A stretch of 64,000 nt of DNA from Microbacterium sp. UFMG61 (GTDB lineage Bacteria; Actinomycetota; Actinomycetes; Actinomycetales; Microbacteriaceae), in NCBI RefSeq assembly GCF_015354505.1, contig NZ_JACAFP010000004.1, positions 1 through 64,000 of the forward strand. The letters run 5' to 3'. The notes below the pieces were generated by a model. That model was not told the DNA's origin, did not search any database, and worked only from the letters and a program-made list of their open reading frames with translations. The first letter of the stretch is position 1. Every line of letters begins with the position of its first letter. Of this stretch, positions 1 through 64,000 are shown one piece after another. The translations under genes and the position numbers were made by a program.

Positions 1-469
1 GGGTCGGGGAGTCTTCGGGGGTCTGCGGAGCCGCGGGGGTCTGCGGTGCAGTGCTCTGCGTGGCGATGCCGGTGATCGCGTCGAGGGACACGCTCGTGTC
101 GCCGATCGTCACCTGCGGCACGGGCCCGTCGAACGACACCTTGGTCACGATGCCGGTCACGGTCTTGCCGTCCGCGTCCTTGTAGCTCGCCTCCTGGCCG
201 ATGAGGGCCGTCGCGGCCTGGCGCATGTTCAGCGCGAACGCCTCGGTGCCGTTCTCGGTGAGGGTGGTGAGCTGCTCCATCATGGCGAGCTGGGTGGTCT
301 GCGAGATCATCTCGTTGGTGTCCATCGGATTCGACGGATCCTGGTGGGTGAGCTGCGTGACGAGGAGTTTCAGGAACACCTCCCCGTCGAGGGTCTGCTT
401 GCGGGCAGCGGGGTCAGTCGATCCGGTGGTGTGGATCGACGTGGGTGCGCTCACGGCGTCGACGGTCAT
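1..469 (-). CDS. flgD: Flagellar hook-capping protein FlgD (3' end cut by window)
   Basis: FlgD caps the growing hook and is needed for polymerisation of the hook protein. The visible N-terminal 156 residues contain the typical FlgD core: a disordered start, then FLKLLVTQLTHQDPSNPMD and a helix with QLAMMEQL, followed by a basic/beta stretch (ALIGQEASY) and a Pro/Thr-rich tail. The ATG at 469 follows an AGAGG-like ribosome site and lies 13 bases after the fliK stop, so it belongs to the same transcription unit. No stop is reached before base 1. The remaining C-terminus is probably short, because actinobacterial FlgD proteins often lack the extended Ig-like part. Confidence 0.88.
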   Translation of the reverse strand, partial: MTVDAVSAPTSIHTTGSTDPAARKQTLDGEVFLKLLVTQLTHQDPSNPMDTNEMISQTTQLAMMEQLTTLTENGTEAFALNMRQAATALIGQEASYKDADGKTVTGIVTKVSFDGPVPQVTIGDTSVSLDAITGIATQSTAPQTPAAPQTPEDSPT

Positions 470-482
470 GGAAGGGGTCCTC

Positions 483-1970
483 TCAGGCGAAGATGTCGAG
501 GCCCTCGCCGACGCCGGCGCGGGTGCTGGTGGAGATGCGGATGATGTGGGCGAGGTCGTCGCCGCGGTCGGCGGTGGATCGCCGTCCGCTCTGCTCGGGG
601 GTGCCATCGCGGGAGGATCCCTGGTCGCTCGACGCACCATCGGCACCCGGCTGACTTCCACGCCCGGCGCTCGCGTCCGCGGTGGACGCGGTGCTCACCG
701 AGAGAGTGGCGTGCGGGGCCACCGCGGCGAGGTCACGTCGCAGATCGGCGACGATCGATCGCAGAGCGTCGCGTCCGGCATCCGTGCCGCCGATCAGCTC
801 CACCTGCACATCGCCGGCCTGCCCGATCTGCGCGCGGACGGTGACGGGACCGAGGGAGTCGGGATTCACCGTCATCGTGAGCTGATGTGTGCCTGTCGGC
901 CGCTGCGCGATGCTGAGCACTGCGGGGGCGACCTGGGCGGCGACGGTTCGGGGCGCATCCGGGGTGACGGGAGGAGCACTCACCGGCGCGACCGCCGGTG
1001 CGACGGGAGCCGTCGCCTGACCGGGAATCGAGGTCGGTGTCGCCGATCCGGGTCCGGACGCCTGCACCGGCGTGACCGGGACGCGGCTGTCCGCCGTGTC
1101 GCCGTCGACCGGCACGGCCGCTCCCCCGTCCATCGTGTCGGCAGTAGGTCCGACCGCGCCGATGTCGGGCCGATCAGGGTTCGCGGCGTCCGCCCGTGGA
1201 AGGGAGGCCGTCGTCAGCGACGCTGCCCCCGCACTCGCACTCGTCGTTGCCGGCTCGCGCCCCTGCACCGGTTCGGCGACAGCCGGATCGGCCGCGGCGT
1301 GATCGACGCCCTGCACCGACGCGATCGAGGCCGTCGCGTCCACTCGCGCGGAGATGCGTTCCACACCCACAGGAGGAGAGATGCCGTCGAGATCGGCCGG
1401 CGCAGAGATGCGGTCCAGACCGGACGGCGCGCTCCGTGGTGAGGGCAGAGACGGCGGCGCCTCGACGGCCGCAGCCGATCGTGCGAGCGCGTCGGCGTGG
1501 GTCGACGCGGTCGCGGACACGGACGCCGAGGGTCCGGGCGGTACCGGTGCGTTCGCCCCTTCCCCCGCATCAGCCGCTCCACCAGGCGCCGCCGCCGGCA
1601 TCGCCTCCGGTGCTCGTGCGGGTTCGGCCAGGGCGATCGATCGTGCCGCTGCCGTCTGCGCCGCCCGCTCGCCATCGGCCGATGCGACTCCGCCACCGCC
1701 ACCGAGCAACGCGGCGACGGCTGCGATCTCGGCCGACTCCGGCGTCGTCGATTCCACGGGACTGCAGGCCGGCACAGGATCGTTGTGCGCCTTCGCATCC
1801 GCATCCGTTTCCGCAGAAGAACCCGAGCCGTCGCCGAGCGTGACCCCGCGCGCCTCACCCATCGCCGCCTCGAAGGACGACATCTCCCCGTCCCCCGCCG
1901 TGCGACCGTTGCGCTCACCCGCAGCGGAAGACGCTCCCGGCAGCGGACTCAGCATGCTCACGGCCCTCAT
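483..1970 (-). CDS. fliK: Flagellar hook-length control protein FliK
   Basis: FliK is the exported ruler that measures hook length and switches the secretion apparatus from hook to filament substrates. The 495-residue protein is mostly a low-complexity Ala/Pro/Ser/Asp-rich linker, as usual for FliK rulers. The conserved C-terminal Flg_hook domain lies at roughly residues 340-410, with the diagnostic LTMTVNPDSLGPVTVRAQI followed by a predicted helix around ALRSIVADLRRDLA. The ATG overlaps the stop of the upstream small gene as ATGA, so translation is probably coupled. flgD follows 13 bases downstream. Family assignment rests on the C-terminal domain and the gene order; the N-terminal part is not alignable by eye. 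Confidence 0.87.
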   Translation of the reverse strand: MRAVSMLSPLPGASSAAGERNGRTAGDGEMSSFEAAMGEARGVTLGDGSGSSAETDADAKAHNDPVPACSPVESTTPESAEIAAVAALLGGGGGVASADGERAAQTAAARSIALAEPARAPEAMPAAAPGGAADAGEGANAPVPPGPSASVSATASTHADALARSAAAVEAPPSLPSPRSAPSGLDRISAPADLDGISPPVGVERISARVDATASIASVQGVDHAAADPAVAEPVQGREPATTSASAGAASLTTASLPRADAANPDRPDIGAVGPTADTMDGGAAVPVDGDTADSRVPVTPVQASGPGSATPTSIPGQATAPVAPAVAPVSAPPVTPDAPRTVAAQVAPAVLSIAQRPTGTHQLTMTVNPDSLGPVTVRAQIGQAGDVQVELIGGTDAGRDALRSIVADLRRDLAAVAPHATLSVSTASTADASAGRGSQPGADGASSDQGSSRDGTPEQSGRRSTADRGDDLAHIIRISTSTRAGVGEGLDIFA

Positions 1971-2323
1971 CCGATCAGCCCGGCGTACTGCTGAAGAGAC
2001 GAGGCTCCGGTGGTCGATCCGCTGCTCGCTGCGAACAGGGTCTGCAGGGCGCTGACCAGCTCCGTATCGTTCGCGGGAGTCTGCGCCGGCGACGCAGCGG
2101 ACTGCTCCGTAGCGCCGGAAGAGGCCGTATCCGACTGCCCGGAGACCGCCGTCTTCGCCGCCTCCAGCAGCCCCGCGAACGTCGTCGCGGTCGACGCCGT
2201 CTCCGCACTCGACTCAGTGGCCTCCGCCGTTGCGGCGGTGGTGGCACGAGCGGCAGGATCGAGTGCCACGATGCGGCTCTCGATCTCGCCGACGCGTGCG
2301 ATCACCCCGTCGAGCCCGGTCAT
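1967..2323 (-). CDS. Small flagellar-operon protein of unknown function, possibly a truncated hydrolase
   Basis: This 118-residue protein sits between fliJ and fliK, with ATGA overlaps on both sides, so it is surely translated with the flagellar operon. The start, MTGLDGVIARVGEIESRI, resembles the N-terminal segment I associate with actinobacterial flagellar-cluster cell-wall hydrolases (NlpC/P60 or lytic transglycosylase type) at this position. Here the rest is an Ala/Ser/Thr-rich stretch ending in LVSALQTLFAASSG. No NlpC/P60 Cys-His motif or transglycosylase Glu motif is visible. It may be a hydrolase that lost its catalytic domain, or a short export-adaptor protein. I do not assign a function. 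Confidence 0.7.
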   Translation of the reverse strand: MTGLDGVIARVGEIESRIVALDPAARATTAATAEATESSAETASTATTFAGLLEAAKTAVSGQSDTASSGATEQSAASPAQTPANDTELVSALQTLFAASSGSTTGASSLQQYAGLIG

Positions 2324-2745
2324 GCCGCGCTCCCCGCGCCGCGCACCGCGCGTGCGACGGCGATCTCATCGAGCGCGGTCTGCTCTGCAGCCAGGTCTGC
2401 CCGCACCTCCTCGACGCGGTGGGTGTTCTCGAGCCTCTCCAGTCCCTTCAACTCCCGCCGCGCCTCGACATGCGCGTCCTTCGCCTCATCCTCCGCGGTG
2501 CGATGCAGCTCGGTGAGCGCCTGCAGATCGCTCAGCGCGCTGCGCCCCGCGGCCCTCGCGGCCGCCATCGCTAGCAGCGTCTGCGCATCACCCGCCTGCG
2601 CGCCGAGATCGGCGAGGCTGGTCCGGACATCCTGCGCGGCGGCCTCGGTTCGAGCGCGCTCAGCGGTCGCGCGGGAGAGGCGCTCGGCGGCGACACGTTC
2701 CTGGGCTCCGCGCACGCGCAGCAGCCCTGCCAGGGGGAAGGTCAT
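2320..2745 (-). CDS. fliJ: Flagellar export protein FliJ
   Basis: FliJ is the coiled-coil stalk of the flagellar export ATPase, projecting from the FliI ring toward the export gate. The 141-residue product starts MTFPLAGLLRVRG, matching the usual FliJ opening (F, L, then a basic helix), and is almost entirely helical with heptad-like Leu/Ala/Glu/Arg spacing. The ATG at 2745 overlaps the fliI stop as ATGA and is preferred to an upstream in-frame start that would run 48 bases further into fliI. Sequence conservation in FliJ is weak, so the call leans on coiled-coil character plus position directly after fliI. Confidence 0.85.
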   Translation of the reverse strand: MTFPLAGLLRVRGAQERVAAERLSRATAERARTEAAAQDVRTSLADLGAQAGDAQTLLAMAAARAAGRSALSDLQALTELHRTAEDEAKDAHVEARRELKGLERLENTHRVEEVRADLAAEQTALDEIAVARAVRGAGSAA

Positions 2746-4064
2746 GAGGTGAGTCCTCCGAACTCGCTGGTGAGGGCAGTGAGCCGCTGCCACGAATCGC
2801 CCACGGTGCTCAGATCGTCCATCGGCTGGGTGAGGAAGCGCGCGATCTCGGGTTCGTGCTCGAGCGCGGCATCGACGAGTGGGTTGGCGCCCTGTCGGTA
2901 GGCGCCGATGTCGATGAGATCGTTCGCGCTGCGACGCGCCGCCAGCACACTGCGCAGCGTCACCGCCTGCTGCCGTTGGTCCGGTGTCGTGATCTTCGAG
3001 ACCACACGCGATACGGATCCGAGGACATCGACCGCGGGGAAGTGTCCCCGGATCGCGAGTGCCCGATCGAGCACCACGTGGCCGTCGAGGATGCCGCGCG
3101 CCGCATCGGCGATCGGCTCATTGTGGTCGTCGCCGTCGACGAGCACCGTGTACAGACCCGTGATCGAACCGGTCTCGCCGGTGCCGGCGCGCTCGAGAAG
3201 TCGCGCCAGAACCGAGAACGTCGACGGCGGATAGCCGCGGGTCGCCGGCGGCTCGCCGGCGCTGAGCCCGATCTCGCGCTGCGCCATGGCGACGCGGGTG
3301 AGCGAGTCCATCATCAGCACGACGTCGAGACCGTCGTCGCGGAACTGCTCCGCGATGCGGGTCGCGACGAAGGCCGAGCGCAGGCGCGCCATGGCGGGCT
3401 GGTCGGAGGTCGCGACCACGACGACCGAGCGCGCGAGGCCCTCAGGCCCGAGGTCGTCTTCGAGGAACTCTCGCACCTCGCGGCCACGCTCGCCCACGAG
3501 GGCTATCACCGTGACATCGGCCGATGACCCCCGCGCGATCATCGACATGAGCGACGACTTGCCGACGCCCGAGCCGGCGAAGAGGCCGAGGCGCTGACCG
3601 GAGCCGACGGGCGTCATGGTGTCGAGAACGCGCACGCCGAGTCCGAGCTGACGATCGATCCGTCGCCGAGTGATGACGCTCGGCGCATCATGATCGAGGG
3701 GCACGAGAGGTGCGGTGCGCGGCAGCGGACCCAGACCGTCGATCGGTCGCCCCAGACCGTCGAGCACCCGTCCGAGCAGCCCGCGGCCGGTCGGCACCTG
3801 CAGCGGCGCTCCCGCGTGCCGAACCCGCGCGCGCGCCGTGATGCCGTCGAGCCGGCTGAGCGGCATGCAGCGTGCGGATGCCCCGTCGATGGCGACGATC
3901 TCGGCATCGACGGCGCGTCCGCTCGTCGTGTCGATGCGCACGCGGTCGCCGACCGCGCCCGTGACTCCGCGTACCTCGACGCCGAGTCCACGGACCGCCT
4001 GCACGACGCCGGTGTGCTCGGGCCGCGCGGCTCTGAGGGCGCTCGACCAGGTGCTCGTCGTCAC
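2742..4064 (-). CDS. fliI: Flagellum-specific export ATPase FliI
   Basis: FliI hydrolyses ATP at the base of the flagellar type III export apparatus, helping unfold and load substrates. The 440-residue protein has the F1-beta-like layout: an N-terminal beta-barrel (about 1-90), a nucleotide-binding domain with Walker A FAGSGVGKSSL near residue 165, ALVGERGREVREF, and the Walker B strand DVVLMMDSLTRVAMAQREIGL. It also has GEPPATRGYPPSTFSVLARLLERAG, a flagellar/type III ATPase signature, and a helical C-terminus. The length is typical. It overlaps fliH at its start and fliJ at its end by four bases each, forming a coupled H-I-J unit. Confidence 0.97.
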   Translation of the reverse strand: MTTSTWSSALRAARPEHTGVVQAVRGLGVEVRGVTGAVGDRVRIDTTSGRAVDAEIVAIDGASARCMPLSRLDGITARARVRHAGAPLQVPTGRGLLGRVLDGLGRPIDGLGPLPRTAPLVPLDHDAPSVITRRRIDRQLGLGVRVLDTMTPVGSGQRLGLFAGSGVGKSSLMSMIARGSSADVTVIALVGERGREVREFLEDDLGPEGLARSVVVVATSDQPAMARLRSAFVATRIAEQFRDDGLDVVLMMDSLTRVAMAQREIGLSAGEPPATRGYPPSTFSVLARLLERAGTGETGSITGLYTVLVDGDDHNEPIADAARGILDGHVVLDRALAIRGHFPAVDVLGSVSRVVSKITTPDQRQQAVTLRSVLAARRSANDLIDIGAYRQGANPLVDAALEHEPEIARFLTQPMDDLSTVGDSWQRLTALTSEFGGLTS

Positions 4065-4702
4065 CGGACGATCTCCTCGCCCTGATCGGTCTCACCCTCG
4101 AGGGCCGCGTGCACGCGCCGCAATGCCTCGCGGATGCGGGTGTCGACCGCGCCGTCTTCGATCTCGACGAGTGCCCCGCCGGCATCCACCGACGATGATC
4201 CGATCACCTCGACGCCGGAGACGACCTCGCTGAGGTCGTCGTCGTCGTGAACCGTCCGGGCATCCTGCTCGCTCAGGACCACCCGCGTCCATCGCTCCAC
4301 GGGAATCTCGGCGACGGCCCTGCGCACGGCGTGCGCGGCGGCACGCGCCGGATCCGACAGCTCCGTGCCGAGGACCATCGTCGCGAGCTCGAGGGCGAGC
4401 CGCTCGAGCCCCTCAGCATCGAGCGCTCGCAGAATATCGGCGCGGGTGTCGAGCGCCGCACGCGCTGTGTCGAGGGCCTGCAGCGCCGACCCCCGCTGAT
4501 GCAGGTAGGTCTCGGCGAGTTCACGCTGACGATGCTCCGCGATGTCGGCCTGCCGCACCGCCTCGACACGTGCCCGCCGGAGGCCCTCCGCATAACCGTC
4601 GGCATAGCCGCGCGCTCGCGCCTGATCGGTCTCCCCACGGAGGTCCACGGGAGGCTCGCCCACACGCGGCACCACCAGCGGCGTGAAGGCGGAATCGAGC
4701 AC
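4061..4702 (-). CDS. fliH: Flagellar assembly protein FliH
   Basis: FliH binds FliI and tethers the ATPase to the C-ring. The product (about 213 residues from GTG 4702) begins VLDSAFTPLVVPRV. It has a helical Ala/Arg/Glu-rich middle with GYADGYAEGLRRARVEA (Gly-repeat helix) and a C-terminal FliH/YscL domain with a VVLSEQDARTV strand pattern and GGALVEIEDGAVDTRIREAL. An in-frame ATG at 4837 overlaps the fliG stop and would add 45 residues. Those residues are poorly ordered and cover a flagellar promoter element at 4777-4805, so I prefer GTG 4702, which has CGGGG eight bases upstream. The stop overlaps fliI. Confidence 0.85.
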   Translation of the reverse strand: MLDSAFTPLVVPRVGEPPVDLRGETDQARARGYADGYAEGLRRARVEAVRQADIAEHRQRELAETYLHQRGSALQALDTARAALDTRADILRALDAEGLERLALELATMVLGTELSDPARAAAHAVRRAVAEIPVERWTRVVLSEQDARTVHDDDDLSEVVSGVEVIGSSSVDAGGALVEIEDGAVDTRIREALRRVHAALEGETDQGEEIVR

Positions 4703-4776
4703 GGTAGGCACCCCGGGAGTCGAAGGTCTGGCCTGTCCGTGGCCCGAAGGGCGAGCGATCCGTGCTCCCCCGGCAC

Positions 4777-4805
4777 TATCGCGACACTGCGGCGATGGCG
4801 TAACC
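4777..4805 (-). promoter_or_regulatory. Flagellar promoter-like element before fliH
   Basis: On the minus strand GGTTACG (4805-4799) is followed after 13 bases by GTCGCGATA (4785-4777). The same pair with identical spacing stands before flgB, and a 12-base-spaced version stands before fliC. A downstream block GAGCACGGAT (4767-4758) is also shared with flgB at the same distance. The CGATA core of the second box resembles the sigma-28 -10 (GCCGATAA). It probably starts a fliHIJ-x-fliK-flgD transcript. Confidence 0.6.
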
Positions 4806-4833
4806 ATCCCCGCGTCCCGCCGCGGCACAGGGA

Positions 4834-5922
4834 TCACTCGATGAGCTCGTCCTCGTCCTCGCGGGAGATCGTGATCTCCTCGGACGCCTCGAGCTCGCGG
4901 ATGATCCGCACGATCTCCGAGCGCGCCTCGTCGACCTGACGCATGCGAACCGGGCCGAGGACCCTGGTCTCCTCCGTCAGGTTCTCCTGGTTGCGCTCGG
5001 TCATGTTGGTGCGCACCTTCTCGACGATCTGCTCATCGGCGCCTTTCATGGCGAGCGCGAGCATCCGCAGATCGATGCCGCGCAGAACGCGCTGCGCATC
5101 GCGATCTTCGAGACGCGCGAAGTCGGCGAACGTCACCATGCGGCTCCGGATGTCTTCCGCCAGTGCCAGGTCGCGCCCCTCGAGAGAGGCCAGCAGCGAC
5201 TTCTCGAGTGCGGTGTCCGAGCGATTGATGATCTCGACGAGCGGCTGCACTCCCCCGATCGACTCGTGGTTGTCGCGCATCGCGAACACCCCGGTGCGCG
5301 AGCGCAGCGAGTCGGCGACGATCGAGATCGCTTCCTGCGTCGCGGTGCCCATCGTCGCGATGGCCTGGGCGACGTCGGTGCGCAGCGGATCCTGCAGCGC
5401 GGCGAGCACCGCGGCGGCGCGGTCTGCGCGCAGGTTCGCCAGCACGACGGCGACGGTCGTCGGCAGCTCGCCCTCGAGGATCGTGGCCAGCTGCGCGGGA
5501 TCCGCGGCGTTGAGGAAGTCGAACGACACCGAGCCCTGCGACATCACCCGGCCGACCATTCCGACCGCCTTCTCACGCCCGAAGGCGGTCTCGAGAAGGC
5601 CGGTCGCGAGTTCCTGCCCGCCGCGCGACGGCACCGAGCCACCGGTCGCGATGCGACGGAACTCTCCGAGCGCACGGGCGGTGGATGCCACGTCGACACC
5701 ACCGAGCTGCGTGAGCTCGGCGGCCAGCATCTCGGAGCGCTCCTCACCGAGATGACGCAGCACCTCGGCTCCTGCAGCACGGTCCATGTTCATCAGCACG
5801 ATGGCGGCCTTGCGCAGACCGCTCATCTCCTGCGCGGGTGCCTCGGCCGACGATGCGGTCGAGGCCGTGGACACCTCGATCGTGTCGGCCTGCGCGTCGA
5901 GCAGCTCGGTCAGCGCGCTCAT
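4834..5922 (-). CDS. fliG: Flagellar motor switch protein FliG
   Basis: FliG is the rotor protein of the C-ring; its C-terminal charged helix interacts with the stator. The 362-residue protein has the standard three ARM-type domains. FliG_N begins at about residue 33 (MSGLRKAAIVLMNMD). FliG_M is at about 130-210, with an SFDFLNAADPAQLATILEGELPT-type segment. FliG_C is at about 230-330, containing LALAEDIRSRMVTFADFARLEDRDAQ with the torque-helix acidic and basic residues, then MLALAMKGADE. A roughly 30-residue Ser/Ala/Thr-rich extension precedes FliG_N. The start overlaps fliF by four bases. The fliH promoter element is just beyond its stop, so fliG closes the flgB-led operon or reads through. 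Confidence 0.97.
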   Translation of the reverse strand: MSALTELLDAQADTIEVSTASTASSAEAPAQEMSGLRKAAIVLMNMDRAAGAEVLRHLGEERSEMLAAELTQLGGVDVASTARALGEFRRIATGGSVPSRGGQELATGLLETAFGREKAVGMVGRVMSQGSVSFDFLNAADPAQLATILEGELPTTVAVVLANLRADRAAAVLAALQDPLRTDVAQAIATMGTATQEAISIVADSLRSRTGVFAMRDNHESIGGVQPLVEIINRSDTALEKSLLASLEGRDLALAEDIRSRMVTFADFARLEDRDAQRVLRGIDLRMLALAMKGADEQIVEKVRTNMTERNQENLTEETRVLGPVRMRQVDEARSEIVRIIRELEASEEITISREDEDELIE

Positions 5923-7559
5923 ACCCTCGCCTCATCCATCAGGCTCGCGAGAGCGCCGGCGATCGCTTCGGGCTCGCGCTTCGCCAGGTCGTCGATCTCG
6001 CGGCGACGGCGCTCGACGAGCATCTGGTCGGGCTCGCGCTCCTCATCGAGGTCGACGTCTGCCGACGACAGCGGGCGTGTCGGAGCAGGCAGCGGGATCG
6101 CATCCCCGTCCTTCAGCCCCCTCAGCGACTTCAGCTTCTGCTCTTCGCTCTCGGTCACCGTCGCGAAGTACTCGATCGGGCCCTCGTCGGTGTACATCAC
6201 CCGTCGCTTCAGCTTCCGGCGCACCGCGAGGAACACCACGAGGATGATCACCGCGAGAAGGATCGATCCGCCGATGATCGCCGACCGCAGCAGCTCCTGC
6301 TGCATCTGAGCCGCCTGCTCGGCCTCGGCGGCCTGCAAGGCGGTCTGAGCCGCCGTCGCACCCGTCTCGCTGAACTCGACGAACTCGACGGCGATCGCGT
6401 CGCCCCGTTCCAGGTCGATCCCGGCGGCCGACGCGACGAGAGTCTCGACCTGGGCGGCGGTGACACCGGTGACCGCTCCGCGGTTGAGCGCGATGCTCAC
6501 GGTCTGCCGGGTGACCTCTCCCGCCGGCGTGACGGTCTTCTCGGTCGACTTGTTCACGGCGTTGTCGCGCGAGGTCTCCTCGAACTCGTAGGCGCCGTCA
6601 CCCGCGGCGCCGTTGGGCACGGCGATGTTGTCGGGGCCGAGCACGCCGGTGCCCCCGGCCTGACCGCCGGTGTAGGTCTCCGTCTTGGTCTGCTCCGACG
6701 CGCTGAGGGCGCCCTCGGGAGCCGAGTAGGTCTCATCCATGCGCTCGGACGTCGAGTTCGCGACGTCGGCCGAGACCGTCACGGTCGCGTTGCCGGGACC
6801 GACGATCGTCTCGAGCATGGAACTCACGGATGCCGCGACCTTCGCCTCGTGCTCGGTCGCCTGCTTCGACGAAGTGCCGGTGAGCCCCGCGCCCACGGCG
6901 GAGAGCACAGCGCCGTTCTGATCCGTGACGGCGACGTCCTCCGGGGTCATTCCCGGCACCGCCGCGCTCGTGAGATGCACGATCGCCGCGATCTTCTCGT
7001 CGCCGAGCGTCGAGCCGTTGCGGGTCTTGACGAAGACGGATGCCGTCGGGCTCTGCCGCTCCGACACGAAGACGCTCTCCTCGGGAATGGCGAGCTGCAC
7101 GGATGCCGCGGTGATGCCGTCCATCGAACCGATCGTGCTCGCGAGCTCCCCTTCGATGGCGCGCTTGTAGGTCACGGACTGCTGGAACTCGCTCGCGGTC
7201 ACGCCCATCTTGTCGAGCAGCGTGTATCCCTCGCTCGAGTCGCCGGGGAGACCGGCGGATGCCGCGGCGAGTCGCTGGGCGTAGACCTGATCGTCCGGGA
7301 CCAGGATCGTCGCGCCGCCCTCGGCGAGCTCGTACGAGACGCCGGCGGTCTTCAGCTGGTCGACCACGGCGGAGGCGTCTCCGGCGCTGAGCCCGGTGAA
7401 GAGCGGACTCATCTGCGGTCGCGCGAGCCACGATCCGAGTGCGATGGCGCCCATGACGAGCAGTGCCACCCCGATGATCGCGATCGTCCGCTGGGCGAGG
7501 GAGAAGCCTGAGACGACCTGCTTGGCGCGGTCGAAGTACCCCGTGAGCATTTTCGGCAT
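5919..7559 (-). CDS. fliF: Flagellar MS-ring protein FliF
   Basis: FliF forms the membrane-embedded MS-ring on which the motor and export apparatus assemble. The 546-residue protein has a first membrane helix at about 24-44 (RTIAIIGVALLVMGAIALGSWL). The YscJ/FliF domain follows (PLFTGLSAGDASAVVDQLKTAG..., about 50-230), then FliF_C (about 250-410), a second membrane helix near 435-455 (IIGGSILLAVIILVVFLAV) and a cytoplasmic FliG-binding tail ending in LASLMDEARV. Length and layout are normal for Gram-positive FliF. The start lies three bases after the fliE stop, and the end overlaps fliG. Confidence 0.97.
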   Translation of the reverse strand: MPKMLTGYFDRAKQVVSGFSLAQRTIAIIGVALLVMGAIALGSWLARPQMSPLFTGLSAGDASAVVDQLKTAGVSYELAEGGATILVPDDQVYAQRLAAASAGLPGDSSEGYTLLDKMGVTASEFQQSVTYKRAIEGELASTIGSMDGITAASVQLAIPEESVFVSERQSPTASVFVKTRNGSTLGDEKIAAIVHLTSAAVPGMTPEDVAVTDQNGAVLSAVGAGLTGTSSKQATEHEAKVAASVSSMLETIVGPGNATVTVSADVANSTSERMDETYSAPEGALSASEQTKTETYTGGQAGGTGVLGPDNIAVPNGAAGDGAYEFEETSRDNAVNKSTEKTVTPAGEVTRQTVSIALNRGAVTGVTAAQVETLVASAAGIDLERGDAIAVEFVEFSETGATAAQTALQAAEAEQAAQMQQELLRSAIIGGSILLAVIILVVFLAVRRKLKRRVMYTDEGPIEYFATVTESEEQKLKSLRGLKDGDAIPLPAPTRPLSSADVDLDEEREPDQMLVERRRREIDDLAKREPEAIAGALASLMDEARV

Positions 7560-7562
7560 GGC

Positions 7563-7880
7563 TTAGGCCTGCATCCTCATGATCTCGTTGAAGGCGGACA
7601 CGCTGCGGTCGCGCACGGCGACGACCAGGTCGAGTGTCACGGAGGCGCGCGAGGACGCGATCATCGCCTGGTGGATGTCCTGCAGATCGCCGGTGACCGC
7701 CTGCACGGCGAGTTCGTTCGACGACGCCTGCAGCTGCTGGAGATTCTCGACGGCTCCGGTCATCGAGGTGGCGAAAGCGCCGCCACCGGTCGTGGCCGGC
7801 GCGTCGACATCACCCTCGAAGCTCAATGCGGAGAGCGGGCTGACGCCTGCGGCCGAGATCCCCTCGATGGGAGTGCTCAT
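7563..7880 (-). CDS. fliE: Flagellar hook-basal body protein FliE
   Basis: FliE joins the MS-ring to the proximal rod. The 105-residue protein has a variable N-terminus (sites for I, P, Gly and Asp residues) and then the conserved helical pair typical of FliE: LQQLQASSNELAVQAVTGD, followed by IHQAMIASSRASVTLDLVVAVRDRSVSAFNEIMRMQ. The C-terminal AFNEIMRMQ is a hallmark of the family. The ATG shares one base with the flgC stop (TGATG), so translation is coupled with flgC, and fliF follows after three bases. Confidence 0.95.
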   Translation of the reverse strand: MSTPIEGISAAGVSPLSALSFEGDVDAPATTGGGAFATSMTGAVENLQQLQASSNELAVQAVTGDLQDIHQAMIASSRASVTLDLVVAVRDRSVSAFNEIMRMQA

Positions 7881-8272
7881 CAGTTGCGTCCGATCTGCAG
7901 CGCTGCCTCGTAGGTCGTCTTGGCACGGTCGACGACGGCGGCGTTCGCCTCATAGCCGCGCTGCGCGACGATGAGCATGCTCATCTGGTCGCCGAGTTCG
8001 ATGTTCGGGTATTGCACGTACCCCTCGGCATCGGCGTAGGGGTGTTCGGGGTCGTGGACGCGCTTCGCCTCCGCCTCGGATTCGACGACGCCGGCGACGA
8101 ACACACCCGGGCTATCGGTGCCGGCCTGCACGGTGACGAGCTTCTCGCGGAACGCCTCTTCGCCCGCAGGTGTGGCCGTGTTCACATTGGCGATGTTGTC
8201 GCTGAGCGCATCGAGCCACTTCCGGTGCGCGGTGAGACCGGAGCCGGCGATGCCGATGGCGTCGAAGGTCAT
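7880..8272 (-). CDS. flgC: Flagellar basal-body rod protein FlgC
   Basis: FlgC is a proximal rod component. The 130-residue product starts MTFDAIGIAGSGLTAHRKW and contains LDALSDNIANVNT, the flg_bb_rod signature shared by axial proteins. It ends in the conserved C-terminal helix DQMSMLIVAQRGYEANAAVVDRAKT...ALQIGRN, where RGYEAN is diagnostic. The ATG at 8272 overlaps the flgB stop as ATGA. A much longer upstream-open frame in this register is only the shadow of flgB and is rejected. Confidence 0.96.
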   Translation of the reverse strand: MTFDAIGIAGSGLTAHRKWLDALSDNIANVNTATPAGEEAFREKLVTVQAGTDSPGVFVAGVVESEAEAKRVHDPEHPYADAEGYVQYPNIELGDQMSMLIVAQRGYEANAAVVDRAKTTYEAALQIGRN

Positions 8273-8616
8273 GCGGAGGCCTGGCCGATCGCTTTGGTGA
8301 TCGACGCGGACTGACCGCCGATCGCCTGGCTCGCGAACTGGAACCGCAGCACCGTATCGATGTTCGACAGCGTCTCGGTGTCGAGGTTCACGTTGTTTCC
8401 GTTGATCCGCGTCGGCTCGAGCGACCGTTCGACCGTGGGGGTCACAGATCCCGACCCCGAGGAGACGGCGGAGCGGAGCTCGTCTTCGAACTGCACCCGC
8501 TTGGCCTGGTAACCGGGGGTGTTGACGTTGGCGATGTTCTCGGCGATCGAGCGCTGGCGCAGCGCCAAGCCGTCGAGCGCGCTGATCAGCGCGGAAGAGG
8601 TGACCGATTCGAGCAC
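8269..8616 (-). CDS. flgB: Flagellar basal-body rod protein FlgB
   Basis: FlgB is the most proximal rod protein. From GTG 8616 the product is 115 residues: a short lead-in, then ISALDGLALRQRSIAENIANVNTPGYQAKRV, the flg_bb_rod motif. The C-terminal half has LRFQFASQAIGGQSASITKAIGQ. GTG 8616 is preferred to an in-frame ATG at 8658 because GGAG sits six bases before the GTG and the extra 14 residues do not look like FlgB. A promoter-like element lies at 8688-8716, so flgB heads the flgB-flgC-fliE-fliF-fliG operon. The stop overlaps flgC. Confidence 0.93.
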   Translation of the reverse strand: MLESVTSSALISALDGLALRQRSIAENIANVNTPGYQAKRVQFEDELRSAVSSGSGSVTPTVERSLEPTRINGNNVNLDTETLSNIDTVLRFQFASQAIGGQSASITKAIGQASA

Positions 8617-8687
8617 GGGGCACTCCGGAGGTTGGTGGAGAAGCCGATCCCTGGCCAATCGTCGAGCTATCCGTGCTCAGGTGGGAC

Positions 8688-8716
8688 TATCGCGACAGAG
8701 CGTGCGCGGCGTAACC
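8688..8716 (-). promoter_or_regulatory. Flagellar promoter-like element before flgB
   Basis: On the minus strand GGTTACG (8716-8710), 13 bases, then GTCGCGATA (8696-8688). Identical boxes and spacing occur before fliH, and GAGCACGGAT at 8678-8669 is shared at the same offset. The element lies in the 108-base gap between the flgB start and the upstream gene, so it would drive the flgB operon, leaving a leader of about 60 bases ending in GGAG. This is the best-placed of the three copies. Confidence 0.65.
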
Positions 8717-8724
8717 CCGTCGGC

Positions 8725-9006
8725 TCACCCTTCGACGTCGAGGTAGGCGGGAGTGTCGCCGGGGCTCGCGGTCGGAACGCGACGCAGCGCGGCGATCTCG
8801 CGCGCGACGTGGGCACGCGACGCGACGAGGCCGCCGATCATGAGCTGCTGGCGCGCGAGCACGGCCTCGGCTCGTTCACGAAGGTGCTCGGGGATGGGGC
8901 CTGCCGGCCTGTCGAACTCCGTCGGCTCCAGCTGCTCGTCGGCGGCGTCGAGGGCACGCTCGAACTGGTCGAGCACTGCCAGCCATGCCGTGAGGTTGTC
9001 GGGCAC
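8725..9006 (-). CDS. Small helical protein at the FliT position
   Basis: This 93-residue helical protein (VPDNLTAWLAVLDQFERALDA...) starts with GTG six bases after the fliS stop and ends just before the flgB promoter element. Many flagellar clusters carry fliT, a chaperone for FliD, directly after fliS. This protein has FliT-like size, a helical composition and a Trp/Leu/Phe-rich first helix followed by AEAVLARQQLMIGGLVASRAHVAREIAAL. No conserved motif is strong enough for a firm name. A chaperone role is inferred from position only. Confidence 0.75.
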   Translation of the reverse strand: MPDNLTAWLAVLDQFERALDAADEQLEPTEFDRPAGPIPEHLRERAEAVLARQQLMIGGLVASRAHVAREIAALRRVPTASPGDTPAYLDVEG

Positions 9007-9012
9007 GAGCGG

Positions 9013-9426
9013 TCAGGCCGATGCCGTGGCGATGCCGTGCGCAGAGCCGGTCATCGAGGCGGCGGCTTCGTGCCAGGCGTCTCGGAGCGGTGCGATGATG
9101 TCGCGGCATTCCGCGGTGATCGCCGCGTCACGATCGATGTTGGCGGTGATGAGGCGACCGGTCAGGTACGTGTAGACACCGCGCAGGTCATCAGATCCGT
9201 CCCAGACATCGGTGAGCGAGCCGTTCAGCTCGGCGACGATCCACTGCGCGTGCGTGAGGTGGGTGCCGGCGGCGATCCAGTCGCCCGCGTCCTGCGCGAC
9301 GCGCGCGCGGTCGACGTCGACCAGCAGGCGGTCGTACAGGAGGATCAGCAGACGCTCGGGCGAGGCGGATGCGACCTGCTGCTCGAGATACTGCTGCTTG
9401 GCACGGTCGAGCGAGGTGATGGGCAT
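9013..9426 (-). CDS. fliS: Flagellar export chaperone FliS
   Basis: FliS binds the C-terminal helix of flagellin and keeps it unpolymerised until export. From ATG 9426 the product is 137 residues, a normal length. The family signature is clear: DRAKQQYLEQQVASASPERLLILLYDRLL near the N-terminus, followed by ELNGSLT and YTYLTGRLITANIDRD, then a last helix with PLRDAWHEA. GGAG lies nine bases before the ATG. It follows fliD by about 40 bases and is followed by the FliT-position gene, forming a chaperone pair next to its substrates. Confidence 0.95.
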   Translation of the reverse strand: MPITSLDRAKQQYLEQQVASASPERLLILLYDRLLVDVDRARVAQDAGDWIAAGTHLTHAQWIVAELNGSLTDVWDGSDDLRGVYTYLTGRLITANIDRDAAITAECRDIIAPLRDAWHEAAASMTGSAHGIATASA

Positions 9427-9467
9427 GATTTTCGACTCCAATGCGGATGCGAGATCGGCGCGTCCGG

Positions 9468-10835
9468 TCAGGACGACGACGAGCTGGGGGTCATCGCGGC
9501 GAGCTGGCCCGTGAGCCAGGTGGACTGCGACTGCAGCTTCGAGAGCTGCACCTCGAGCTGCGCGTACGTGCGCTCGAGCGTCGCCTGGCGCTGCTCGAGC
9601 CGGATGTCCCACCGCTCGACCTGCGTCTTGAGGGTCTTGACCTCGGACTCCTGCCCGGTGATCCGGGCGGTCAGCAGCCCGTCGTACTTGTCGGAGTACT
9701 GCGTGGCGACGCCTTCGAGTCTGCTCGCCACTCCCGAGAAGAGCTCCTGGGTCGCCTCGGGGTCAGCGGCCACGGCCGCCGCGAACTTCTCGGCGTCGAA
9801 CGAGAGCACCCCCTTGTCGCTGATCGTGATCCCGATCGTCGACGGCGAGATTCCGTTCACCGGATGCTGCACGGCGTTCGCGAGCGCTGTGCGGAGGTTG
9901 CGGACGGTGCTGTCGCCGGTGAAGACACCGAGGGTGGTCGACTCTCCCACATCGCCGACCGTCGCCTTCGAGCCGTTGTCGATCCGGGTCAGCAGCGACG
10001 CGATCTCCTTGATGAAGGCCTCGGCGGTGGACGTCTGCTTCTTCTCGTCGCGGGTGACCGTCACCATGACGGGGTCTGCGCTCGGCTTCGACACCGTGAC
10101 GTCGATGCCTTCGCCCACGCTGATGGTGTTGCTCGCACTCGTCAGCGCCTGCTCTGCCGCGGTGCCCGCGAAGAGGCGCACTCGAGCGTCAGCACCCTGG
10201 GTGAGGAGGGCGGCGCCGGACTCGGACCCCATGTCGACGGACGTGCCTGCGGTGACGTCAGCCGCGGATCCTCGGTGGATGGTGAACTCGCCGGCCTCGC
10301 CCGTCTCGATGGAGGTCAGCTGGATGCGCGAGAGGGGCTTGCCGTCGGCATCCGTCCCGGCGGGGACCACCGTCGCCATGACACCGGCCTTGGCATTGTT
10401 GATCGCCTTCGCGAGATCCCGAGGCCCGGTCCCGGTCGGCGTGATCTCGACGGGCTCGCCATCGGTTCCCACCACGGTGAAGGTGCCGCCCCAGGCCGAC
10501 GATCCGGCTGCGGCGGTCACGACGGAGTGCGCGGTGGCGACGGCGTCGACGACGATGCCGGTCGAGAACGCGCTGGCCGTGGATCCTGCCGTCACCGTCA
10601 CGCTCTCCGACGAGGACGACGCGGTGAACGAGGCGGGTGAGGTCGGTGCCGCCGCGGTCTTGGCCTTGGTGACGAGGTCCTGCAGCGTCGTGTTGAGTGA
10701 CTGCAGGTTGTTGATGATCGTGTTGCGGTCGGCGATCTTGTTGGTGATCAGCGTCTTCGGGATCGCCGACACGTCCATCAGCGCCTTGATGAGCTCTTCC
10801 GTCTTGAGCCCTGATACGAGTCCGTCGAGTTTCAT
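9468..10835 (-). CDS. fliD: Flagellar hook-associated protein 2 / filament cap FliD
   Basis: FliD caps the filament tip and promotes flagellin insertion. The 455-residue protein begins MKLDGLVSGLKTEELIKALMD, matching the FliD N-terminal domain (usual GLxSGLDT variant). It has Ser/Thr-rich variable domains in the middle and the FliD_C helices near the end (GVASRLEGVATQYSD, ITGQESEVKTLKTQVERWDIRLEQRQATLERTYAQLEVQLSKLQSQSTWL). The length is typical. It starts 101 bases after the fliC stop, with a strong hairpin between them, so its expression may depend on read-through from fliC or on an unseen promoter. Confidence 0.95.
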   Translation of the reverse strand: MKLDGLVSGLKTEELIKALMDVSAIPKTLITNKIADRNTIINNLQSLNTTLQDLVTKAKTAAAPTSPASFTASSSSESVTVTAGSTASAFSTGIVVDAVATAHSVVTAAAGSSAWGGTFTVVGTDGEPVEITPTGTGPRDLAKAINNAKAGVMATVVPAGTDADGKPLSRIQLTSIETGEAGEFTIHRGSAADVTAGTSVDMGSESGAALLTQGADARVRLFAGTAAEQALTSASNTISVGEGIDVTVSKPSADPVMVTVTRDEKKQTSTAEAFIKEIASLLTRIDNGSKATVGDVGESTTLGVFTGDSTVRNLRTALANAVQHPVNGISPSTIGITISDKGVLSFDAEKFAAAVAADPEATQELFSGVASRLEGVATQYSDKYDGLLTARITGQESEVKTLKTQVERWDIRLEQRQATLERTYAQLEVQLSKLQSQSTWLTGQLAAMTPSSSSS

Positions 10836-10878
10836 CCCGGTCGTCTTCCGTGCGATGCGGTCAAGGTGTCCTACAGGA

Positions 10879-10914
10879 AGGCGCCCGGGCGGAGGTGAGT
10901 CCGCCCGGGCGCCT
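10879..10914 (-). terminator. Strong hairpin between fliC and fliD
   Basis: A perfect 15-base-pair inverted repeat (10879-10893 with 10900-10914) with a six-base loop and only C/G-rich pairs stands 23 bases after the fliC stop. The following bases are TTCCTG rather than a T run, as is common in GC-rich actinobacteria. It can act as a terminator or partial attenuator, setting a high flagellin to low cap-protein ratio, or it may protect the fliC mRNA 3' end. Confidence 0.75.
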
Positions 10915-10936
10915 GGTGCGCCTCAGGCGCAGCGAC

Positions 10937-11809
10937 TCAACGGAGCAGCTGCAGGACGCCCTGACCCGACTGGTTCGCCTGCGCGAGCATGGCGGTACCG
11001 GCCTGAGCCAGGATGTTCGAGGCGGTGTACTTGACCATCTCGGCCGCCATGTCGGTGTCGGCGATGCGGCTCTTGGCCGCACCCAGGTTCTCCGCCGAGA
11101 CCTGCAGCGAGTTGATCGTCGACTCGAAGCGGTTCTGCGCCGCACCGAGGTCCGCACGCTGCGACGAGATCGCGGTGATCGCGGTGTCGATCGCGGTGAC
11201 GGCCGCGGCCGCCTCCGTGGCCGAGTCGAACGAGAAGGCCGCAGTGACGGCATGCGTGGACGCGGCTCCGGCAGCACCGTAGGTGATGTCGGTGATCGAG
11301 GCCAGAGCGGCCTTCAGGTCACCGCGGTCGACCGCGATCTGCGACGACGCGTCTCCGTTGGCTCCGACCTGGAAGCTCAGAGCGGCGCCTCCCTTGAGCA
11401 GGTCGATGCCGTTGAAGTTCGTCGAGTCGGCGATGCGGACCAGTTCGTCGGTCAGCTGGGTGACCTCGGTCGTGATCGCGGCGCGCGAATCGGCGTTGTT
11501 CGAGTCGTTACCGGCCTGCACCGCCAGGTCACGCACACGCTGCAGGATCGAGTGCACCTCGGTGAGCGCGCCTTCTGCGGTCTGGATGACCGAGATGCCG
11601 TCCTGAGCGTTGCGGGCTGCGACGTTCAGGCCGTTGACCTGCGAGCGCAGGCCCTCGGAGATGGCGAGGCCGGCGGCGTCATCGGCAGCGCGGTTGATGC
11701 GCAGACCGCTCGAGAGCTTCTCGAGCGACTTCGAGACGTCGTTCTGGTTGACGGACAGGTTGCGGTACGCGTTGAGCGCGCCGACGTTGGTTGCGATCTG
11801 AAGACCCAT
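10937..11809 (-). CDS. fliC: Flagellin FliC
   Basis: This is the filament subunit. The 290-residue protein is a short flagellin. The N-terminal D0/D1 helices are at about 1-140 (GLQIATNVGALNAYRNLSVN, LSSGLRINRAADDAAGLAISE, ISVIQTAEGALTEVHSIL). A small variable middle follows (about 145-205), and the C-terminal D1/D0 helices end in NILAQAGTAMLAQANQSGQGVLQLLR. The ATG at 11809 has an excellent GGAGG seven bases upstream; an in-frame extension further upstream is rejected. It stands alone between a promoter-like element and a strong hairpin, as expected for a highly expressed monocistron. Confidence 0.98.
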   Translation of the reverse strand: MGLQIATNVGALNAYRNLSVNQNDVSKSLEKLSSGLRINRAADDAAGLAISEGLRSQVNGLNVAARNAQDGISVIQTAEGALTEVHSILQRVRDLAVQAGNDSNNADSRAAITTEVTQLTDELVRIADSTNFNGIDLLKGGAALSFQVGANGDASSQIAVDRGDLKAALASITDITYGAAGAASTHAVTAAFSFDSATEAAAAVTAIDTAITAISSQRADLGAAQNRFESTINSLQVSAENLGAAKSRIADTDMAAEMVKYTASNILAQAGTAMLAQANQSGQGVLQLLR

Positions 11810-11870
11810 GTTTATCCTCCGTGGTGATGGGACCGAATGCCGGCCCATCCGTGGGCCTGCACTCTCCACA

Positions 11871-11897
11871 TTCGCGACGCGCGGATCGCCCGTAACC
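11871..11897 (-). promoter_or_regulatory. Flagellar promoter-like element before fliC
   Basis: On the minus strand GGTTACG (11897-11891) is followed after 12 bases by GTCGCGAA (11878-11871), matching the elements before flgB and fliH except for one base less in the spacer and A for T in the second box. It lies 62 bases before the fliC ATG and after the sigma gene stop, so it is well placed to drive fliC. Confidence 0.6.
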
Positions 11898-11914
11898 GCG
11901 GGCGGGGAGAATTC

Positions 11915-12772
11915 TCAGACGGCGGCGAGCACGCGCGCAACCGGGGCTTGCTCCGCCGGGGCGGCGGCGCCGAACAGCGTCTCGAAGAAGTCGGACCGGG
12001 CCTTCGTCGAGCGGTCTCCGGTCGTGCCGTCCTCCCACGCCTGCATGGCCTCGCGCATCAGCGTGAGTCCCTTCGAGCGCAGCTTTGAGACGTAGGCATG
12101 GCTGACCGCGAGCTCCTCCGCGATGTCCTTCACCATGCGATCGTCGAGGTAGATGCCGCGCACCACCTGGCGCATAGCCTCGGGAAGCGCGTCGATGACC
12201 CGTGCGAGCATCGTGCGCAGTTCCGACTGTTCGACAGCGTGCTCGGGCAGGATCACACTGTCGGTGAGGTCTGCCGCCTGACGCCCGGTCTCCACGTCGA
12301 AATACTCCTCGAAGCTGGTCGCCGTGCGCACCATCTCGTCGAGCTTCTGCATCTCCACGACCGCGTCGATGTCGAGTCCGGACTCCCGCGCCAGCTCTGC
12401 GGTCGTCGCGATGCGGCCGGTCCGCGCGAGTACGGCCTCGGCTGCGACACGGAGGCGCTCGATCTTGTCTCGGCTGCGTTCTCCCGCGGGGTCTGCACGA
12501 CGCATCTCCGAGAGCATCGCCCAGTTGATCTGGCTGCTCGCGAACGCACCGAAGGGAATGCCGCGAGAGGCGTCGTACGACATCGCGGCTCGGGCGAGTC
12601 CCATCCGTGCCGCCGAGAGCAGATCGTCGAGATCGACGTGCGTCGCCGAGCGCGCCTTCTCGACCGCCAGGAAGGTGGCGAGCGGCATGTTCTCGCGTGC
12701 GAGTTGTTCCGCTGTCGGAGCGACAGCCTGACCCGAGTTGGAATCAGCGAAAACATCAGAATGACGCGGCAA
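11915..12772 (-). CDS. RNA polymerase sigma factor of the FliA/WhiG (sigma-28) type
   Basis: This is an alternative sigma factor that probably drives the flagellar genes downstream. The 285-residue protein has sigma-70 region 2 (VDLDDLLSAARMGLARAAMSYD...ASSQINWAMLSEMRRADP, about 45-95). A region 3 helix pair (RTGRIATTAELARESGLDIDAVVEMQ) is at about 115-145, and region 4 (LPEAMRQVVRGIYLDDRMVKDIAEELAVSHAYVSKLRSKGL) is at about 205-250. FliA/WhiG proteins share this layout without region 1.1. The TTG start at 12772 is supported by GGAG five bases upstream. An Ala-rich tail extends past region 4. It sits just upstream of fliC at the head of the cluster. Confidence 0.85.
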   Translation of the reverse strand: MPRHSDVFADSNSGQAVAPTAEQLARENMPLATFLAVEKARSATHVDLDDLLSAARMGLARAAMSYDASRGIPFGAFASSQINWAMLSEMRRADPAGERSRDKIERLRVAAEAVLARTGRIATTAELARESGLDIDAVVEMQKLDEMVRTATSFEEYFDVETGRQAADLTDSVILPEHAVEQSELRTMLARVIDALPEAMRQVVRGIYLDDRMVKDIAEELAVSHAYVSKLRSKGLTLMREAMQAWEDGTTGDRSTKARSDFFETLFGAAAPAEQAPVARVLAAV

Positions 12773-13027
12773 TGTGACTCCGTGGCTTGTTCAACTGGTT
12801 TATCAGGAACATAGCAGGATTTACGCATATACAAGTAGAAAATTGAGACTGTTTGTCGCGTCGATGGCGCACCACAGGACTGCAGCGGCAGACGACCATC
12901 GTCAGATTCGCCTCTCGTGCGCGGCATCCTCTGCTCACTAGACTCGACGCGTCACTGCACAGGACGATCATCGACGGGATCCTCGGTCGGCGGAATGAGC
13001 AGTGCGGACCGACGAAAGAGGACGACG
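12773..13027. promoter_or_regulatory. Divergent intergenic region, AT-rich half next to the sigma gene
   Basis: This is the 255-base gap between the sigma gene (minus) and the molybdoenzyme operon (plus). About 80 bases near 12785-12850 are clearly AT-rich against the surrounding sequence. On the minus strand TTGTAT is followed after 15 bases by TATGTT, a possible housekeeping promoter for the sigma gene. On the plus strand TAGACT at 12939-12944 could be the -10 for the operon starting at 13028, leaving a leader of about 75 bases. The flagellar element is not present here. Confidence 0.45.
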
Positions 13028-13618
13028 ATGGCAGTGATCTCCCGCGGGTTCGGCGCACGCCGCAGAGAGTCCGACGACCGGCTTCCGCCGGGCCAGTACC
13101 TCACCGAGGACTTCCCCGTCCTCTCCGCCGGCCCCACACCTCGGGTCACGACCGATACCTGGGAGTTCGCGGTGGTCGGGCTCGACGGGATCCGGCGGAC
13201 GTGGTCGTGGGAGGAGCTGCATGCGCTCCCGGTCGACACGATCACCACCGACATCCACTGCGTGACTCGCTGGTCCAAGCTCGGCACACAGTGGCGCGGC
13301 GTCTCGCTGGACCATCTGCTCGCGGATGCCGGTGACGGCGACTTCACCCGCGTCTTCTCATACGGCGGATACACGACCAACGTCCCGCGCGCCGATCTGA
13401 CGAACGGCAGGGCATGGATCGCTTTCGAGTTCGAGGGCGAACCACTCGGAGCCGAGCACGGCGGGCCCGCGCGTCTTCTCGTTCCGCATCTGTACTTCTG
13501 GAAGTCGGCCAAATGGGTCCATGGCCTCGATCTCCTCGAGAACGACGAACCGGGGTTCTGGGAGCAGAACGGCTACAACATGTACGGCGACCCCTGGAAA
13601 GAGGAGCGGTACTGGTGA
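13028..13618 (+). CDS. Small sulfite-oxidase-like molybdopterin oxidoreductase
   Basis: This is a cofactor-binding enzyme of the sulfite oxidase superfamily (Oxidored_molyb domain only, YuiH-like). At 196 residues it lacks the C-terminal dimerisation domain of true sulfite oxidase. The molybdenum-ligand cysteine is C78 in TDIHCVTRWSK, followed by WRGVSLDHLL, SYGGYTTNVPRADL and GPARLLVPHLYFWKSAKWVHGLDLL, all typical. No Tat signal is seen, so a cytoplasmic location is likely. The ATG has AAAGAGG seven bases upstream. The stop overlaps the flavin reductase gene as GTGA, so the two probably form an electron-transfer pair. The substrate is unknown. Confidence 0.88.
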   Translation: MAVISRGFGARRRESDDRLPPGQYLTEDFPVLSAGPTPRVTTDTWEFAVVGLDGIRRTWSWEELHALPVDTITTDIHCVTRWSKLGTQWRGVSLDHLLADAGDGDFTRVFSYGGYTTNVPRADLTNGRAWIAFEFEGEPLGAEHGGPARLLVPHLYFWKSAKWVHGLDLLENDEPGFWEQNGYNMYGDPWKEERYW

Positions 13619-14340
13619 CGACCGCGTCACCGTGGCTGGTCGCCCGTGTCGCTGAGGTGCGACAGTCCACGCCTCACGGTCGAGTGCTTCGTCTCGCCGT
13701 CGACGGGTGGCCCGGGAACCTCGCGGGACAGCACGTCGACGTGCGCCTCACGGCTGAAGACGGCTATCAGGCCGTGCGCTCGTATTCGCTGGCCTCATCC
13801 GGCGACGCACCCCTGCTCGAGCTCGCCGTCGACGAGGTGCCGGACGGCGAGGTCTCCCCCTACCTCGTCGAAGATGTGCGTCCGGGCGACGAGCTCGAGG
13901 TCCGCGGACCCATCGGCGCGTATTTCGTGTGGACCCCCGAACGGCAGGAGTCCGTTCAGCTCATCGCCGGCGGGTCCGGCGTGGTACCGCTGCTCGCGAT
14001 GGCACGCGTGCACGCTCTCGCCGCAAGCGGAGCGCCGATGCGGATGCTGTATTCCGTGCGCACCCCGGACGACGCGTTCTACGCCGACGAGCTGAACGCA
14101 CTCTCCGGCGGGACCTTCGCTCTCGACTGGGCGTACACGCGCTCGTCTCCTGCCGGCTCCGCCCGCCCCGCCGGCAGGGTCGACGCCGCGACGATCGCGG
14201 CATCCACGATCCCGGCCTCAGAGAACCCGTCGGTCTACGTGTGCGGACCGACAGGCTTCGTCGAAGCGGTCGCCGACCTGCTCGTCACGGCTGGTCACTC
14301 CCCCGATCGAATCCGTACCGAGCGCTTCGGAGGTGCCTGA
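13615..14340 (+). CDS. FAD/NAD(P)-binding oxidoreductase (ferredoxin reductase type)
   Basis: This is a flavin reductase of the ferredoxin-NADP reductase fold, 241 residues. The FAD-binding barrel carries LAGQHVDVRL and RSYSLASS (RxYS motif, about 55-62). The nucleotide-binding half has IAGGSGVVPLLAMAR and the C-terminal VYVCGPTGFVEAV, with the final ERFGG. There is no 2Fe-2S domain at either end. The GTG start overlaps the molybdoenzyme stop by four bases and the gene ends one base into the DUF6510 gene (TGATG). It likely passes electrons between NAD(P)H and the upstream molybdoenzyme. Confidence 0.9.
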   Translation: MTTASPWLVARVAEVRQSTPHGRVLRLAVDGWPGNLAGQHVDVRLTAEDGYQAVRSYSLASSGDAPLLELAVDEVPDGEVSPYLVEDVRPGDELEVRGPIGAYFVWTPERQESVQLIAGGSGVVPLLAMARVHALAASGAPMRMLYSVRTPDDAFYADELNALSGGTFALDWAYTRSSPAGSARPAGRVDAATIAASTIPASENPSVYVCGPTGFVEAVADLLVTAGHSPDRIRTERFGGA

Positions 14341-14618
14341 TGCGCGCACATCACCCCGGCCATCACGAACGCGTCGACGGAAACGCCGCAGGAGGGATCC
14401 TGCTCGACATCTTCGGTCGCGACATGACGGGCGCACGAGCGGCGTGTGCGCACTGCGAGCACGAGGGCCCGCTGGCGAACGCCGTCGCCGAGGTGGACGA
14501 CGCTGGCATGATCCTCCTCTGCCGGGGGTGCGGTCGCACGCTGCTGACCGCCGTGCGCTCCGACGGCGTTCAGACACTCGTCATCGGCGGGCTCCATCGC
14601 CTGCGGTGGGGGCTGTAG
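14340..14618 (+). CDS. DUF6510 family protein
   Basis: This 92-residue protein has the DUF6510 pattern: RVDGNAAGGILLDIFGRDMTGARAACAHCEHEGPL followed by ILLCRGCGRTLLTAV. Two CxxC pairs could bind a metal (zinc ribbon). Members of this family are commonly found beside molybdoenzyme and flavin-reductase genes in Actinobacteria, as here, where it is coupled by TGATG to the reductase. The biochemical role is unknown; a metal-binding accessory to the redox pair is an inference. Confidence 0.85.
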   Translation: MRAHHPGHHERVDGNAAGGILLDIFGRDMTGARAACAHCEHEGPLANAVAEVDDAGMILLCRGCGRTLLTAVRSDGVQTLVIGGLHRLRWGL

Positions 14619-14662
14619 ATCCATGCGACGCGACTGACCGTCACTCCTGACCCGTGGTCTGC

Positions 14663-14668
14663 GATGAT
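14663..14668 (+). promoter_or_regulatory. -10-like hexamer for the gene at 14675 (leaderless type)
   Basis: GATGAT ends six bases before the ATG at 14675, the spacing expected when transcription starts at the start codon. No good ribosome site precedes this ATG. Confidence 0.35.
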
Positions 14669-14674
14669 CGGGAC

Positions 14675-15160
14675 ATGGGCACGCGACCTCGAGGCACCTG
14701 GCGACGACAGGCGGCCCGCGACGCTCAGATCGTCGACAGGCTCGATTCGACCCCCGTCGTGATCGACGGCGATGCCCACGATCTCGTGCACGATCTGCGG
14801 GAGAGCGCACGTGACGACGGCGTGCTGCTGCAGACCTTCGCGACCGCGACGGAGCCCGCTCGGGTCGTCATCCTCGCGATCGAGGGCGACGGCCGTTCGT
14901 CGCTGCTGAAGATCAACACGCTGCTCCGATCGGCTTCCGGGGCGGTGGCCGCGGATGCTCTGCGGATCGCCGTCATCCGCAGTGGTCGAGCTCGGATCGC
15001 CCCCGCGAAGCTGCAACGACTCCTTGCCTCCGAGATCCTCTTCCAGATCTCCGTGGCGGTATCGCCGCTCTCGGCCGGCACCCGCGATCGCTCTCTGCGA
15101 CAGCGCCTCGTCCTCGGCTCCCTCGATGCCGCAGGGTTCACCGTGCTCCGCGTGGGCTGA
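14675..15160 (+). CDS. Conserved hypothetical protein
   Basis: This 161-residue soluble protein is not assigned to a family. The first half is charged and hydrophilic (MGTRPRGTWRRQAARDAQIVD). The middle predicts alternating strands and helices (ARVVILAIEGDGRSSLLKINTLLRSA, ALRIAVIRSGRARIAPAKLQRLL) and the end is SLDAAGFTVLRVG. No membrane segment or signal peptide is present. The ATG at 14675 is chosen because a -10-like GATGAT sits six bases upstream and an earlier ATG at 14654 overlaps that element. It is followed by the broken GntR-type gene and tRNA-Val on the opposite strand. Confidence 0.75.
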   Translation: MGTRPRGTWRRQAARDAQIVDRLDSTPVVIDGDAHDLVHDLRESARDDGVLLQTFATATEPARVVILAIEGDGRSSLLKINTLLRSASGAVAADALRIAVIRSGRARIAPAKLQRLLASEILFQISVAVSPLSAGTRDRSLRQRLVLGSLDAAGFTVLRVG

Positions 15161-15217
15161 TCCTCCGCTGTGATTACTCTCGGTCCCCGGGTGTGATCGC
15201 GTCGACGAGCCGCTGCC

Positions 15218-15424
15218 CCCCGATGCCAGGTGGTCCGCCAGAACGGCGGCGGCGAGCTCGGCGTCGCCGGCGCCGAGTGCCTCGAGCAGCTCTTCACGCT
15301 AAGCGGCGATGACGGCGAGATCGGCATGACGCGGGCGACCGGCAAGCCATACCGCCATGTCATCGAGATCCTCGAGGAGCTCATCCGGCCGCAGACGTGA
15401 CCCTCGAGACAGGGCGAGGTCTTC
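15218..15424 (-). pseudogene. Remnant of a GntR-family regulator, FCD-domain C-terminus
   Basis: Read on the minus strand this stretch gives LRPDELLEDLDDMAVWLAGRPRHADLAVIAA, an in-frame TAG (15301-15299), then REELLEALGAGDAELAAAVLADHLASG. The second part matches the last helices of FCD ligand-binding domains of GntR regulators (usual ending: ALxAGDxxxAxxxMxxHL). The DNA-binding half is missing: the frame runs straight into tRNA-Val seven bases upstream. It therefore appears to be a truncated and stop-interrupted gene fragment. The frame continues open past the usual end, also consistent with decay. Confidence 0.55.
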
Positions 15425-15430
15425 GTGAAG

Positions 15431-15503
15431 TGGGCCCTGCCGGGATCGAACCGACGACATCCACGGTGTAAACGTGGCGCTCTACCAGCTGAGCTAAAGG
15501 CCC
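15431..15503 (-). tRNA. tRNA-Val (anticodon TAC)
   Basis: The 73-base cloverleaf reads on the minus strand: acceptor GGGCCTT pairing with AGGGCCC, D-arm TAGCTCAGCTGGTAGAGC, anticodon stem CCACG/CGTGG with loop TTTACAC (anticodon TAC, reading GTA and possibly other Val codons), and T-arm GTCGG-TTCGATC-CCGGC. The discriminator is A and the CCA end is not encoded. It stands alone, divergent from aceE, and its 3' end abuts the GntR-type gene remnant. Confidence 0.97.
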
Positions 15504-15557
15504 TGGTTCACCCAGTGTATCGGTGTCGCAGTGCGCGAGCATGTCGTGGAAGGGGGA

Positions 15558-15563
15558 TAGGCT
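15558..15563 (+). promoter_or_regulatory. Possible -10 box for aceE
   Basis: TAGGCT lies about 95 bases before the aceE start, in the gap after tRNA-Val. It fits the TANNNT -10 pattern seen repeatedly in this window. No convincing -35 is visible, so this is tentative. The remaining leader has no obvious riboswitch fold. Confidence 0.3.
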
Positions 15564-15656
15564 GAGGGCGGCACGCGCTGTGCACAGCCGACAAGGCTGC
15601 CCGCGTCGCTTCCCGTTTCATTGGCATGACCTGCCAGCTTGACGAAAGGCTCCCCC

Positions 15657-18383
15657 GTGACTGTGCACGACCAGGATCCGTATTCCCAGGGCCCGCTCGA
15701 CAGCGATCCGGATGAGACGGGCGAGTGGCAGCAGTCGCTCGACGAGCTCGTCGAGGCGAAGGGCCACGGTCGTGGCCGCGAGATCATGCTCAGCCTGCTC
15801 AAGCGCTCGAAGGAGCTGCACCTGGGCGTGCCGATGGTCCCGACCACCGACTACATCAACACGATCGCCGCCGAGAACGAGCCCGAGTTCCCCGGCGACG
15901 AAGAGATCGAGCGCCGCTACCGCGCCTGGATCCGCTGGAACGCGGCCATCACGGTGCACCGCGCGCAGCGCCCCGGCATCGGCGTCGGCGGACACATCTC
16001 GACCTACGCGTCGTCGGCAGCTCTGTACGAGGTCGGCTTCAACCACTTCTTCAAGGGTGCCGACAACCCCGGCGGAGCAGACCAGATCTTCATCCAGGGT
16101 CACGCCTCCCCCGGAACCTATGCGCGCTCCTTCCTCGAAGGGCGCCTGAGCGAAGACCAGCTCGACGGCTTCCGTCAGGAGAAGTCGCACGCGCCGCACG
16201 GCATCCCGTCGTACCCGCACCCCCGTCTGATGCCGGAGTACTGGCAGTTCCCGACGGTCTCGATGGGTCTCGGCCCGATCAACGCCATCTACCAGGCGAT
16301 GTCGAACAAGTACCTCGAGAACCGCGGCATCAAGGACACGTCCCAGTCGCACGTCTGGGCGTTCCTCGGCGACGGCGAGATGGACGAGGTCGAGAGCCGC
16401 GGTCAGCTGCAGGTCGCAGCCAACGAGGGCCTCGACAACCTCACGTTCATCGTCAACTGCAACCTGCAGCGCCTCGACGGCCCGGTGCGTGGCAACGGCA
16501 AGATCGTCCAGGAGCTCGAGTCGTTCTTCCGCGGTGCGGGCTGGAACGTCATCAAGGTCGTCTGGGGTCGCGAGTGGGACGACCTGCTCGCCCGCGACAC
16601 CGAGGGCGCGCTGCTCAACCTCATGAATGTCACGCCCGACGGCGACTACCAGACGTACAAGGCCGAGTCCGGCGCGTATGTCCGTGAGCACTTCTTCGGC
16701 CGCGACGAGCGCACCGCAGCCCTCGTCAAGGACTATTCCGACGACGACATCTGGAACCTCAAGCGCGGTGGCCACGACTACCGCAAGGTCTACGCCGCGT
16801 TCAAGGCCGCGACCGAGCACAAGGGCAAGCCCACCGTCATCCTCGCGAAGACCGTCAAGGGCTACGGCCTCGGTCCGCACTTCGAGGGCCGCAACGCGAC
16901 CCACCAGATGAAGAAGATGACGCTGGACAACCTCAAGACGTTCCGCGACGCCATGCACATCCCGATCACGGATGCGCAGCTCGAGGAGAACCCGTACCTG
17001 CCCCCGTACTACAACCCGGGTCCCCAGGACGAGACGATCCAGTACATGCTCGAGCGCCGCCAGGCTCTCGGCGGCTACCTGCCGGAGCGCCGTTCCACGC
17101 ACGTCGGACTCTCGCTTCCCGATGACACCGCGTACGCGCTGCCCAAGAAGGGCTCCGGCACGCAGGAGATCGCCACGACCATGGCGTTCGTCCGTCTGCT
17201 GAAGGACCTGCTGCGTTCGAAGGACTTCGGGCACCGCATCGTCCCGATCATCCCCGACGAGGCTCGGACGTTCGGAATGGACGCGTACTTCCCGTCGGCG
17301 AAGATCTACAACCCCAACGGCCAGCACTACACGTCGGTCGACCGTGAGCTCCTCCTCGCCTACAAGGAGAGCCCGCAGGGTCAGATCGTGCACGTCGGCA
17401 TCAACGAGGCGGGCGCCCTCGCGGCGTTCACCGCGGCGGGTACGTCCTACGCCACGCACGGCGAGCCGCTGATCCCGATCTACCTCTTCTACTCGATGTT
17501 CGGGTTCCAGCGCACCGGCGACGCCCAGTGGGCCGCCGGTGACCAGATGGCCCGAGGGTTCATCATGGGCGCGACGGCGGGTCGCACCACCCTGACGGGT
17601 GAGGGCCTGCAGCACGCAGACGGCCACTCGCACCTGCTCGCCGCGACGAACCCCGCGACGATCTCGTACGACCCGGCATACGGCTACGAGATCGCTCACA
17701 TCATGCGCTCCGGTCTCGAGCGCATGTACGGCGGAAACCACGAAGACCCGAACGTCATGTACTACATCACGCTCTACAACGAGCCGATGGTGATGCCGGC
17801 CGAGCCGGAGAACGTCGACGTCGACGGCATCGTGCGCGGCATCCACCGCGTCTCGGTCGGCGAGGGCGATGGTCCCCGTGCCCAGCTGTTCGCCTCGGGT
17901 GTCGGACTCCCCTGGGCCCTCGAGGCGCAGCAGCTGCTGAAGAACGACTGGGGCGTGATCGCCGACGTCTGGTCGGTCACGTCCTGGACCGAGCTGCGCC
18001 GCGACGGGCTCGCCGCCGACGAGCACAACTTCCTGCACCCGGAGGAAGAGCCCCGCACCGCGTACCTCACGCAGAAGCTGCAGGGCGCCGAGGGCCCGGT
18101 CGTCGCGGTCAGCGACTTCATGCACGCGGTGCAGGACCAGATCCGTCCCTGGGTCCCGCAGCGTTTCGCGACGCTGGGTGCCGACGGCTTCGGATTCTCC
18201 GACACGCGTGCGGCTGCCCGCCGCTTCTTCAAGATCGACGGACCGTCGATCGTCGTCCGCACGCTGCAGTCGCTCGCCGAGGACGGGGTCGTCGACCGTT
18301 CCCTCGCCGCGCAGGCCATCCAGAAGTACAGCCTGCACGACGTGAACGCCGGCACCAGCGGCAACGCGGGCGGCGAAAGCTGA
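15657..18383 (+). CDS. aceE: Pyruvate dehydrogenase E1 component, homodimeric type
   Basis: AceE is the thiamine-diphosphate E1 that decarboxylates pyruvate and reductively acetylates the lipoyl domain of E2, feeding acetyl-CoA. The 908-residue length is typical of AceE in Actinobacteria. Visible features are [25 protein letters not shown], the ThDP motif [51 protein letters not shown] (GDG to NN-type), KTVKGYGLG, and the pyrimidine-domain segment [20 protein letters not shown] 15657 is chosen because AAAGG lies eight bases upstream; a TTG 18 bases earlier overlaps that site. E2/E3 genes are not nearby. The fasR-fab genes follow, linking acetyl-CoA supply to fatty-acid synthesis. Confidence 0.97.
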
Positions 18384-18390
18384 GCCATCG

Positions 18391-19617
18391 GTGACAGAGT
18401 CCTCTTCGCGCGGCATGGACAAGTCCGCCACGCTCACCTGGCTGCGCCGGATCTCCGGTGACATCGCCTCGGTGACGATCAAGCGCCTCGAGGACACCCT
18501 CCCGTGGTACGCCGACATGCCACCAGCCCGCCGCTCTGCGGTCGGGCTGGTGGCTCAGGCCGGCATCACCTCGTTCATCCAGTGGTACGAGGATCCGACC
18601 TCGACGCCCTGGATCGCCGCAGACATCTTCGCTGCGGCTCCGCGCGAGCTCCTGCGCAGCGTCAGCCTGCAGCAGACCCTCCAACTCATCCGTGTCACGG
18701 TCGAGGTGACGGAAGAGCGCGTGGCCGGTCGTGGCGAGGATCTCCGCGAGGCGATCCTGCTCTACTCGCGCGACGTCGCCTTCGCCGCCGCCGACGTGTA
18801 CGCCCGCGCGGCGGAGGCTCGCGGCCTGTGGGATGCACGTCTCGAAGCCCTCGTGGTCGACTCCATCCTCACCGGCGAAGCAGACGAAGAACTCCCTAGT
18901 CGCATCGCAGCACTCGGCTGGCACGGCCACGGCGAGGTGGCGGTACTGGTGGGTACGACTCCCCCGCAGTTCGATGTCGACCTGGTGCGCCGCACGGCGC
19001 GCAAGCTGTCCGTCGACGTGCTGATCGGTGTGCAGGGATCCCGACTCGTCCTGGTGATCGGCCGCGCACGTGCCGAGGGCCAGGAAGACGAAGAAGACGA
19101 TGACGAGCTCGGCTTCACCGAGATCGCCGCGCGGCTCGAGCCCTCGTTCGGCCCCGGCTATGTGGTGCTGGGCCCTGCTGTCGCAGCGCTCGTCGACGCG
19201 AGCCAGAGCGCACGCGCCGCTCTCGCGGGATTCGCCGTCGCTCGCGCCTGGCGCAGCGCGCCCCGCCCCGTCGAGGCCGACGACCTGCTGCCCGAGCGCG
19301 CTCTCGCGGGCGACCCGCTCGCCAAGCAGACGCTCATCGAGCGCATCTACCGCCCCCTCCAGGCGCACTCCACAGATCTCGTGACCACGCTGTGGAGCTA
19401 TCTCGACAACGGCCGCTCCCTCGAGGCGACGGCACGCGAGCTGTTCGTGCATCCGAACACGGTGCGCTATCGCCTCAAGCGCGTCAGCGAGGTGATCGGC
19501 TGGGATGCCACCGGTCCTCGCGAGGCCCTGATCCTTCAGACGGCACTCATCCTCGGATCCATCGGTGCCGCGGATCAGGTTCGTCGGCGACCGCCGCTCA
19601 GACGCACCCCGCGCTGA
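18391..19617 (+). CDS. fasR: PucR-family transcriptional regulator, FasR-like
   Basis: This is likely the activator of the downstream fatty-acid synthase genes. In Streptomyces a PucR-family protein named FasR is encoded immediately before fabD-fabH-acpP-fabF and activates them; the same gene order is seen here. The 408-residue protein has an N-terminal helical part, a central GGDEF-like CdaR region (about 165-290, including an acidic EGQEDEEDDDELG insertion), and a C-terminal PucR helix-turn-helix at about 345-385 (SLEATARELFVHPNTVRYRLKRVSEVIGWD). It starts with GTG seven bases after aceE, so the two may be cotranscribed. The FasR name rests on synteny and family. Confidence 0.82.
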   Translation: MTESSSRGMDKSATLTWLRRISGDIASVTIKRLEDTLPWYADMPPARRSAVGLVAQAGITSFIQWYEDPTSTPWIAADIFAAAPRELLRSVSLQQTLQLIRVTVEVTEERVAGRGEDLREAILLYSRDVAFAAADVYARAAEARGLWDARLEALVVDSILTGEADEELPSRIAALGWHGHGEVAVLVGTTPPQFDVDLVRRTARKLSVDVLIGVQGSRLVLVIGRARAEGQEDEEDDDELGFTEIAARLEPSFGPGYVVLGPAVAALVDASQSARAALAGFAVARAWRSAPRPVEADDLLPERALAGDPLAKQTLIERIYRPLQAHSTDLVTTLWSYLDNGRSLEATARELFVHPNTVRYRLKRVSEVIGWDATGPREALILQTALILGSIGAADQVRRRPPLRRTPR

Positions 19618-19702
19618 CCGAATTCGTGGGATCTGTACGCCACACACAAGCGATCTTCGGAATCTTGTGATGGATCATCCACCACTCTGCACGGATCGTT
19701 GG

Positions 19703-19708
19703 CAGACT
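19703..19708 (+). promoter_or_regulatory. -10-like hexamer before fabD
   Basis: CAGACT ends six bases before the fabD GTG, compatible with a leaderless fabD transcript. In the 97-base gap upstream, ACAAG and CTTGT (about 19645-19670) form a loose inverted repeat that could be a regulator site; the FasR operator cannot be identified by eye. Confidence 0.3.
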
Positions 19709-19714
19709 GGGGGT

Positions 19715-20635
19715 GTGATTGTCGTCGTATGCCCGGGACAGGGCTCGCAAACCCCCGGTTTCCTCTCTCCTTGGCTCGAGTTGGAGGGCGTCGCCGACAG
19801 CATCGCCGCCTACTCGGAGTCCGCCGGGGTCGATCTCGCACAGCATGGAACGGTGTCGGACGCCGACACGATCCGTGACACGCGCATCGCCCAGCCGCTG
19901 ATCGTCGCCGCGTCGCTCATCGCCGCGAACGCGCTCACGACACGCGGCGGACGCCGCGCCGACGGCGTCGCTGGTCACTCGGTCGGTGAGATCGCCGCGC
20001 TCGTGAGCAGTGGAGTGATCGATGCCGAGACCGGCATGCGCCTGGTCGGCATCCGTGGTCGTGCGATGGCGGATGCCGCGGCGCAGACCCCCACCGGTAT
20101 GAGCGCGGTCCTCGGCGGCGATGAGGAGACGATCCTCACGCGTCTGACCGAGCTCGGACTCTCGCCCGCCAACTACAACGGCGGCGGCCAGCTCGTCGTC
20201 GCCGGCGAACTCGCCGGACTCGACGCCCTGTCCAGCGAGCCGGTGAAGGGCACCCGCGTGATCCCGCTGCAGGTGGCCGGCGCGTTCCACACCTCGTACA
20301 TGGAATCGGCCGTGGCCGCCTTGCGTGACGCCGTCTCGACCGTCACGCCCGCGGACCCCGAGATCACATTGTGGACCAACCGCGACGGCTCCGTGGTCTC
20401 CGACGGTGCGCAGGCGCTGAGCTACCTCGTCGACCAGGTGTCCTCCCCTGTGCGCTGGGACCTCTGCATGGCCTCCTTCGCCGATCAGGGCATCACCGGC
20501 ATGATCGAGCTCGCTCCTGCCGGCGCCCTGACCGGCCTCGCGAAGCGCGGGCTGCGCGGTGTCCCGACCGTCGCCGTCAAGACCCCCGAAGACCTCGACG
20601 CAGCGGTCGCGCTGCTGAACGGAGAAGCAGCATGA
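19715..20635 (+). CDS. fabD: Malonyl-CoA:ACP transacylase
   Basis: FabD moves malonyl from CoA to acyl carrier protein, providing extender units for FAS-II. The 306-residue protein has PGQGSQ at 7-12, the nucleophile motif GHSVGE with Ser89, and the catalytic His192 in AGAFHTSYM. The conserved QVSSPVRW and a GALTGLAKR ending are also present. GTG 19715 starts the conserved IVVVCPGQGSQ strand directly; longer upstream frames overlap the intergenic region and are rejected. The stop overlaps the fabH start by four bases. Confidence 0.96.
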   Translation: MIVVVCPGQGSQTPGFLSPWLELEGVADSIAAYSESAGVDLAQHGTVSDADTIRDTRIAQPLIVAASLIAANALTTRGGRRADGVAGHSVGEIAALVSSGVIDAETGMRLVGIRGRAMADAAAQTPTGMSAVLGGDEETILTRLTELGLSPANYNGGGQLVVAGELAGLDALSSEPVKGTRVIPLQVAGAFHTSYMESAVAALRDAVSTVTPADPEITLWTNRDGSVVSDGAQALSYLVDQVSSPVRWDLCMASFADQGITGMIELAPAGALTGLAKRGLRGVPTVAVKTPEDLDAAVALLNGEAA

Positions 20636-21633
20636 CCGCCACCCTCACTCAGGTCTCCGGCCCCGCGTACACCCGTATCCTCTCGTACGGCGCCGCGCGC
20701 GGCGAGAACGCCGTCCCCAACGACGATCTCATCGGGCCGATCGACTCGAGCGACGAGTGGATCCGTCAGCGCACAGGGATCATCACCCGCGTGCGCGCCG
20801 ACAAGGGCACGGACGCCATCGACCTCGCCGCCCTCGCCGGTGCCGAGGCGATCGAGAAGGCCGGCATCCCCGCCGACCAGATCGACCTGGTCATCGTCGC
20901 CACGATCAGCAACCCCAAGCAGAGCCCCTCGGTGTCTGCGATCGTCGCCGACCGGGTCGGCGCGAACCCGGCAGCCGCCTACGACATCAATGCCGCGTGC
21001 GCGGGGTACGCCTACGCTGTGACCCAGGCCGATGCCCTCATCAGGGCGGGCGCAGCGCGATACGCGCTGGTGATCGGCGCCGAGAAGCTGTCCGACATCG
21101 TCGACCCGACCGACCGCAGCATCTCCTTCCTGCTCGGCGACGGAGCCGGTGCGGCTCTCATCGGTCCGAGCGACACGCCGGGGATCGCTCCCGCGGTCTG
21201 GGGATCCGACGGGTCGAAGGCCGACGCAGTCGGTATGAACGGCACGCTGACGGAGTTCCGTGACGGCGATGTGCCGTGGCCCACCCTGCGCCAGGAGGGC
21301 CAGACCGTCTTCCGCTGGGCCGTCTGGGAGATGGCGAAGGTCGCTCGCGAAGCGCTCGACCGTGCGGGTGTCCAGCCCGAGGACATCGCCGCGTTCATCC
21401 CCCACCAGGCGAACATGCGCATCATCGACGAGTTCGCGAAGCAGCTCAAGCTGCCCGAGACCACGGTCATCGCGCGTGACATCGAGACCACGGGCAACAC
21501 CTCGGCGGCGTCGATCCCCCTCGCCAGCCACCGCCTGATGGCGGAGCACCCCGAGCTCTCGGGCGGCCTCGCACTGCAGATCGGCTTCGGCGCGGGCCTC
21601 GTGTTCGCCGCCCAGGTCGTCGTCCTTCCCTGA
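20632..21633 (+). CDS. fabH: Beta-ketoacyl-ACP synthase III
   Basis: FabH catalyses the first condensation of FAS-II, joining an acyl-CoA primer (branched primers in Actinobacteria) to malonyl-ACP. The 333-residue protein carries the Cys-His-Asn triad: Cys123 in NAACAGYAYAV, His258 in FIPHQANMRII and Asn289 in TTGNTSAASIPLA. DEWIRQRTGI and LLGDGAGAALIG are further family motifs. ATG 20632 overlaps the fabD TGA. acpP follows after 68 bases with its own ribosome site. Confidence 0.96.
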   Translation: MTATLTQVSGPAYTRILSYGAARGENAVPNDDLIGPIDSSDEWIRQRTGIITRVRADKGTDAIDLAALAGAEAIEKAGIPADQIDLVIVATISNPKQSPSVSAIVADRVGANPAAAYDINAACAGYAYAVTQADALIRAGAARYALVIGAEKLSDIVDPTDRSISFLLGDGAGAALIGPSDTPGIAPAVWGSDGSKADAVGMNGTLTEFRDGDVPWPTLRQEGQTVFRWAVWEMAKVAREALDRAGVQPEDIAAFIPHQANMRIIDEFAKQLKLPETTVIARDIETTGNTSAASIPLASHRLMAEHPELSGGLALQIGFGAGLVFAAQVVVLP

Positions 21634-21701
21634 GAACGCGCCGACTTTCCCTAGACTGTTCCACGGTTCCGAATACAACCCGTAAGAAAGAGGAAGACCA
21701 C

Positions 21702-21950
21702 ATGGCTTTCACCAACGATGAGGTCCTCGCTGGCCTCGCAGAGCTGATCACCGACGAGACCGGCATCAACGCCTCCGAGGTCGCTCTCGAGAAGTCGTTC
21801 ACCGACGACCTCGACATCGACTCGATCTCGATGATGACGATCGTCGTCAACGCCGAGGAGAAGTTCGGCGTCACCATCCCCGACGACGAGGTCAAGAACC
21901 TCAAGACCGTCGGCGACGCCGTCTCCTTCATCGTCGCAGGCCAGGAGTAG
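21702..21950 (+). CDS. acpP: Acyl carrier protein
   Basis: The 82-residue ACP carries growing acyl chains on a phosphopantetheine arm attached to Ser41 in the DDLDIDSISMM motif (DSL/DSI box). Its four-helix acidic fold is evident from the composition. AGAGGAAG precedes the ATG by eight bases, a strong ribosome site suited to an abundant protein. A hairpin follows the stop and separates it from fabF. Confidence 0.97.
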   Translation: MAFTNDEVLAGLAELITDETGINASEVALEKSFTDDLDIDSISMMTIVVNAEEKFGVTIPDDEVKNLKTVGDAVSFIVAGQE

Positions 21951-21958
21951 TCCACGCA

Positions 21959-21993
21959 GGATGCCACCCCCGCCCTCGCGGGGCGTGGCATCC
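21959..21993 (+). terminator. Intercistronic hairpin after acpP
   Basis: A 15-pair stem with a single bulged base and a four-base CCTC loop starts eight bases after the acpP stop. There is no T tract. fabF follows in the same direction 48 bases later, so this is more likely a partial terminator or mRNA-stabilising hairpin keeping acpP transcript levels above fabF than an operon end. Confidence 0.65.
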
Positions 21994-22040
21994 TCCGCCT
22001 TGCCCGCCTTCTGCTCGACCCGCCTGACAAGGAACCACAC

Positions 22041-23279
22041 ATGACCAAGCGCATCGTCGTCACCGGCATCGGCGCCACGTCCGCCATCGGCGGGACAGCC
22101 CCCGAGAACTGGACCAACCTGCTCGCAGGACAGTCCGGAACCCGCCCCCTCGAACACGACTGGGTTCAGCAGTACGAGCTGCCCGTCACCTTCGCCGCAG
22201 AGGCGATCGTCCGCCCCGAAGAGGTCCTGCCCCGTCACGAGGCGAAGCGGCTCGATCCCTCCTCGCAGTTCGCGCTCATCGCGGCTCGCGAGGCATGGGC
22301 GGATGCAGGCTCCCCCGAGGTCGCCCCTGAGCGCCTCGGCGTCGACTTCGCCACCGGTATCGGCGGCCTCTGGACCCTCCTCGACGCGTGGGACACGCTG
22401 CGAGAGAAGGGGCCGCGCCGCGTGATGCCCCTCACCGTGCCGATGCTGATGCCGAACGCGGCAGCAGGCAATCTCTCGCTGCAGTTCCAGGCCCGCGCCT
22501 ACGCGCAGACCGTCGTCAGCGCGTGCGCCTCGAGCACCGAATCGATCATCCACGCCTTCCACCACCTGCAGGACGGTCTCGCCGACGTCGTCATCGCCGG
22601 TGGCACCGAGTCGGCCATCCACCCGATCACGATGGCGTCCTTCGCCTCCGCGCAGGCGCTGTCGCGCCGCAACGACGACCCTGCCACCGCCTCGCGTCCC
22701 GGCGCGATCGACCGCGACGGCTTCGTGATGGGCGAGGGTGCTGCTGCACTCATCCTCGAGACCGAGGAGCACGCCAGGGCTCGTGGCGCCAAGATCTACG
22801 GCTACGTGCTCGGCGGTGGAGTGACCGCTGACGCGTATCACATCACCGGCAACGACCCCGAGGGCAACGGCGCAGCACGCGCTGTGACGCAGGCGCTCGA
22901 AGAGGCCGGCATCACCGCCGACCAGGTTGCCCACATCAACGCGCACGCGACGTCGACCCCGGTCGGCGATCCCAACGAGTACGTCGCCCTGAAGAAGGTG
23001 TTCGGCGACCGGATCGACGAGATCCCCGTGTCGGCCACGAAGGCATCGACCGGACACCTGCTCGGCGGCACGGGCGCTCTCGAAGCGATCTTCTCGCTTC
23101 TCGCGCTTCGCGACCGCGTCGCTCCGCCGACCATCAACATGACCGAACCCGACCCCGCCGTGCCGTTCAAGCTCTCGGGCGAGGCGCAGCCTCTCGGCGA
23201 CGGGCAGCTGTACGCGATCAGCAACTCGTTCGGCTTCGGCGGGCACAACGCCGTCGCGGTCTTCGCGAGTGCCGACTGA
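22041..23279 (+). CDS. fabF: Beta-ketoacyl-ACP synthase II
   Basis: FabF elongates acyl-ACPs by condensation with malonyl-ACP. The 412-residue thiolase-fold protein has Cys162 in VVSACASSTES, His302 in NAHATSTPVGD and His339 in KASTGHLLGGTGALEA, the full Cys-His-His set. NSFGFGGHNAV lies near the C-terminus. It closes the fabD-fabH-acpP-fabF operon and is followed 13 bases later by a strong terminator. Dehydratase and enoyl reductase genes are not in the window; a fabG lies separately at about 36.1 kb. Confidence 0.97.
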   Translation: MTKRIVVTGIGATSAIGGTAPENWTNLLAGQSGTRPLEHDWVQQYELPVTFAAEAIVRPEEVLPRHEAKRLDPSSQFALIAAREAWADAGSPEVAPERLGVDFATGIGGLWTLLDAWDTLREKGPRRVMPLTVPMLMPNAAAGNLSLQFQARAYAQTVVSACASSTESIIHAFHHLQDGLADVVIAGGTESAIHPITMASFASAQALSRRNDDPATASRPGAIDRDGFVMGEGAAALILETEEHARARGAKIYGYVLGGGVTADAYHITGNDPEGNGAARAVTQALEEAGITADQVAHINAHATSTPVGDPNEYVALKKVFGDRIDEIPVSATKASTGHLLGGTGALEAIFSLLALRDRVAPPTINMTEPDPAVPFKLSGEAQPLGDGQLYAISNSFGFGGHNAVAVFASAD

Positions 23280-23292
23280 TACGCAGACACGA

Positions 23293-23328
23293 GAGAACGG
23301 CCCCCGGGTGATCCCGGGGGCCGTTCTC
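23293..23328 (+). terminator. Terminator of the fab operon
   Basis: A perfect 16-pair inverted repeat (23293-23308 with 23313-23328) with a TGAT loop follows the fabF stop by 13 bases and is followed by GTCTT. It also lies just beyond the convergent yczE gene end, so it may act in both directions. Confidence 0.88.
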
Positions 23329-23348
23329 GTCTTCCGACGCAGACGCGC

Positions 23349-24005
23349 CTATGCGCGAGAGAGCTGCTGCGAGCGAGCGGCGCGCAGACGGGTGGTCCAG
23401 GGCAGGAACCAGCCGACGAGAGGGCCGACCCCGAACGCGAAGAGCACCGTGCCCACGCCGACCGGACCGCCGAGCAGGAAGCCGATCAGAAGCACGCTGC
23501 CCTCGATGAGGGTGCGCACCAGCCAGACGGGACGGCCCGTGCGCGCCACGAGTCCGGTCATGAGGCCGTCCCGCGGTCCGGGGCCGAAGTCCGCGGCGAT
23601 GTACAGACCGGTCGCGAACGCGAGGAGCAGCAGGCCCGCCACGAACATGGGGGCGCCCACCCAGATCGACGGCGGTGCGGGGATCACGAAGAGGGCCACG
23701 TCGGCACTCGGCCCCACCAGCAGCGCATTCAGCAGCGTGCCCAGACCGACGCGCTGGCGGAGCGGGATCCACAGGAGCAGGACGATCACGGAGACGAGCA
23801 CAGTCACGACGCCGTAGCCGATTCCCGCCTGCCCGGAGATCCCCAGCGCGAGCACGTCCCACGGCGCGACACCGATGCCCCCACGCACCATCAGACCGAG
23901 CGCGACACCGTAGAGGAAGAGACCCACGAGCAACTGGACGATGCGCTCGACGATGTCACGCCGGCTGACGGCGGCGATCGGCAGGAAGACGGAACGGAGG
24001 TGCAT
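23349..24005 (-). CDS. YczE-like membrane protein
   Basis: This integral membrane protein of the YczE/YitT-like group has 218 residues and about five to six hydrophobic segments (for example IVQLLVGLFLYGVALGLMV, GIGYGVVTVLVSVIVLLLWI, APMFVAGLLLLAFATGLYIAADFG). The signature stretch FGPGPRDGLMTGL is characteristic. The ATG at 24005 begins MHLRSVFLPIAAVSRR before the first helix. It is divergent from a MocR-type regulator, a gene pair well known as yczE/yczR in Firmicutes and Actinobacteria. The transported substance is not established; a link to vitamin B6 metabolism has been suggested only from the regulator type. Confidence 0.88.
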   Translation of the reverse strand: MHLRSVFLPIAAVSRRDIVERIVQLLVGLFLYGVALGLMVRGGIGVAPWDVLALGISGQAGIGYGVVTVLVSVIVLLLWIPLRQRVGLGTLLNALLVGPSADVALFVIPAPPSIWVGAPMFVAGLLLLAFATGLYIAADFGPGPRDGLMTGLVARTGRPVWLVRTLIEGSVLLIGFLLGGPVGVGTVLFAFGVGPLVGWFLPWTTRLRAARSQQLSRA

Positions 24006-24055
24006 TGTTCCATCGTGGCGCTGCGCATCTCCATGACGCGGAGGCCAGTCGGAGA

Positions 24056-24084
24056 AAAGTGGCCTGCTGATAACGGTCCACTTT
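24056..24084. promoter_or_regulatory. Inverted repeat between yczE and the MocR gene, candidate operator
   Basis: AAAGTGG (24056-24062) and CCACTTT (24078-24084) form a perfect seven-base inverted repeat 15 bases apart. They lie where the -35 region of the MocR gene would be, given a CATGCT -10-like hexamer at 24089-24094 that ends six bases before its ATG. An overlapping GGCCA/TGGCC pair precedes it. Position and symmetry fit an operator for the divergent pair. Confidence 0.5.
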
Positions 24085-24100
24085 GCGGCATGCTGGAGAG

Positions 24101-25504
24101 ATGACCTCCCGACTCGTCGAGCAACTCGGTGCCCAGAGCGTCGCCGGCGCCACAGCGGCTTCGCTGGCCGAGCAGATCCGCGCCCTGATACTCGACGGTC
24201 GGCTGACCGTCGGAGAGCGGCTCCCCAGTGAGCGGGCACTGGCCCTCGAGCTGCGCCGCTCACGCTCGACCACCACGCGCGTGTACGGGCTCCTTGAGGG
24301 CGACGGCTATGTGTCACGGCTGCACGGCGGCAGCACTCGAGTGGCACTCCCTCACGCCACTGCTCCTACGACAGACACGGAGGACGCGCAGGCCATCGAC
24401 CTCTCCATCGCCTCGATGGACTCCACTCCGGGGCTGTACGACGCCACGGTCAGATCCCTCCCGCGACTCGCCGCGCTCCGAGGGACGAGCGGCTACTCGC
24501 TCCGCGGGCTCCCGGAGCTGCGCGAGGCGGTCGCGCACCGCTTCACCGAACGGGGCGTCGAGACGGATGCCGATGAGATCATCATCACGTCGGGCGCGCT
24601 CAACGCATTCCACCTCGTCCTCGCCACGATAGGTCGACGCGGTGAGCGCGCCCTCGTCGAGCAGCCGACATTCCCGCACGCTCTCGAGGCACTCCACCGG
24701 CACGGGTACCGTTTGCTCCCCACCCCGGTCGACGTCATCGGCTGGGACGAACGCCATCTCTCCGACACGCTGCTGCGCAGCCGCCCGCACCTCGCGTACC
24801 TGATCCCGGACTTCCACAACCCGACCGGATCGACGCTGAGCGACGTCGAGCGATCACGCATCGCCACGACCGCCCGGAACTCGGGCACACACGTGGTCGT
24901 CGACGAGACCACGGCTGAGCTCGACATCGACCGCGGCTGGTCGCCACTTCCGATGGCCGCCTTCAGCCCGCAGATCATCACCGTCGGCTCGATGTCCAAG
25001 ATCGCGTGGGGTGGGCTGCGGATCGGCTGGATCCGCGCCGACCGCGCGCTCATCAGCCGTCTGCTCGCCACCCGGCCCTCCTTCGAGTTGGGAACCGCGC
25101 TCCTGGAGCAGTGCATCGCGGTCGAGCTCCTGCAGGACATGCCGGCACTCACCGCTCACGTCACGTCCCGTCTGAAAGCGGGCCGCGAGGCGGTCGCCAC
25201 CGGAGTCGCATCCATCGGCGGACTGTCCATGCCGTCGACGAGCGGTGGCCTCTCCGCCTGGCTCGACCTGGGTGCGCCGATCTCGACAGCGCTCTCGCTC
25301 GCCGCGCGCGACCATCAGCTCATCCTGCCGCCGGGCCCCCGATTCTCGACCGGAGGGGTGCTGGAGCGCCGCCTGCGCATCCCCATCACGCTTCCGCCCG
25401 AACGGACGGCCGACGCGATGGCACGGCTGCATCTCGCCTGGAACGACGTCATGGCGGGCGGATCCTCCCTGCGTCGCGAGATGCCGCGCTCGGCCGTCAT
25501 CTGA
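24101..25504 (+). CDS. MocR-type regulator (GntR HTH fused to aminotransferase fold), YczR-like
   Basis: This PLP-dependent transcription factor has 467 residues. The N-terminal winged helix of the GntR type is at about 10-80 (LAEQIRALILDGRLTVGERLPSERALALELRRSRSTTTRVYGLLEGDGYV). The type I aminotransferase fold spans about 110-450, with IITSGALNAFHLVL, PDFHNPTGSTLS and the PLP-binding Lys300 in TVGSMSKIAWGGLRIGW. It is divergent from yczE, the arrangement that defines the YczR subgroup of MocR regulators. It probably controls yczE and itself through the inverted repeat between them. ATG 24101 is chosen over an earlier start because it has GGAGAG directly before it and the domain begins soon after. 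Confidence 0.92.
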   Translation: MTSRLVEQLGAQSVAGATAASLAEQIRALILDGRLTVGERLPSERALALELRRSRSTTTRVYGLLEGDGYVSRLHGGSTRVALPHATAPTTDTEDAQAIDLSIASMDSTPGLYDATVRSLPRLAALRGTSGYSLRGLPELREAVAHRFTERGVETDADEIIITSGALNAFHLVLATIGRRGERALVEQPTFPHALEALHRHGYRLLPTPVDVIGWDERHLSDTLLRSRPHLAYLIPDFHNPTGSTLSDVERSRIATTARNSGTHVVVDETTAELDIDRGWSPLPMAAFSPQIITVGSMSKIAWGGLRIGWIRADRALISRLLATRPSFELGTALLEQCIAVELLQDMPALTAHVTSRLKAGREAVATGVASIGGLSMPSTSGGLSAWLDLGAPISTALSLAARDHQLILPPGPRFSTGGVLERRLRIPITLPPERTADAMARLHLAWNDVMAGGSSLRREMPRSAVI

Positions 25505-25507
25505 CAC

Positions 25508-25550
25508 GACGAAGACCCCGCCCCTGGAGAACAGGGACGGGGTCTTCGTC
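25508..25550 (+). terminator. Terminator after the MocR gene
   Basis: The 13-base arms GACGAAGACCCCG (25508-25520) and CGGGGTCTTCGTC (25538-25550) pair perfectly around a 17-base loop, which itself contains a small CCCTG/CAGGG stem. It starts four bases after the stop codon. The arms share sequence with the terminators at 26.3 and 30.9 kb. Confidence 0.88.
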
Positions 25551-25645
25551 ATATGGAGCGGGGATTCGCATTCTCAGCGCCCGGGATCACTCACCGGCAT
25601 CCGATACTCGCGCCTTCCCGCTCCAGGTCTGGGCGGTGCCGTCGA

Positions 25646-26149
25646 CTATCCCACCTTGTGCAGCCAGACGACCCTGGCGTCGTCACTCGCGTGACGGAAC
25701 GGCTCGAGCTCCTCGTCCCAGGAGGAGCCGAGGGCGATGTCGAGTTCACGCTGCAGCTCGGTGGCGCTGCCTGCCGCGATCTCCATGGCGTAGCGGATGC
25801 GGTCCTCGCCGATGACGATGTTCCCTGCGGCATCCGTCTGGGCGTAATGGATGCCGAGATCGGGCGTGTGCAGCCAGCGTCCGCCGTCGCTGCGGGGAGT
25901 CGGATCCTCGGTGACCTCGAACCGCAGGTGCTCCCAGCCGCGGATCGCCGTCGCGAGCGCAGCACCGGTTCCCACCGGGCCATCCCAGTAGAACTCCGCC
26001 CGTCGCGCGCCGTCGAGTACCGGCTGATCATTCCAGTCGAAATTCACGGCACGACCGATAGCGCGTCCCACCGCCCATTCGAGGTGCGGGCAGAGCGCGC
26101 GAGGTGCGGAGTGGATGAACACCACTCCGCGTGCGTAAGCCGTCGCCAT
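25646..26149 (-). CDS. DUF3145 family protein
   Basis: This 167-residue soluble protein belongs to an actinobacteria-specific family of unknown function. It begins MATAYARGVVFIHSAPRALCPHLEWAVGRA and includes DWNDQPVLDGARRAEFYWDGPVGTGAALATAIRGW and LGSSWDEELEPFRHASDDARVVWLHKVG, all strongly family-like. It stands alone, with GGAGAG before the ATG, and is separated from the iron-regulated oxygenase gene by a terminator. No function is proposed. Confidence 0.93.
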   Translation of the reverse strand: MATAYARGVVFIHSAPRALCPHLEWAVGRAIGRAVNFDWNDQPVLDGARRAEFYWDGPVGTGAALATAIRGWEHLRFEVTEDPTPRSDGGRWLHTPDLGIHYAQTDAAGNIVIGEDRIRYAMEIAAGSATELQRELDIALGSSWDEELEPFRHASDDARVVWLHKVG

Positions 26150-26273
26150 GATCTCTCCGTTTCATCAGGTGCGTCTTCCCCAACGACCTGAACCACGAGA
26201 ACTGGCGAGAATATGCGGTTATGCGCCCATTCTCACCCAGACCAGGGCAAATCACAAGCGTGTGATCCCACGA

Positions 26274-26306
26274 CGAAGGCCCCGATCACAGGGACCGGGG
26301 CCTTCG
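26274..26306 (-). terminator. Terminator after the oxygenase-like gene
   Basis: CGAAGGCCCCG (26274-26284) pairs with CGGGGCCTTCG (26296-26306) around an 11-base loop, 30 bases past the stop of the minus-strand gene at 26336. Being symmetric it may also shield against opposite-strand transcription. Confidence 0.85.
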
Positions 26307-26335
26307 GACCATCACTGGTCGGGGAACGGCGAGGG

Positions 26336-27109
26336 TCAGGCCTCGCTCATGGCCTGCTTGACCTGCTGTCCCTTGGCTGCGTAGTACGCGGCGCGTGCGG
26401 CATCGCGGCGAGCCTGCTCGGCATAGCCGGCCTCGAGCACGTCCTGCGGGACCTCGACGTTCGGCACATCCTGCGTGCCGTTGTACTTCTCGATGTAGGC
26501 GTCGAGCTCGGGGCCCGACGTCCACGACGTGATGAGGCAGTACCGCGGCTCAGTGCCGACGTGGGTCGCGGCGTGCCACAGACGCTGCGTGTCGACGATG
26601 AGCTGTGCTCCCGCCGGCAGCGCGATGCGGTACTCGATGCTCGGGTCGGTGCGGTTCTCACGCAGGACGAAGAAGCTGTCCTTGTCGTCGCTGAGGTTGA
26701 AGAATCCACGCACGACCCAGCCGGTGCCGTCGGGGTTCAGACGGTTGTTGTCGTCCTGGTGGAGGTTGTAGAGGCATTCGCCGTACGGGGTCGGCTGCAG
26801 CTCGATCACTCGGCAGCGACCGACGTTCGCACCGGGCTCCTGCGCGCGGCGCGTCAAGTTCGGGGCCTTGGCCGTCTGCTCGTCGATCCAGACGCCGTCC
26901 TTGTCGGTGCGCGGCGGCTTGTGGTTCCAGAAGCCGTTGCACTCGATCTCGCCCTTGGCGCTCGCGAGCGGCGCGAAGCGGGTGTCGCCAGACGACTTCC
27001 AGTCGTTGTACTCGATGTCGAGCCACTCCTTGGGGTCGAGCTCCTGGTTGTAGCTGTCGAGAACGACGAATCCCTTGTCTTCGAGCGCGGCGGACTTGAT
27101 GTATCCCAT
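26336..27109 (-). CDS. Putative Fe(II)/2-oxoglutarate-dependent dioxygenase, iron-regulated
   Basis: This 257-residue protein shows the Fe(II)/2-oxoglutarate oxygenase pattern: HxD at His117-x-Asp119 (YNLHQDDNNRL), a distal His179 (DTQRLWHAATHV) and an Arg ten residues later (Arg189, EPRYCLITS), the expected 2-oxoglutarate anchor. FFVLREN and PAGAQLIVDTQRLWHA fit the jelly-roll strands of phytanoyl-CoA-hydroxylase-like enzymes. The substrate is unknown. The C-terminal 50 residues are a charged Ala/Gln-rich helix. The promoter carries a DtxR/IdeR-type iron box, so low-iron induction is likely. A perfect 15-base palindrome separates the AAAGGA site from the ATG. It is monocistronic. Confidence 0.72.
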   Translation of the reverse strand: MGYIKSAALEDKGFVVLDSYNQELDPKEWLDIEYNDWKSSGDTRFAPLASAKGEIECNGFWNHKPPRTDKDGVWIDEQTAKAPNLTRRAQEPGANVGRCRVIELQPTPYGECLYNLHQDDNNRLNPDGTGWVVRGFFNLSDDKDSFFVLRENRTDPSIEYRIALPAGAQLIVDTQRLWHAATHVGTEPRYCLITSWTSGPELDAYIEKYNGTQDVPNVEVPQDVLEAGYAEQARRDAARAAYYAAKGQQVKQAMSEA

Positions 27110-27124
27110 GATCTGAACCAGATC
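27110..27124 (-). repeat. Palindrome between ribosome site and start codon
   Basis: GATCTGAACCAGATC is a six-base perfect inverted repeat with a three-base loop, ending at the base before the ATG of the oxygenase-like gene. The AAAGGA ribosome site overlaps its upstream edge. Folding would shorten the long gap between site and start, or hide both; it may be a translational control element. Confidence 0.5.
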
Positions 27125-27161
27125 CTTTCATCGGGGGCCAGCACGTTTTAACAGGCCCTGA

Positions 27162-27175
27162 TAAGGCAAGCCTAA
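27162..27175 (-). promoter_or_regulatory. DtxR/IdeR-type iron box
   Basis: On the minus strand TTAGGCTTGCCTTA matches the core of the DtxR/IdeR consensus (TTAGGTTAGSCTAACCTAA). Flanking bases extend the symmetry (CCCTG on one side, CAGGG on the other, 27157-27180). The box overlaps a potential -35 (TTAGGC) with TTAAAA 18 bases downstream as -10, so an iron-loaded repressor bound here would block transcription of the oxygenase-like gene. Confidence 0.7.
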
Positions 27176-27221
27176 CAGGGCACCTCTGGAACGCCGCCGG
27201 GGGCCGCCGTGAATAACCGAA

Positions 27222-27227
27222 TAGACT
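27222..27227 (+). promoter_or_regulatory. -10 box for the DUF262 gene
   Basis: TAGACT lies 58 bases before the ATG at 27286, giving a leader of about 50 bases with GGGAGGA near its end. It is separated by about 45 bases from the divergent iron box. Confidence 0.4.
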
Positions 27228-27285
27228 GATCCGGGCGCCTGGCGACTCCTCGGCGCCGGGCGTTACGGGAGGACGAGACACCAGC

Positions 27286-29289
27286 ATGAGCACTGCGACC
27301 AACGTCGAGGCGACAGCTGTCAACACGATCGAGTGGCTCGCACAAGACTCCACGACCATCGTCGTGCCGGTGTATCAGCGCCAGTACCGCTGGGACATCG
27401 GCGGATGCGAGCAGCTTCTCTCGGACATCCGATCCGTCGCCCGCGAAGACGCATCGCATCGCCATTTCATCGGTTCGATCCTGTCGGCCTCCGACGACTC
27501 CGACGCCGACACCGAGCTCGTGCTCATCGACGGCCAGCAGCGCATCACGACCCTCATGCTTCTCGTCGCGGCGCTGCGGCACGCGGTGCAGGACTCCTCC
27601 CCCGAGCTCGCTGCAGAGCTCGACCGTGTGCTCGTGCGCCCCGACGACGCGAGCCGCACCAAGCTCCGCCCGCATGATGCGTGGGCCGAGCTGTACGAGT
27701 CGGTGGTGCTCGAACGCGGCGACCGCACCGACCGCGAGTCGCGCTTCGATGACAACTACGCCTTCTTCCGCAGCCAGGTGCACGCTGACGAAGCGCCGTT
27801 GATCTGGCGAGGGCTGCAACGGCTCGAGCATGTGTCGATCACTCTCGGCGCCGAGGCGAACGCACAGCAGATCTTCGAGAGCCTCAACTCCACGGGCGAG
27901 CCGCTGCGTGATCACGAGCTCATCCACAACTACATCCTGATGGGCCTCACGCACCCCGAGCAGCTCGATGTCGAGGAACGGTTCTGGTTGCCGATCGAAC
28001 GCCACACCGGCGAGACGATCGGCGCGTTCTGGCGGCACTACCTCGTCATGACGACGGGCCGCGAGGTCGCCGCCAACGGCGAGCACGGCGTGTACAGCGC
28101 GTTCCGGCACTCCTTCCCCCGCGTCGACCTCGAGCACCTGCAGGCCGACGCGGAGGTCTGGCGTCACTACGCCGAGATCTACGGGACCCTGCTCGATCCC
28201 TCTCTCGAGAAGGATCCCGAGATCGCGCAGCAGTTGCGGTTCGTGAACACGTTCGGCCGCGCGTCGTATCCCCTGGTGCTGAGCGTCTACAGCGATCACT
28301 CGCGCGGGCTCATCGCGCGCGACGAGCTTCTCGAGACGCTCGAGTGGATCCAGACGATGTATCTGCGTCGCACTCTGGTCAACGTTCCGAACGAGCGTCT
28401 CGTGGCGCGCCTGTGCCGGGCACGCTCGAACGGTCGGGAGGCGCTCGCACGCGCCTTCGCCCGCATCACCCCGTCGGATGAGCGAGTGAGTGCCGTGGTG
28501 AAGTACAGCGAACTGCCGCATCCCGCATACGTCCTCGGTCGGCTGGAAGGCGTCGCAGACACGGCCGACTTCGACGTCGAGCACATCGTGCCCACGGTTC
28601 CCAGCGACAGTTGGTCCGGCGACGGCATCCGCCCCTGGATCGAGTACTCCGATGACGAACGCAACGCGCACCGTGCGCTCGCCCCCACACTCGGCAACCT
28701 CACGCTGCTCGAGCAGCACCTCGCAGAGCGCGTGTTCGGCGAGTCCTTCGCCGTGAAGCGCGACTCCGCCTACGCGAGGAGTTCCGTCGCCGAGACGAAG
28801 GCGCTCGAAGCGATCGACACGTGGGGCACCGCCGCCATCTCGGAACGCACCATCCGCCTCACCGCAGAGCTGCTGCGCATCTGGGCGAGGCCCGCTCTGC
28901 CCGAGATCGATGACGACGGCCTGACCCCCATCCTCGACGCGGTGCGTCGTCGCGGCTGGCCCGCCGGGTGGGAGCGCGAGTTCGAGTACGTCGAGTACCG
29001 GGGCGAGCGCTGGGAGGTCTTCGACGTCCGATACCTGTTCAATCGGGTCTTCCGCCGTGCCTGGACCGACACACGCGATGCGGCTGTGACCTACTGCGCC
29101 ACCCACGGCGGCCCCATCTACGACGAGATGGCGTGGAAGGGCCAATGGGACCAGCTCGACGAGTCGCACCACCTCTACATGGGGTGGGACTCGAACTACA
29201 TGATGAACGCGGTGCAGGGCGTGCTCCAAGAGGCGGGCATCGCCTCCGAGGTGTTCGTCAAGTACTCCTATATCGGGAATGTGATGTGA
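27286..29289 (+). CDS. DUF262-DUF1524 protein, GmrSD-like; anti-phage defence candidate
   Basis: This 667-residue protein has an N-terminal DUF262 (ParB/Srx-like) domain with VPVYQRQYRW at 28-36 and the nucleotide-site motif DGQQR at 82-86. A helical middle follows, then a DUF1524 HNH-type nuclease segment with EHIVP at 432-436 and downstream Asn/His residues (NAHRALAPTLGNLTLLEQHLAERVFGE). About 110 C-terminal residues form an extra domain (WEVFDVRYLFNRVFRRAW, GGPIYDEMAWKGQW, NYMMNAVQGVLQEAGI) that I cannot place. The DUF262/DUF1524 fusion is the architecture of GmrSD, a type IV restriction enzyme acting on modified phage DNA. No methylase or partner gene lies beside it. Confidence 0.87.
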   Translation: MSTATNVEATAVNTIEWLAQDSTTIVVPVYQRQYRWDIGGCEQLLSDIRSVAREDASHRHFIGSILSASDDSDADTELVLIDGQQRITTLMLLVAALRHAVQDSSPELAAELDRVLVRPDDASRTKLRPHDAWAELYESVVLERGDRTDRESRFDDNYAFFRSQVHADEAPLIWRGLQRLEHVSITLGAEANAQQIFESLNSTGEPLRDHELIHNYILMGLTHPEQLDVEERFWLPIERHTGETIGAFWRHYLVMTTGREVAANGEHGVYSAFRHSFPRVDLEHLQADAEVWRHYAEIYGTLLDPSLEKDPEIAQQLRFVNTFGRASYPLVLSVYSDHSRGLIARDELLETLEWIQTMYLRRTLVNVPNERLVARLCRARSNGREALARAFARITPSDERVSAVVKYSELPHPAYVLGRLEGVADTADFDVEHIVPTVPSDSWSGDGIRPWIEYSDDERNAHRALAPTLGNLTLLEQHLAERVFGESFAVKRDSAYARSSVAETKALEAIDTWGTAAISERTIRLTAELLRIWARPALPEIDDDGLTPILDAVRRRGWPAGWEREFEYVEYRGERWEVFDVRYLFNRVFRRAWTDTRDAAVTYCATHGGPIYDEMAWKGQWDQLDESHHLYMGWDSNYMMNAVQGVLQEAGIASEVFVKYSYIGNVM

Positions 29290-29290
29290 C

Positions 29291-30538
29291 ATGACCACCA
29301 CCATCCGCCGGATGCTCGACCTCACCGTCGAGGAGCACGCGCTCACCGTTCCACTCGTCTGGGCAGATGCGGCCGACACCCGGACCATCGACGTCTTCGC
29401 CCGTGTGGTCACGCGCGAGGGGGGCGAGCATCTCCCCTACCTGGTCTTCCTGCAGGGTGGCCCCGGCCACGAGGCACCGCGACCCTTCCACTCGCCGACA
29501 TCGCCGGTGTGGCTCGACGAGGCGCTCGCGCACTACCGCGTCGTGATGCTCGACCAGCGAGGCACCGGACTCTCCACGCCCGTCGGCGATGCCGACCTCG
29601 AGCGCGGATCGACCGAGGTCGCCGAGTACCTCACACACCTGCGCGCCGACTCGATCGTCCGCGACTGCGAGGCGATGCGCGAGCACCTCGGCGCAGAGAC
29701 GTGGAGCGTGCTGGGCCAGTCGTTCGGCGGCTTCACGGCTCTGGCCTACCTCTCGTCGGATGCGGACTCGCTGGCCGATGTCTTCATCACCGGCGGGCTC
29801 AGCACCGTGAACCGCCACCCCGACGAGGTCTACGCGCTCTGCTACGACAAGATGCGCTCGGCGTCCGAGCGGTACTACCGTCGGTTCCCCGAGCACCGCG
29901 ACGTGATGCGACGGCTCGTAGATCGCGCCGCGGCGGGCGACATCGTCCTGCCGGACGGTGAAGTCGTCTCACCGTCGCGACTGCGCTCGGTCGGCTCGGC
30001 CCTCGGCACGAACGACGGCTGGCAGACCCTGTGGTCGCTTCTCGAACGAGACCACACGTCGAACGCCTTCCGCCACGACCTCATGCACGCGATGCCCTAC
30101 GGCGGCCGCAACCCGCTCTACTTCGCGTTCCACGAGTCCAGCTATGCCAACGGACACGCGACGCGGTGGTCGGCAGAGCGCGTCGAGCCAGATGACTTCC
30201 GCGCGGATGTGACGCTCTTCACGGGTGAGCACATCCGTCGCGACTGGACCGAGACGGTGCCGGCCTTCCAGCCGTGGCGCGACGTCGCACTCGAGCTGGC
30301 CGAGTTCGAGTGGCCACAGATCTATGACGAGGTCGCGATCTCGGCATCCGGCGCGCGCGGCGCCGCAGCGGTCTATGTCAACGATGTGTACGTGCCCATG
30401 GAGTTCTCGCTCGAGACCGCCCGGCTGCTCCCTGACCTGAAGCTCTGGGTCACCAGCGAACACGAACACAACGGGCTGCGGTCCGGCCCCGTGCTGACGC
30501 GCCTGATCGACATCGCCCACGATCGACGCATCCGCTGA
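29291..30538 (+). CDS. Prolyl aminopeptidase-like alpha/beta hydrolase
   Basis: This serine peptidase-fold enzyme (S33 family) has 415 residues. It has the oxyanion loop FLQGGPGHEAPRP (about 53-65), DQRGTGLSTP (88-97), the nucleophile elbow GQSFGG with Ser144, and a cap domain before the C-terminal HNGLRSGPVL region supplying the His. Family members release N-terminal proline from peptides; substrate preference cannot be read from sequence. There is no signal peptide, so it is cytoplasmic. The ATG lies one base after the DUF262 stop, so the two are cotranscribed, but a functional link to defence is not evident. Confidence 0.88.
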   Translation: MTTTIRRMLDLTVEEHALTVPLVWADAADTRTIDVFARVVTREGGEHLPYLVFLQGGPGHEAPRPFHSPTSPVWLDEALAHYRVVMLDQRGTGLSTPVGDADLERGSTEVAEYLTHLRADSIVRDCEAMREHLGAETWSVLGQSFGGFTALAYLSSDADSLADVFITGGLSTVNRHPDEVYALCYDKMRSASERYYRRFPEHRDVMRRLVDRAAAGDIVLPDGEVVSPSRLRSVGSALGTNDGWQTLWSLLERDHTSNAFRHDLMHAMPYGGRNPLYFAFHESSYANGHATRWSAERVEPDDFRADVTLFTGEHIRRDWTETVPAFQPWRDVALELAEFEWPQIYDEVAISASGARGAAAVYVNDVYVPMEFSLETARLLPDLKLWVTSEHEHNGLRSGPVLTRLIDIAHDRRIR

Positions 30539-30580
30539 GGATCATCCCCGAGGTGGATGTCGGACTCTGCCGCATCCCTT

Positions 30581-30586
30581 TAGCCT
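30581..30586 (+). promoter_or_regulatory. -10 hexamer for the gene at 30593 (leaderless type)
   Basis: TAGCCT ends six bases before the ATG at 30593, so transcription would begin at the start codon. No ribosome site is present between them. Confidence 0.4.
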
Positions 30587-30592
30587 GATCTC

Positions 30593-30874
30593 ATGACCGA
30601 CACACTCGGGATGCTGCTCATGATCACGCTCCTCATCGTCGCCGCGATCGCGATCGTCATCACGATCGTCACCGTCTACGCGAGGGTGCCCCTCGAGAAG
30701 AAGTACGAGAGCGCCGGCGGCGGACTGGGCGGATCCTTCGAGGCCGTCTGGATGCCGTCGGCGCATGACGCAGGCATGGAGCGCGACCGCCAGACGAAGC
30801 GCACAGCTCCCGCACCTGCTCCGGGCGACCCGCCCAGCACGATCGACGGTGATCGTATCGTCCTCGACATCTGA
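30593..30874 (+). CDS. Small single-pass membrane protein of unknown function
   Basis: This 93-residue protein has a strong N-terminal membrane helix at about 6-28 (MLLMITLLIVAAIAIVITIVTVYA), then a hydrophilic, Gly/Pro-rich cytoplasmic or external tail (SAGGGLGGSFEAVWMPSAHDAG) ending in IDGDRIVLDI. No family is recognised. It appears to have its own leaderless promoter and is followed by a terminator shared with the convergent rpmE2 gene. Confidence 0.75.
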   Translation: MTDTLGMLLMITLLIVAAIAIVITIVTVYARVPLEKKYESAGGGLGGSFEAVWMPSAHDAGMERDRQTKRTAPAPAPGDPPSTIDGDRIVLDI

Positions 30875-30896
30875 CGATCTCGCGACCTCACCCGCG

Positions 30897-30940
30897 CACG
30901 ACGAAGGCCCCGGTTCCGAGGAGCCGGGGCCTTCGTCGTG
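30897..30940. terminator. Bidirectional terminator between the small membrane gene and rpmE2
   Basis: Perfect 17-base arms (30897-30913 with 30924-30940) and a ten-base loop stand between two convergent genes, 22 bases after one stop and nine bases after the other. The symmetric GC-rich stem can serve both transcripts. Confidence 0.9.
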
Positions 30941-30949
30941 CGGAGGTCG

Positions 30950-31207
30950 TTACTTGGACGAGCCGCCGAAGCCCTTGAAGCGCTGGTTGAACTTCTCGAC
31001 GCGACCGGCCGAGTCCATGATGCGCTGCTTGCCCGTGTAGAACGGGTGCGAGGCCGAGGAGATCTCGACGTCGATGACGGGGTACTCGACGCCGTCGAGC
31101 TCGATCGTCTTGTCGCTCGTGACCGTCGAACGGGTGAGGAACGTCTCTCCCGAACCGAGGTCGCGGAACACGACGGCCTTGTACTCGGGGTGAATGTCAG
31201 TCTTCAT
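30950..31207 (-). CDS. rpmE2: 50S ribosomal protein L31, type B (zinc-free)
   Basis: This is the 85-residue large-subunit ribosomal protein bL31. It starts [28 protein letters not shown] and contains the characteristic [29 protein letters not shown]. It lacks the CxxC zinc motif of type A L31, so it is the zinc-independent paralogue usually made when zinc is scarce. No Zur-like palindrome is obvious. The 5' leader carries two hairpins that may form an autoregulatory leader. Confidence 0.96.
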
Positions 31208-31274
31208 GGGATTCCTTAGTTGCTGCCCTGGATTGTGCCAGGGACGAGGGAAGTCTGTGGTGCAGACGCACCAA
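31208..31274 (-). ncRNA. Structured rpmE2 leader, candidate L31 ribosomal-protein leader
   Basis: Going downstream on the minus strand, TGGTGC pairs with GCACCA around a four-base loop (31273-31258). CCCTGG then pairs with CCAGGG around a six-base loop (31243-31226), followed by AAGGA and the ATG. A TAGAAT -10 box at 31286-31281 would start the RNA almost exactly at the first hairpin. L31 autoregulatory leaders are known in Actinobacteria; whether this matches that family needs a covariance search. Confidence 0.5.
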
Positions 31275-31280
31275 GGATCG

Positions 31281-31286
31281 ATTCTA
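31281..31286 (-). promoter_or_regulatory. -10 box for rpmE2
   Basis: TAGAAT on the minus strand lies seven bases before the predicted leader start at about 31274. It falls between the ABC ATPase stop (31298) and rpmE2, so rpmE2 has its own promoter. Confidence 0.5.
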
Positions 31287-31297
31287 TCAGATCGTCG

Positions 31298-32083
31298 TCA
31301 GGATGCTGCGCGCGCGGCGTAGCGCCCGTCCTCGCTGGTCAGCGTGATCGGCATGCCGAACGTCTCGCTCAGAGTTTCGGCAGTCAGGGTCTCGGCGACG
31401 GGTCCCGCGGCCACGATCCGGCCCTCGCGCATCAGCAGCACGTGAGTGAATCCGACGGGGATCTCCTCGACATGATGCGTGACCATGAGCATGGCCGGCG
31501 TCGTGGGCGACGATGCGTACCCGCTGAGAAGGGCCAGCAGCTCTTCCCGCGACCCGAGGTCGAGAGAAGCCGTCGGCTCGTCGAGGAGGAGCAGTTCCGG
31601 GTCGGTCATCACGGCTCGCGCGATCTGGACACGCTTCTGCTCACCGTCGCTCAGCGTGCCGAACGTACGATCCGCGAGGTGGTCGAGCCGCCAGTCGCCG
31701 AGAACGCGCAGCGCGCGACGCTCATCGATGTCCTCGTAGTTCTCGTTCCATCGACCCAGCACCGAGTAGGCGGCAGTGAGGACGGTGTTGAGGACCGTCT
31801 CGTCGCGGGGCACGCGCTTCGCCATCGCCGACGACGCGAAGCCGATGCGCGGACGCACCTCGAACACGTCGGTACGCCCCAGGGTCTCCCCCAGCACCGT
31901 CACGGTTCCGGAGGTCGGGTGCATGAGTGTGTCGGCCAGCTGCAGCAGCGTGGTCTTTCCCGCGCCGTTAGGCCCCAGGATCACCCATCGCTGATCATCG
32001 TCGACCTGCCAGGTCACGTGATCGATGATGTTGCGGCCCTCACGGCGCACGACGACGTCGGTGAATTCCAGAGCGCTCGACAT
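31298..32083 (-). CDS. ABC transporter ATP-binding protein, stand-alone
   Basis: This 261-residue ABC ATPase has Walker A GPNGAGKTT (about 38-46), a signature-like LSDGEQKRVQIARAV, Walker B LLLLDEPTASLD and the switch His in MLMVTHHVEEI. The sequence around the signature and the variable middle (RVPRDETVLNTVLTAAYSVLGRWNENYEDID) resembles the ModF/YlmA-like soluble ATPases rather than importer subunits. No permease or binding protein is adjacent, so the transported substrate is unknown. TAGGCT ends six bases before the ATG, suggesting a leaderless transcript. Confidence 0.88.
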   Translation of the reverse strand: MSSALEFTDVVVRREGRNIIDHVTWQVDDDQRWVILGPNGAGKTTLLQLADTLMHPTSGTVTVLGETLGRTDVFEVRPRIGFASSAMAKRVPRDETVLNTVLTAAYSVLGRWNENYEDIDERRALRVLGDWRLDHLADRTFGTLSDGEQKRVQIARAVMTDPELLLLDEPTASLDLGSREELLALLSGYASSPTTPAMLMVTHHVEEIPVGFTHVLLMREGRIVAAGPVAETLTAETLSETFGMPITLTSEDGRYAARAAS

Positions 32084-32089
32084 GCGTCC

Positions 32090-32095
32090 AGCCTA
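32090..32095 (-). promoter_or_regulatory. -10 hexamer for the ABC ATPase gene (leaderless type)
   Basis: TAGGCT on the minus strand is followed by exactly six bases and the ATG at 32083. It lies in the 17-base gap after the glgM stop. Confidence 0.4.
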
Positions 32096-32100
32096 TCGGC

Positions 32101-33285
32101 TCAGCCGGTCAGCTCCGCGTACAGCGCGCGCGTGGTGTCGGCGATCGCACCCCAGCTGAACTCGTCCCTCGCGCGCTCCCGCCCCGCTTCGCCGTAGGCC
32201 CGCGCGCGGTCCGGATCGGAGGTCACCTCGGTCAGCACGGCGGCGAGGTCGGCGATGTAGCGCTCAGGGTCGACCGGCGTGCCCGTGCCGTCCTGCAGCT
32301 GCTCGATGGGTACGAGTCGTCCGGTCACGCCGTCGGCGACGACCTCGGGGATGCCGCCGGTCGCCGTTCCGACCACCGCGGCGCCGCAGGCCATCGCCTC
32401 GAGGTTCACGATGCCGAGCGGCTCGTAGACGGAGGGGCACACGAAAGTGGTGGCGGCGGTGAGGATCGCCGAGAGCTCGTCGCGCGGCAGCATCCGCTCG
32501 ATCCAGACGACGCCGTCGCGCGTCTGCTGGAGCATCTTCACGCCCTCCTGCACCTCCGCCATGATCTCGGGGGTGTCCGGCGCACCGGCGCACAGGACGA
32601 GCTGCACCTCGGGCGGCAGCAGACGAGCCGCCTGCAGCAGGTACGGCAGCCCCTTCTGCCGGGTGATGCGACCGACGAAGACGACCGACGGCCGAGCGGG
32701 ATCGATGCCCACCGACTCGAGGAAGGCAGGATTCTGCACCGGGCGCCAGCGCTCGACGTCGATCCCGTTGTGGATCACCCGCACCTTCGCCGGGTCGACC
32801 GACGGGTAGCTGCGAAGGATGTCGGCACGCATCCCCGCACTCACCGCGATGACCGCGGCGGCGTTCTCGTAGGCGAGCTTCTCGATGCCGCTCGAGACGG
32901 CGTATCCGCCACCGAGCTGCTCGGCCTTCCAGGGACGCAGCGGCTCGAGGCTGTGCGCCGTGAGCACGTGGGGGATGCCGTGCAGCTGCGAGGCGAGGTG
33001 CCCCGCGAAGTTGGCGTACCAGGTGTGGCTGTGCACGACGTCGGCGTCGGAAATGGCCGCGACGATCTCGAGGTCGGTCCCGAGAGTCTGCAGAGCGGCG
33101 TTCGCGGAGGCGAGTTCGGAGGGTGTGCGATACGCGAAAGTGCCCGCCTCATCGCGAGGTGAGCCGAAGGCCCTGACCTGCACATCGATGTTCTGCCGCA
33201 ACGCCGTGACAAGCTCTGCGACGTGCACTCCGGCACCTCCGTAGATCTCCGGCGGGTATTCCTTCGTGATCATCTCGACGCGCAT
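32101..33285 (-). CDS. glgM: Glycosyltransferase GlgM, alpha-maltose-1-phosphate synthase (GlgA family)
   Basis: This GT-B glycosyltransferase of family GT4 has 394 residues. In Actinobacteria this GlgA-like protein uses ADP-glucose and glucose-1-phosphate to make maltose-1-phosphate for the GlgE alpha-glucan pathway. Motifs are EYPPEIYGGAGVHVAEL at the N-terminus, ADVVHSHTWYANFAGHLA, VIHNGIDVERWRPV, VFVGRITRQKGLPYLL and the nucleotide-sugar motif PSVYEPLGIVNLEAMACGAAVVG. It is divergent from glgC, the same arrangement as Rv1212c/Rv1213 of M. tuberculosis. The ATG at 33285 has TACCGT six bases upstream. The GlgM versus plain glycogen synthase assignment is by family and synteny. Confidence 0.9.
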   Translation of the reverse strand: MRVEMITKEYPPEIYGGAGVHVAELVTALRQNIDVQVRAFGSPRDEAGTFAYRTPSELASANAALQTLGTDLEIVAAISDADVVHSHTWYANFAGHLASQLHGIPHVLTAHSLEPLRPWKAEQLGGGYAVSSGIEKLAYENAAAVIAVSAGMRADILRSYPSVDPAKVRVIHNGIDVERWRPVQNPAFLESVGIDPARPSVVFVGRITRQKGLPYLLQAARLLPPEVQLVLCAGAPDTPEIMAEVQEGVKMLQQTRDGVVWIERMLPRDELSAILTAATTFVCPSVYEPLGIVNLEAMACGAAVVGTATGGIPEVVADGVTGRLVPIEQLQDGTGTPVDPERYIADLAAVLTEVTSDPDRARAYGEAGRERARDEFSWGAIADTTRALYAELTG

Positions 33286-33291
33286 GTCTAG

Positions 33292-33297
33292 ACGGTA
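33292..33297 (-). promoter_or_regulatory. -10 hexamer for glgM (leaderless type)
   Basis: TACCGT on the minus strand ends six bases before the glgM ATG (33285), in the 69-base divergent gap with glgC. Confidence 0.4.
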
Positions 33298-33342
33298 GTG
33301 ACTCACTTGTCCAGATGCTAGTTCGCCGGGCCGATTCGCCTC

Positions 33343-33348
33343 TATGGT
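33343..33348 (+). promoter_or_regulatory. -10 hexamer for glgC (leaderless type)
   Basis: TATGGT ends six bases before the glgC ATG (33355). Together with the glgM box it suggests two back-to-back leaderless promoters in the 69-base gap. Confidence 0.45.
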
Positions 33349-33354
33349 TGGTGC

Positions 33355-34596
33355 ATGTCCGCACCAAAGAAGATCTTCGGCATCATCCTCGCAGGCGGCG
33401 AGGGCAAGCGACTCATGCCTCTCACAGCCGACCGCGCCAAACCGGCGGTACCCTTCGGCGGACAGTACCGATTGATCGATTTCGCGATCTCGAACCTGAT
33501 CAACTCGGGTCTTCGGCAGATCGTGGTCCTGACCCAGTACAAGTCGCACAGCCTCGACCGGCACATCTCGCAGACCTGGCGCATGTCGGCACTGCTCGAC
33601 TCGTACGTCACCTCGGTGCCAGCGCAGCAGCGCCTCGGAAAGCGGTGGTTCTCGGGCTCGGCCGACGCGATCCTGCAGAGCATGAACCTGATCAACGACG
33701 AGAAGCCCGACATCGTCGTCGTGATCGGCGCGGATCACGTCTACCGGATGGACTTCCGTCAGATGCTCGACGCGCACATCGCATCGGGCGCGAAGGCCAC
33801 CGTGGCCGGCATCCGCCAGCCCCTCGCCATGGCGTCGCAGTTCGGTGTGATCGATGCCGACACCGAGTCGGGACGCATCAAGCAGTTCCTCGAGAAGCCC
33901 ACGGATGCCGCCGGGCTCGAGGACTCCCCCCACGAGGTGCTCGCCTCGATGGGCAACTACATCTTCGACGCCGACGCACTGATCGCCGCCGTCGAGGCCG
34001 ATGGAGAGTCCCCGACGTCCGGCCACGACATGGGCGGCGACATCGTGCCCTACTTCGTCGACCGCGGCGAGGCCGGGTACTACGACATGAAGCAGAACGA
34101 TGTGCCAGGCTCCTCGCCTCGCGACCGGTCCTACTGGCGTGACGTGGGTACGATCGATTCCTTCTTCGACGCCCACATGGATCTGATCTCGACGCTGCCG
34201 ATCTTCAACCTCTACAACATGGAGTGGCCGATCCACTCGCAGGCGGTCAACTCACCACCCGCGAAGTTCGTCCGCGATTCGGTCGGGCGCATCGGCAACG
34301 CGATCGATTCGATCGTCTCGCTCGGCTCGGTGCTCTCGGGCACCCATCTCGAGCGCAGCGTGGTCGGTCCGTGGACGCTCGCGGGTGGCGGGTCGACGAT
34401 CACCGACTCGGTGGTGTTCGACGGCGTGCGGGTCGGCGCAGGCTCCCGCGTGCATCGCGCGATCCTCGACAAGAACGTCGTCCTCGCGGACGGCGCGACC
34501 GTGGGCGTCGATCGTGAACGCGATCTCGCACGCGGATTCACCGTGACGGAGTCGGGCATCACAGTGGTGGGCAAGGGACTGTTCATCGAGCGATGA
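33355..34596 (+). CDS. glgC: Glucose-1-phosphate adenylyltransferase
   Basis: GlgC makes ADP-glucose from ATP and glucose-1-phosphate, the committed step of glycogen and maltose-1-phosphate synthesis. The 413-residue protein has the pyrophosphorylase motif [26 protein letters not shown] at 10-35, then [16 protein letters not shown], the ADP-glucose loop [34 protein letters not shown], and a C-terminal left-handed beta-helix ([17 protein letters not shown]). The length is normal. It is divergent from glgM, so donor synthesis and use are co-located. Confidence 0.97.
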
Positions 34597-34663
34597 CGTC
34601 TCGACGGCGCGCTGCGTGCCGCCTCGGCGTGTCCGCGCGTACGGCGCAGCTCGCGGTGATCGG

Positions 34664-34669
34664 TAGGCT
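34664..34669 (+). promoter_or_regulatory. -10 hexamer for serB (leaderless type)
   Basis: TAGGCT ends six bases before the serB GTG (34676), supporting that GTG as the start and a leaderless transcript. Confidence 0.4.
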
Positions 34670-34675
34670 CTGAGC

Positions 34676-35311
34676 GTGACCTCCGCGCGCTTCCTCGTCG
34701 TCCTCGATGCTGACTCCACCCTCATTCGCAACGAGGTGATCGAGTTGATCGCCGACGAGGCCGGACGCCGCGACGAAGTGCAGGCTGCGACTGAGGCTGC
34801 GATGCGCGGAGAGATCGATTTCGCGACCAGTCTGAAGTCACGGGTCGCCGCGCTCGAAGGCGTCCCGGTGACCGCCTTCGAGCGCGTGCTCGCGCGCATC
34901 GACCCGACCCCCGGCGTCCACGAACTCACCGCGGCCGTGCATGAGCGCGGCGGCATCGTGGGCGTCGTGTCGGGCGGATTCCACGAGATCCTCGACGACG
35001 TCGCTCCGAATCTGGGCGTCGACCGCTGGCGCGCGAACCGACTCGATGTCGTCGACGGCGCGCTCTCCGGCCGCGTCGACGGCGAGATCGTCGATGCAGC
35101 TGCCAAAGCGACCTCGCTCTGCGAGTGGGCTGATGAGCTCGGTGTACCCCGGTACGCCACGATCGCGATCGGCGACGGCGCGAACGACCTGCAGATGATG
35201 GCGGCAGCGGGTCTCGGTCTCGCCTTCAACGCGAAGCCGGCGGTGCGGGCGGCCGCGAGCCTGGTGGTCGGCCCCCAGGATCTTTCCGAGGTCATCGCAC
35301 TGCTCCCCTGA
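34676..35311 (+). CDS. serB: Phosphoserine phosphatase
   Basis: SerB removes phosphate from phosphoserine, the last step of serine synthesis. The 211-residue HAD-fold enzyme has motif I VLDADSTLI (nucleophile Asp11 and Asp13), the cap-region ERVLARIDPTPGVHEL, motif II VVSGGFHEI (Ser with Gly-Gly-Phe typical of SerB), the Lys of motif III within AAKATSLCEWA, and motif IV AIGDGANDLQMM. There is no N-terminal ACT domain, so it is the short form. It is followed 33 bases later by an alpha/beta hydrolase gene. Confidence 0.93.
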   Translation: MTSARFLVVLDADSTLIRNEVIELIADEAGRRDEVQAATEAAMRGEIDFATSLKSRVAALEGVPVTAFERVLARIDPTPGVHELTAAVHERGGIVGVVSGGFHEILDDVAPNLGVDRWRANRLDVVDGALSGRVDGEIVDAAAKATSLCEWADELGVPRYATIAIGDGANDLQMMAAAGLGLAFNAKPAVRAAASLVVGPQDLSEVIALLP

Positions 35312-35331
35312 CGGATGTCGGAGCCCCGGAC

Positions 35332-35337
35332 TATGGT
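35332..35337 (+). promoter_or_regulatory. -10 hexamer for the hydrolase gene at 35345
   Basis: TATGGT ends seven bases before the ATG at 35345, again compatible with leaderless initiation and favouring this ATG over the one at 35315. Confidence 0.35.
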
Positions 35338-35344
35338 CGGGCGC

Positions 35345-36049
35345 ATGGACATCATCCTCATCCCCGGACTCTGGCTCGAGGCATCCAGCTGGAGCGACGT
35401 CACCGCCGACCTCGAACATGCCGGTCACACCGTGAATCCACTGACCCTGCCCGGCGTGGGTGCCTCGGCTGCAGAATCGTCCGAGATCGGCATCGCCGAC
35501 TGGGTCGCCGCAGCGGTGGCCGCGGTCGACACCGCCACGAAGCCGGTCGCGGTCGTCGGCCACAGCGGCGGCGGCAACGTCGCGTGGGGTGTGGCCGATG
35601 CGAGACCCGACGATGTGTCACGCGTCGTGTTCGTCGACACCGTTCCGCCACCTCCCGGATTCGGCATCAGTGAGTTCGAGGTCATCGAGGGTGTCATCCC
35701 GTTTCCGGGCTGGGACTTCTTCCCCGACGAAGACATCGACGATCTCGACGACGAGACGAGGGCACGCACGACGCGGCTCACGCAGAGTGTTCCGGCTCGT
35801 GTCCCCACTGACGAGATCGATCTGCACGACGACGCACGTCATCGCGTGCCGGTGACGATGCTGATGGGCGGACTCGACCGCGAGACGCTCGAGTCCGAGC
35901 TTGATCGATGGGGACCCTATGCGGACGAGTTCCGCGCCATCGCCGAGGTGGAGGTGGTGCGCGTCGGCTCAGGCCACTGGCCGCAATTCTCCGTACCTCA
36001 TCGGCTGGCCGAGCTCATCGACGCGGCCGTGACACGCAGCGAGTCATAA
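35345..36049 (+). CDS. Alpha/beta hydrolase of unknown substrate
   Basis: This 234-residue alpha/beta hydrolase starts MDIILIPGLWLEASSW, the usual first strand and oxyanion region of the esterase-like RsbQ/MekL group. The nucleophile elbow is GHSGGG with Ser74. The His is in VGSGHWPQFSVPHRLAELI and the acid is probably in TMLMGGLDRE. An upstream ATG at 35315 would add ten unlikely residues (SEPRTMVGR) and contain the -10-like TATGGT. No signal peptide is seen. The substrate is unknown. Confidence 0.85.
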   Translation: MDIILIPGLWLEASSWSDVTADLEHAGHTVNPLTLPGVGASAAESSEIGIADWVAAAVAAVDTATKPVAVVGHSGGGNVAWGVADARPDDVSRVVFVDTVPPPPGFGISEFEVIEGVIPFPGWDFFPDEDIDDLDDETRARTTRLTQSVPARVPTDEIDLHDDARHRVPVTMLMGGLDRETLESELDRWGPYADEFRAIAEVEVVRVGSGHWPQFSVPHRLAELIDAAVTRSES

Positions 36050-36083
36050 CCCCGCAGGGTTCCGTCCGTGTGTCTGTCGACTC

Positions 36084-36794
36084 TCAGTGCCCCATGCCGA
36101 GGCCACCGTCGACGGGAATCACGGCGCCCGAGATGTAGCCCGACTCATCGCTCGCCAACCAGGTGACCACACCGGCCACCTCATCGGGAGTCGCGAACCG
36201 GCCCGCCGGAATGTTGGCCTTGTACTGCTTCTGCGTCTCTTCGGGCAGTTCAGCAGTCATGTCGGTCTCGATGAATCCTGGGGCGACGACGTTGGCGGTG
36301 ATCCCACGCCCACCGAGCTCGCGCGTGAGGGAGCGGGCGAAGCCCACGAGCGCACTCTTCGACGCCGAGTAGTTCACCTGGCCCGCGGAGCCGTAGAGAC
36401 CGACAACGCTCGAGATGAGGATGACGCGACCGAAGCGCGCGCGAAGCATGCCCTTCGATGCACGCTTGACCACACGGAACGTGCCACCGAGGTTCGTGGC
36501 GACGACGCTGTCGAAGTCGTCTTCGCTCATGCGCAGCAGCAGTGTGTCCTTGGTGATGCCGGCGTTGGCGACCACGATCTCCACGGGGCCGAGCTGCTGC
36601 TCGACCTCGGTGAAGGCGGCGTCGAGTGCAGCGGCGTCCGTGACGTCGGCACGGACCGTCAAGGTGCCCTCGGGGCCCTCGCCGCTGCGCGCGGTCACCG
36701 CGACGCGGTAGCCGTCGCGCACGAAACGCTCGGCGATGGCACGGCCGATGCCGCGGTTTCCACCGGTGACGAGGACGACGCGCTGAGAACTCAT
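36084..36794 (-). CDS. fabG: 3-oxoacyl-ACP reductase (short-chain dehydrogenase)
   Basis: FabG reduces beta-ketoacyl-ACP with NADPH, the first reduction of FAS-II. The 236-residue SDR has the cofactor motif TGGNRGIG at 10-17, NAGI at 77-80, and the catalytic set Ser128/129, Tyr142 and Lys146 in VNYSASK, followed by FARSLTRELGGRGITANVVAPGFIETDMT, which is strongly FabG-like. It ends GAVIPVDGGLGMGH. ATG 36794 has AGGAG five bases upstream. It is apart from the fabD-fabF operon. A DUF4190 gene is divergent. Other SDR roles cannot be excluded, but mycobacterial MabA-type FabG is the closest pattern. Confidence 0.9.
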   Translation of the reverse strand: MSSQRVVLVTGGNRGIGRAIAERFVRDGYRVAVTARSGEGPEGTLTVRADVTDAAALDAAFTEVEQQLGPVEIVVANAGITKDTLLLRMSEDDFDSVVATNLGGTFRVVKRASKGMLRARFGRVILISSVVGLYGSAGQVNYSASKSALVGFARSLTRELGGRGITANVVAPGFIETDMTAELPEETQKQYKANIPAGRFATPDEVAGVVTWLASDESGYISGAVIPVDGGLGMGH

Positions 36795-36926
36795 TTCCAC
36801 TCCTGATCTGGCCCGCGGGGATCGGCGGCCGGGTCGTCAACGATCCTACCGATGATGCGGATGCGTCTTCCTTCCGAGGTTTGACAGATGCCGCCCGCCA
36901 CTGGAACCCTGAGGGCGACGAAAGGC

Positions 36927-37463
36927 ATGATCGTGAGCGACACCGGCAATCCCCTTCCCTGGCGCGAGACGCCGCCTTCGGCCGTCCCTCCGGCTCCGCC
37001 CGCGCCTCGCGTGGACGCCGGGCCGACGCAGGCCTACCCGGGTGCGGCTCCGTCGTACAGCCCTCCGCCCGCTGCCCCCGCGTCTGGATATGCTCCTGCT
37101 CAGCCGCCGCACGGTACGGCCTCGCAGCAGCAGCCCGGCCACCCGATCTACGGGGGCCAGTACGTGCCGGCCCCGCGTCCGACGAGCGGCCTCGCGGTCA
37201 CCTCTCTCATCTGCGGCATCGCCGGTGTGGTGCTGTTCTGGCTGTTCCTGCCCATGCTCGCGTCGATCGTCGCAGTGGTCACCGGACACATGGCGCTTCG
37301 CCAGATCAAGGCGGATCCTTCCCTCGCCGGTCGAGGTATGGCCATCGCCGGCGTGATCATGGGGTACGTCATGACGGCATTCCTGGTACTCAGCCTGGCG
37401 ATCACGCTGATCAGCATCGTGTTCTTCGGCGCGTTCACTCTGCCGTTCATCTTCGCCAGCTGA
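36927..37463 (+). CDS. DUF4190 domain membrane protein
   Basis: This is a 178-residue membrane protein with a Pro/Ala-rich N-terminal cytoplasmic stretch of about 85 residues (PPSAVPPAPPAPRVDAGP...). Two hydrophobic segments of the DUF4190 domain follow (LAVTSLICGIAGVVLFWLFLPMLASIVAVVTGHMALRQI, then GMAIAGVIMGYVMTAFLVLSLAITLISIVFFG). GHMALRQI followed by GxGMAIAGxIxGY is the family pattern. ATG 36927 with AAAGG upstream is preferred to an earlier start at 36888; GTG 36933 is also possible. The function is unknown; these proteins are common in Actinobacteria and may be envelope-related. Confidence 0.85.
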   Translation: MIVSDTGNPLPWRETPPSAVPPAPPAPRVDAGPTQAYPGAAPSYSPPPAAPASGYAPAQPPHGTASQQQPGHPIYGGQYVPAPRPTSGLAVTSLICGIAGVVLFWLFLPMLASIVAVVTGHMALRQIKADPSLAGRGMAIAGVIMGYVMTAFLVLSLAITLISIVFFGAFTLPFIFAS

Positions 37464-37514
37464 ACGCTCGAACGGCGCGCCGTTCGAGCTGAGGCGGCGT
37501 AGGCTTGACTCATC

Positions 37515-37868
37515 GTGAAGAGCAAGCACCTGGTCCCTGCTGTGACCTCCCTGCCGCAGTCGCCGCAGGCCGAGGCAGACCACCGCGTGCGTCGCTATGC
37601 ACTGACGATGACCATCCGCATCGTCTGCTTCGCCCTCATGATGATCGTGCAGCCCTACGGCTGGTACACCTGGGTCTTCGCCGCCGCCGCTGCAGTACTG
37701 CCGTACATCGCCGTCGTGTTCGCGAACGCGGGGAGCGACAGCACGGAGACGACCGCGGAGTCGCCGTTGCAGGAGCTCGAAGCACCCGCTGTGGTCGCTG
37801 AGGAGCCGTCGTCGCTGTCAGACCCTCAGGTCTTCAGGATCCGGGAGAGCGGCCGGGACGACGCGTGA
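37515..37868 (+). CDS. DUF3099 family membrane protein
   Basis: This 117-residue protein of an actinobacterial family has a basic N-terminus with RVRRYALTMTIR and two close membrane helices at about 34-75 (IVCFALMMIVQPYGWYTWVFAAAAAVLPYIAVVFANAGSD). A charged C-terminal tail follows. The conserved R-x-R-x-Y-x-L start of the first helix and the IAVVFAN end are typical. It overlaps the next gene by four bases (GTGA), starting a three-gene run that ends in a SURF1-like gene. The role is unknown. Confidence 0.85.
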   Translation: MKSKHLVPAVTSLPQSPQAEADHRVRRYALTMTIRIVCFALMMIVQPYGWYTWVFAAAAAVLPYIAVVFANAGSDSTETTAESPLQELEAPAVVAEEPSSLSDPQVFRIRESGRDDA

Positions 37869-38059
37869 GCGAGCTGGAGTGCTCGCGTGCCGGCTGCCGG
37901 AACGCGGCGACGGCCCAGGTCGTGTGGAGGAATCCGCGCATCCACTCCGTTGATCGCGAGAAGGTGTGGCTCGCCTGTGCCGAGCACGTCGACTTCCTTC
38001 GCGACTACCTGGCCGCCCGGGACTTCCCCGTGACCGTGAGAGACGGTGTTCCTTCGTGA
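37865..38059 (+). CDS. Small putative zinc-binding protein
   Basis: This 64-residue protein has ECSRAGCRNAATAQVVWRNPRIH in the N-terminal half and VWLACAEHVDFLRDYLAARDFP in the second. Two Cys five residues apart plus a later Cys-x-x-His give a plausible C4/C3H metal site. It overlaps the DUF3099 gene upstream and the SURF1 gene downstream, each by four bases, so it is translated with them. Homologues at this position are common in Microbacteriaceae; no function is known. A link to cytochrome oxidase assembly would be inference from the neighbour. Confidence 0.8.
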   Translation: MSELECSRAGCRNAATAQVVWRNPRIHSVDREKVWLACAEHVDFLRDYLAARDFPVTVRDGVPS

Positions 38060-38868
38060 GTTCCCGCCTGACCCGCTGGACCGTCTATGTTCTGATCGCG
38101 ATCGGCTTCGCGATCGGCTGCGTCTTCCTCTCGCAGTGGCAGTTCGATCGCAACGCGTCGCGGGCCGAGCAGATCGAACTGGTCGAGAAGAACTACGATG
38201 CGGAACCCGTGCCGCTGGCTGACCTGATCGGCTCCGACGGCGAGCTCGACGCCGGGGATGTGTGGCATCCCGTCGTGCTCACCGGCGAGTATCTGAGCGA
38301 CCAGCAGCTGCTCGTGCGCAACCGCCCGCACGGGGGGACCAGTGCGTTCGAAGTGCTGGTGCCGTTCCGCGATGCCGACGGCCGCGTCATCATCGTCGAC
38401 CGCGGCTGGGTCCCGCCCGGAGACGGCGAGTCGCCGGATGCCGTGCCCGCCCCACCCGAGGGCGAGGTCGAGGTCACCGTCCGTCTGCGACCCGGCGAGC
38501 AGCTGCCCGCGTCGGGGCGCGGTGCGCCCGAAGGCCAGGTGCCCACCATCAATCTCCCCTCGATCGCAGCGCTCGTGGATGGAGACGTCGTGACGAGCGC
38601 GTACGGTCAGATCGTCAGCGAGAGCCCTTCCCCCGAGGTCGCGCTCGGCGGATTCGACTCCCCCACCGACGACCCGGGGCCCCACTTGTCGTATGCGATC
38701 CAGTGGATCCTGTTCGCGTTGATGGGTTTCATCTTCATCGGTTACATCATCCGCACCGAGATCATCAAGCACCGTGAAGAGCTCGAGGGCGCAACCGCCC
38801 CGGTCAAGAAGTCCCGGCGCCGCGACCGCGATGCCGACGTCGAGGACGAGCTGCTCGACGCACGCTGA
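38056..38868 (+). CDS. SURF1 family cytochrome oxidase assembly protein
   Basis: This 270-residue membrane protein has two membrane helices: TRWTVYVLIAIGFAIGCVFLSQWQ at about 6-28 and LSYAIQWILFALMGFIFIGYII at about 212-233, with an extracytoplasmic domain between. SURF1 hallmarks are LSQWQFDR, VLTGEYLSDQQLLVRNRPHGGTSAFEVLVPFRDADGRVIIVDRGWVPPG and the PHLSYAIQW motif before the second helix. SURF1 helps mature haem-copper oxidases, in keeping with ctaA/ctaB in this window. GTG 38056 overlaps the upstream stop. A charged, Arg-rich tail ends the protein. Confidence 0.92.
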   Translation: MSSRLTRWTVYVLIAIGFAIGCVFLSQWQFDRNASRAEQIELVEKNYDAEPVPLADLIGSDGELDAGDVWHPVVLTGEYLSDQQLLVRNRPHGGTSAFEVLVPFRDADGRVIIVDRGWVPPGDGESPDAVPAPPEGEVEVTVRLRPGEQLPASGRGAPEGQVPTINLPSIAALVDGDVVTSAYGQIVSESPSPEVALGGFDSPTDDPGPHLSYAIQWILFALMGFIFIGYIIRTEIIKHREELEGATAPVKKSRRRDRDADVEDELLDAR

Positions 38869-38890
38869 GCCCCTCGATGCGCGGGACTGT

Positions 38891-39547
38891 TCACTGCGCG
38901 ACGCCGCCGGCTGTGCGAAGCAGACGGGGCAGCTCATCGAGCGCCGAGATGCTCAGTCCGCGTCCTCCGTGTGCCTGATGACCGGCAGCGAAATGGACGA
39001 AGTGCGCGCCGAGCTCATCCGCGATCTCACGATCATGATTGGTATCGCCGATCAGGAGCACGCACGCCGCCGGCAGCCCGGACCCCGCCAGCCAGTCCTC
39101 GATCACGTCCCTTTTCGACGCGCGGTACGGATCGTCGATCGCAAGGATCCTCTCGAAGGCTCCGCTCACACCGTGGGGAGCCATCTGGAGTTCGAGCAGA
39201 TCCGGCAGGGTCGCCGAGGCGAGCACCTGGCGGATCCCCATGCCCGCGATGTCACCAAGCGTCTGTCGAGCATACGGATGAAGACGTGACTCGCCTGCAT
39301 GGACCGCCAGTCGACTCAGGTACTGCGTGACGGCCGCCTCGAAATGCTCATCGCCGATTCCGACGTCTCGATAGAAGTCCTTCAGCGGGAACCGGAAGAG
39401 GGACCGATAGTCGTGTGCATCGACGAGAGGCGACTCCTCGTGCTCGATCAGCAGGTCGTTCATCACCTGGAGGCAGATCTCGACGTCGTCGAGCAATGTG
39501 CCGTTCCAGTCCCAGCAGACGGCCCGGATATCGCTCAGAGAGTCCAC
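38891..39547 (-). CDS. HAD-family phosphatase
   Basis: This 218-residue haloacid dehalogenase-fold hydrolase has motif I CWDWNGTLLDD (nucleophile Asp), motif II VLASAT, a Lys in ASKRDVIEDWL and motif IV VLLIGDTNHDREIA. The cap is helical (C1 type), resembling phosphoglycolate or pyrophosphatase-type HADs. GTG 39547 is chosen since the frame upstream overlaps the cupin gene and has no HAD similarity; it overlaps that gene by 13 bases. It is the last gene of the PNPOx-cupin-HAD unit. A phosphatase acting on pyridoxal phosphate is a possible role from context only. Confidence 0.85.
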   Translation of the reverse strand: MDSLSDIRAVCWDWNGTLLDDVEICLQVMNDLLIEHEESPLVDAHDYRSLFRFPLKDFYRDVGIGDEHFEAAVTQYLSRLAVHAGESRLHPYARQTLGDIAGMGIRQVLASATLPDLLELQMAPHGVSGAFERILAIDDPYRASKRDVIEDWLAGSGLPAACVLLIGDTNHDREIADELGAHFVHFAAGHQAHGGRGLSISALDELPRLLRTAGGVAQ

Positions 39548-39969
39548 GGCATGGGCCGCTCTGGCAGTCTCACGCTGTCGTCCGGCAGGTGAGGCAGGTG
39601 TTCTCCCCCGGCTCGGATGCACAACCAGCGCAGCTCCCCGGTGCTGTCCGGCACAGCCCGCCACGTGCGAGCAACCCCCTGACCCACCCGGACCACCGTT
39701 CCGGCACCGACGTCGACGATGTCGTCATCGAGCGCCATCTGCCCGCGCCCCTCGAGGAAGACGTAGAGCTCCTCGATTCGCGAATGCACGTGCCAGTACC
39801 CCGCTTGCTCTCCCGGCGCGAGCGCGTTCGCCGTGAGGCCCATGTACTGCATCGTGAGCTCGTGATCGACGACTCGGCGACCGTCTCGCGATCGTGCCTC
39901 GTCGAAGCCGCCGTGATGCGAGCGCCACTCGTCCAGCGCGCCGATTACGACCACCTCGTAATCGCTCAC
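39535..39969 (-). CDS. Cupin-domain protein
   Basis: This 144-residue single-domain cupin has metal-binding motif 1, HVHSRIEELYVFLEGRGQMALDDD, with His residues and Glu in place. After VDVGAGTVVRVGQGVARTWRAVPDS, motif 2 has lost its usual His (ARTWR), which suggests an altered metal site. It starts with an ATGA overlap with the upstream PNPOx gene and overlaps the HAD gene downstream. The ligand or reaction is unknown. Confidence 0.85.
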   Translation of the reverse strand: MSDYEVVVIGALDEWRSHHGGFDEARSRDGRRVVDHELTMQYMGLTANALAPGEQAGYWHVHSRIEELYVFLEGRGQMALDDDIVDVGAGTVVRVGQGVARTWRAVPDSTGELRWLCIRAGGEHLPHLPDDSVRLPERPMPWTL

Positions 39970-40580
39970 AGTCGGCCGCTCTCGGTGAGTTCATCGGCTG
40001 CTCGACCGCTGACCGTGCGGGTCCACCCCGTCGGACCGGGCTCGTAGACGATGCGCGAGTGGCGTCGATCGGTCTCACCCTGCCAGAACTCGACACGCGA
40101 GGGGATGATCCGCCAGAGCACCCACTCGCCCGAGGCGATTCCTTCGCGTGCCGCCGCCGATCTCGCGGCGAGGTCTGCGGCGCTCTCATCGGCGGATGCC
40201 TCGACGACGCGCCCGCGCACTCGAACCGCACGGACGATTGGCTGCCACCAGAAGTTCATCGCCGCGACCGGATGCGCTGCCAGTTGCGCGGCCTTGCGCG
40301 ACGAGCGCGGTCCGGCGAACGCCCACCCGCGCTCATCGACGTCTTTGAGTATCAAAGTGCTCGCGTCGGGAACACCAGCGGCATCGACCGTCGCGAGGGT
40401 GGCCGCCAGAGGCTCGACAACCTCGAGCGCGATCGCCTCCGAGAGCCACGACAGGAAGAGCTCGTCCGGATCATCCGGCAACGCTCTCGCGTCGAGAGGT
40501 GGTGCATCACCTGTGAGCGAAGGCTGGGCGCGCAGCCAAGCGGCGGTCGAACCGTGGTCAGAAGGAAGAGAGGATCTCAC
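39966..40580 (-). CDS. Pyridoxamine 5'-phosphate oxidase-like protein, copy 1
   Basis: This FMN-dependent PNPOx-fold enzyme has 204 residues. It contains PDDPDELFLSWLSEAIALEVVEPLAATLATVDAAGVPDASTLILKDVDERGWAFAGPRSSRKAAQLAAHP and VRVRGRVVEAS, with the C-terminal WRIIPSRVEFWQGETDRRHSRIVYE typical of PdxH. PdxH makes pyridoxal phosphate from pyridoxine or pyridoxamine phosphate. Against classical PdxH the RS-VLLK stretch is varied (STLILK). A close paralogue lies directly upstream at 40635. The GTG start at 40580 has CATAGT six bases before it. It heads the PNPOx-cupin-HAD unit. Confidence 0.87.
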   Translation of the reverse strand: MRSSLPSDHGSTAAWLRAQPSLTGDAPPLDARALPDDPDELFLSWLSEAIALEVVEPLAATLATVDAAGVPDASTLILKDVDERGWAFAGPRSSRKAAQLAAHPVAAMNFWWQPIVRAVRVRGRVVEASADESAADLAARSAAAREGIASGEWVLWRIIPSRVEFWQGETDRRHSRIVYEPGPTGWTRTVSGRAADELTESGRL

Positions 40581-40586
40581 CCCACG

Positions 40587-40592
40587 ACTATG
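40587..40592 (-). promoter_or_regulatory. -10 hexamer for PNPOx copy 1 (leaderless type)
   Basis: CATAGT on the minus strand, six bases before the GTG at 40580. The longer string TGGCATAGTCG is shared with the promoter of copy 2 at 41256-41251. Confidence 0.4.
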
Positions 40593-40634
40593 CCATTGCG
40601 AGCGCGGGGACAGCAGGAACAGCCAGTATGCCGC

Positions 40635-41243
40635 TCAGCGCGTCTCTCGGCCCACGCTGCCCTCCATGACCGATGACACGCTCCAGCCCGCCTCGACCGC
40701 CTCGTAGACCACTCGCGTGTGATGCCGATCCCTCGATCCCTGCCAGAACTCGATCCGCGTGGGCACGATGCGCCACAGCACCCAATCCCCATCAGCGATG
40801 TCCGCCCGCGCGGCAGCGGAGCGCGCAGCGAGATCCGCGGCACTCTCCTCGGCGGTCGCCTCCTGCACACGTCCACGCACCCGCACCGCGCGTACCTGCG
40901 GCTGCCACCAGAAGTTCAGTGCCGCCGCCGGCGCGGCGGCGAGCTGTGCGCCCTTGCGGGACGACCGTGTGCTGGCGAACGCCCATCCGCGTTCGTCGAT
41001 CCGCTTCAGGATGAGCGTGCGAGCGTCAGGCACTCCATCCGCATCGACCGTCGCGAGGGTCACGGTATGCGGCTCCGGCACGCCGGCCGCGTCTGCAGCT
41101 CGCAGCCACGACGCGAAGAGCTCGTTCGGGTCACGGGGCAACTCGTTGAGGTTCCACTCCGGGGCACTGCCGGTGAGAGCATGCCGCCCCCTCAGCCAGT
41201 CGTTGAGGGGGACGGAGTCGTGGTCCTGGTCGTCGTGCGTCAC
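40635..41243 (-). CDS. Pyridoxamine 5'-phosphate oxidase-like protein, copy 2
   Basis: This is a second PNPOx-fold protein of 202 residues, collinear with copy 1 over its whole length: LPRDPNELFASWLRAADAAGVPEPHTVTLATVDADGVPDARTLILKRIDERGWAFASTRSSRKGAQLAAAPAAALNFWWQPQVRAVRVRGRVQEATAEESAADLAARSAAARADIADGDWVLWRIVPTRIEFWQGS. The shared ESAADLAARSAAAR segment is nearly identical and shows tandem duplication. C-termini differ most. The GTG at 41243 has CATAGT seven bases upstream. The two copies may have split substrates or one may act on another flavin- or B6-related compound. Confidence 0.87.
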   Translation of the reverse strand: MTHDDQDHDSVPLNDWLRGRHALTGSAPEWNLNELPRDPNELFASWLRAADAAGVPEPHTVTLATVDADGVPDARTLILKRIDERGWAFASTRSSRKGAQLAAAPAAALNFWWQPQVRAVRVRGRVQEATAEESAADLAARSAAARADIADGDWVLWRIVPTRIEFWQGSRDRHHTRVVYEAVEAGWSVSSVMEGSVGRETR

Positions 41244-41250
41244 GTGATCG

Positions 41251-41256
41251 ACTATG
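41251..41256 (-). promoter_or_regulatory. -10 hexamer for PNPOx copy 2
   Basis: CATAGT on the minus strand ends seven bases before the GTG at 41243. The surrounding TGGCATAGTCG repeats that of copy 1, indicating that the duplication included the promoter. Confidence 0.4.
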
Positions 41257-41275
41257 CCACGACAGTCGGCCCCGA

Positions 41276-42874
41276 TCAGGCGAGTTCGATGAGGTCCTGA
41301 TACTCCTGGCTCCAGATGTCCTCGACACCGTCGGGCAGGATCAGCACGCGCTCGGGGTTGAGTGACTGCACCGCGCCGGGGTCGTGCGAGACGAGCACGA
41401 CGGCGCCCTCGTAGTGCGCGAGCGCGCCCAGGATCTCTTCGCGCGAGGCAGGATCGAGGTTGTTGGTCGGCTCGTCGAGCAGCAGCAGGTTCGCGGACGA
41501 CACCACCAGAGTCGCGAGCGACAGACGTGTCTTCTCGCCTCCCGAGAGCACACCGGCGGGCTTCAGCACGTCATCGCCCGTGAACAGGAACGACCCCAGC
41601 ACCTTGCGTGCTTCCATCTCGGTGATGTGCGGTGCGGCCGACACCATGTTCTCGAGCACCGAGCGATTGACGTCGAGGTTCTCGTGCTCCTGCGCGTAGT
41701 ACCCGACCTTGAGTCCGTGGCCGGGCTCCAGCTGGCCGGTGTCCGGCTTGTCGACCCCAGCGAGCATCCGCAGCAGGGTCGTCTTTCCCGCACCGTTGAG
41801 TCCGAGCACGACGACCTTGGATCCGCGGTCGATGGCGAGATCGACATCGGTGAAGATCTCGAGAGAACCGTACGACTTCGAGAGTCCGGTCGCCATCATC
41901 GGGGTCTTGCCGCACGGGGCGGGCTTCGGGAAGCGCAGCTTCGCGACCCGGTCTTCCTGGCGGACGTCATCGAGTCCGGCGAGCAGCTTCTCGGCCCGAG
42001 CGATCATCTGGTGAGCGGCCGCGGCCTTCGATGCCTTCGCACCGAAGCGGGCCGCCTGCAGCTGCAGCGTGGTGGCCTTCTTCTCGGCGTTGGCGCGCTC
42101 CTTCTTGCGGCGCTCCTCGTCGGCCACCCGCTGGCGCAGGTAGTTCTTCCAGTTCATGTTGTACGTGTCGATGATCTGGCGGTTCGCGTCGAGGTAGAAC
42201 ACGCGGTTCACGGTCTCGCCGACGAGCTCGACGTCGTGGCTGATCACGATCAGCCCGCCCTTGTAGTTCTTGAGGAACTCACGCAGCCACACGACGCTGT
42301 CCGCGTCGAGGTGGTTGGTCGGCTCGTCGAGAATCATCGTCTCAGCGTCGGAGAAGAGGATGCGCGCGAGCTCGATGCGACGACGCTGACCACCCGACAG
42401 GGTCGACAGTGGCTGGTCGAGGATGCGGTCAGGCAGCGAGAGGTTGTTGGCGATGGATGCGGCCTCGGCCTCGGCCGCGTAGCCGCCCTGCGCCTCGAAC
42501 TGCTCGGTGAGGCGCGCGTAGCGCTTCATCGCCTTGTCGGCGACCGCGGGATCGTCGGACCCCATCGCCAGGGCCGCCTCGGACATACCGAGGTTGAGCT
42601 GGCCGAGCCCGCGCGCGTCGAGGATGCGCGTGCGCGCCAGGTCCTCGGGATTGCCCGAACGGGGGTCCTGCGGCAGATAACCGAGTTCACCGGAACGCGT
42701 CACACTGCCACCCGACGGGAGGACATCGCCGGCGAGCACCTTGGTGAGCGTGGTCTTGCCTGCACCGTTGCGGCCGACGAGACCGATCTTGTCTCCGTCG
42801 CTCACGCGGAACGACACGTTCTCCATCAGGAGGCGTGCGCCCACGCGGATCTCGAGTTCGTGCACGGCAAGCAC
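41276..42874 (-). CDS. ABC-F family ATPase
   Basis: This 532-residue protein has two fused ABC domains and no membrane segments, the ABC-F layout of ribosome-acting translation factors and antibiotic-protection proteins. Domain 1 has GRNGAGKTTLTKVL and LSGGQRRRIELARILF with DEPTNHLD. The inter-domain linker is a basic helix pair (RQRVADEERRKKERANAEKKATTLQLQAARFGAKASKAAAAHQ). Domain 2 has LNGAGKTTLLRMLAG and LSGGEKTRLSLATLV with DEPTNNLD. It starts with GTG. The subfamily cannot be fixed by eye (not EttA by its N-terminus), so whether it protects against a drug is open. Confidence 0.92.
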   Translation of the reverse strand: MLAVHELEIRVGARLLMENVSFRVSDGDKIGLVGRNGAGKTTLTKVLAGDVLPSGGSVTRSGELGYLPQDPRSGNPEDLARTRILDARGLGQLNLGMSEAALAMGSDDPAVADKAMKRYARLTEQFEAQGGYAAEAEAASIANNLSLPDRILDQPLSTLSGGQRRRIELARILFSDAETMILDEPTNHLDADSVVWLREFLKNYKGGLIVISHDVELVGETVNRVFYLDANRQIIDTYNMNWKNYLRQRVADEERRKKERANAEKKATTLQLQAARFGAKASKAAAAHQMIARAEKLLAGLDDVRQEDRVAKLRFPKPAPCGKTPMMATGLSKSYGSLEIFTDVDLAIDRGSKVVVLGLNGAGKTTLLRMLAGVDKPDTGQLEPGHGLKVGYYAQEHENLDVNRSVLENMVSAAPHITEMEARKVLGSFLFTGDDVLKPAGVLSGGEKTRLSLATLVVSSANLLLLDEPTNNLDPASREEILGALAHYEGAVVLVSHDPGAVQSLNPERVLILPDGVEDIWSQEYQDLIELA

Positions 42875-42924
42875 AGCGGGATGTCCGTTCGTTCAGGGGG
42901 AATCGGCCGAGCGGCCAAACTCCC

Positions 42925-42930
42925 AGTATA
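42925..42930 (-). promoter_or_regulatory. -10 box for the ABC-F gene
   Basis: TATACT on the minus strand, 50 bases before the GTG at 42874 and just past the stop of the CHY zinc-finger gene, so the ABC-F gene has its own promoter and a leader of about 40 bases. Confidence 0.45.
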
Positions 42931-42948
42931 GATCGCTCGGCTGAGTGT

Positions 42949-43266
42949 TCAGTCGAAGTAGAGGCGGTGGTGCAGCCGACACCCGGGGTTGAAGCCCGCG
43001 GTGCAGCTCGGGCACGCGGACACCTCGAGATAGTCGGCTATGGTCAGCAGCGCACCGCACACACCGCAGAGCACTGCTTCGGTCGAGCGCGCATCCGTCG
43101 ACCACTGGCGCGCATCATGGTCGGCGACCGCCTGGTGACACAGGTGACACGGATACCACTCACGACAGCAGGCGAATCGCAGGGCGATGACATCGAGCGG
43201 CCCGCCGTAGTGCTCGCAGCGCGTCTCGCCGTCGACGAGCAGTCCGTGAACGACCGTTCCACTCAC
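42949..43266 (-). CDS. CHY zinc-finger protein
   Basis: This 105-residue metal-binding protein of the CHY zinc-finger family carries CEHYGGPLDVIALRFACCREWYPCHLCH, then H residues in HDARQW, CGVCG and a final CPSCTAGFNPGCRLHHRLYF, the expected run of Cys and His ligands for several zinc ions. Bacterial members are stand-alone small proteins of unknown role. GTG 43266 begins close to the conserved GLLVDGETRCEHY; the frame is open further upstream only as an antisense shadow of dedA. It is divergent from dedA. Confidence 0.85.
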   Translation of the reverse strand: MSGTVVHGLLVDGETRCEHYGGPLDVIALRFACCREWYPCHLCHQAVADHDARQWSTDARSTEAVLCGVCGALLTIADYLEVSACPSCTAGFNPGCRLHHRLYFD

Positions 43267-43365
43267 AATGACACCACCGCCCGCAGATGTCGCGCCGGCG
43301 GATCTCCCTCTCCAGAGGGATGCGGTCGATACCTCAGAGTGATGCTCCACCCGCCACCTGCTTCC

Positions 43366-43371
43366 TAGCCT
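43366..43371 (+). promoter_or_regulatory. -10 hexamer for the DedA gene (leaderless type)
   Basis: TAGCCT ends six bases before the GTG at 43378, supporting that start in the absence of a ribosome site. Confidence 0.4.
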
Positions 43372-43377
43372 TCTCGG

Positions 43378-43998
43378 GTGGATGTTATCAACGAGCTCAT
43401 TCTGCAGACCGTCGCGTCTCCTTGGCTGTTCGTCGTGCTGCTGGCGGTGACGATCGTCGATGGGTTCTTCCCGCCGGTTCCGAGCGAGACGGTGCTGGTC
43501 GCCGCCGCCGCGGTGCTGGCGTCGACCGGCGACGTCTGGGCGCTGCTGCCCCTGGGGCTCGTCGCTGCCCTCGGCGCGACGATCGGAGACAACCTCGCGT
43601 TCGCCCTCGGGCGCAGACTGGGCACCACCCGCTGGGCGTGGATGCGTCGGCCAGGGATCGCGCGGGCCTTCGCTCAGGCAGAGCGCGCACTCGCACATCG
43701 CAGCGCAGCCCTCATCCTGGGCGCCCGCTACATCCCGGTCGGCCGCGTGGCCGTCAACATGTCTGCCGGCGCACTGCGATTCCCCTGGCGCAGGTTCGTG
43801 CCCCTCAGCATCGTGGCCGGGATCAGCTGGAGCGCGCTCAGCCTCGCGATCGGCCTCCTGGCCGGCTCGTGGGTCCGAGACCAGCCGCTCGTCAGCGCGG
43901 CGATCGGCATCGCGGTCGCGCTCGTCATCGGCCTCGTCATCGACCGGGTCACCGCGCTTCGCCGTCGACGCGTGCCCGTTCCACAACTGGCAGGATGA
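43378..43998 (+). CDS. DedA-family membrane protein
   Basis: This 206-residue DedA/VTT-domain protein has several membrane segments (ASPWLFVVLLAVTIVDGFFPPVPSETVLVAAAAVLA, LGLVAALGATIGDNLAFALGRRLG, then ISWSALSLAIGLLAG and SAAIGIAVALVIGLVI). The DedA signatures FPPVPSE and GDNLAFALGRRLG, with ARYIPVGRVAVNMSAGALRFPWRRF, are clear. The family is linked to lipid flipping and membrane homeostasis, with exact activity varied. Its stop overlaps the sensor kinase start (ATGA), so it is cotranscribed with the two-component system. Confidence 0.9.
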   Translation: MDVINELILQTVASPWLFVVLLAVTIVDGFFPPVPSETVLVAAAAVLASTGDVWALLPLGLVAALGATIGDNLAFALGRRLGTTRWAWMRRPGIARAFAQAERALAHRSAALILGARYIPVGRVAVNMSAGALRFPWRRFVPLSIVAGISWSALSLAIGLLAGSWVRDQPLVSAAIGIAVALVIGLVIDRVTALRRRRVPVPQLAG

Positions 43999-45278
43999 CT
44001 GTCATGGCACGTCGTCGGCCGCGCCCCGAGCGCGCTCTCCGCTTCAGCCGCCGAACTCTCGCGCTCGCGGCGCTCGGCGCTGTCAGCCTCATAGTCTTCT
44101 CCATCCTGGTGCCGCTCCAGGCCGTCCTGTACGGCACGCCGCTGCCTCTCGCGTTCATCCTCGGAGCGACATTGTGCGCGGCACCATTGCTGGCGATCTC
44201 GCGTCCGCGGTGGGCCATCGCCATGTTCTGCGTCGCCGCGTTCTCCCTCCCCCTGCTGGCGACTCCGACGCTCGCGACCACGGCCCCCTGGCCCTGGTCA
44301 GTGCCCGCGCTCCTCACCTTCGTGCTCGTCGTCGGGGTGACGACCTTCGTGCACGGCGCGCGACTGGGCGCCTTCCTCCTCGTCATCGGCGTTCTTCTCT
44401 CACTCACGGCGCCGCTGCTGCGACCTGAGACCGTGGCGACCGTTCCGACAGCCGGCAGCGCCACAGCCGACCTCATCGTGACGAGTTCCGTCGCCACCGC
44501 CATCTATCTTGTGGCGATCCTCGTCGCCGGACGGGTGCGTGTCTCGGCTGAGCTCACCCGCGAGCGCGAGCATTCGGCACTCGAGGAGTCGCGCCGCGCT
44601 CTCGTCGAGGAGCGCACGCGCATCGCCCGCGAGCTTCATGACGTGATCGCCCACAGCATGTCGGTGATCCAGGTGCAGGCCTCGACGGCGCGGTACCGGC
44701 TACCCGACATCGGGGAGGCGGAGGCATCCGAGTTCGAGAGCATCGCGGCCACCGCACGCTCCTCGCTCACCGAGATGCGCCGGATGCTCGGCGTCCTGCG
44801 CACAGAGGATCAGACGGCCGAGCTCGCTCCTCAGCAGGGGCTCTCCGACATCCCCGCGCTCGTCGACAGCATCAGGCGGGCGGGCGTCACGGTGGGCCTC
44901 GAGATCACGGGCTCCGTGACGGATGCGCCGCAGACCGCGCAGATCGCGGCATTCCGCATCGCGCAGGAAGCGCTGAGCAATTCCGTGAGACACGCCTCAG
45001 GTGCCGCGGTCACCCTGCGGGTGCGAGCGGATGCCGATGCGATCGACCTCCGGATCCGCAACGAACGCGCCGCCGCCCCTCCCGTGGCGGGCGGTGGAGG
45101 CTACGGGCTCCGCGGCATGCGCGAGCGCGTCGAACTGCTCGGCGGAACCTTCACTGCCGGACCGACCTCAGACGGCGGGTGGGAGGTCGTAGCCGTCCTT
45201 CCGCTCATCGACGCGACTAGCCGACCGGCTGCCACCGACTCCGCCGCGAATCCCCACCCCATCGAGGAGACCCCGTGA
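43995..45278 (+). CDS. Sensor histidine kinase (NarL-type partner, HisKA_3)
   Basis: This 427-residue membrane kinase has about five to six hydrophobic N-terminal segments (residues 20-180) and no large sensor domain. A HisKA_3 dimerisation domain with the phosphoacceptor His215 in RIARELHDVIAHSMSVIQVQAS follows, then a HATPase_c domain with RIAQEALSNSVRHASGAAVTLRV and GGGYGLRGMRERVELLGG. DesK/LiaS-like kinases that sense membrane state share this form. It starts with an ATGA overlap with dedA and overlaps the response regulator by GTGA. The stimulus is unknown; coupling with DedA hints at membrane stress. Confidence 0.92.
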   Translation: MTVMARRRPRPERALRFSRRTLALAALGAVSLIVFSILVPLQAVLYGTPLPLAFILGATLCAAPLLAISRPRWAIAMFCVAAFSLPLLATPTLATTAPWPWSVPALLTFVLVVGVTTFVHGARLGAFLLVIGVLLSLTAPLLRPETVATVPTAGSATADLIVTSSVATAIYLVAILVAGRVRVSAELTREREHSALEESRRALVEERTRIARELHDVIAHSMSVIQVQASTARYRLPDIGEAEASEFESIAATARSSLTEMRRMLGVLRTEDQTAELAPQQGLSDIPALVDSIRRAGVTVGLEITGSVTDAPQTAQIAAFRIAQEALSNSVRHASGAAVTLRVRADADAIDLRIRNERAAAPPVAGGGGYGLRGMRERVELLGGTFTAGPTSDGGWEVVAVLPLIDATSRPAATDSAANPHPIEETP

Positions 45279-45946
45279 CGATCACCGTACTCATCGCCGA
45301 CGATCAGGCGATGGTCCGCGCCGGCTTCGCGGCCCTGCTGAACGCGCACGAAGGCATCCGCGTCGCCGGGCAGGCGGCGGACGGCGCCGAAGCGGTGACT
45401 CTCGCCGCTCGACTCGATCCCGATGTGATCCTGATGGACGTCAGGATGCCCGGGGTCGACGGCATCGAAGCCACGCGACGCATCCTCGGCCCGAACTACC
45501 GTGCCTCGCACGTCCCTCGCATCCTCATGCTCACCACCTTCGACATCGACGACTATGTCTACGACGCGCTCGAGGCGGGCGCGAGCGGATTCCTGCTGAA
45601 GGATGCGCTTCCCGAAGAACTGGTGCACGCCGTGCGCGTCGTCGCGGGCGGCGACGCGCTGCTCGCCCCCAGCGTGACGAGACGGATGATCGAGCAGTTC
45701 GCCGGGCGCCGCCCACGCGCGCCGCGCTCAGCGACCGCGCTGGCCGAGCTGACGGATCGCGAGCGCGAGGTACTGGTGCTCATCGGCAGGGGCAGGTCGA
45801 ACAGCGAGATCGCCGGCGACCTCTTCATCGCCGAGCAGACGGTCAAGACGCACGTGGGCAAGGTGCTCGCCAAGCTCGGGGTACGCGACCGCGTGCACGC
45901 CGTGATCCTCGCGTACGACGCCGGCCTGGTCGAACCCGCCTCCTGA
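45275..45946 (+). CDS. LuxR/NarL-type response regulator
   Basis: This 223-residue response regulator has the receiver domain at 1-120 with Asp9/Asp10, phosphoacceptor Asp55 in VILMDVRMPGVDG, Thr in MLTTFD and Lys in FLLKDALPEEL. A LuxR helix-turn-helix is at about 155-215 (LTDREREVLVLIGRGRSNSEIAGDLFIAEQTVKTHVGKVLAKLGVRDRVHAV). It is the translationally coupled partner of the kinase. Targets may include the dedA operon or the acyltransferase gene just downstream, as inferred from proximity. Confidence 0.95.
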   Translation: MTITVLIADDQAMVRAGFAALLNAHEGIRVAGQAADGAEAVTLAARLDPDVILMDVRMPGVDGIEATRRILGPNYRASHVPRILMLTTFDIDDYVYDALEAGASGFLLKDALPEELVHAVRVVAGGDALLAPSVTRRMIEQFAGRRPRAPRSATALAELTDREREVLVLIGRGRSNSEIAGDLFIAEQTVKTHVGKVLAKLGVRDRVHAVILAYDAGLVEPAS

Positions 45947-46052
45947 CCCGGGGATCACACCTGGGTAGGGGGTCGAACCAGCCCGCAGGGTGATCCCTCG
46001 CGGGCCACCGCGTTCATACGCTCCTTGGACACCACTTCCGAGGAGGACTCCA

Positions 46053-47369
46053 ATGACCGTCGTCGACGTGCCCCCGCTTGCCGCTCACCGACCCTCGATG
46101 TCGAGCGACCGTGACACCGGGATCGACCTGCTCCGCGCCCTCTGCGTGGTCGGTGTCGTGCTCCTGCACGCGATCATGGTGGGCGTCACAGTCGTCGACG
46201 GCAGCCCGGTGTTCGCGAACGCGAGCGAGGGCACCCGGTGGATCATTCCGGTGAGCTGGATGCTGCAGGTCATGCCGCTCTTCTTCATCATCGGCGGCTT
46301 CGCCGGGCTGATCTCGTACCGGCGCCAGTCCGAGCGTGGCGGCACGGCATCCGCCTTCGTCGCCTCCCGCGTGCACCGTCTGCTGCGCCCCGCGACCGTC
46401 GTGATCGGCATCATGGGAGCAGCGCTGGCGGCCCTCAGCCTCGCCGGTCTCCCTGCCGACATCGTCGCGACGGCGGGCTTCCGCTATGGCCAGCTCCTCT
46501 GGTTCCTGGGAGTGTTCCTGCTCTGCCAGGCCCTGCTTCCGACGCTCGCCCACGCGCACAGCCACATTCCAAAGACCGTGCTGGCCGCACTCGTGCTGGC
46601 CGCGCTGGGGATCGACGCGCTCCGCGCACTGACGGGCATCGAGGGCCTGGGTTTCATGAACCTCGCGTTCGTCTGGCTCGCACTCCAGCAGATCGGATTC
46701 TTCCTCGCCGACGGCGCCGTCGATCGGCTCAGCCGCAGGGTCCGCGGCATCGTGGGGGGCGCCTCCCTGACGGCGCTCGTCGCCACATTCCTCAGCGGGG
46801 TCTACTCCCCTGACCTCATCGCGAACATCAACCCGCCGACGTGCGCGCTGATCCTCGTCGGCATCGTGCACCTGTGCGCTGTGTCGCTGCTGCGCGACCG
46901 ACTCTCGGACGTCAGCCGAAGCCCGGCGGCAGCGGCTTTCAGCAGGTTCGTGAACCGGCGCACGATGACCGTCTACCTGTGGCACATGCCCGTGCTGCTG
47001 GCGATGGCGGGCGTCTCAGCCGCCACCGCGATGATCGCGGGGCTTCCTCTGCCCGAACCGAGCAGCCTCGAGTGGTGGCTGAGCCGCCCGCTGTGGCTCG
47101 TGGCCGCGCTCGCACTCACGGCCGTAGTCGTGATCGCACCCACATCGATCGAGACGCACCCGGCGCCCGCGCTCTCGCGATCGACTCGCCGCATCGCCGC
47201 GGCCGTCACGATCGGCCTGCTCGCGGTCGTGCTTCTGCTCGTCGCCGGTACGAGCGTGCTGACCGCCGGTGTCGCTATGCTCGGACTCCTCTGCGCACGA
47301 CGCCTCGCCCGTGGCTCACACCAGTCCGCGGGCCGCGAGGGCGTCGCCGACGTCGTCCGCGTGGCGTAA
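46053..47369 (+). CDS. Acyltransferase 3 family membrane protein
   Basis: This 438-residue integral membrane protein of the OafA/acyltransferase 3 group has about ten hydrophobic segments. The opening DRDTGIDLLRALCVVGVVLLHAIMVGV contains the conserved catalytic His in the first helix, and MPLFFIIGGFAGLISYRR is also typical. Such enzymes O-acylate sugars or cell-wall polymers. ATG 46053 has GGAGGA six bases upstream; an earlier in-frame start is rejected. It follows the two-component genes by about 100 bases. Its last 54 bases overlap the end of the convergent bioN gene. Confidence 0.88.
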   Translation: MTVVDVPPLAAHRPSMSSDRDTGIDLLRALCVVGVVLLHAIMVGVTVVDGSPVFANASEGTRWIIPVSWMLQVMPLFFIIGGFAGLISYRRQSERGGTASAFVASRVHRLLRPATVVIGIMGAALAALSLAGLPADIVATAGFRYGQLLWFLGVFLLCQALLPTLAHAHSHIPKTVLAALVLAALGIDALRALTGIEGLGFMNLAFVWLALQQIGFFLADGAVDRLSRRVRGIVGGASLTALVATFLSGVYSPDLIANINPPTCALILVGIVHLCAVSLLRDRLSDVSRSPAAAAFSRFVNRRTMTVYLWHMPVLLAMAGVSAATAMIAGLPLPEPSSLEWWLSRPLWLVAALALTAVVVIAPTSIETHPAPALSRSTRRIAAAVTIGLLAVVLLLVAGTSVLTAGVAMLGLLCARRLARGSHQSAGREGVADVVRVA

Positions 47370-47909
47370 CGTCCGCACCATGAGCGGCACGACGCCGCGC
47401 ACCCCGAGACGAACACCCCGCGCCCGCTCGGCGTCTCGCACCGCGCCGGCGAAGGACGCGACGACGGGGATCATCGTCAGTGCGAGCGAGAGCGTCATCG
47501 CCACGGCATCGACATCGACGCCCACGCGGCTCAGCGGACCGAGCCCCCGATACAGCACCGCGAGGAGGTCTCCCATGCGCGTCGTCATCGTTAGCAGCGA
47601 GGCGAGCAGCACGAGGGCGACGATGCGTGCGACGCTGATCCAGGCGATGAGCGGTGACGCGAAGAACCACAGCGCGACACCGAGGATCAGCACGAGCCAA
47701 CGCAACCGCCACACCTCGGCGCTGAAGGCGCGCACCGGAATGCGCGCGAGCAGATACAGACCACCGACGCCGAGCAGGGCCACGGCGATGCTCCCCGCGT
47801 CATGCGGATAGACCGACAGCACGATCGCCAGTGCGGCGAGCAGCGCGAGCTTCACGCCTGCCCCCATCCGATGCACGATGCTCGTGCCGCCTCGGTACTG
47901 CTGGATCAT
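47316..47909 (-). CDS. bioN: Biotin ECF transporter T component
   Basis: EcfT-type transmembrane subunit of the biotin ECF transporter, coupling the ATPase to the substrate-binding BioY. The 197-residue protein has about four to five membrane segments (VKLALLAALAIVLSVYP, AVALLGVGGLYLLA, RLRWLVLILGVALWFFA) and coupling helices with the Ala-Arg-Gly motifs seen near the end (RDAERARGVRLG and DALAARGLV). The start YRGGTSIVHRMGAGVKLALL is typical of BioN. ATG 47909 overlaps the bioM stop as ATGA. The gene end overlaps the convergent acyltransferase gene by 54 bases. Confidence 0.92.
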   Translation of the reverse strand: MIQQYRGGTSIVHRMGAGVKLALLAALAIVLSVYPHDAGSIAVALLGVGGLYLLARIPVRAFSAEVWRLRWLVLILGVALWFFASPLIAWISVARIVALVLLASLLTMTTRMGDLLAVLYRGLGPLSRVGVDVDAVAMTLSLALTMIPVVASFAGAVRDAERARGVRLGVRGVVPLMVRTLRHADDVGDALAARGLV

Positions 47910-48598
47910 GCGCACAGAGCCAGGTATCGCGCGATGACGTCCTGCGGACGACCGGATGCCGCCAACGCACCACCCTCGAACAGCAGGGCGTGATCGCATC
48001 GCGCGGCGAGATCGAGGTCGTGCGTCACGAGGATCACCTGCGCGGGTGCCGCGAGAAGCAGATCGGCGATGCGACGCGCGTTGCGCAGATCGAGCAGAGT
48101 CGTCGGCTCGTCGGCGACGATCAGCATCGGCTCCGTGATGAGCACCGAGGCCAGAGCCAGCATCTGCTTCTGTCCGCCCGAGAGGTCGGATGCCGGAACA
48201 TCCGCATGCTCGGCGAGGCCGTGCTCGGCCAGCACTGCCGCCACTCGCCGCTCCAGGTCGGCGCGAGGCGACCCGCGCAGCGAGAGAGCAAGGTCCTCGG
48301 CGGGCGTCGGCATGAGAATCTGCGACTGCGGGTCGGTGAACACGAAGCCGACACGACGGCGCAGAGCGGAGGTCTCCCGCCGCGTGTCGAGTCCGTGTAC
48401 GCGCACCTGTCCTGCGGTCGGAAGGACGAGTCCGTTGAGGAGACGCGCGAACGTCGACTTTCCTGATCCGTTTGCCCCGATCACCGCGATCCTCGACGCC
48501 GTGAGATCGACACTGACGTCGCGGAGGATCACGCGGCCGTCCCGCTCCACCGACACTCGGTCGAGCGCGACGTCGCGGGTCTGCGTCTCAGGCCGCAC
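47906..48598 (-). CDS. bioM: Biotin ECF transporter ATPase
   Basis: ABC ATPase energising the biotin ECF transporter, about 230 residues from GTG 48598. It has Walker A GANGSGKSTFARLLNG, the Q-loop FVFTDPQSQI, signature DLSGGQKQMLALASVL, Walker B LIVADEPTTLLDL and the switch LVTHDLD. The frame is open to ATG 48640, which would overlap bioY by 53 bases and add 14 residues (RSEIGSPPPPPRH); GTG 48598, overlapping by 11, looks better since the first strand DVALDRVSVERD begins soon after. The stop overlaps bioN. Confidence 0.9.
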   Translation of the reverse strand: MRPETQTRDVALDRVSVERDGRVILRDVSVDLTASRIAVIGANGSGKSTFARLLNGLVLPTAGQVRVHGLDTRRETSALRRRVGFVFTDPQSQILMPTPAEDLALSLRGSPRADLERRVAAVLAEHGLAEHADVPASDLSGGQKQMLALASVLITEPMLIVADEPTTLLDLRNARRIADLLLAAPAQVILVTHDLDLAARCDHALLFEGGALAASGRPQDVIARYLALCA

Positions 48599-49190
48599 GT
48601 GCCGAGGCGGCGGCGGCGGTGATCCGATCTCCGAACGCACGCGGGTAGGCGCGATTCAGCGCGAGGGCCAGCGCGGTCGCCGCGGCCGCCTTGAGCAGGT
48701 CCCCCGGCAGGAAGACGAGACTCGACAGAGCTGTCGGCAGCAGGTCGACTCCCAGCACGAGAGACTGCACCGGGATCCCGAAGAGGTACACCACGAGGAT
48801 GCCTCCGGCCACCGTGGCGAGCAGGATCCGCCACCAGGTCAGGCGACCGGTGCGGACGATCAGTCCGACGACCACGACGCCGGCGATCCACCCGACGAGG
48901 TAACCGGCTGTCGGCCCCACGAACACCCCGAGGCCTCCCCGCCCACCTGCGAGCACGGGCAATCCGACCGCAGCGAGTGCAAGCACGAGCAGCACCGACA
49001 GCGGTGCGAGCCGCGGACCGAGAATCACCCCAGCGAGCATCACGCCGAGCGTCTGCGCCGTGATCGGCACACCGCCCGGAATCGGGACGGTGACCGTGCC
49101 GAGCACGGTGATGAGTGCCGCGAAGAGCGCGACTCTCGCGAGGTCTCGGCCGAGGTCCCCCCGCTGCCTCCTGGTGTCCTGCAGAGCCAT
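48588..49190 (-). CDS. bioY: Biotin transporter substrate-binding protein BioY
   Basis: BioY is the membrane S component that binds biotin. The 200-residue protein has six membrane segments and the family motifs VPIPGGVPITAQTLGVMLAGVILGPRLA, GLPVLAGGRGGLGVFVGPTAGYLVGW and a C-terminal LVFLPGDLLKAAAATALA. It heads the bioY-bioM-bioN operon (genes overlap), divergent from a TetR regulator across a 55-base gap filled by TGAAC-N3-GTTCA boxes. No biotin synthesis genes are in the window, so the cell may rely on uptake here. Confidence 0.95.
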   Translation of the reverse strand: MALQDTRRQRGDLGRDLARVALFAALITVLGTVTVPIPGGVPITAQTLGVMLAGVILGPRLAPLSVLLVLALAAVGLPVLAGGRGGLGVFVGPTAGYLVGWIAGVVVVGLIVRTGRLTWWRILLATVAGGILVVYLFGIPVQSLVLGVDLLPTALSSLVFLPGDLLKAAAATALALALNRAYPRAFGDRITAAAASARAA

Positions 49191-49204
49191 CCGGACTTCC
49201 TTCC

Positions 49205-49245
49205 TGAACAGTGTTCTCGTGAACGGTGTTCACTATACTGAGAAC
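49205..49245. promoter_or_regulatory. Tandem BioQ-like operator between bioY and the TetR gene
   Basis: Two boxes with the pattern TGAAC-N3-GTTC(A/T) lie 15 bases apart: TGAACAGTGTTCT (49205-49217) and TGAACGGTGTTCA (49220-49232, extended to a 15-base palindrome 49219-49233). A GAGAAC half-site at 49240-49245 mirrors GTTCTC at 49213-49218. BioQ of Corynebacterium and Mycobacterium binds TGAAC-N3-GTTAC-type sites. TATACT at 49234-49239, six bases before the TetR ATG, is its -10, so a bound repressor would cover both promoters. Confidence 0.75.
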
Positions 49246-49845
49246 ATGGTTCCGGATCCCAACTCGACGAGACACGACCGCGACGGCGTCGCTCGCGTGG
49301 CGCTGCTGCTCCTCGACGAAGTGGGCCTCGCCGACCTGTCGATGCGGCGGATCGCCGGGAAGCTCGCGGTACAGCCGAGCGCTCTCTATTGGCACTTCGC
49401 CAGCAAGCAGGAGCTGCTCGCAGAACTCGCCGACCGCGTCACCGCGACGATCCCCCGCGATGACGCCGATCTCCTGACCACCGCGCGCGGCATCCGCGAT
49501 GCGCTGTTCACCTACCGGGATGGGGCCGAGCTGGTTCTGAGCACCTATGCTCTCCGCCTCGGCTCGTCGCACGCTCAGTCCGCGCTCGAGTCAGCGCTGC
49601 GTCGCCAGGGCGCCACAGACGTCGAAGAGCGCGCGGTCGCACTCCTGCACTTCGTTCTCGGTCACGCGACACTCGTGCAGCAGCGCATGCACGCCGACAG
49701 CTATGGTGCAGCCCGCGCCGACGGAGCACACGACATCACCGCCGGGCTCGACCGTGTCTTCGATCTCGGCGTTTCGGCGCTCGCAGGGGCTCCGATCGAC
49801 GACGCGGTCAGCGCGGCGTCGACTCCGCCGCGTGACCCAGCCTGA
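49246..49845 (+). CDS. bioQ: TetR-family regulator, BioQ-like
   Basis: This probable repressor of the biotin transporter operon has 199 residues. The N-terminal TetR helix-turn-helix is at about 10-56 (DGVARVALLLLDEVGLADLSMRRIAGKLAVQPSALYWHFASKQELLAELADRV). A helical ligand domain follows with ALRLGSSHAQSALESALRRQG and FVLGHATLVQQRM. It is divergent from bioY and the gap holds BioQ-like palindromes, so the name is assigned by context and operator form. ATG 49246 stands six bases after TATACT, an almost ideal leaderless promoter. The last 38 bases overlap the convergent MFS gene. Confidence 0.82.
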   Translation: MVPDPNSTRHDRDGVARVALLLLDEVGLADLSMRRIAGKLAVQPSALYWHFASKQELLAELADRVTATIPRDDADLLTTARGIRDALFTYRDGAELVLSTYALRLGSSHAQSALESALRRQGATDVEERAVALLHFVLGHATLVQQRMHADSYGAARADGAHDITAGLDRVFDLGVSALAGAPIDDAVSAASTPPRDPA

Positions 49846-51178
49846 GGCCGGGCACGAACGCGAGGAGGACCAGCCCGAGGCAGAACGCGAAGACCACGCC
49901 GAAGGCATCCGCCTCGCCCCCGAGACTCGCGACAGCCAGCCCCGCGAGCGCGATCACCACGGCGGATCCGGTGGAGTCCGAGATCGACAGAGCGGACGAG
50001 TTGAAGCCCTGATTCCCGTCATTCGAGTACGCGAGGGTGAGCACCGTGAGCCGCGGGTAGAGCAGTCCCATCCCACCCCCTGCAAATGCCCATCCGACCA
50101 CGACGAGAAGCGGTGACACTCCCCACACCGCAGCCACGAGCACGCAGACCACGGCGATCAGCAGCAGCGACAGGCTGATGAGGGTGATGCGGGTGTTGCC
50201 GAGACGCTCTCCGAATCGTCCCTGCAACTGAGAGGCACCTGCCCAGGCGAAGGCTGCCAGCATGAGCGCGATGCCCGCCCAGGTCGCGGTGAAGCCGAAT
50301 CGCTCCATCAGCAGGTACGGGATGTACGCCTCGGAGGCGAAGAACGCGCCGGCAGCGATCCCTCGCATCAGCACGACGCTGGGCAGGCCGCGACCGGCGC
50401 GGAGCGTGCGGCGGGGCAGAAGAGGCAGCACGGCGACCGCGATCACCACCACCGCCCCGAGCGCCATCGGCCAGGCGAGTCGCACATCCAGCTCGGCGGT
50501 GAAGCCGATCAGCACGGCGAAGACGGCGACCACGACAGCGAGGACCAGACGGACGACGAGCGCACGACGATCCTGCGGCTCACCATGCCCCAGATCGACG
50601 CCGCGCAGACGCACGGTGATCATCAGGAAGGCCACCGCCGTCAGTACGGCGACACCGAGGAACGCCCAGCGCCAATCGAGATACTCGGCCACCGCGCCCG
50701 CGAGGAAGGGTCCGATCATCGAGGGCACGACCCAGGCGGCTGCGAACGCGGCGAACACCCGTCCGTGCAGGTGCGGCGGGTAGAGCCGGGCGACGACGAC
50801 GTAGAGAGCGACGGTCTGCCCGCCCGCGCCGAGCCCCTGCACGAGACGACCGATCAGGAACTGATCCATCGAGAACGCGAGACCCGACAGCAGCAGGCCG
50901 GCGATGAACAGCGATACCGCGAGGTACAGCGCCCCACGCGGACCACGGGCGTCAGACCAGGCCCCGGCCGCCACCATGCCGATCACGCTGGTCGCCAGAG
51001 TGCCTGCGAACGCGACGGCATAGAGCGCCCGTCCGTCGAGCGCGTCGCTCACGATGGGCATCACCGTCGTGACGGCGAGTGCCTCGATCGCCGCGAGGAA
51101 GATCAGTGCGACAGCACCCGCGGTGACCCAGAGCCGTTCCCGGTCCCAGATCGATGGGACCGTCTGCGGCGTGGTCAT
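49808..51178 (-). CDS. MFS transporter
   Basis: This major facilitator permease of 456 residues has about 14 hydrophobic segments. It contains the DHA-type motif A region GMVAAGAWSDARGPRGALYLAV between helices 2 and 3, and VQGLGAGGQTVALYVVVARLYPPHLHGRVFA near helices 4-5 (GxGxGGQ, drug-exporter motif). ATG 51178 overlaps the aminotransferase stop as ATGA, so the two are cotranscribed. The lyase and exporter may handle a shared amino-acid-type substrate, or the exporter may be for drugs; sequence cannot decide. Confidence 0.9.
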   Translation of the reverse strand: MTTPQTVPSIWDRERLWVTAGAVALIFLAAIEALAVTTVMPIVSDALDGRALYAVAFAGTLATSVIGMVAAGAWSDARGPRGALYLAVSLFIAGLLLSGLAFSMDQFLIGRLVQGLGAGGQTVALYVVVARLYPPHLHGRVFAAFAAAWVVPSMIGPFLAGAVAEYLDWRWAFLGVAVLTAVAFLMITVRLRGVDLGHGEPQDRRALVVRLVLAVVVAVFAVLIGFTAELDVRLAWPMALGAVVVIAVAVLPLLPRRTLRAGRGLPSVVLMRGIAAGAFFASEAYIPYLLMERFGFTATWAGIALMLAAFAWAGASQLQGRFGERLGNTRITLISLSLLLIAVVCVLVAAVWGVSPLLVVVGWAFAGGGMGLLYPRLTVLTLAYSNDGNQGFNSSALSISDSTGSAVVIALAGLAVASLGGEADAFGVVFAFCLGLVLLAFVPGLRLGHAAESTPR

Positions 51179-52329
51179 CGATGCACGAGCGAAGCGATGC
51201 GCTCGACGGCTTCTGTGATGATCTCCGGACTCGTGCCGAAGTTCAGGCGCACATACCCGGCGCCCTCCGCACCGAATGCCGGCCCGTAGTGCAGCGCGAC
51301 CTTCGCATCCTTCAGGATCCGTCGCGCGGGATTGTCGCCCCATCCGAGGCCGGACAGATCGATCCAGGCCAGGTAGCCCGCGTCGGGGATGCGGTAGCGC
51401 GCTGACGGCAGTCTCGCCGCGAGGAGGTCTTCGAGCAGAACACGATTCGCGTCGAGGGTGCGCAGCAGCCCATCGAGCCACGCGTCGCTCTCTTCCGAGA
51501 AGGCGGCGACGGAAGCGATGAGCCCGAACTGACCGGTGCGCCACTCGACCTCGATCGGCAATCCTCGGACGACCGCCGTCGTGGCGTCGGATGCCGTGAC
51601 CATGAGCGCGCACTTCAGCCCGGCGAGGTTGAAGGCCTTGCTCGCGCTCACCACCGCGTAGCCCACTCGTTCGGCGGCCTCGCCCGCGTCGAGGAACGGG
51701 GTGAAGCCTGCCCCGGGCTGCGCCAGTGGAGCGTGGATCTCGTCGGAGATGACCGTGGCTCCGAACTCATCGGCGATCTCGGCCAGCGCCGCGAGCGAGT
51801 CGCGACCGTGCACCGTGCCCGTCGGGTTGTGCGGATTGCAGAGCAGCATCGCAGTGGCACCGTCCACGAACGCTGCGCGGATGCCGTCGAGATCGAGCTC
51901 CCAGGCGGATCCCGTGTCCCGCAGGGGCACCCGCTCGGCCTCGGCACCGGCCTCGGCGACGAGGTCGTAGAACGGCGGATAGACCGGAGGCGTGACGACG
52001 ACCCGCTCCCCCGGCTGCGTCACGCGGCGAAGGATCTCGACGATCCCCATGCTGACGTCAGCGGTGCTGCGCATGCGCGCCGGATCGACGTGCCAGCCGA
52101 ACCGCCGCTCGGCGAACTCCGCATACGCGGAAGGCAGCGGCGTTCGCGATGCGATGTACCCGGTGTCCCCGGCCTCGACAGCGCGGTGCAGAGCGTCCGA
52201 GATCGCGGGCGCGAGGGGGAAGTCGGTCTCCGCGACGAAGAGCGGAAGCACATCGGCGGGGTACTCCCGCCACTTCTCGCTGCTCCGCTCGCGGAGCTCG
52301 GCCAGGGGCAGAGCCGTGACCTCGAGCAT
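51175..52329 (-). CDS. PatB/MalY-type PLP-dependent C-S beta-lyase
   Basis: This fold type I PLP enzyme of 384 residues is in the MalY/PatB cystathionine beta-lyase-like subgroup. Motifs are FVAETDFPLAPAI, DVSMGIVEILRRVTQPGERVVVTPPVYPPFY, LLCNPHNPTGTV, VISDEIHAPL and the PLP Lys231 in SASKAFNLAGLKCA, with the C-terminal YVRLNFGTS. Such enzymes release pyruvate, ammonia and a thiol or sulfide from cystathionine or S-conjugates. ATG 52329 lies two bases after the sufT stop, so the gene is in the suf transcription unit, where a cysteine desulfurase (SufS) might have been expected. Confidence 0.9.
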   Translation of the reverse strand: MLEVTALPLAELRERSSEKWREYPADVLPLFVAETDFPLAPAISDALHRAVEAGDTGYIASRTPLPSAYAEFAERRFGWHVDPARMRSTADVSMGIVEILRRVTQPGERVVVTPPVYPPFYDLVAEAGAEAERVPLRDTGSAWELDLDGIRAAFVDGATAMLLCNPHNPTGTVHGRDSLAALAEIADEFGATVISDEIHAPLAQPGAGFTPFLDAGEAAERVGYAVVSASKAFNLAGLKCALMVTASDATTAVVRGLPIEVEWRTGQFGLIASVAAFSEESDAWLDGLLRTLDANRVLLEDLLAARLPSARYRIPDAGYLAWIDLSGLGWGDNPARRILKDAKVALHYGPAFGAEGAGYVRLNFGTSPEIITEAVERIASLVHR

Positions 52330-52331
52330 CC

Positions 52332-52661
52332 TCAGATCGCGAAGCCGAGCGCGCGCATCATGTCGCGACCGTCGTCGGTGATCTTCTCGGGACCCCACGG
52401 CGGCATCCACACCCAGTTGATGCGGAACCGGTCGACGACGCTGTCCAGAGCCTGCGCGGTCTGGTCTTCGAGCACGTCCGTCAGAGGGCAGCCTGCGCTG
52501 GTGAGCGTCATATGGATGACGAGAGCATCGTTCTCGTCATCCCATGCGAGGTCGTAGATGAGGCCGAGGTCGACGACGTTGATCCCGAGCTCCGGGTCCA
52601 TGACGTCCTTGAGAGCCTCGGTGACCTCGTCATACTTCTCGTCGGTGAGGGTGGCTGTCAT
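52332..52661 (-). CDS. sufT: SufT-like Fe-S maturation factor (DUF59/MIP18)
   Basis: This 109-residue DUF59 protein aids maturation of iron-sulfur proteins. It has EALKDVMDPELGINVVDLGLIYDL, the MIP18-fold start, then MTLTSAGCPLTDVLEDQTAQAL with the conserved cysteine, and WMPPWGPEKITDDGRDMMRALGF, a hallmark end. It lies ten bases after sufC, as is usual in actinobacterial suf operons. ATG 52661 is chosen; an upstream frame extension is the shadow of sufC. Confidence 0.93.
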   Translation of the reverse strand: MTATLTDEKYDEVTEALKDVMDPELGINVVDLGLIYDLAWDDENDALVIHMTLTSAGCPLTDVLEDQTAQALDSVVDRFRINWVWMPPWGPEKITDDGRDMMRALGFAI

Positions 52662-52671
52662 GCGAATCAGC

Positions 52672-53442
<771 letters not shown>

Positions 53443-53769
53443 TCAGACTTCCTTCGTCACAGTCGGGTCGATGAGCACGTCGTCGCCGTCGATCTCGACG
53501 ACGTAGACCGGAACGGGCTCATAAGCGGGGAGATTCTGGGGCTTGCCGGTGAGCAGCGAGAACGCGGAGCCGTGGGCCCAGCACTCCACCGTGTCACCCT
53601 CGACGAAGCCCTCGGCGAGAGAGATGTCGCCGTGCGTGCAGGTGTCTCCGATGGCGTGGATGACGCCCTCGGAGTCCTTGATCACGGTGATCGGCACGCC
53701 GTTCGGCTCCACCCGGATCGGGGTGTCGAGCTCGAGCTCGGCGACACCGCAGACGCGCTCGGCGGTCAT
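53443..53769 (-). CDS. Rieske-type ferredoxin of the suf operon
   Basis: This 108-residue non-haem oxygenase-type ferredoxin has the Rieske 2Fe-2S ligands CTHGDISL (Cys-x-His) and CWAHGSAFSL (Cys-x-x-His), with HAIGDTCTHG preceding. It lies between sufD and sufC, overlapping sufD by four bases, a normal place for this gene in actinobacterial suf operons. It may supply electrons for cluster assembly. No oxygenase is adjacent. Confidence 0.93.
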   Translation of the reverse strand: MTAERVCGVAELELDTPIRVEPNGVPITVIKDSEGVIHAIGDTCTHGDISLAEGFVEGDTVECWAHGSAFSLLTGKPQNLPAYEPVPVYVVEIDGDDVLIDPTVTKEV

Positions 53770-54971
53770 GCATCCACCTCGGCGAGCTCGGTCTCGATCG
53801 CGGCGAGAAGCTCCTGCTCCAGCGCCGGGATACCCAGGCGCTGGACGATGTCGGTGAGGAACCCGAGCACGACGAGTCGGCGCGCTTCCTCTTCGGAGAT
53901 GCCACGAGCCTGCAGGTAGAACAGCTGCTCGTCGTCGAAACGACCGGTCGCGCTCGCGTGGCCGGCACCGAGGATGTCTCCGGTCTCGATCTCGAGGTTC
54001 GGGATCGAGTCGGCGCGCGCGCCCTCGGTGAGCACCAGGTTGCGGTTCGCCTCGTACGAGTCGGTGCCGGTCGCGTCGGCGCCGATCAGCACGTCGCCGA
54101 TCCAGACGCTGTGCGCGCCCTCGCCCTGGAGCGCACCCTTGTAGAGCACGTCGCCCTTGGTGTGCGGACCCTTGTGGTGCAGGTAGACCTGGCTCTCGAG
54201 GTGCTGCCCGGCGTCGGCGTACGACAGACCGTAGAGGTAGCCCTCGGATCCGGCGCCCGCGAGTTCGACGCTCGGGTTCACGCGCACGACGCCGCCGCCG
54301 AAGCTGATGACGAAATGCTTGAGAGTGGCATCCGCGTCGACCCGAGCCTGGTGAGCCGAGGTGTGCACGGCCTGGTCCTGCCACTGCTGCAGGCTGATGA
54401 CGGTGAGCTTCGCTCCGTCACGGACGATGATCTCGACGTTCTGCGAGTACTGCGCGGCACCGGTGTGCTGCAGCACGACGGTGGCCGAGCTGTGCTCGAG
54501 CGCCTCGATCACGATGTGGGCGTCGGAGCGCAGGTCGGCACCGAGACCGTCGATCGAGACGAGGATCGGCTCGGCGACCTCTTCTTCGCGCGGAATGCGG
54601 ATGTGCAGTGCCTCGGCAGACCCCTGCCATGCGACGGCGGCGGTGATGTCCTCCGCGAGGAAGACCTCACCGCGGGGTGCGTCACCGGGGGCCAGGGGCG
54701 CAGACACGTACTGCTGTCCGGCGCCGAACGTGTAGCTCACGCCCTCAGCGGAGCCGGCGACCTCGAAGAGCGGCGCGAGCTTCGCGACGGGCGTGTGCTT
54801 CCAGTTGACCTCGCGACCGGTCGGCGCACCGAAATCCGCCGGCTCGAAGGAATGCGGGCGCTCGGAACGCGTCTGCACCGGAACGAATCCGGCGTCCGCG
54901 ACCTGCGCGGCCGGGTCGACATGCGCGCTCGAATGATGCGACGCCGTCGGCGTCGTCGTCTGGGCCGTCAT
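53766..54971 (-). CDS. sufD: Fe-S cluster assembly protein SufD
   Basis: SufD pairs with SufB and SufC in the scaffold complex. The 401-residue beta-helix protein has the SUF_FeS family core with HFVISFGGGVVRVNPSVELAGAGSEGYLYGLSYADAGQHLESQVYLHHKGPHTKGDVLYKGAL. It ends in DILGAGHASATGRFDDEQLFYLQARGISEEEARRLVVLGFL, the shared SufB/SufD ending. An N-terminal Thr/His-rich segment precedes the folded part. It starts one base after the sufB stop and overlaps the Rieske gene. Confidence 0.96.
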   Translation of the reverse strand: MTAQTTTPTASHHSSAHVDPAAQVADAGFVPVQTRSERPHSFEPADFGAPTGREVNWKHTPVAKLAPLFEVAGSAEGVSYTFGAGQQYVSAPLAPGDAPRGEVFLAEDITAAVAWQGSAEALHIRIPREEEVAEPILVSIDGLGADLRSDAHIVIEALEHSSATVVLQHTGAAQYSQNVEIIVRDGAKLTVISLQQWQDQAVHTSAHQARVDADATLKHFVISFGGGVVRVNPSVELAGAGSEGYLYGLSYADAGQHLESQVYLHHKGPHTKGDVLYKGALQGEGAHSVWIGDVLIGADATGTDSYEANRNLVLTEGARADSIPNLEIETGDILGAGHASATGRFDDEQLFYLQARGISEEEARRLVVLGFLTDIVQRLGIPALEQELLAAIETELAEVDA

Positions 54972-54972
54972 C

Positions 54973-56391
54973 TCAGCCGACCGATCCTTCCATGCCCATC
55001 TCGATGAGCTTGTTCAATTCCATCGCGTACTCCATGGGCAGCTCTCGAGCGATCGGCTCGATGAAGCCGCGCACGATCATCGCCATCGCCTCGTCCTCGG
55101 GCATGCCACGGGACTGCAGGTAGAAGAGCTGCTCCTCGCTGACCTTCGAGACCGTGGCCTCGTGGCCGAGCTGCACGTCGTCGACGCGGATGTCGATCGC
55201 CGGGTAGGTGTCGGAGCGCGACTTGGTGTCGACGAGCAGGGCGTCACAGCGCACGGTGTTCGCGGAGTGGTGCGCGTTCGCGTCCACTCGCACCTCGCCG
55301 CGGTATCCGGCTCGTCCGCCGCCACGCGCGATCGACTTCGAGACGATCGACGACTGCGTGTACGGAGCCATGTGGATCATCTTCGCGCCGGCATCCTGGT
55401 GCTGGCCGGGGCCCGCGAAGGCCACCGAGAGGGTCTCGCCCTTGGCGTGCTCGCCCATCAGGTAGATCGACGGGTACTTCATCGTCACCTTGGAGCCGAT
55501 GTTGCCGTCGACCCACTCCATCGTCGCACCCTCGTGCGCAACCGCACGCTTGGTGACGAGGTTGTAGACGTTGTTCGACCAGTTCTGGATCGTCGTGTAC
55601 CGAACGCGGGCGTTCTTCTTCACGATGATCTCGACGACGGCCGAGTGCAGCGAGTCCGACTTGTAGATCGGAGCGGTGCAGCCCTCGATGTAGTGGACGT
55701 AGCTGTCCTCGTCGGCGATGATCAGGGTCCGCTCGAACTGGCCCATGTTCTCGGTGTTGATGCGGAAGTACGCCTGCAGCGGGATCTCGACGTGCACGCC
55801 CTTGGGAACGTAGACGAACGAGCCGCCCGACCAGACGGCGGTGTTCAGCGCGGCGAACTTGTTGTCGCCGGCCGGGATCACGGTGCCGAAGTACTCCTCG
55901 AAGAACTCGGGGTGCTCGCGCAGAGCCGTGTCGGTGTCCATGAAGATGACACCCTGCTCTTCGAGGTCCTCGCGGATCTGGTGGTACACCACCTCGGACT
56001 CGTACTGAGCCGCGACGCCGGCCACGAGACGCTGGCGTTCGGCCTCGGGGATGCCGAGGCGCTCGTACGTCTCACGGATCTCGGCAGGCAGGTCCTCCCA
56101 GGACTGCGCCTGCTTCTCCGTGGAGCGCACGAAGTACTTGATGTTGTCGAAGTCGATCTCGCTGAGGTCTGCACCCCACGTCGGCATCGGCTTGCGTCCG
56201 AAGAGCTGGTATCCCTTGAGACGGGTCTTCAGCATCCATTCGGGCTCGTGCTTGAGCGCCGAGATCCCGCGGACCACCTCTTCGGAGATTCCGCGCTTGG
56301 CGATGGCTCCGGCAGCATCCTCATCATGCCATCCGAATTCGTACACCCCCAGGCCATCGAGCTCCGGGCGGTCGATCAGCACATCCGACAT
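54973..56391 (-). CDS. sufB: Fe-S cluster assembly protein SufB
   Basis: SufB is the main scaffold on which the cluster forms. The 472-residue protein is highly conserved: [106 protein letters not shown] (conserved Cys), and [27 protein letters not shown] 56391 has AGGAG six bases upstream and is preferred to the GTG codon just before. It heads the suf operon. No SufR-type regulator lies beside it; ctaA is divergent after 233 bases. Confidence 0.97.
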
Positions 56392-56624
56392 CACACACTC
56401 TCCTCACAGGTCCCAAAACGGTGTAATCCGCCCCGACACACCTGATCCCCGTCGAGTCTGCGGGAGCGGGTGCCGTTGGTGGGCCCTCATCACCGGCGCT
56501 TCCATCGCGCCTAAACTGTTAGTGATGGTGCAGCGCGGTCAGCGCTCATCACAACAATCCGATTCTACAGGTTCCGCCTGAAGACAGGGCCGCTCGCCGT
56601 GTCCGCCGCGGTTCGGAGAGACTT
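56392..56624. promoter_or_regulatory. Divergent intergenic region between sufB and ctaA
   Basis: This 233-base gap holds the promoters of suf (minus) and ctaA (plus). An AT-richer patch at about 56512-56570 includes CCTAAACTGTTAGTGATG, and AAAACGGTGTAAT lies near 56415. No clear DtxR/IdeR box, SufR site or structured leader is recognised. ctaA has GGAGAG eight bases before its ATG, so it is not leaderless. Confidence 0.4.
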
Positions 56625-57734
56625 ATGCCCGAGACCCCGATCGCCTCCCCCACGATTGCACAGGATGCACCGTCGACCCACGCCGCCCTGTGGGGCCGTG
56701 CGCTCCGGGTGTTCGCTTGGCTGTCATTCCTGGCTCAGACCATCATCATCGGCACCGGAGGCGCCGTCCGCCTGACAGGATCGGGACTCGGATGCTCGGA
56801 GTGGCCGCTCTGCACCCCCGAGTCGCTCGTGCCGATCTACGCCGATCAGGGCATCCACGGCATCATCGAGTTCGGCAACCGCGTGATGACCGGAGTCGTC
56901 GGTATCATCGCCCTCGCGGTCCTGCTGCTGGTGCTCGCGCGGGTCGGCGGCAAACAGCTGGTCTTCTCGGCCCTGCGATTCGCCGCCGGCGGCATCGTCG
57001 CGGCCGGCGTCGTCTTCCTCATCGCGACGCTCATCGACCTGCCGGCGACCCCGTTCGCGATGGGCGCGCTCCTCATCACGGTGATCGTGGCGATCGTCCG
57101 CTCGATGAGGCTCGCCCCCGAGCGGCGCGACCTCGTGATCCTCGCCTGGCTCGTCCTGGCCGGGGTCGTCGCCCAGGCGCTCGTCGGCGGCATCACCGTG
57201 CTCACCGGGCTCAACCCCTTCATCGTCGGATTCCACTACGTCTCGTCGCTGCTGCTGGTGTGCGTCACCGCTGCCTTCCTGGTGCGCCTGTACGCGCCCA
57301 CGGGCGTGCGGGAGCGCGCGGTGCCGAAGTGGTTCGCGATCCTCACCCACGTCACCGGCCTCGCACTCGCCGTCACGATCGTGTTCGGCGTGCTCACCAC
57401 CGGTTCCGGGCCCCACTCGGGCGATGCCGACGTGCTCCGGCACGGGTTCGACGCGACGGTCCTCGCCCATGTGCACTCGTGGCCCGGGTACATCCTCGCC
57501 GCGCTCGTGCTCGCCCTCACCGTCTCGGCCTGGATCCTGCACCTCGAACCGCGCCGCTGGCTTCTGGTCCTCGTGATCGCGATTCTCGTGCAGGTCGGCG
57601 TCGGCGTCTGGCAGGCACGCGAGGGCCTTCCGCCGCTGCTCGTCGGCATCCACATGGTGCTGGCCTCGCTCTCCGCAGCCGCGTACACCGTCGTGGTGCT
57701 CCACCTCAAGAAGCCGGTCGACGCGCAGGGCTGA
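56625..57734 (+). CDS. ctaA: Haem A synthase (COX15/CtaA)
   Basis: CtaA oxidises the C8 methyl of haem O to the formyl of haem A for cytochrome aa3. The 369-residue protein has eight membrane helices. Motifs are IIIGTGGAVRLTGSGLGCSEWPLC, with the first haem-region Cys pair (CSEWPLC), GIIEFGNRVMTGVVG with the conserved Glu, FHYVSSLLLVCVTAAFL with a haem His, and later HVHSWPGYILAAL and VGIHMVLASLSAAAY. The TGSGPHSGD loop is family-typical. It faces ctaB across a small membrane-protein gene. Confidence 0.95.
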   Translation: MPETPIASPTIAQDAPSTHAALWGRALRVFAWLSFLAQTIIIGTGGAVRLTGSGLGCSEWPLCTPESLVPIYADQGIHGIIEFGNRVMTGVVGIIALAVLLLVLARVGGKQLVFSALRFAAGGIVAAGVVFLIATLIDLPATPFAMGALLITVIVAIVRSMRLAPERRDLVILAWLVLAGVVAQALVGGITVLTGLNPFIVGFHYVSSLLLVCVTAAFLVRLYAPTGVRERAVPKWFAILTHVTGLALAVTIVFGVLTTGSGPHSGDADVLRHGFDATVLAHVHSWPGYILAALVLALTVSAWILHLEPRRWLLVLVIAILVQVGVGVWQAREGLPPLLVGIHMVLASLSAAAYTVVVLHLKKPVDAQG

Positions 57735-57820
57735 GAAACCGGCGGCGGTCCGCGCCGCGCACAGTGGATGCATAGCTGCGACATCACGGGCTCATCACTT
57801 CGTCGTGCACCGTGGCTGAC

Positions 57821-58267
57821 ATGAACAAGTCACTGACACGCAGCATCGGCTTCTGGCTCCTCCTCGTCCTCTCGCTCGCTTCGGCGGGAGTCGGCGGATG
57901 GCTCGTCGCCGGACAGGTCGGAACGATGACGAGCACACTGCTCGACGGCACCGCGACCGGCATCGAGGTCTACGTGGGACAGTCGCTCGTCGTGGTCGGA
58001 GCCGCTCTGCTCGGCGCCGGCGTCATCGGCATCCTTCTGGCCGTCGCGCTCATGGCCGTGCAGGCACTCGTGCCGTCAGCGAAGCCCGTCGTGGTGGAGC
58101 CCATCGACTGGACGTCGGAGTCGGAGAGCGAGACCGAGCCGGAGGCCTCGAATGCCCACATCACGACTCCCGCATCGGACGCCGAGAAGGACGCCGACGA
58201 GGACGACGAGACTCAGAAGGGCAGCAGCGGGTCGACCGCGACGGCCACGAAGATCAGCGTCAAGTAG
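57821..58267 (+). CDS. Small two-helix membrane protein of unknown function
   Basis: This protein of about 148 residues has two hydrophobic helices ([24 protein letters not shown] at about 8-31 and [32 protein letters not shown] at about 51-82), and an acidic Ser/Glu-rich tail ([17 protein letters not shown]). GTG 57812 is an alternative start nine bases earlier. No family is recognised. It lies between ctaA and the convergent ctaB, with its last 55 bases overlapping the ctaB end. A role in oxidase assembly is only inferred from place. Confidence 0.75.
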
Positions 58268-59154
58268 GTGATCGAGGCGTGGAAGACTCGCATCGGCCGC
58301 GCCTCGTTCCCCCGCACCGCCTGGTTGTACAGACGGTGTGATTCGTAGATGAACCATCCGCCGAACACCGCGGCGGAGACGCCGTAGACGAGGCCCATGT
58401 TCGCGATCGGGATCAGCAGCAACGAGCAGGCGACGGTCGCCCAGGCGTACAGGATGACCTGCAGACCGACCTGTGAGGCGTTGCGGGTCACGCCGAGCAT
58501 GGGCACGTCGACGTCTTCGTAGTCGTCCTTGTACTTCATGGACAGCGGCCAGTAGTGCGGCGGAGTCCACAGGAAGATGAGGGCGAAGAGGATGAAGGCC
58601 GGCCAGTCGAGCGAACCCGTGACCGCGGCCCAGCCGATCAGCACGGGGAAGCATCCGGCGATGCCGCCCCAGATGATGTTCTGCTCGGTGCGACGCTTGA
58701 GGATCATCGTGTAGATGACCACATAGAAGAAGATCGCGAAGGCGGACAGCGCCGCGGCGAGCCAATTGGTCGTGACCAGGAGCCAGACAGTAGAGACGAT
58801 AGCCAGAGTCCACGAGAAGATGAGCGCCCCTCGGGGCGTGATCTCCCCCGTCACCAGCGGACGATTCTCGGTGCGGTGCATGTGCGCGTCGATGTCGCGG
58901 TCGAGATACATGTTGAACGCGGCGGCGGAACCGGCGCTCAACGACCCACCGATCACGGTGGCCAGCACCAGCAGCATGTCGGGGAGACCGCCCTGTGCGA
59001 GGAACATCACCGGGACGGTCGACACCAGCAGCAGTTCGAGGACGCGCGGCTTGGTGAGGGCGACGTACGCCTTCACGGTACGACCGATGGACTTCTTCAC
59101 AACGGTCTGATCAGACATCGTCGAGATCTCGATCGCCTCCTCCGCACGCGTCAC
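58213..59154 (-). CDS. ctaB: Protoheme IX farnesyltransferase (haem O synthase)
   Basis: CtaB attaches a farnesyl group to protohaem to give haem O, the substrate of CtaA. The 313-residue UbiA-type prenyltransferase has about eight or nine membrane helices and the motifs [51 protein letters not shown] (first Asp-rich motif) and [32 protein letters not shown] (second motif). GTG 59154 lies just after TAGACT (59172-59167); ATG 59118 is an alternative start. The 3' end overlaps the convergent small membrane-protein gene. Confidence 0.95.
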
Positions 59155-59166
59155 GACAGCTTTTCC

Positions 59167-59172
59167 AGTCTA
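59167..59172 (-). promoter_or_regulatory. -10 box for ctaB
   Basis: TAGACT on the minus strand lies 12 bases before the GTG at 59154, giving a very short leader and supporting the GTG as start. The divergent lipoprotein gene has TACCGT at 59223-59228. Confidence 0.4.
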
Positions 59173-59222
59173 AGGCACAGCGGTGCTGTGGATAACGCCC
59201 ACGCGAGCGCCGCGATCACGGT

Positions 59223-59228
59223 TACCGT
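59223..59228 (+). promoter_or_regulatory. -10 hexamer for the lipoprotein gene (leaderless type)
   Basis: TACCGT ends six bases before the GTG at 59235, so transcription could begin at this start codon. Confidence 0.35.
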
Positions 59229-59234
59229 GACCGG

Positions 59235-59792
59235 GTGATTCCACGCCACCGCCCATGTCGCTCCTCCATGGTGTCTCGCGGCGCGGTCGTCGTGGTGCCC
59301 GCACTCGTCCTGTTTCTCGTCGGCTGCGCGCCCGGAGCGGCGACGGCACCGACGCCGACTCCCGCGTTCGCCAGCGAGGCCGAGGCCTTCGCCGCAGCGG
59401 AAGAGGTGTACCGGGCGTACAACGAGGCCTTCAGTTCCATCGACCTCGGAGATCCCGGAACGTTTGAAGCAGTGTTCGAACTCGCCACCGGGGACTTTCA
59501 GAAGGCTGATCGAACCACACTTTCAGAGCTGCACGCGGAGGGGTACTCCTTCGTCGGATCCACCACAGTCGTCGCGTTCAAGCCCCTGGACGCGTCGCCA
59601 CTCTTGGACACAGTGACCGCAGTGATCTGCGTGGATGTGAGCATGTCGGACGTCACGGGGGCGGACGGACGCTCAGTCCTGCCGGAGTCGAGACCTGACC
59701 TAAACGCCTTGCGAGTCCGATTCATCGAGTCGAGTAGCGGGCTTCTGATCGACCACGCTGATCGCGTTGAGGAGTCAAAGTGCGCCGGGTGA
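59235..59792 (+). CDS. Putative lipoprotein of unknown function
   Basis: This 185-residue exported protein has a basic N-terminus, a hydrophobic stretch and the lipobox LVGC (cleavage before Cys31), so it is likely anchored to the outer face of the membrane. The mature part is a small alpha+beta domain (EVYRAYNEAFSSIDLGDPGTFEAVFELATGDFQKADRTTLSELHAEGYSFVGSTTV, then VTAVICVDVSMSDVTG), similar in outline to the NTF2-like domain of actinobacterial lipoproteins. GTG 59235 is preferred to ATG 59268 by the -10 box. It overlaps the next gene by 13 bases. Confidence 0.8.
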   Translation: MIPRHRPCRSSMVSRGAVVVVPALVLFLVGCAPGAATAPTPTPAFASEAEAFAAAEEVYRAYNEAFSSIDLGDPGTFEAVFELATGDFQKADRTTLSELHAEGYSFVGSTTVVAFKPLDASPLLDTVTAVICVDVSMSDVTGADGRSVLPESRPDLNALRVRFIESSSGLLIDHADRVEESKCAG

Positions 59793-60622
59793 TATCGAGG
59801 ATCGCCCTCGCCGCTTTGTTGTTCGCTCCGGGGAGCGCTGAAGACGGAGGTGGAGTGGGAGGCGCTGATGTAGTCATCGGGAGCAACGGAGGTTCGGTGA
59901 CGGTCTCTGGCACGCAGCAACGCCCCGGCACCCCCGCGACCACGAGCACCCCCGGCATCCCCGGAACCCGCAATGCCGACACACCCGACACCTCCACGGA
60001 ACCCGCACGACCCAGCGACCGGGCGATCCGCCTCGCCGACTGCATGGACGACTCCGGCACCGTCCGCTGCCATGAACCCACCCGTCCGGGCGAGCCGTCC
60101 CCGCTTCGAGAAAACGGAGCGCCCGCAGCACCCGCAACCCCCACCATCACCATCACCGACCTGGCACGCTTCGCGCCCCCGCCCGTCTCCGCCAAGGCCG
60201 AACCGGGCAACGTCGGCATCGCTGACCTCCCCACCAACTTCACCACCACCGCCACCACCCACACCCAGGCCGGCGAGTTGTTCGGCATCCCCCTCACCGT
60301 TCGATTCACTCCCGATACCTACGCGTACGACTACGGCGACGGCACCACAGCCACCCTCACCGCACCCGGCCAGACCTGGGAGGCACTCGGGCTGCCCCAG
60401 TTCTCCCCCACCGCGGCGACGCACGTCTACCGAGAGCGCGGCGAGTACTCCGTCATTCTCATCACCGGCTACACGGTCGAGATCGACCTCGGCACCGGAT
60501 GGATCCCGCTCGCCGGGCAGATCACCACCACGGGAACACCCCAGACCATTCGCATCCTCGAGGCCCGCACCGCCCTCGTCGCCCACACCTGCACCGAAGA
60601 CCCTGACGGTATCGGATGCTGA
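59780..60622 (+). CDS. Exported PKD-like protein of unknown function
   Basis: This 280-residue protein has a short signal peptide (RRVISRIALAALLFAPGSAE), then a long Pro/Thr/Ser-rich linker with TPATTSTPGIPGTRNADTP. Two Cys pairs (DCMDDSGTVRCH and the final TCTEDPDGIGC) may form disulfides. The C-terminal half has a PKD-like beta-sandwich pattern (FTPDTYAYDYGDGTTATLTAPG, THVYRERGEYSVILIT). The start overlaps the lipoprotein gene by 13 bases, so the two are made together. The GTG start lacks a clear ribosome site, fitting translational coupling. Its role at the cell surface is unknown. Confidence 0.8.
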   Translation: MRRVISRIALAALLFAPGSAEDGGGVGGADVVIGSNGGSVTVSGTQQRPGTPATTSTPGIPGTRNADTPDTSTEPARPSDRAIRLADCMDDSGTVRCHEPTRPGEPSPLRENGAPAAPATPTITITDLARFAPPPVSAKAEPGNVGIADLPTNFTTTATTHTQAGELFGIPLTVRFTPDTYAYDYGDGTTATLTAPGQTWEALGLPQFSPTAATHVYRERGEYSVILITGYTVEIDLGTGWIPLAGQITTTGTPQTIRILEARTALVAHTCTEDPDGIGC

Positions 60623-60886
60623 CCCACGGTCTCCGGTGCCCTCAGAGACGTGCGGTGGAACGGCGTTCCGCGCGTCGTGAGCCGTGGTTCCAAGGGCTCG
60701 GGAGACAAGCTCTCGAACCGGGAATTACACGCCTCGCCGCACGTTGTAAAGGGAGGTAACGAGTCTGATCACAGCGCTATGCTGAAAAGACTCGCGTGCC
60801 CGGTGCACATCACATTCCTTCCGTAACGACGCGGACATCGATGCTGCTTTCCGGGCGCTCTCGAACTGTCTGAGAAGGGCTTCACC
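60623..60886 (+). promoter_or_regulatory. Intergenic region before tkt
   Basis: This 264-base gap contains a short GGAAC/GTTCC inverted repeat near 60655 that may end the previous transcript. TATGCT at about 60778 could be a -10 for tkt, with a leader of about 95 bases. No riboswitch or protein site is recognised; the -35 is unclear. Confidence 0.35.
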
Positions 60887-62983
60887 GTGTCGGAACTGCA
60901 GTGGGAAGAAATCGATCGGCGCGCGGTGGACACCGCTCGTCTGCTGGCCGCGGACGCCGTCGAGAAGGTCGGCAACGGACACCCCGGCACCGCGATGAGC
61001 CTCGCCCCGGCCGCGTACCTGCTGTACCAGCGTGTGCTGCGCCACGACCCGACCGACACCGACTGGCTCGGCCGTGACCGCTTCATCCTCTCGGTCGGAC
61101 ACTCCTCCCTGACGCAGTACGTGCAGCTCTACCTCGGCGGCTTCGGACTCGAGCTCGACGACCTCAAGGCGCTGCGCACCTGGGGCTCGCTCACCCCCGG
61201 ACACCCCGAGTACGGACACACCAAGGGCGTCGAGATCACCACCGGCCCGCTCGGTCAGGGCCTCGCCTCTGCCGTCGGCTTCGCCTATGCCGCCCGCTAC
61301 GAGCGCGGCCTGTTCGACCCCGAGGCCGCGGCGGGCACCAGCCCCTTCGACCACTTCGTCTACGTGATCGCCGGTGACGGCGACCTCCAGGAGGGCGTGA
61401 CGAGCGAGGCCTCCTCGCTGGCCGGTCACCAGGAGCTCGGCAACCTGATCGCGATCTACGACTCGAACCAGATCTCCATCGAGGACGACACCAACGTCGC
61501 CTTCACCGAAGACGTCGCCAAGCGCTACGAGGCCTACGGCTGGCAGGTGCAGACCGTCGACTGGAAGAAGACGGGCGAGTACGTCGAGGACGTCGCCGAG
61601 CTGCACGCCGCCATCGAGGCCGCGAAGGGTGAGACCTCCAAGCCCTCGCTCATCATCCTCAAGACGATCATCGGTTGGCCGTCGCCCGGCAAGCAGAACT
61701 CCGGGAAGATCCACGGCTCCGCCCTCGGTGGAGAAGAGCTCGCCGCGACGAAGAAGGTCCTCGGCTTCGACGCCGAGGAGCACTTCGCGATCGCGGACGA
61801 CGTGATCGCCCACACCCGCGCGCTCGCCGACCGTGCCGCCGAGACGCGCGCCGCATGGCAACAGTCCTTCGACGCGTGGGCCGCCGCCAACCCCGAGCGC
61901 AAGGCCCTGCTAGACCGCCTCGAGGCGAAGGCGCTACCTGAGGACATCACCTCAGCTCTCCCGGTCTTCGAGAGCGGCAAGGACGTCTCGACCCGCGCGG
62001 CCTCCGGCCAGGTCATCAACGCACTCGCCGCCGAGCTCCCCGAGCTCTGGGGCGGATCGGCCGACCTCGCCGAGTCGAACCTCACCACGATCAAGGATTC
62101 GAAGTCCTTCATCCCCGCCGAGTGGTCCACTCACGAATGGTCGGGCGACCCCTACGGACGCGTTCTCCACTTCGGCATCCGCGAGCACGCCATGGGTGCG
62201 ATCGTCAACGGCATCGTGCTGCACGGCCCGACCCGCGCCTTCGGCGGCACGTTCCTCATCTTCAGTGACTACATGCGCCCGCCGGTGCGTCTGGCCGCAC
62301 TGATGAACGTGCCCAGCATCTTCGTCTGGACGCACGACTCCGTCGCACTCGGCGAGGACGGCCCGACGCATCAGCCTGTCGAGCAGATCGCCACGCTGCG
62401 CGCCATCCCGAACTTCACCCTGGTGCGCCCGGCGGACGCCAACGAGACCTCGGCCGCGTGGCTCGAGATCCTGCGCCGCCACGAAGGCCCGGCAGGCATC
62501 GCGCTGACGCGTCAGAACATCCCGGTGTTCGAGCGCGGCCAGGGTGCGGCAGACGGCGACGTCTTCGCCTCCACCGACGGTGTCTCGAAGGGCGCGTATG
62601 TGCTCGCCGAGGCTCCGAACGGCACCCCCGACGTGATCATCATCGCGACGGGTTCCGAGGTGCAGCTCGCCGTCGACGCACGTGCAGCGCTGGCCGACGA
62701 GGGCGTGAACGTGCGCGTCGTCTCCGCCCCGTCGCTCGAGTGGTTCGACGAGCAGGACGAGGCGTACCGCGAGTCGGTGCTCCCGAAGGCCGTCACCGCT
62801 CGGGTCTCGGTCGAGGCCGGTTCCGTCCTCAGCTGGCGCGGAATCGTGGGCGACCGCGGCCGCTCGGTCGGCATCGACCACTTCGGCGCCTCCGCCGACT
62901 ACAAGACCCTGTTCGAGAAGTTCGGCATCACCACCGAGGCCGTCATCGCGGCCGCCCGCGAGACCATCAAGGAGAACGCATGA
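60887..62983 (+). CDS. tkt: Transketolase
   Basis: This thiamine-diphosphate enzyme of the non-oxidative pentose phosphate pathway transfers two-carbon units. The 698-residue length is standard. Motifs are [51 protein letters not shown], the ThDP motif [43 protein letters not shown] (GDG to N), and [15 protein letters not shown] followed by [22 protein letters not shown] 60887 precedes the conserved start. Its stop overlaps the tal start (ATGA), coupling the two pathway enzymes. Confidence 0.97.
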
Positions 62984-64000
62984 GCACCCCCACCGCAGAC
63001 CTCGCCGCAGCCGGCGTCAGCATCTGGCTCGACGACCTGTCCCGCACCCGCATCTCCTCCGGCAACCTCGCCGAGCTGATCGAGACCCGCAACGTCGTCG
63101 GCGTCACCACGAACCCGACGATCTTCGCCAACGCGATCACCGACAAGAACAACACGTCGTACGACGCTCAGGTCACTGAGCTCGCCGCGTCCGGTGCGAC
63201 GGCCGAAGAGGCTGTCTTCGCCGCGACCACGCAGGACGTCGCTGCGGCGCTCGATGTCTTCCGTCCCGTCTGGGAGAAGTCGGGTCATGTCGACGGCCGC
63301 GTCTCGATCGAGGTCTCCCCCGACCTCGCACACGACACCGAGGGCACGGTCGCCCAGGCCAAGCAGCTGTGGGCCAAGGTCGACCGTCCGAACCTGCTGG
63401 TCAAGATCCCCGCGACGAAGGCCGGACTGCCGGCGATCACCGAGGCGATCGCCTCGGGCATCAGCGTCAACGTGACCCTGATCTTCAGCCTGGAGCGCTA
63501 CGCCGAGGTCATCGACGCGTACCTGACCGGACTCGAGCGCGCGCACAGCGCCGACTTCGACCTGTCGAGCATCCACTCCGTCGCCTCGTTCTTCGTGTCG
63601 CGCGTCGATACCGAGACCGACAAGCGTCTCTCCGCCATCGGCTCGGATGAGGCCGAGGCTCTCAAGAGCAAGGCCGGACTCGCGAACGCCCGTCTGGCCT
63701 ACGAGCTCTACGAGCAGAAGTTCGCGGAGAAGCGCGCACAGGACCTGATCAAGCTCGGCGCGAACGCTCAGCGTCCGCTGTGGGCATCGACCGGCGTCAA
63801 GGACCCGGCGCTGCCGGACACCCTGTACGTCACCGAGCTCGTCGCCAAGGACGTCGTCAACACGATGCCCGAGAAGACGCTCGAGGCGACGTTCGACCAC
63901 GGCGTGGTCACCGGAGACACCATCACGGGTGGCTACGAAGAAGCACGCGCCGTCTTCGCCGGCCTGGCAGACCTCGGTATCGATTTCACCGATGTCACCC
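62980..64000 (+). CDS. tal: Transaldolase (3' end cut by window)
   Basis: Transaldolase transfers a dihydroxyacetone unit between sugar phosphates. The visible 340 residues have [51 protein letters not shown], the Schiff-base Lys in [12 protein letters not shown], and [15 protein letters not shown], then [14 protein letters not shown] and [24 protein letters not shown], typical of the actinobacterial long form (about 370 residues). No stop is reached at the window edge. It is coupled to tkt by ATGA. Confidence 0.96.

Follow-up and report, generated by a model that had tools for sequence, protein, structure and literature searches.

We conclude that one group of Microbacterium probably transcribes its flagellar genes from promoters of altered sequence, GGTTAC-N13/14-GTCGCGA(T/A), which shifted together with a FliA-family sigma factor encoded beside fliC, and that the leaders behind four of the six promoters carry hairpins predicted to be bound by CsrA under the control of FliW. 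As a joint explanation this is the best we have, and we put its probability at roughly 0.75. The evidence is read from the sequences themselves and comprises the distribution and position of the motif, its association with the sigma factor, the substitutions in that protein, the conservation of the leader hairpins, covariation in the fliC stem, and the co-occurrence of CsrA and FliW.

The GGTTAC element and its distribution

In the window (the whole 64,000-nucleotide stretch of DNA analyzed), the pattern GGTTACG-N11-14-GTCGCGA matches three times, at 4779-4805, 8690-8716, and 11872-11897, always on the minus strand, and in none of 100 shuffles. These are the promoter-like copies that had been placed before fliH, flgB, and fliC, and the sequences read at those sites bear the claim out (Table 1). 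The fliH copy lies inside the longest open reading frame of its frame (4061-4837), so that "before fliH" does not hold for that frame; it does hold for the likely GTG start at 4702. An Rfam search of the window returned a tRNA as its sole match. Across the 3.72-Mb genome, the relaxed form GGTTAC-N13-15-TCGCGA has five matches, all five before flagellar units (fliC, flgB, fliH, fliP, and flbD), and the reversed pattern has none; a variant beginning AGTTAC precedes flgN.

Table 1. Features discussed in the text. Positions are those of the window unless a contig or locus is named; promoters, hairpins, and GTG starts are predictions.
Feature	Position	Strand	Remarks
Promoter before fliH, GGTTAC-N14-GTCGCGATA	4777..4805	minus	in 16/21 group A fliH leaders
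Promoter before flgB, GGTTAC-N14-GTCGCGATA	8688..8716	minus	in 21/21 group A flgB leaders
Promoter before fliC, GGTTAC-N13-GTCGCGAA	11871..11897	minus	in 20/20 group A fliC leaders
Element before fliP	contig C15:21245	minus	whole-genome motif search
Element before flbD	contig C15:25161	minus	whole-genome motif search
Element before flgN, variant AGTTAC	contig C15:15623	minus	whole-genome search
fliH, head of fliH-fliI-fliJ run, GTG start	4061..4702	minus	Pfam FliH, ATP-synt_ab/T3SS_ATPase_C, FliJ
flgB-like rod gene, head of run with flgC, fliE, fliF, fliG, GTG start	8269..8616	minus	Pfam Flg_bb_rod, FliE, FliF, FliG; flgB and flgC distinguished by gene order
fliC (flagellin), ATG at 11809	10937..11809	minus	Flagellin_N/C domains
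FliA/WhiG-family sigma, altered region 2.4, proposed cognate sigma	11915..12772	minus	Pfam, TIGR02479, alignment, tree
Canonical FliA paralogue, second contig (C15)	L006:10219-11043	minus	FliA_WhiG match, 144 bits
fliH leader hairpin 1, GAGC-ACGGATC-GCTC	4753..4767	minus	CsrA-type ANGGA loop
fliH leader hairpin 2, GGCC-ACGGACA-GGCC	4730..4744	minus	absent from minimum-energy fold
flgB leader hairpin 1, TGAGC-ACGGATA-GCTCG	8663..8679	minus	
flgB leader hairpin 2, GGCC-AGGGATC-GGCT	8642..8656	minus	absent from minimum-energy fold
fliC leader hairpin, GGCCC-ACGGAT-GGGCC	11842..11857	minus	ANGGAN hexaloop; covariation
fliC Shine-Dalgarno region, ACGGAGGA	11815..11822	minus	also an ANGGA match

For comparison we assembled 46 flagellate genomes. 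One of the 37 FliG-positive genomes of the genus (G384, with a split FliG and 68% complete) was left out, and 10 of 90 FliG-positive genomes from outside the genus were taken in. Grouping by FliG identity gave group A (21 close genomes, including the one studied here) and group B (the other 25). The strict motif GGTTAC-N12-15-GTCGCGAWA occurs in all 21 genomes of group A and in none of group B, and 81 of its 82 matches fall inside flagellar clusters (the reversed control matches once). The genome-wide distribution that the original prediction proposed to check is thus concentrated at flagellar clusters and is not random. The chemotaxis half of that check does not apply, because an MCP domain was found in 0 of the 15 genomes checked (the control set matched in 7 of 14 genomes). 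Searched over 299 genomes of the family, a looser motif gives mostly scattered single matches, and its reversed control also matches many genomes; the comparison is informative only when anchored on genes.

The sigma factor beside fliC

Directly upstream of fliC lies a gene for a FliA/WhiG-family sigma factor. Its Pfam matches to region 2 (28.0 bits) and region 4 (28.4 bits) are above cut-off and that to region 3 (22.0 bits) is below the cut-off of 25.3; TIGR02479 (FliA_WhiG) is its best match at 113.2 bits, under the 189.6-bit cut-off, as is the canonical FliA on contig C15 at 144.4. This fliC-adjacent type was seen in 20 of the 21 motif-bearing genomes and in none of the other 25, a contrast that does not amount to 46 independent observations, since on the tree the sigma factor was apparently gained, and the promoter changed, in a single step. 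The one motif-bearing genome in which it was not seen, G401, is a draft 79% complete; its contig breaks off in fliD, so that the fliC end of the flagellar cluster is out of view.

The sigma factors were aligned after seven partial or duplicate rows were dropped, and one badly aligned row was removed before the tree was built. The fliC-adjacent copies form one clade (support, 100/100) inside a 57-row clade of Microbacteriaceae FliA (100/99), as sister to most group A FliA (86/82), a placement within the FliA clade that is unsure because of their long stem. FliA/WhiG proteins conserve DW-x-(P/S/T)-R in region 2.4; all 20 fliC-adjacent copies have D-P-A-G in place of D-W-x-P/S, and 19 of 20 have E in place of R91 (DPAGE in 19, DPAGV in one). 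Relative to E. coli FliA, the protein thus lacks W88 and R91. In FliA, R91 and its neighbors read the extended -10. Judged from alignment and tree, the fliC-adjacent sigma is a fast-diverged FliA paralogue from whose region 2.4 the otherwise conserved W and R have disappeared.

The genome also encodes the canonical paralogue, which might read the GGTTAC promoters by itself or share them redundantly with the fliC-adjacent sigma. It scores higher against FliA_WhiG (144 bits, where the fliC-adjacent sigma has 113), shares its contig with other flagellar genes, and looks intact in 12 group A genomes (the one studied here and 11 others). We nevertheless consider this improbable, because 6 of the 21 group A genomes lack the canonical gene, 2 have it in decayed form, and all 8 keep the GGTTAC motif; the canonical protein also retains the region 2.4 sequence DELR-x-x-DW-x-PR, which in group B accompanies CCGATAG promoters. 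The same absences leave the proposed assignment of the new promoters to the fliC-adjacent sigma well supported. On the tree as drawn they need about four losses, with some of the forks involved weakly supported. The canonical copy of G430 does not group with the rest of the group A copies and may have been gained later. Among the 9 non-flagellate genomes, G305 gave a weak match to the canonical query (33% identity) that groups with other, distant sigma factors.

Leader hairpins and CsrA

The original prediction had noted, without explaining it, a GAGCACGGAT block at an identical distance behind the first two promoters. It does lie exactly 9 nt after GTCGCGATA at fliH and flgB; it is not confined to them, as the fliC leader has a block in the form GGCCC-ACGGAT-GGGCC. 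The block is best read as belonging to a hairpin of the CsrA type, with ANGGA in its loop. Such leader hairpins occur in four of the six units, in pairs at flgB, fliH, and fliP and singly at fliC; none was found in 18 flbD leaders or in 10 flgN leaders. The flgB pair is present in 45 of 46 genomes; in group A, pairs are found at the fliH and fliP units as well. All 77 hairpin pairs in 2.28 Mb of strand fall in leaders, a count to be read with the fact that the 140-nt leaders were picked after hairpins had been seen there; single hairpins lie outside leaders in 278 of 477 cases.

Each of 45 fliC leaders holds one candidate ANGGA loop, on a stem that is uninterrupted in 42, and in all 45 an ACGGAGG lies no more than 22 nt from the fliC start. 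Stem positions are paired in 90.4% of cases, with 63 two-sided cells where shuffles give 24.5; two further measures of covariation are not above shuffles (5 against 4.9 pairs with two-sided change, and 18 against 16.5 further pair types). The fold of this leader has a z score of -1.56, and 13 of 200 shuffles did as well. Both CsrA and FliW are encoded in 46 of 46 flagellate and in 0 of 9 non-flagellate genomes. The sequence features of CsrA control of the hag type are present: an ANGGA hairpin loop upstream of the Shine-Dalgarno sequence, a second site on that sequence, and csrA with fliW.

The ACGGAT inverted repeats might instead be DNA operators or part of the promoter. At flgB, fliH, and fliP, the GAGC/GCTC stem is nearly invariant and sits at a nearly fixed 14 to 16 nt from the -10 box, and these whole leaders show no advantage in folding over shuffled sequences (z, +0.9 to +1.2), a result that we counted against the hairpin reading; their minimum-energy folds include the first hairpin and not the second. 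Against operators, the fliC stem varies on both sides while its ANGGA loop stays constant, the loop fits the ANGGAN loop of the CsrA family as given in PMC7652899, the same leader hairpins stand downstream of the different promoter of group B, and CsrA and FliW accompany flagella in every genome checked. We therefore give the operator reading little weight and retain CsrA-type RNA hairpins.

Proposed promoter replacement and mechanism, and known systems

Group B genomes carry a classical promoter, CTAAC-N14-17-CCGATAG, in 25 of 25 cases, at those positions before fliC and flgB that the GGTTAC motif occupies in group A. The genome studied here has no match to it, and the matches in 2 of the 21 group A genomes are one identical site outside the flagellar clusters; some other matches are also off cluster (e.g., in G193, G295, G306, and G006), and the reversed control gives 9 over the 46 genomes. 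Measured from its first T, the -35 box lies 22 to 23 bp from GATA in group A and 22 bp from it at 48 of 49 group B sites. By position, the motif replaces the canonical FliA promoter of the sister genomes, with spacing kept within 1 bp. Because the search pattern behind the base frequencies prescribed GTTAC as well as parts of the -10 box, conservation there is by construction; the evidence from the pattern lies in its free positions and in the 92 of 98 leaders that match. Near-confinement of the strict form to flagellar clusters, co-occurrence with the sigma, and this replacement together support the suggestion that the element is the recognition site of the neighboring FliA/WhiG-like sigma factor. 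The element could also be a composite, the -10 box of another sigma factor beside an activator site (GGTTACG), given that GGTTAC is unlike the classical TAAA box; we regard this as still less probable, since both boxes differ jointly from the canonical promoter that takes their place before fliC and flgB in sister genomes, and the distance between them is held within 1 bp. Chance or a shared coding constraint is refuted by the distribution (0 matches in 100 shuffles; for the reversed pattern, 0 in this genome and 1 in 46 genomes).

In the mechanism that we propose, GGTTAC-N13/14-GTCGCGA(T/A) would supply the -35 and -10 boxes for a sigma factor dedicated to flagella, the fliC-adjacent one. That factor most likely originated when the Microbacteriaceae FliA was duplicated, and the residues with which it reads DNA then changed. 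The flagellar promoters would have shifted along with it in the ancestor of one group of Microbacterium: in the -35 box, TAAC would have become TTAC and gained a GG, and in the -10 box, GCCGATAG would have become GTCGCGATAGT. This would have made the canonical FliA dispensable, and it would have been lost or have decayed several times. We infer recognition by this sigma and the start sites that go with it; the fliC, flgB, fliH, and fliP transcripts would begin with the CsrA-type hairpins (two at flgB, fliH, and fliP; one plus the Shine-Dalgarno region at fliC). CsrA, antagonized by FliW, is thus predicted to bind them, probably blocking translation of flagellin, as at hag of Bacillus subtilis, and acting on the other operons by repression or stabilization. 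A broader proposal, to which we give even odds, is that a duplicated FliA of new specificity displaced the original from the whole flagellar regulon (basal body, motor, and filament) by recoding about six promoters. This would have yielded a naturally orthogonal sigma/promoter pair, with the ancestral FliA now at several stages of loss. With one sigma factor for early and late genes, the order and amounts of assembly would be set largely posttranscriptionally, by CsrA-FliW acting on the paired hairpins of structural operons and not on flagellin alone.

Here a FliA paralogue appears to have shifted together with its promoters, while the original sigma is intact, decaying, or gone depending on the species; such a lineage offers a natural experiment in how sigma specificity changes without loss of the regulon. 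The analysis names candidate residues and supplies promoters that can be tested. The leaders point to a CsrA-FliW scheme of the hag type in Actinobacteria that reaches structural operons beyond flagellin, so that the control of flagella in these bacteria can be tested directly.

Among the open-licence matches listed, we found no description of Microbacteriaceae flagellar promoters and none of CsrA sites in actinobacterial flagellar leaders, the search on the latter point being weak. Actinobacteria have already been counted among the groups in which FliW may control CsrA, in a passage that leaves the target leaders unnamed (PMC4682653), and csrA has been noted in a Microbacterium strain in the context of biofilms (PMC10384088). 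The consensus for FliA/SigD/WhiG promoters is quoted as TAAA at -35 and GCCGATAA at -10 (PMC8325347). The candidate promoters, which read GGTTAC and GTCGCGATA, resemble that class in their flagellar regulon, FliA-family sigma, GATA core, and spacing within 1 bp of the sister FliA promoters; they differ in a -35 TTAC preceded by GG, not TAAA or TAAC, and in GTCGCGATA at -10, not GCCGATA. A shift of specificity would be unusual, since FliA-type recognition is described in a review as conserved enough for an E. coli fliA mutant to be complemented by B. subtilis SigD (PMC4598750), and the flagellar promoter specificity is said to extend to WhiG (PMC8325347). Like B. subtilis hag as outlined in PMC7652899, the fliC leader has two CsrA-type sites, one of them on the Shine-Dalgarno sequence, in a genome with csrA and fliW; unlike hag, it belongs to Actinobacteria, and hairpin pairs stand in addition at the start of the flgB unit and, within group A, of the fliH and fliP units. 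Those pairs resemble the E. coli flhDC leader, which CsrA binds at two 5'-proximal sites (PMC7652899), in offering two CsrA-type sites close to the predicted 5' end and away from the start codon; they differ in preceding structural operons and not a master regulator.

Putative promoter elements in two groups of flagellate genomes

The three two-box elements before fliH, flgB and fliC lie exactly where the original prediction placed them, and none appeared in 100 shuffled windows. The association with flagellar genes also held genome-wide. The exact form occurs four times in the 3.72-Mb genome of UFMG61, and the relaxed form GGTTAC-N13-15-TCGCGA five times (versus zero for the reversed pattern), at the units in the window and before fliP and flbD. 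These last two copies are on another contig, C15, whose flagellar content by Pfam comprises flgE, motA, motB, fliM, fliO, fliP, fliR and flhA types with csrA. Of 12 group A genomes (defined below) scanned over the corresponding stretch, 10 show a site before flgN with A or G as its first base; none was seen in G330 and G407.

Features of the flagellar regions and their locations
Feature	Location	Strand	Remark
fliH leader	element 4777-4805	minus	hairpins GAGC-ACGGATC-GCTC, then GGCC-ACGGACA-GGCC
flgB leader	element 8688-8716	minus	hairpins TGAGC-ACGGATA-GCTCG, then GGCC-AGGGATC-GGCT
fliC leader	element 11871-11897	minus	hairpin GGCCC-ACGGAT-GGGCC, then ACGGAGGA at ribosome-binding site
fliC-adjacent sigma gene	11915-12772	minus	TTG start
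Upstream of sigma gene	12773-12852		80 bp
fliP leader	C15		motif copy; hairpins CGAGC-ACGGATC-GCTCG, then GGCT-ACGGATC-GGCC
flbD leader	C15		motif copy
flgN site	C15:15623		sixth copy, AGTTAC form, after csrA
Canonical FliA/WhiG sigma gene	C15:10222-11043; L006:10219-11043	minus	
HU-like DNA-binding protein gene	L006:11215-11877	minus	between canonical FliA gene and fliW
csrA of G330	G330:C1:390813-390968		adjoins window-type sigma gene

A FliG match was found in 92 of the 299 family genomes and in 37 of the 149 from the genus. We compared the flagellar regions of UFMG61 and 45 other FliG-positive genomes, grouped by FliG identity to the window, independently of the promoter. Group A (identity >=72%) comprises UFMG61 and 20 genus members; group B (<=64%) comprises 15 genomes from the genus and 10 drawn from the 90 FliG-positive family members outside it. 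No MCP chemoreceptor domain was found in UFMG61 or 14 flagellate relatives, and the flagella of these 15 genomes apparently lack classical chemoreceptors.

The pattern GGTTAC-N12-15-GTCGCGAWA occurs in all 21 group A genomes, whereas it occurs in none of the 25 of group B. By a count of match coordinates against the places of FliG, CsrA and FliW, 81 of its 82 matches fall within flagellar clusters and one, G309:C1:847233, does not; the reversed pattern gave a single match over the 46 genomes. In its local form, CTAAC-N14-17-CCGATAG, the classical FliA promoter is found in 25/25 group B genomes and in 2/21 of group A, where both matches are one identical off-cluster site; some group B matches are also off-cluster, and the reversed control gave nine. 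On both strands of the fetched regions, every match in group A pieces was of the new type and every match in group B regions of the classical type; the group B regions of G295 and G193 gave no promoter match. Loosened patterns recovered the new type in group A leaders of fliC (20/20), flgB (21/21), flbD (18/18), fliP (17/18) and fliH (16/21), and the classical type in group B leaders of fliC (25/25) and flgB (24/25). The box distance, measured from the initial T at -35 as far as the G of GATA, was 23 bp at 73 of the 92 group A sites and 22 bp at the other 19; in group B, 48 of 49 sites measured 22 bp. Given this distribution, the shared positions at fliC and flgB and the near-equal box distance, the group A element is best read as the classical promoter in an altered code, in which TTAC, preceded by a new GG, replaces TAAC at -35, and GTCGCGATAGT replaces GCCGATAG at -10.

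The sigma factor beside fliC and the canonical FliA

The sigma factor encoded beside fliC matches Pfam sigma regions 2 and 4 above cut-off and region 3 below it; its best NCBIfam match, FliA_WhiG, also scores below cut-off. In a tree of 63 rows, the 20 window-type sigmas group together as a single clade with a long stem (support 100/100). This clade is nested among the FliA sequences of Microbacteriaceae (100/99), next to most group A FliA (86/82). The window type likely arose by duplication within the family, which we consider likely rather than proven because of long branches in the tree (the subject of a tool warning). Canonical FliA, from E. coli through group B, carries DW-x-(P/S/T)-R, whereas the window type has DPAGE (19/20) or DPAGV (1/20); in region 4.2, sequences like VSHSAVSQQR in group B contrast with VSHAYVSKLR in most window-type sigmas. 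The window type was found in 20 of the 21 group A genomes (the assembly of the other, G401, 79% complete, ends in fliD) and in none of the 25 group B or 9 non-flagellate genus genomes, searched with the C15 sigma, a query that does detect it in group A. Among the matches listed (80 stretches examined), at least 27 close relatives were confirmed, all from Microbacterium or Microbacteriaceae; carriers include M. oxydans, M. testaceum, M. hydrocarbonoxydans, M. aoyamense, M. galbinum and M. oryzae.

The C15 sigma is likely the orthologue of the FliA-type sigma in the fliC region of group B (47 to 55% identity). Canonical FliA looks intact in 12 of the 21 group A genomes, is diverged in G164 and decayed in G330 and G407, and has no match in G381, G309, G408, G322, G314 and G367; in the five of these six other than G314, the stretch fetched around fliW was searched with a profile and showed no remnant. 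On the sigma tree as drawn, in which some forks are weakly supported, these absences would need about four losses. All eight genomes with canonical FliA missing or decayed keep the new promoters, and this is the main evidence for the original proposal that the fliC-adjacent sigma reads them, and against a reading by canonical FliA. The decayed genes of G330 (L153) and G407 (L154) have lost the DW-x-PR signature with the reading frame still open. UFMG61 itself retains canonical FliA although CTAAC-N14-17-CCGATAG was not found there.

The level of the fliC-adjacent sigma is probably set by something else, because no new-type promoter was found upstream of its gene in the fetched regions and the stretch before it has 40% G+C (window, 68%). 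The gene's leader contains CACGGAGTCACATTG, a further ANGGA close to the start. In UFMG61, csrA comes after flhA, whereas in G330 it adjoins the window-type sigma gene.

Candidate leader hairpins, CsrA and FliW

The GAGCACGGAT block runs on into an inverted repeat, and the leaders carry the candidate hairpins tabulated. According to the review PMC7652899, a CsrA site is a GGA in the loop of a hairpin, RsmE structures show an ANGGAN hexaloop, and hag is repressed via two leader sites, one covering the Shine-Dalgarno sequence. CsrA and FliW are both encoded in 46/46 flagellate versus 0/9 non-flagellate genomes.

The hairpin layer probably predates the promoter switch, as the flgB pair is common to groups A and B alike (45 of 46 genomes; loop spacing 21 to 24 nt). 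In group A, 16 of 18 fliP leaders carry the pair, and the fliH leaders have promoter and pair together in 16 and neither in 5, coming or going as one unit, as if a copied module. Hairpins were found in none of 18 flbD and none of 10 flgN leaders. A scan over 2.28 Mb of strand gave 77 hairpin pairs (18 to 30 nt apart), every one of them inside leaders totalling 18.6 kb (the 140 nt preceding fliC and flgB and, in group A, also fliH and fliP), a set picked after hairpins had been noticed there; 278 of 477 single hairpins fell outside.

Each of 45 fliC leaders (39 distinct) offered one candidate loop, so that the stem was not selected by pairing. Pairing reached 90.4%, where shuffles gave 70.3% and slid versions no more than 50.0%. 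Two-sided cells numbered 63, versus 24.5 in shuffles; pairs with two-sided change and further pair types did not exceed shuffles. The fliC leader of UFMG61 folds with its hairpin (z -1.56 versus shuffles). As single strands, its flgB, fliH and fliP leaders fold no better than shuffles, and their minimum-energy folds contain the first hairpin and lack the second.

Proposed mechanism and known systems

The diverged sigma would bring RNA polymerase to the heads of flagellar units for rod, motor, export and filament genes. Transcripts would start some 7 nt past GATA, placing the first hairpin near the 5' end. At flgB, fliH and fliP, the hairpin pair could hold one CsrA dimer, with repression or protection from decay both possible effects. 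At fliC, CsrA would bridge the hairpin and the ribosome-binding site, blocking translation until FliW removes CsrA, the same arrangement as in Bacillus. A search of the open-licence literature found no earlier report on Microbacteriaceae flagellar promoters or on CsrA sites in actinobacterial flagellar leaders. The sigma/promoter pair and the CsrA-type leaders each represent a new form of an already known kind of system.
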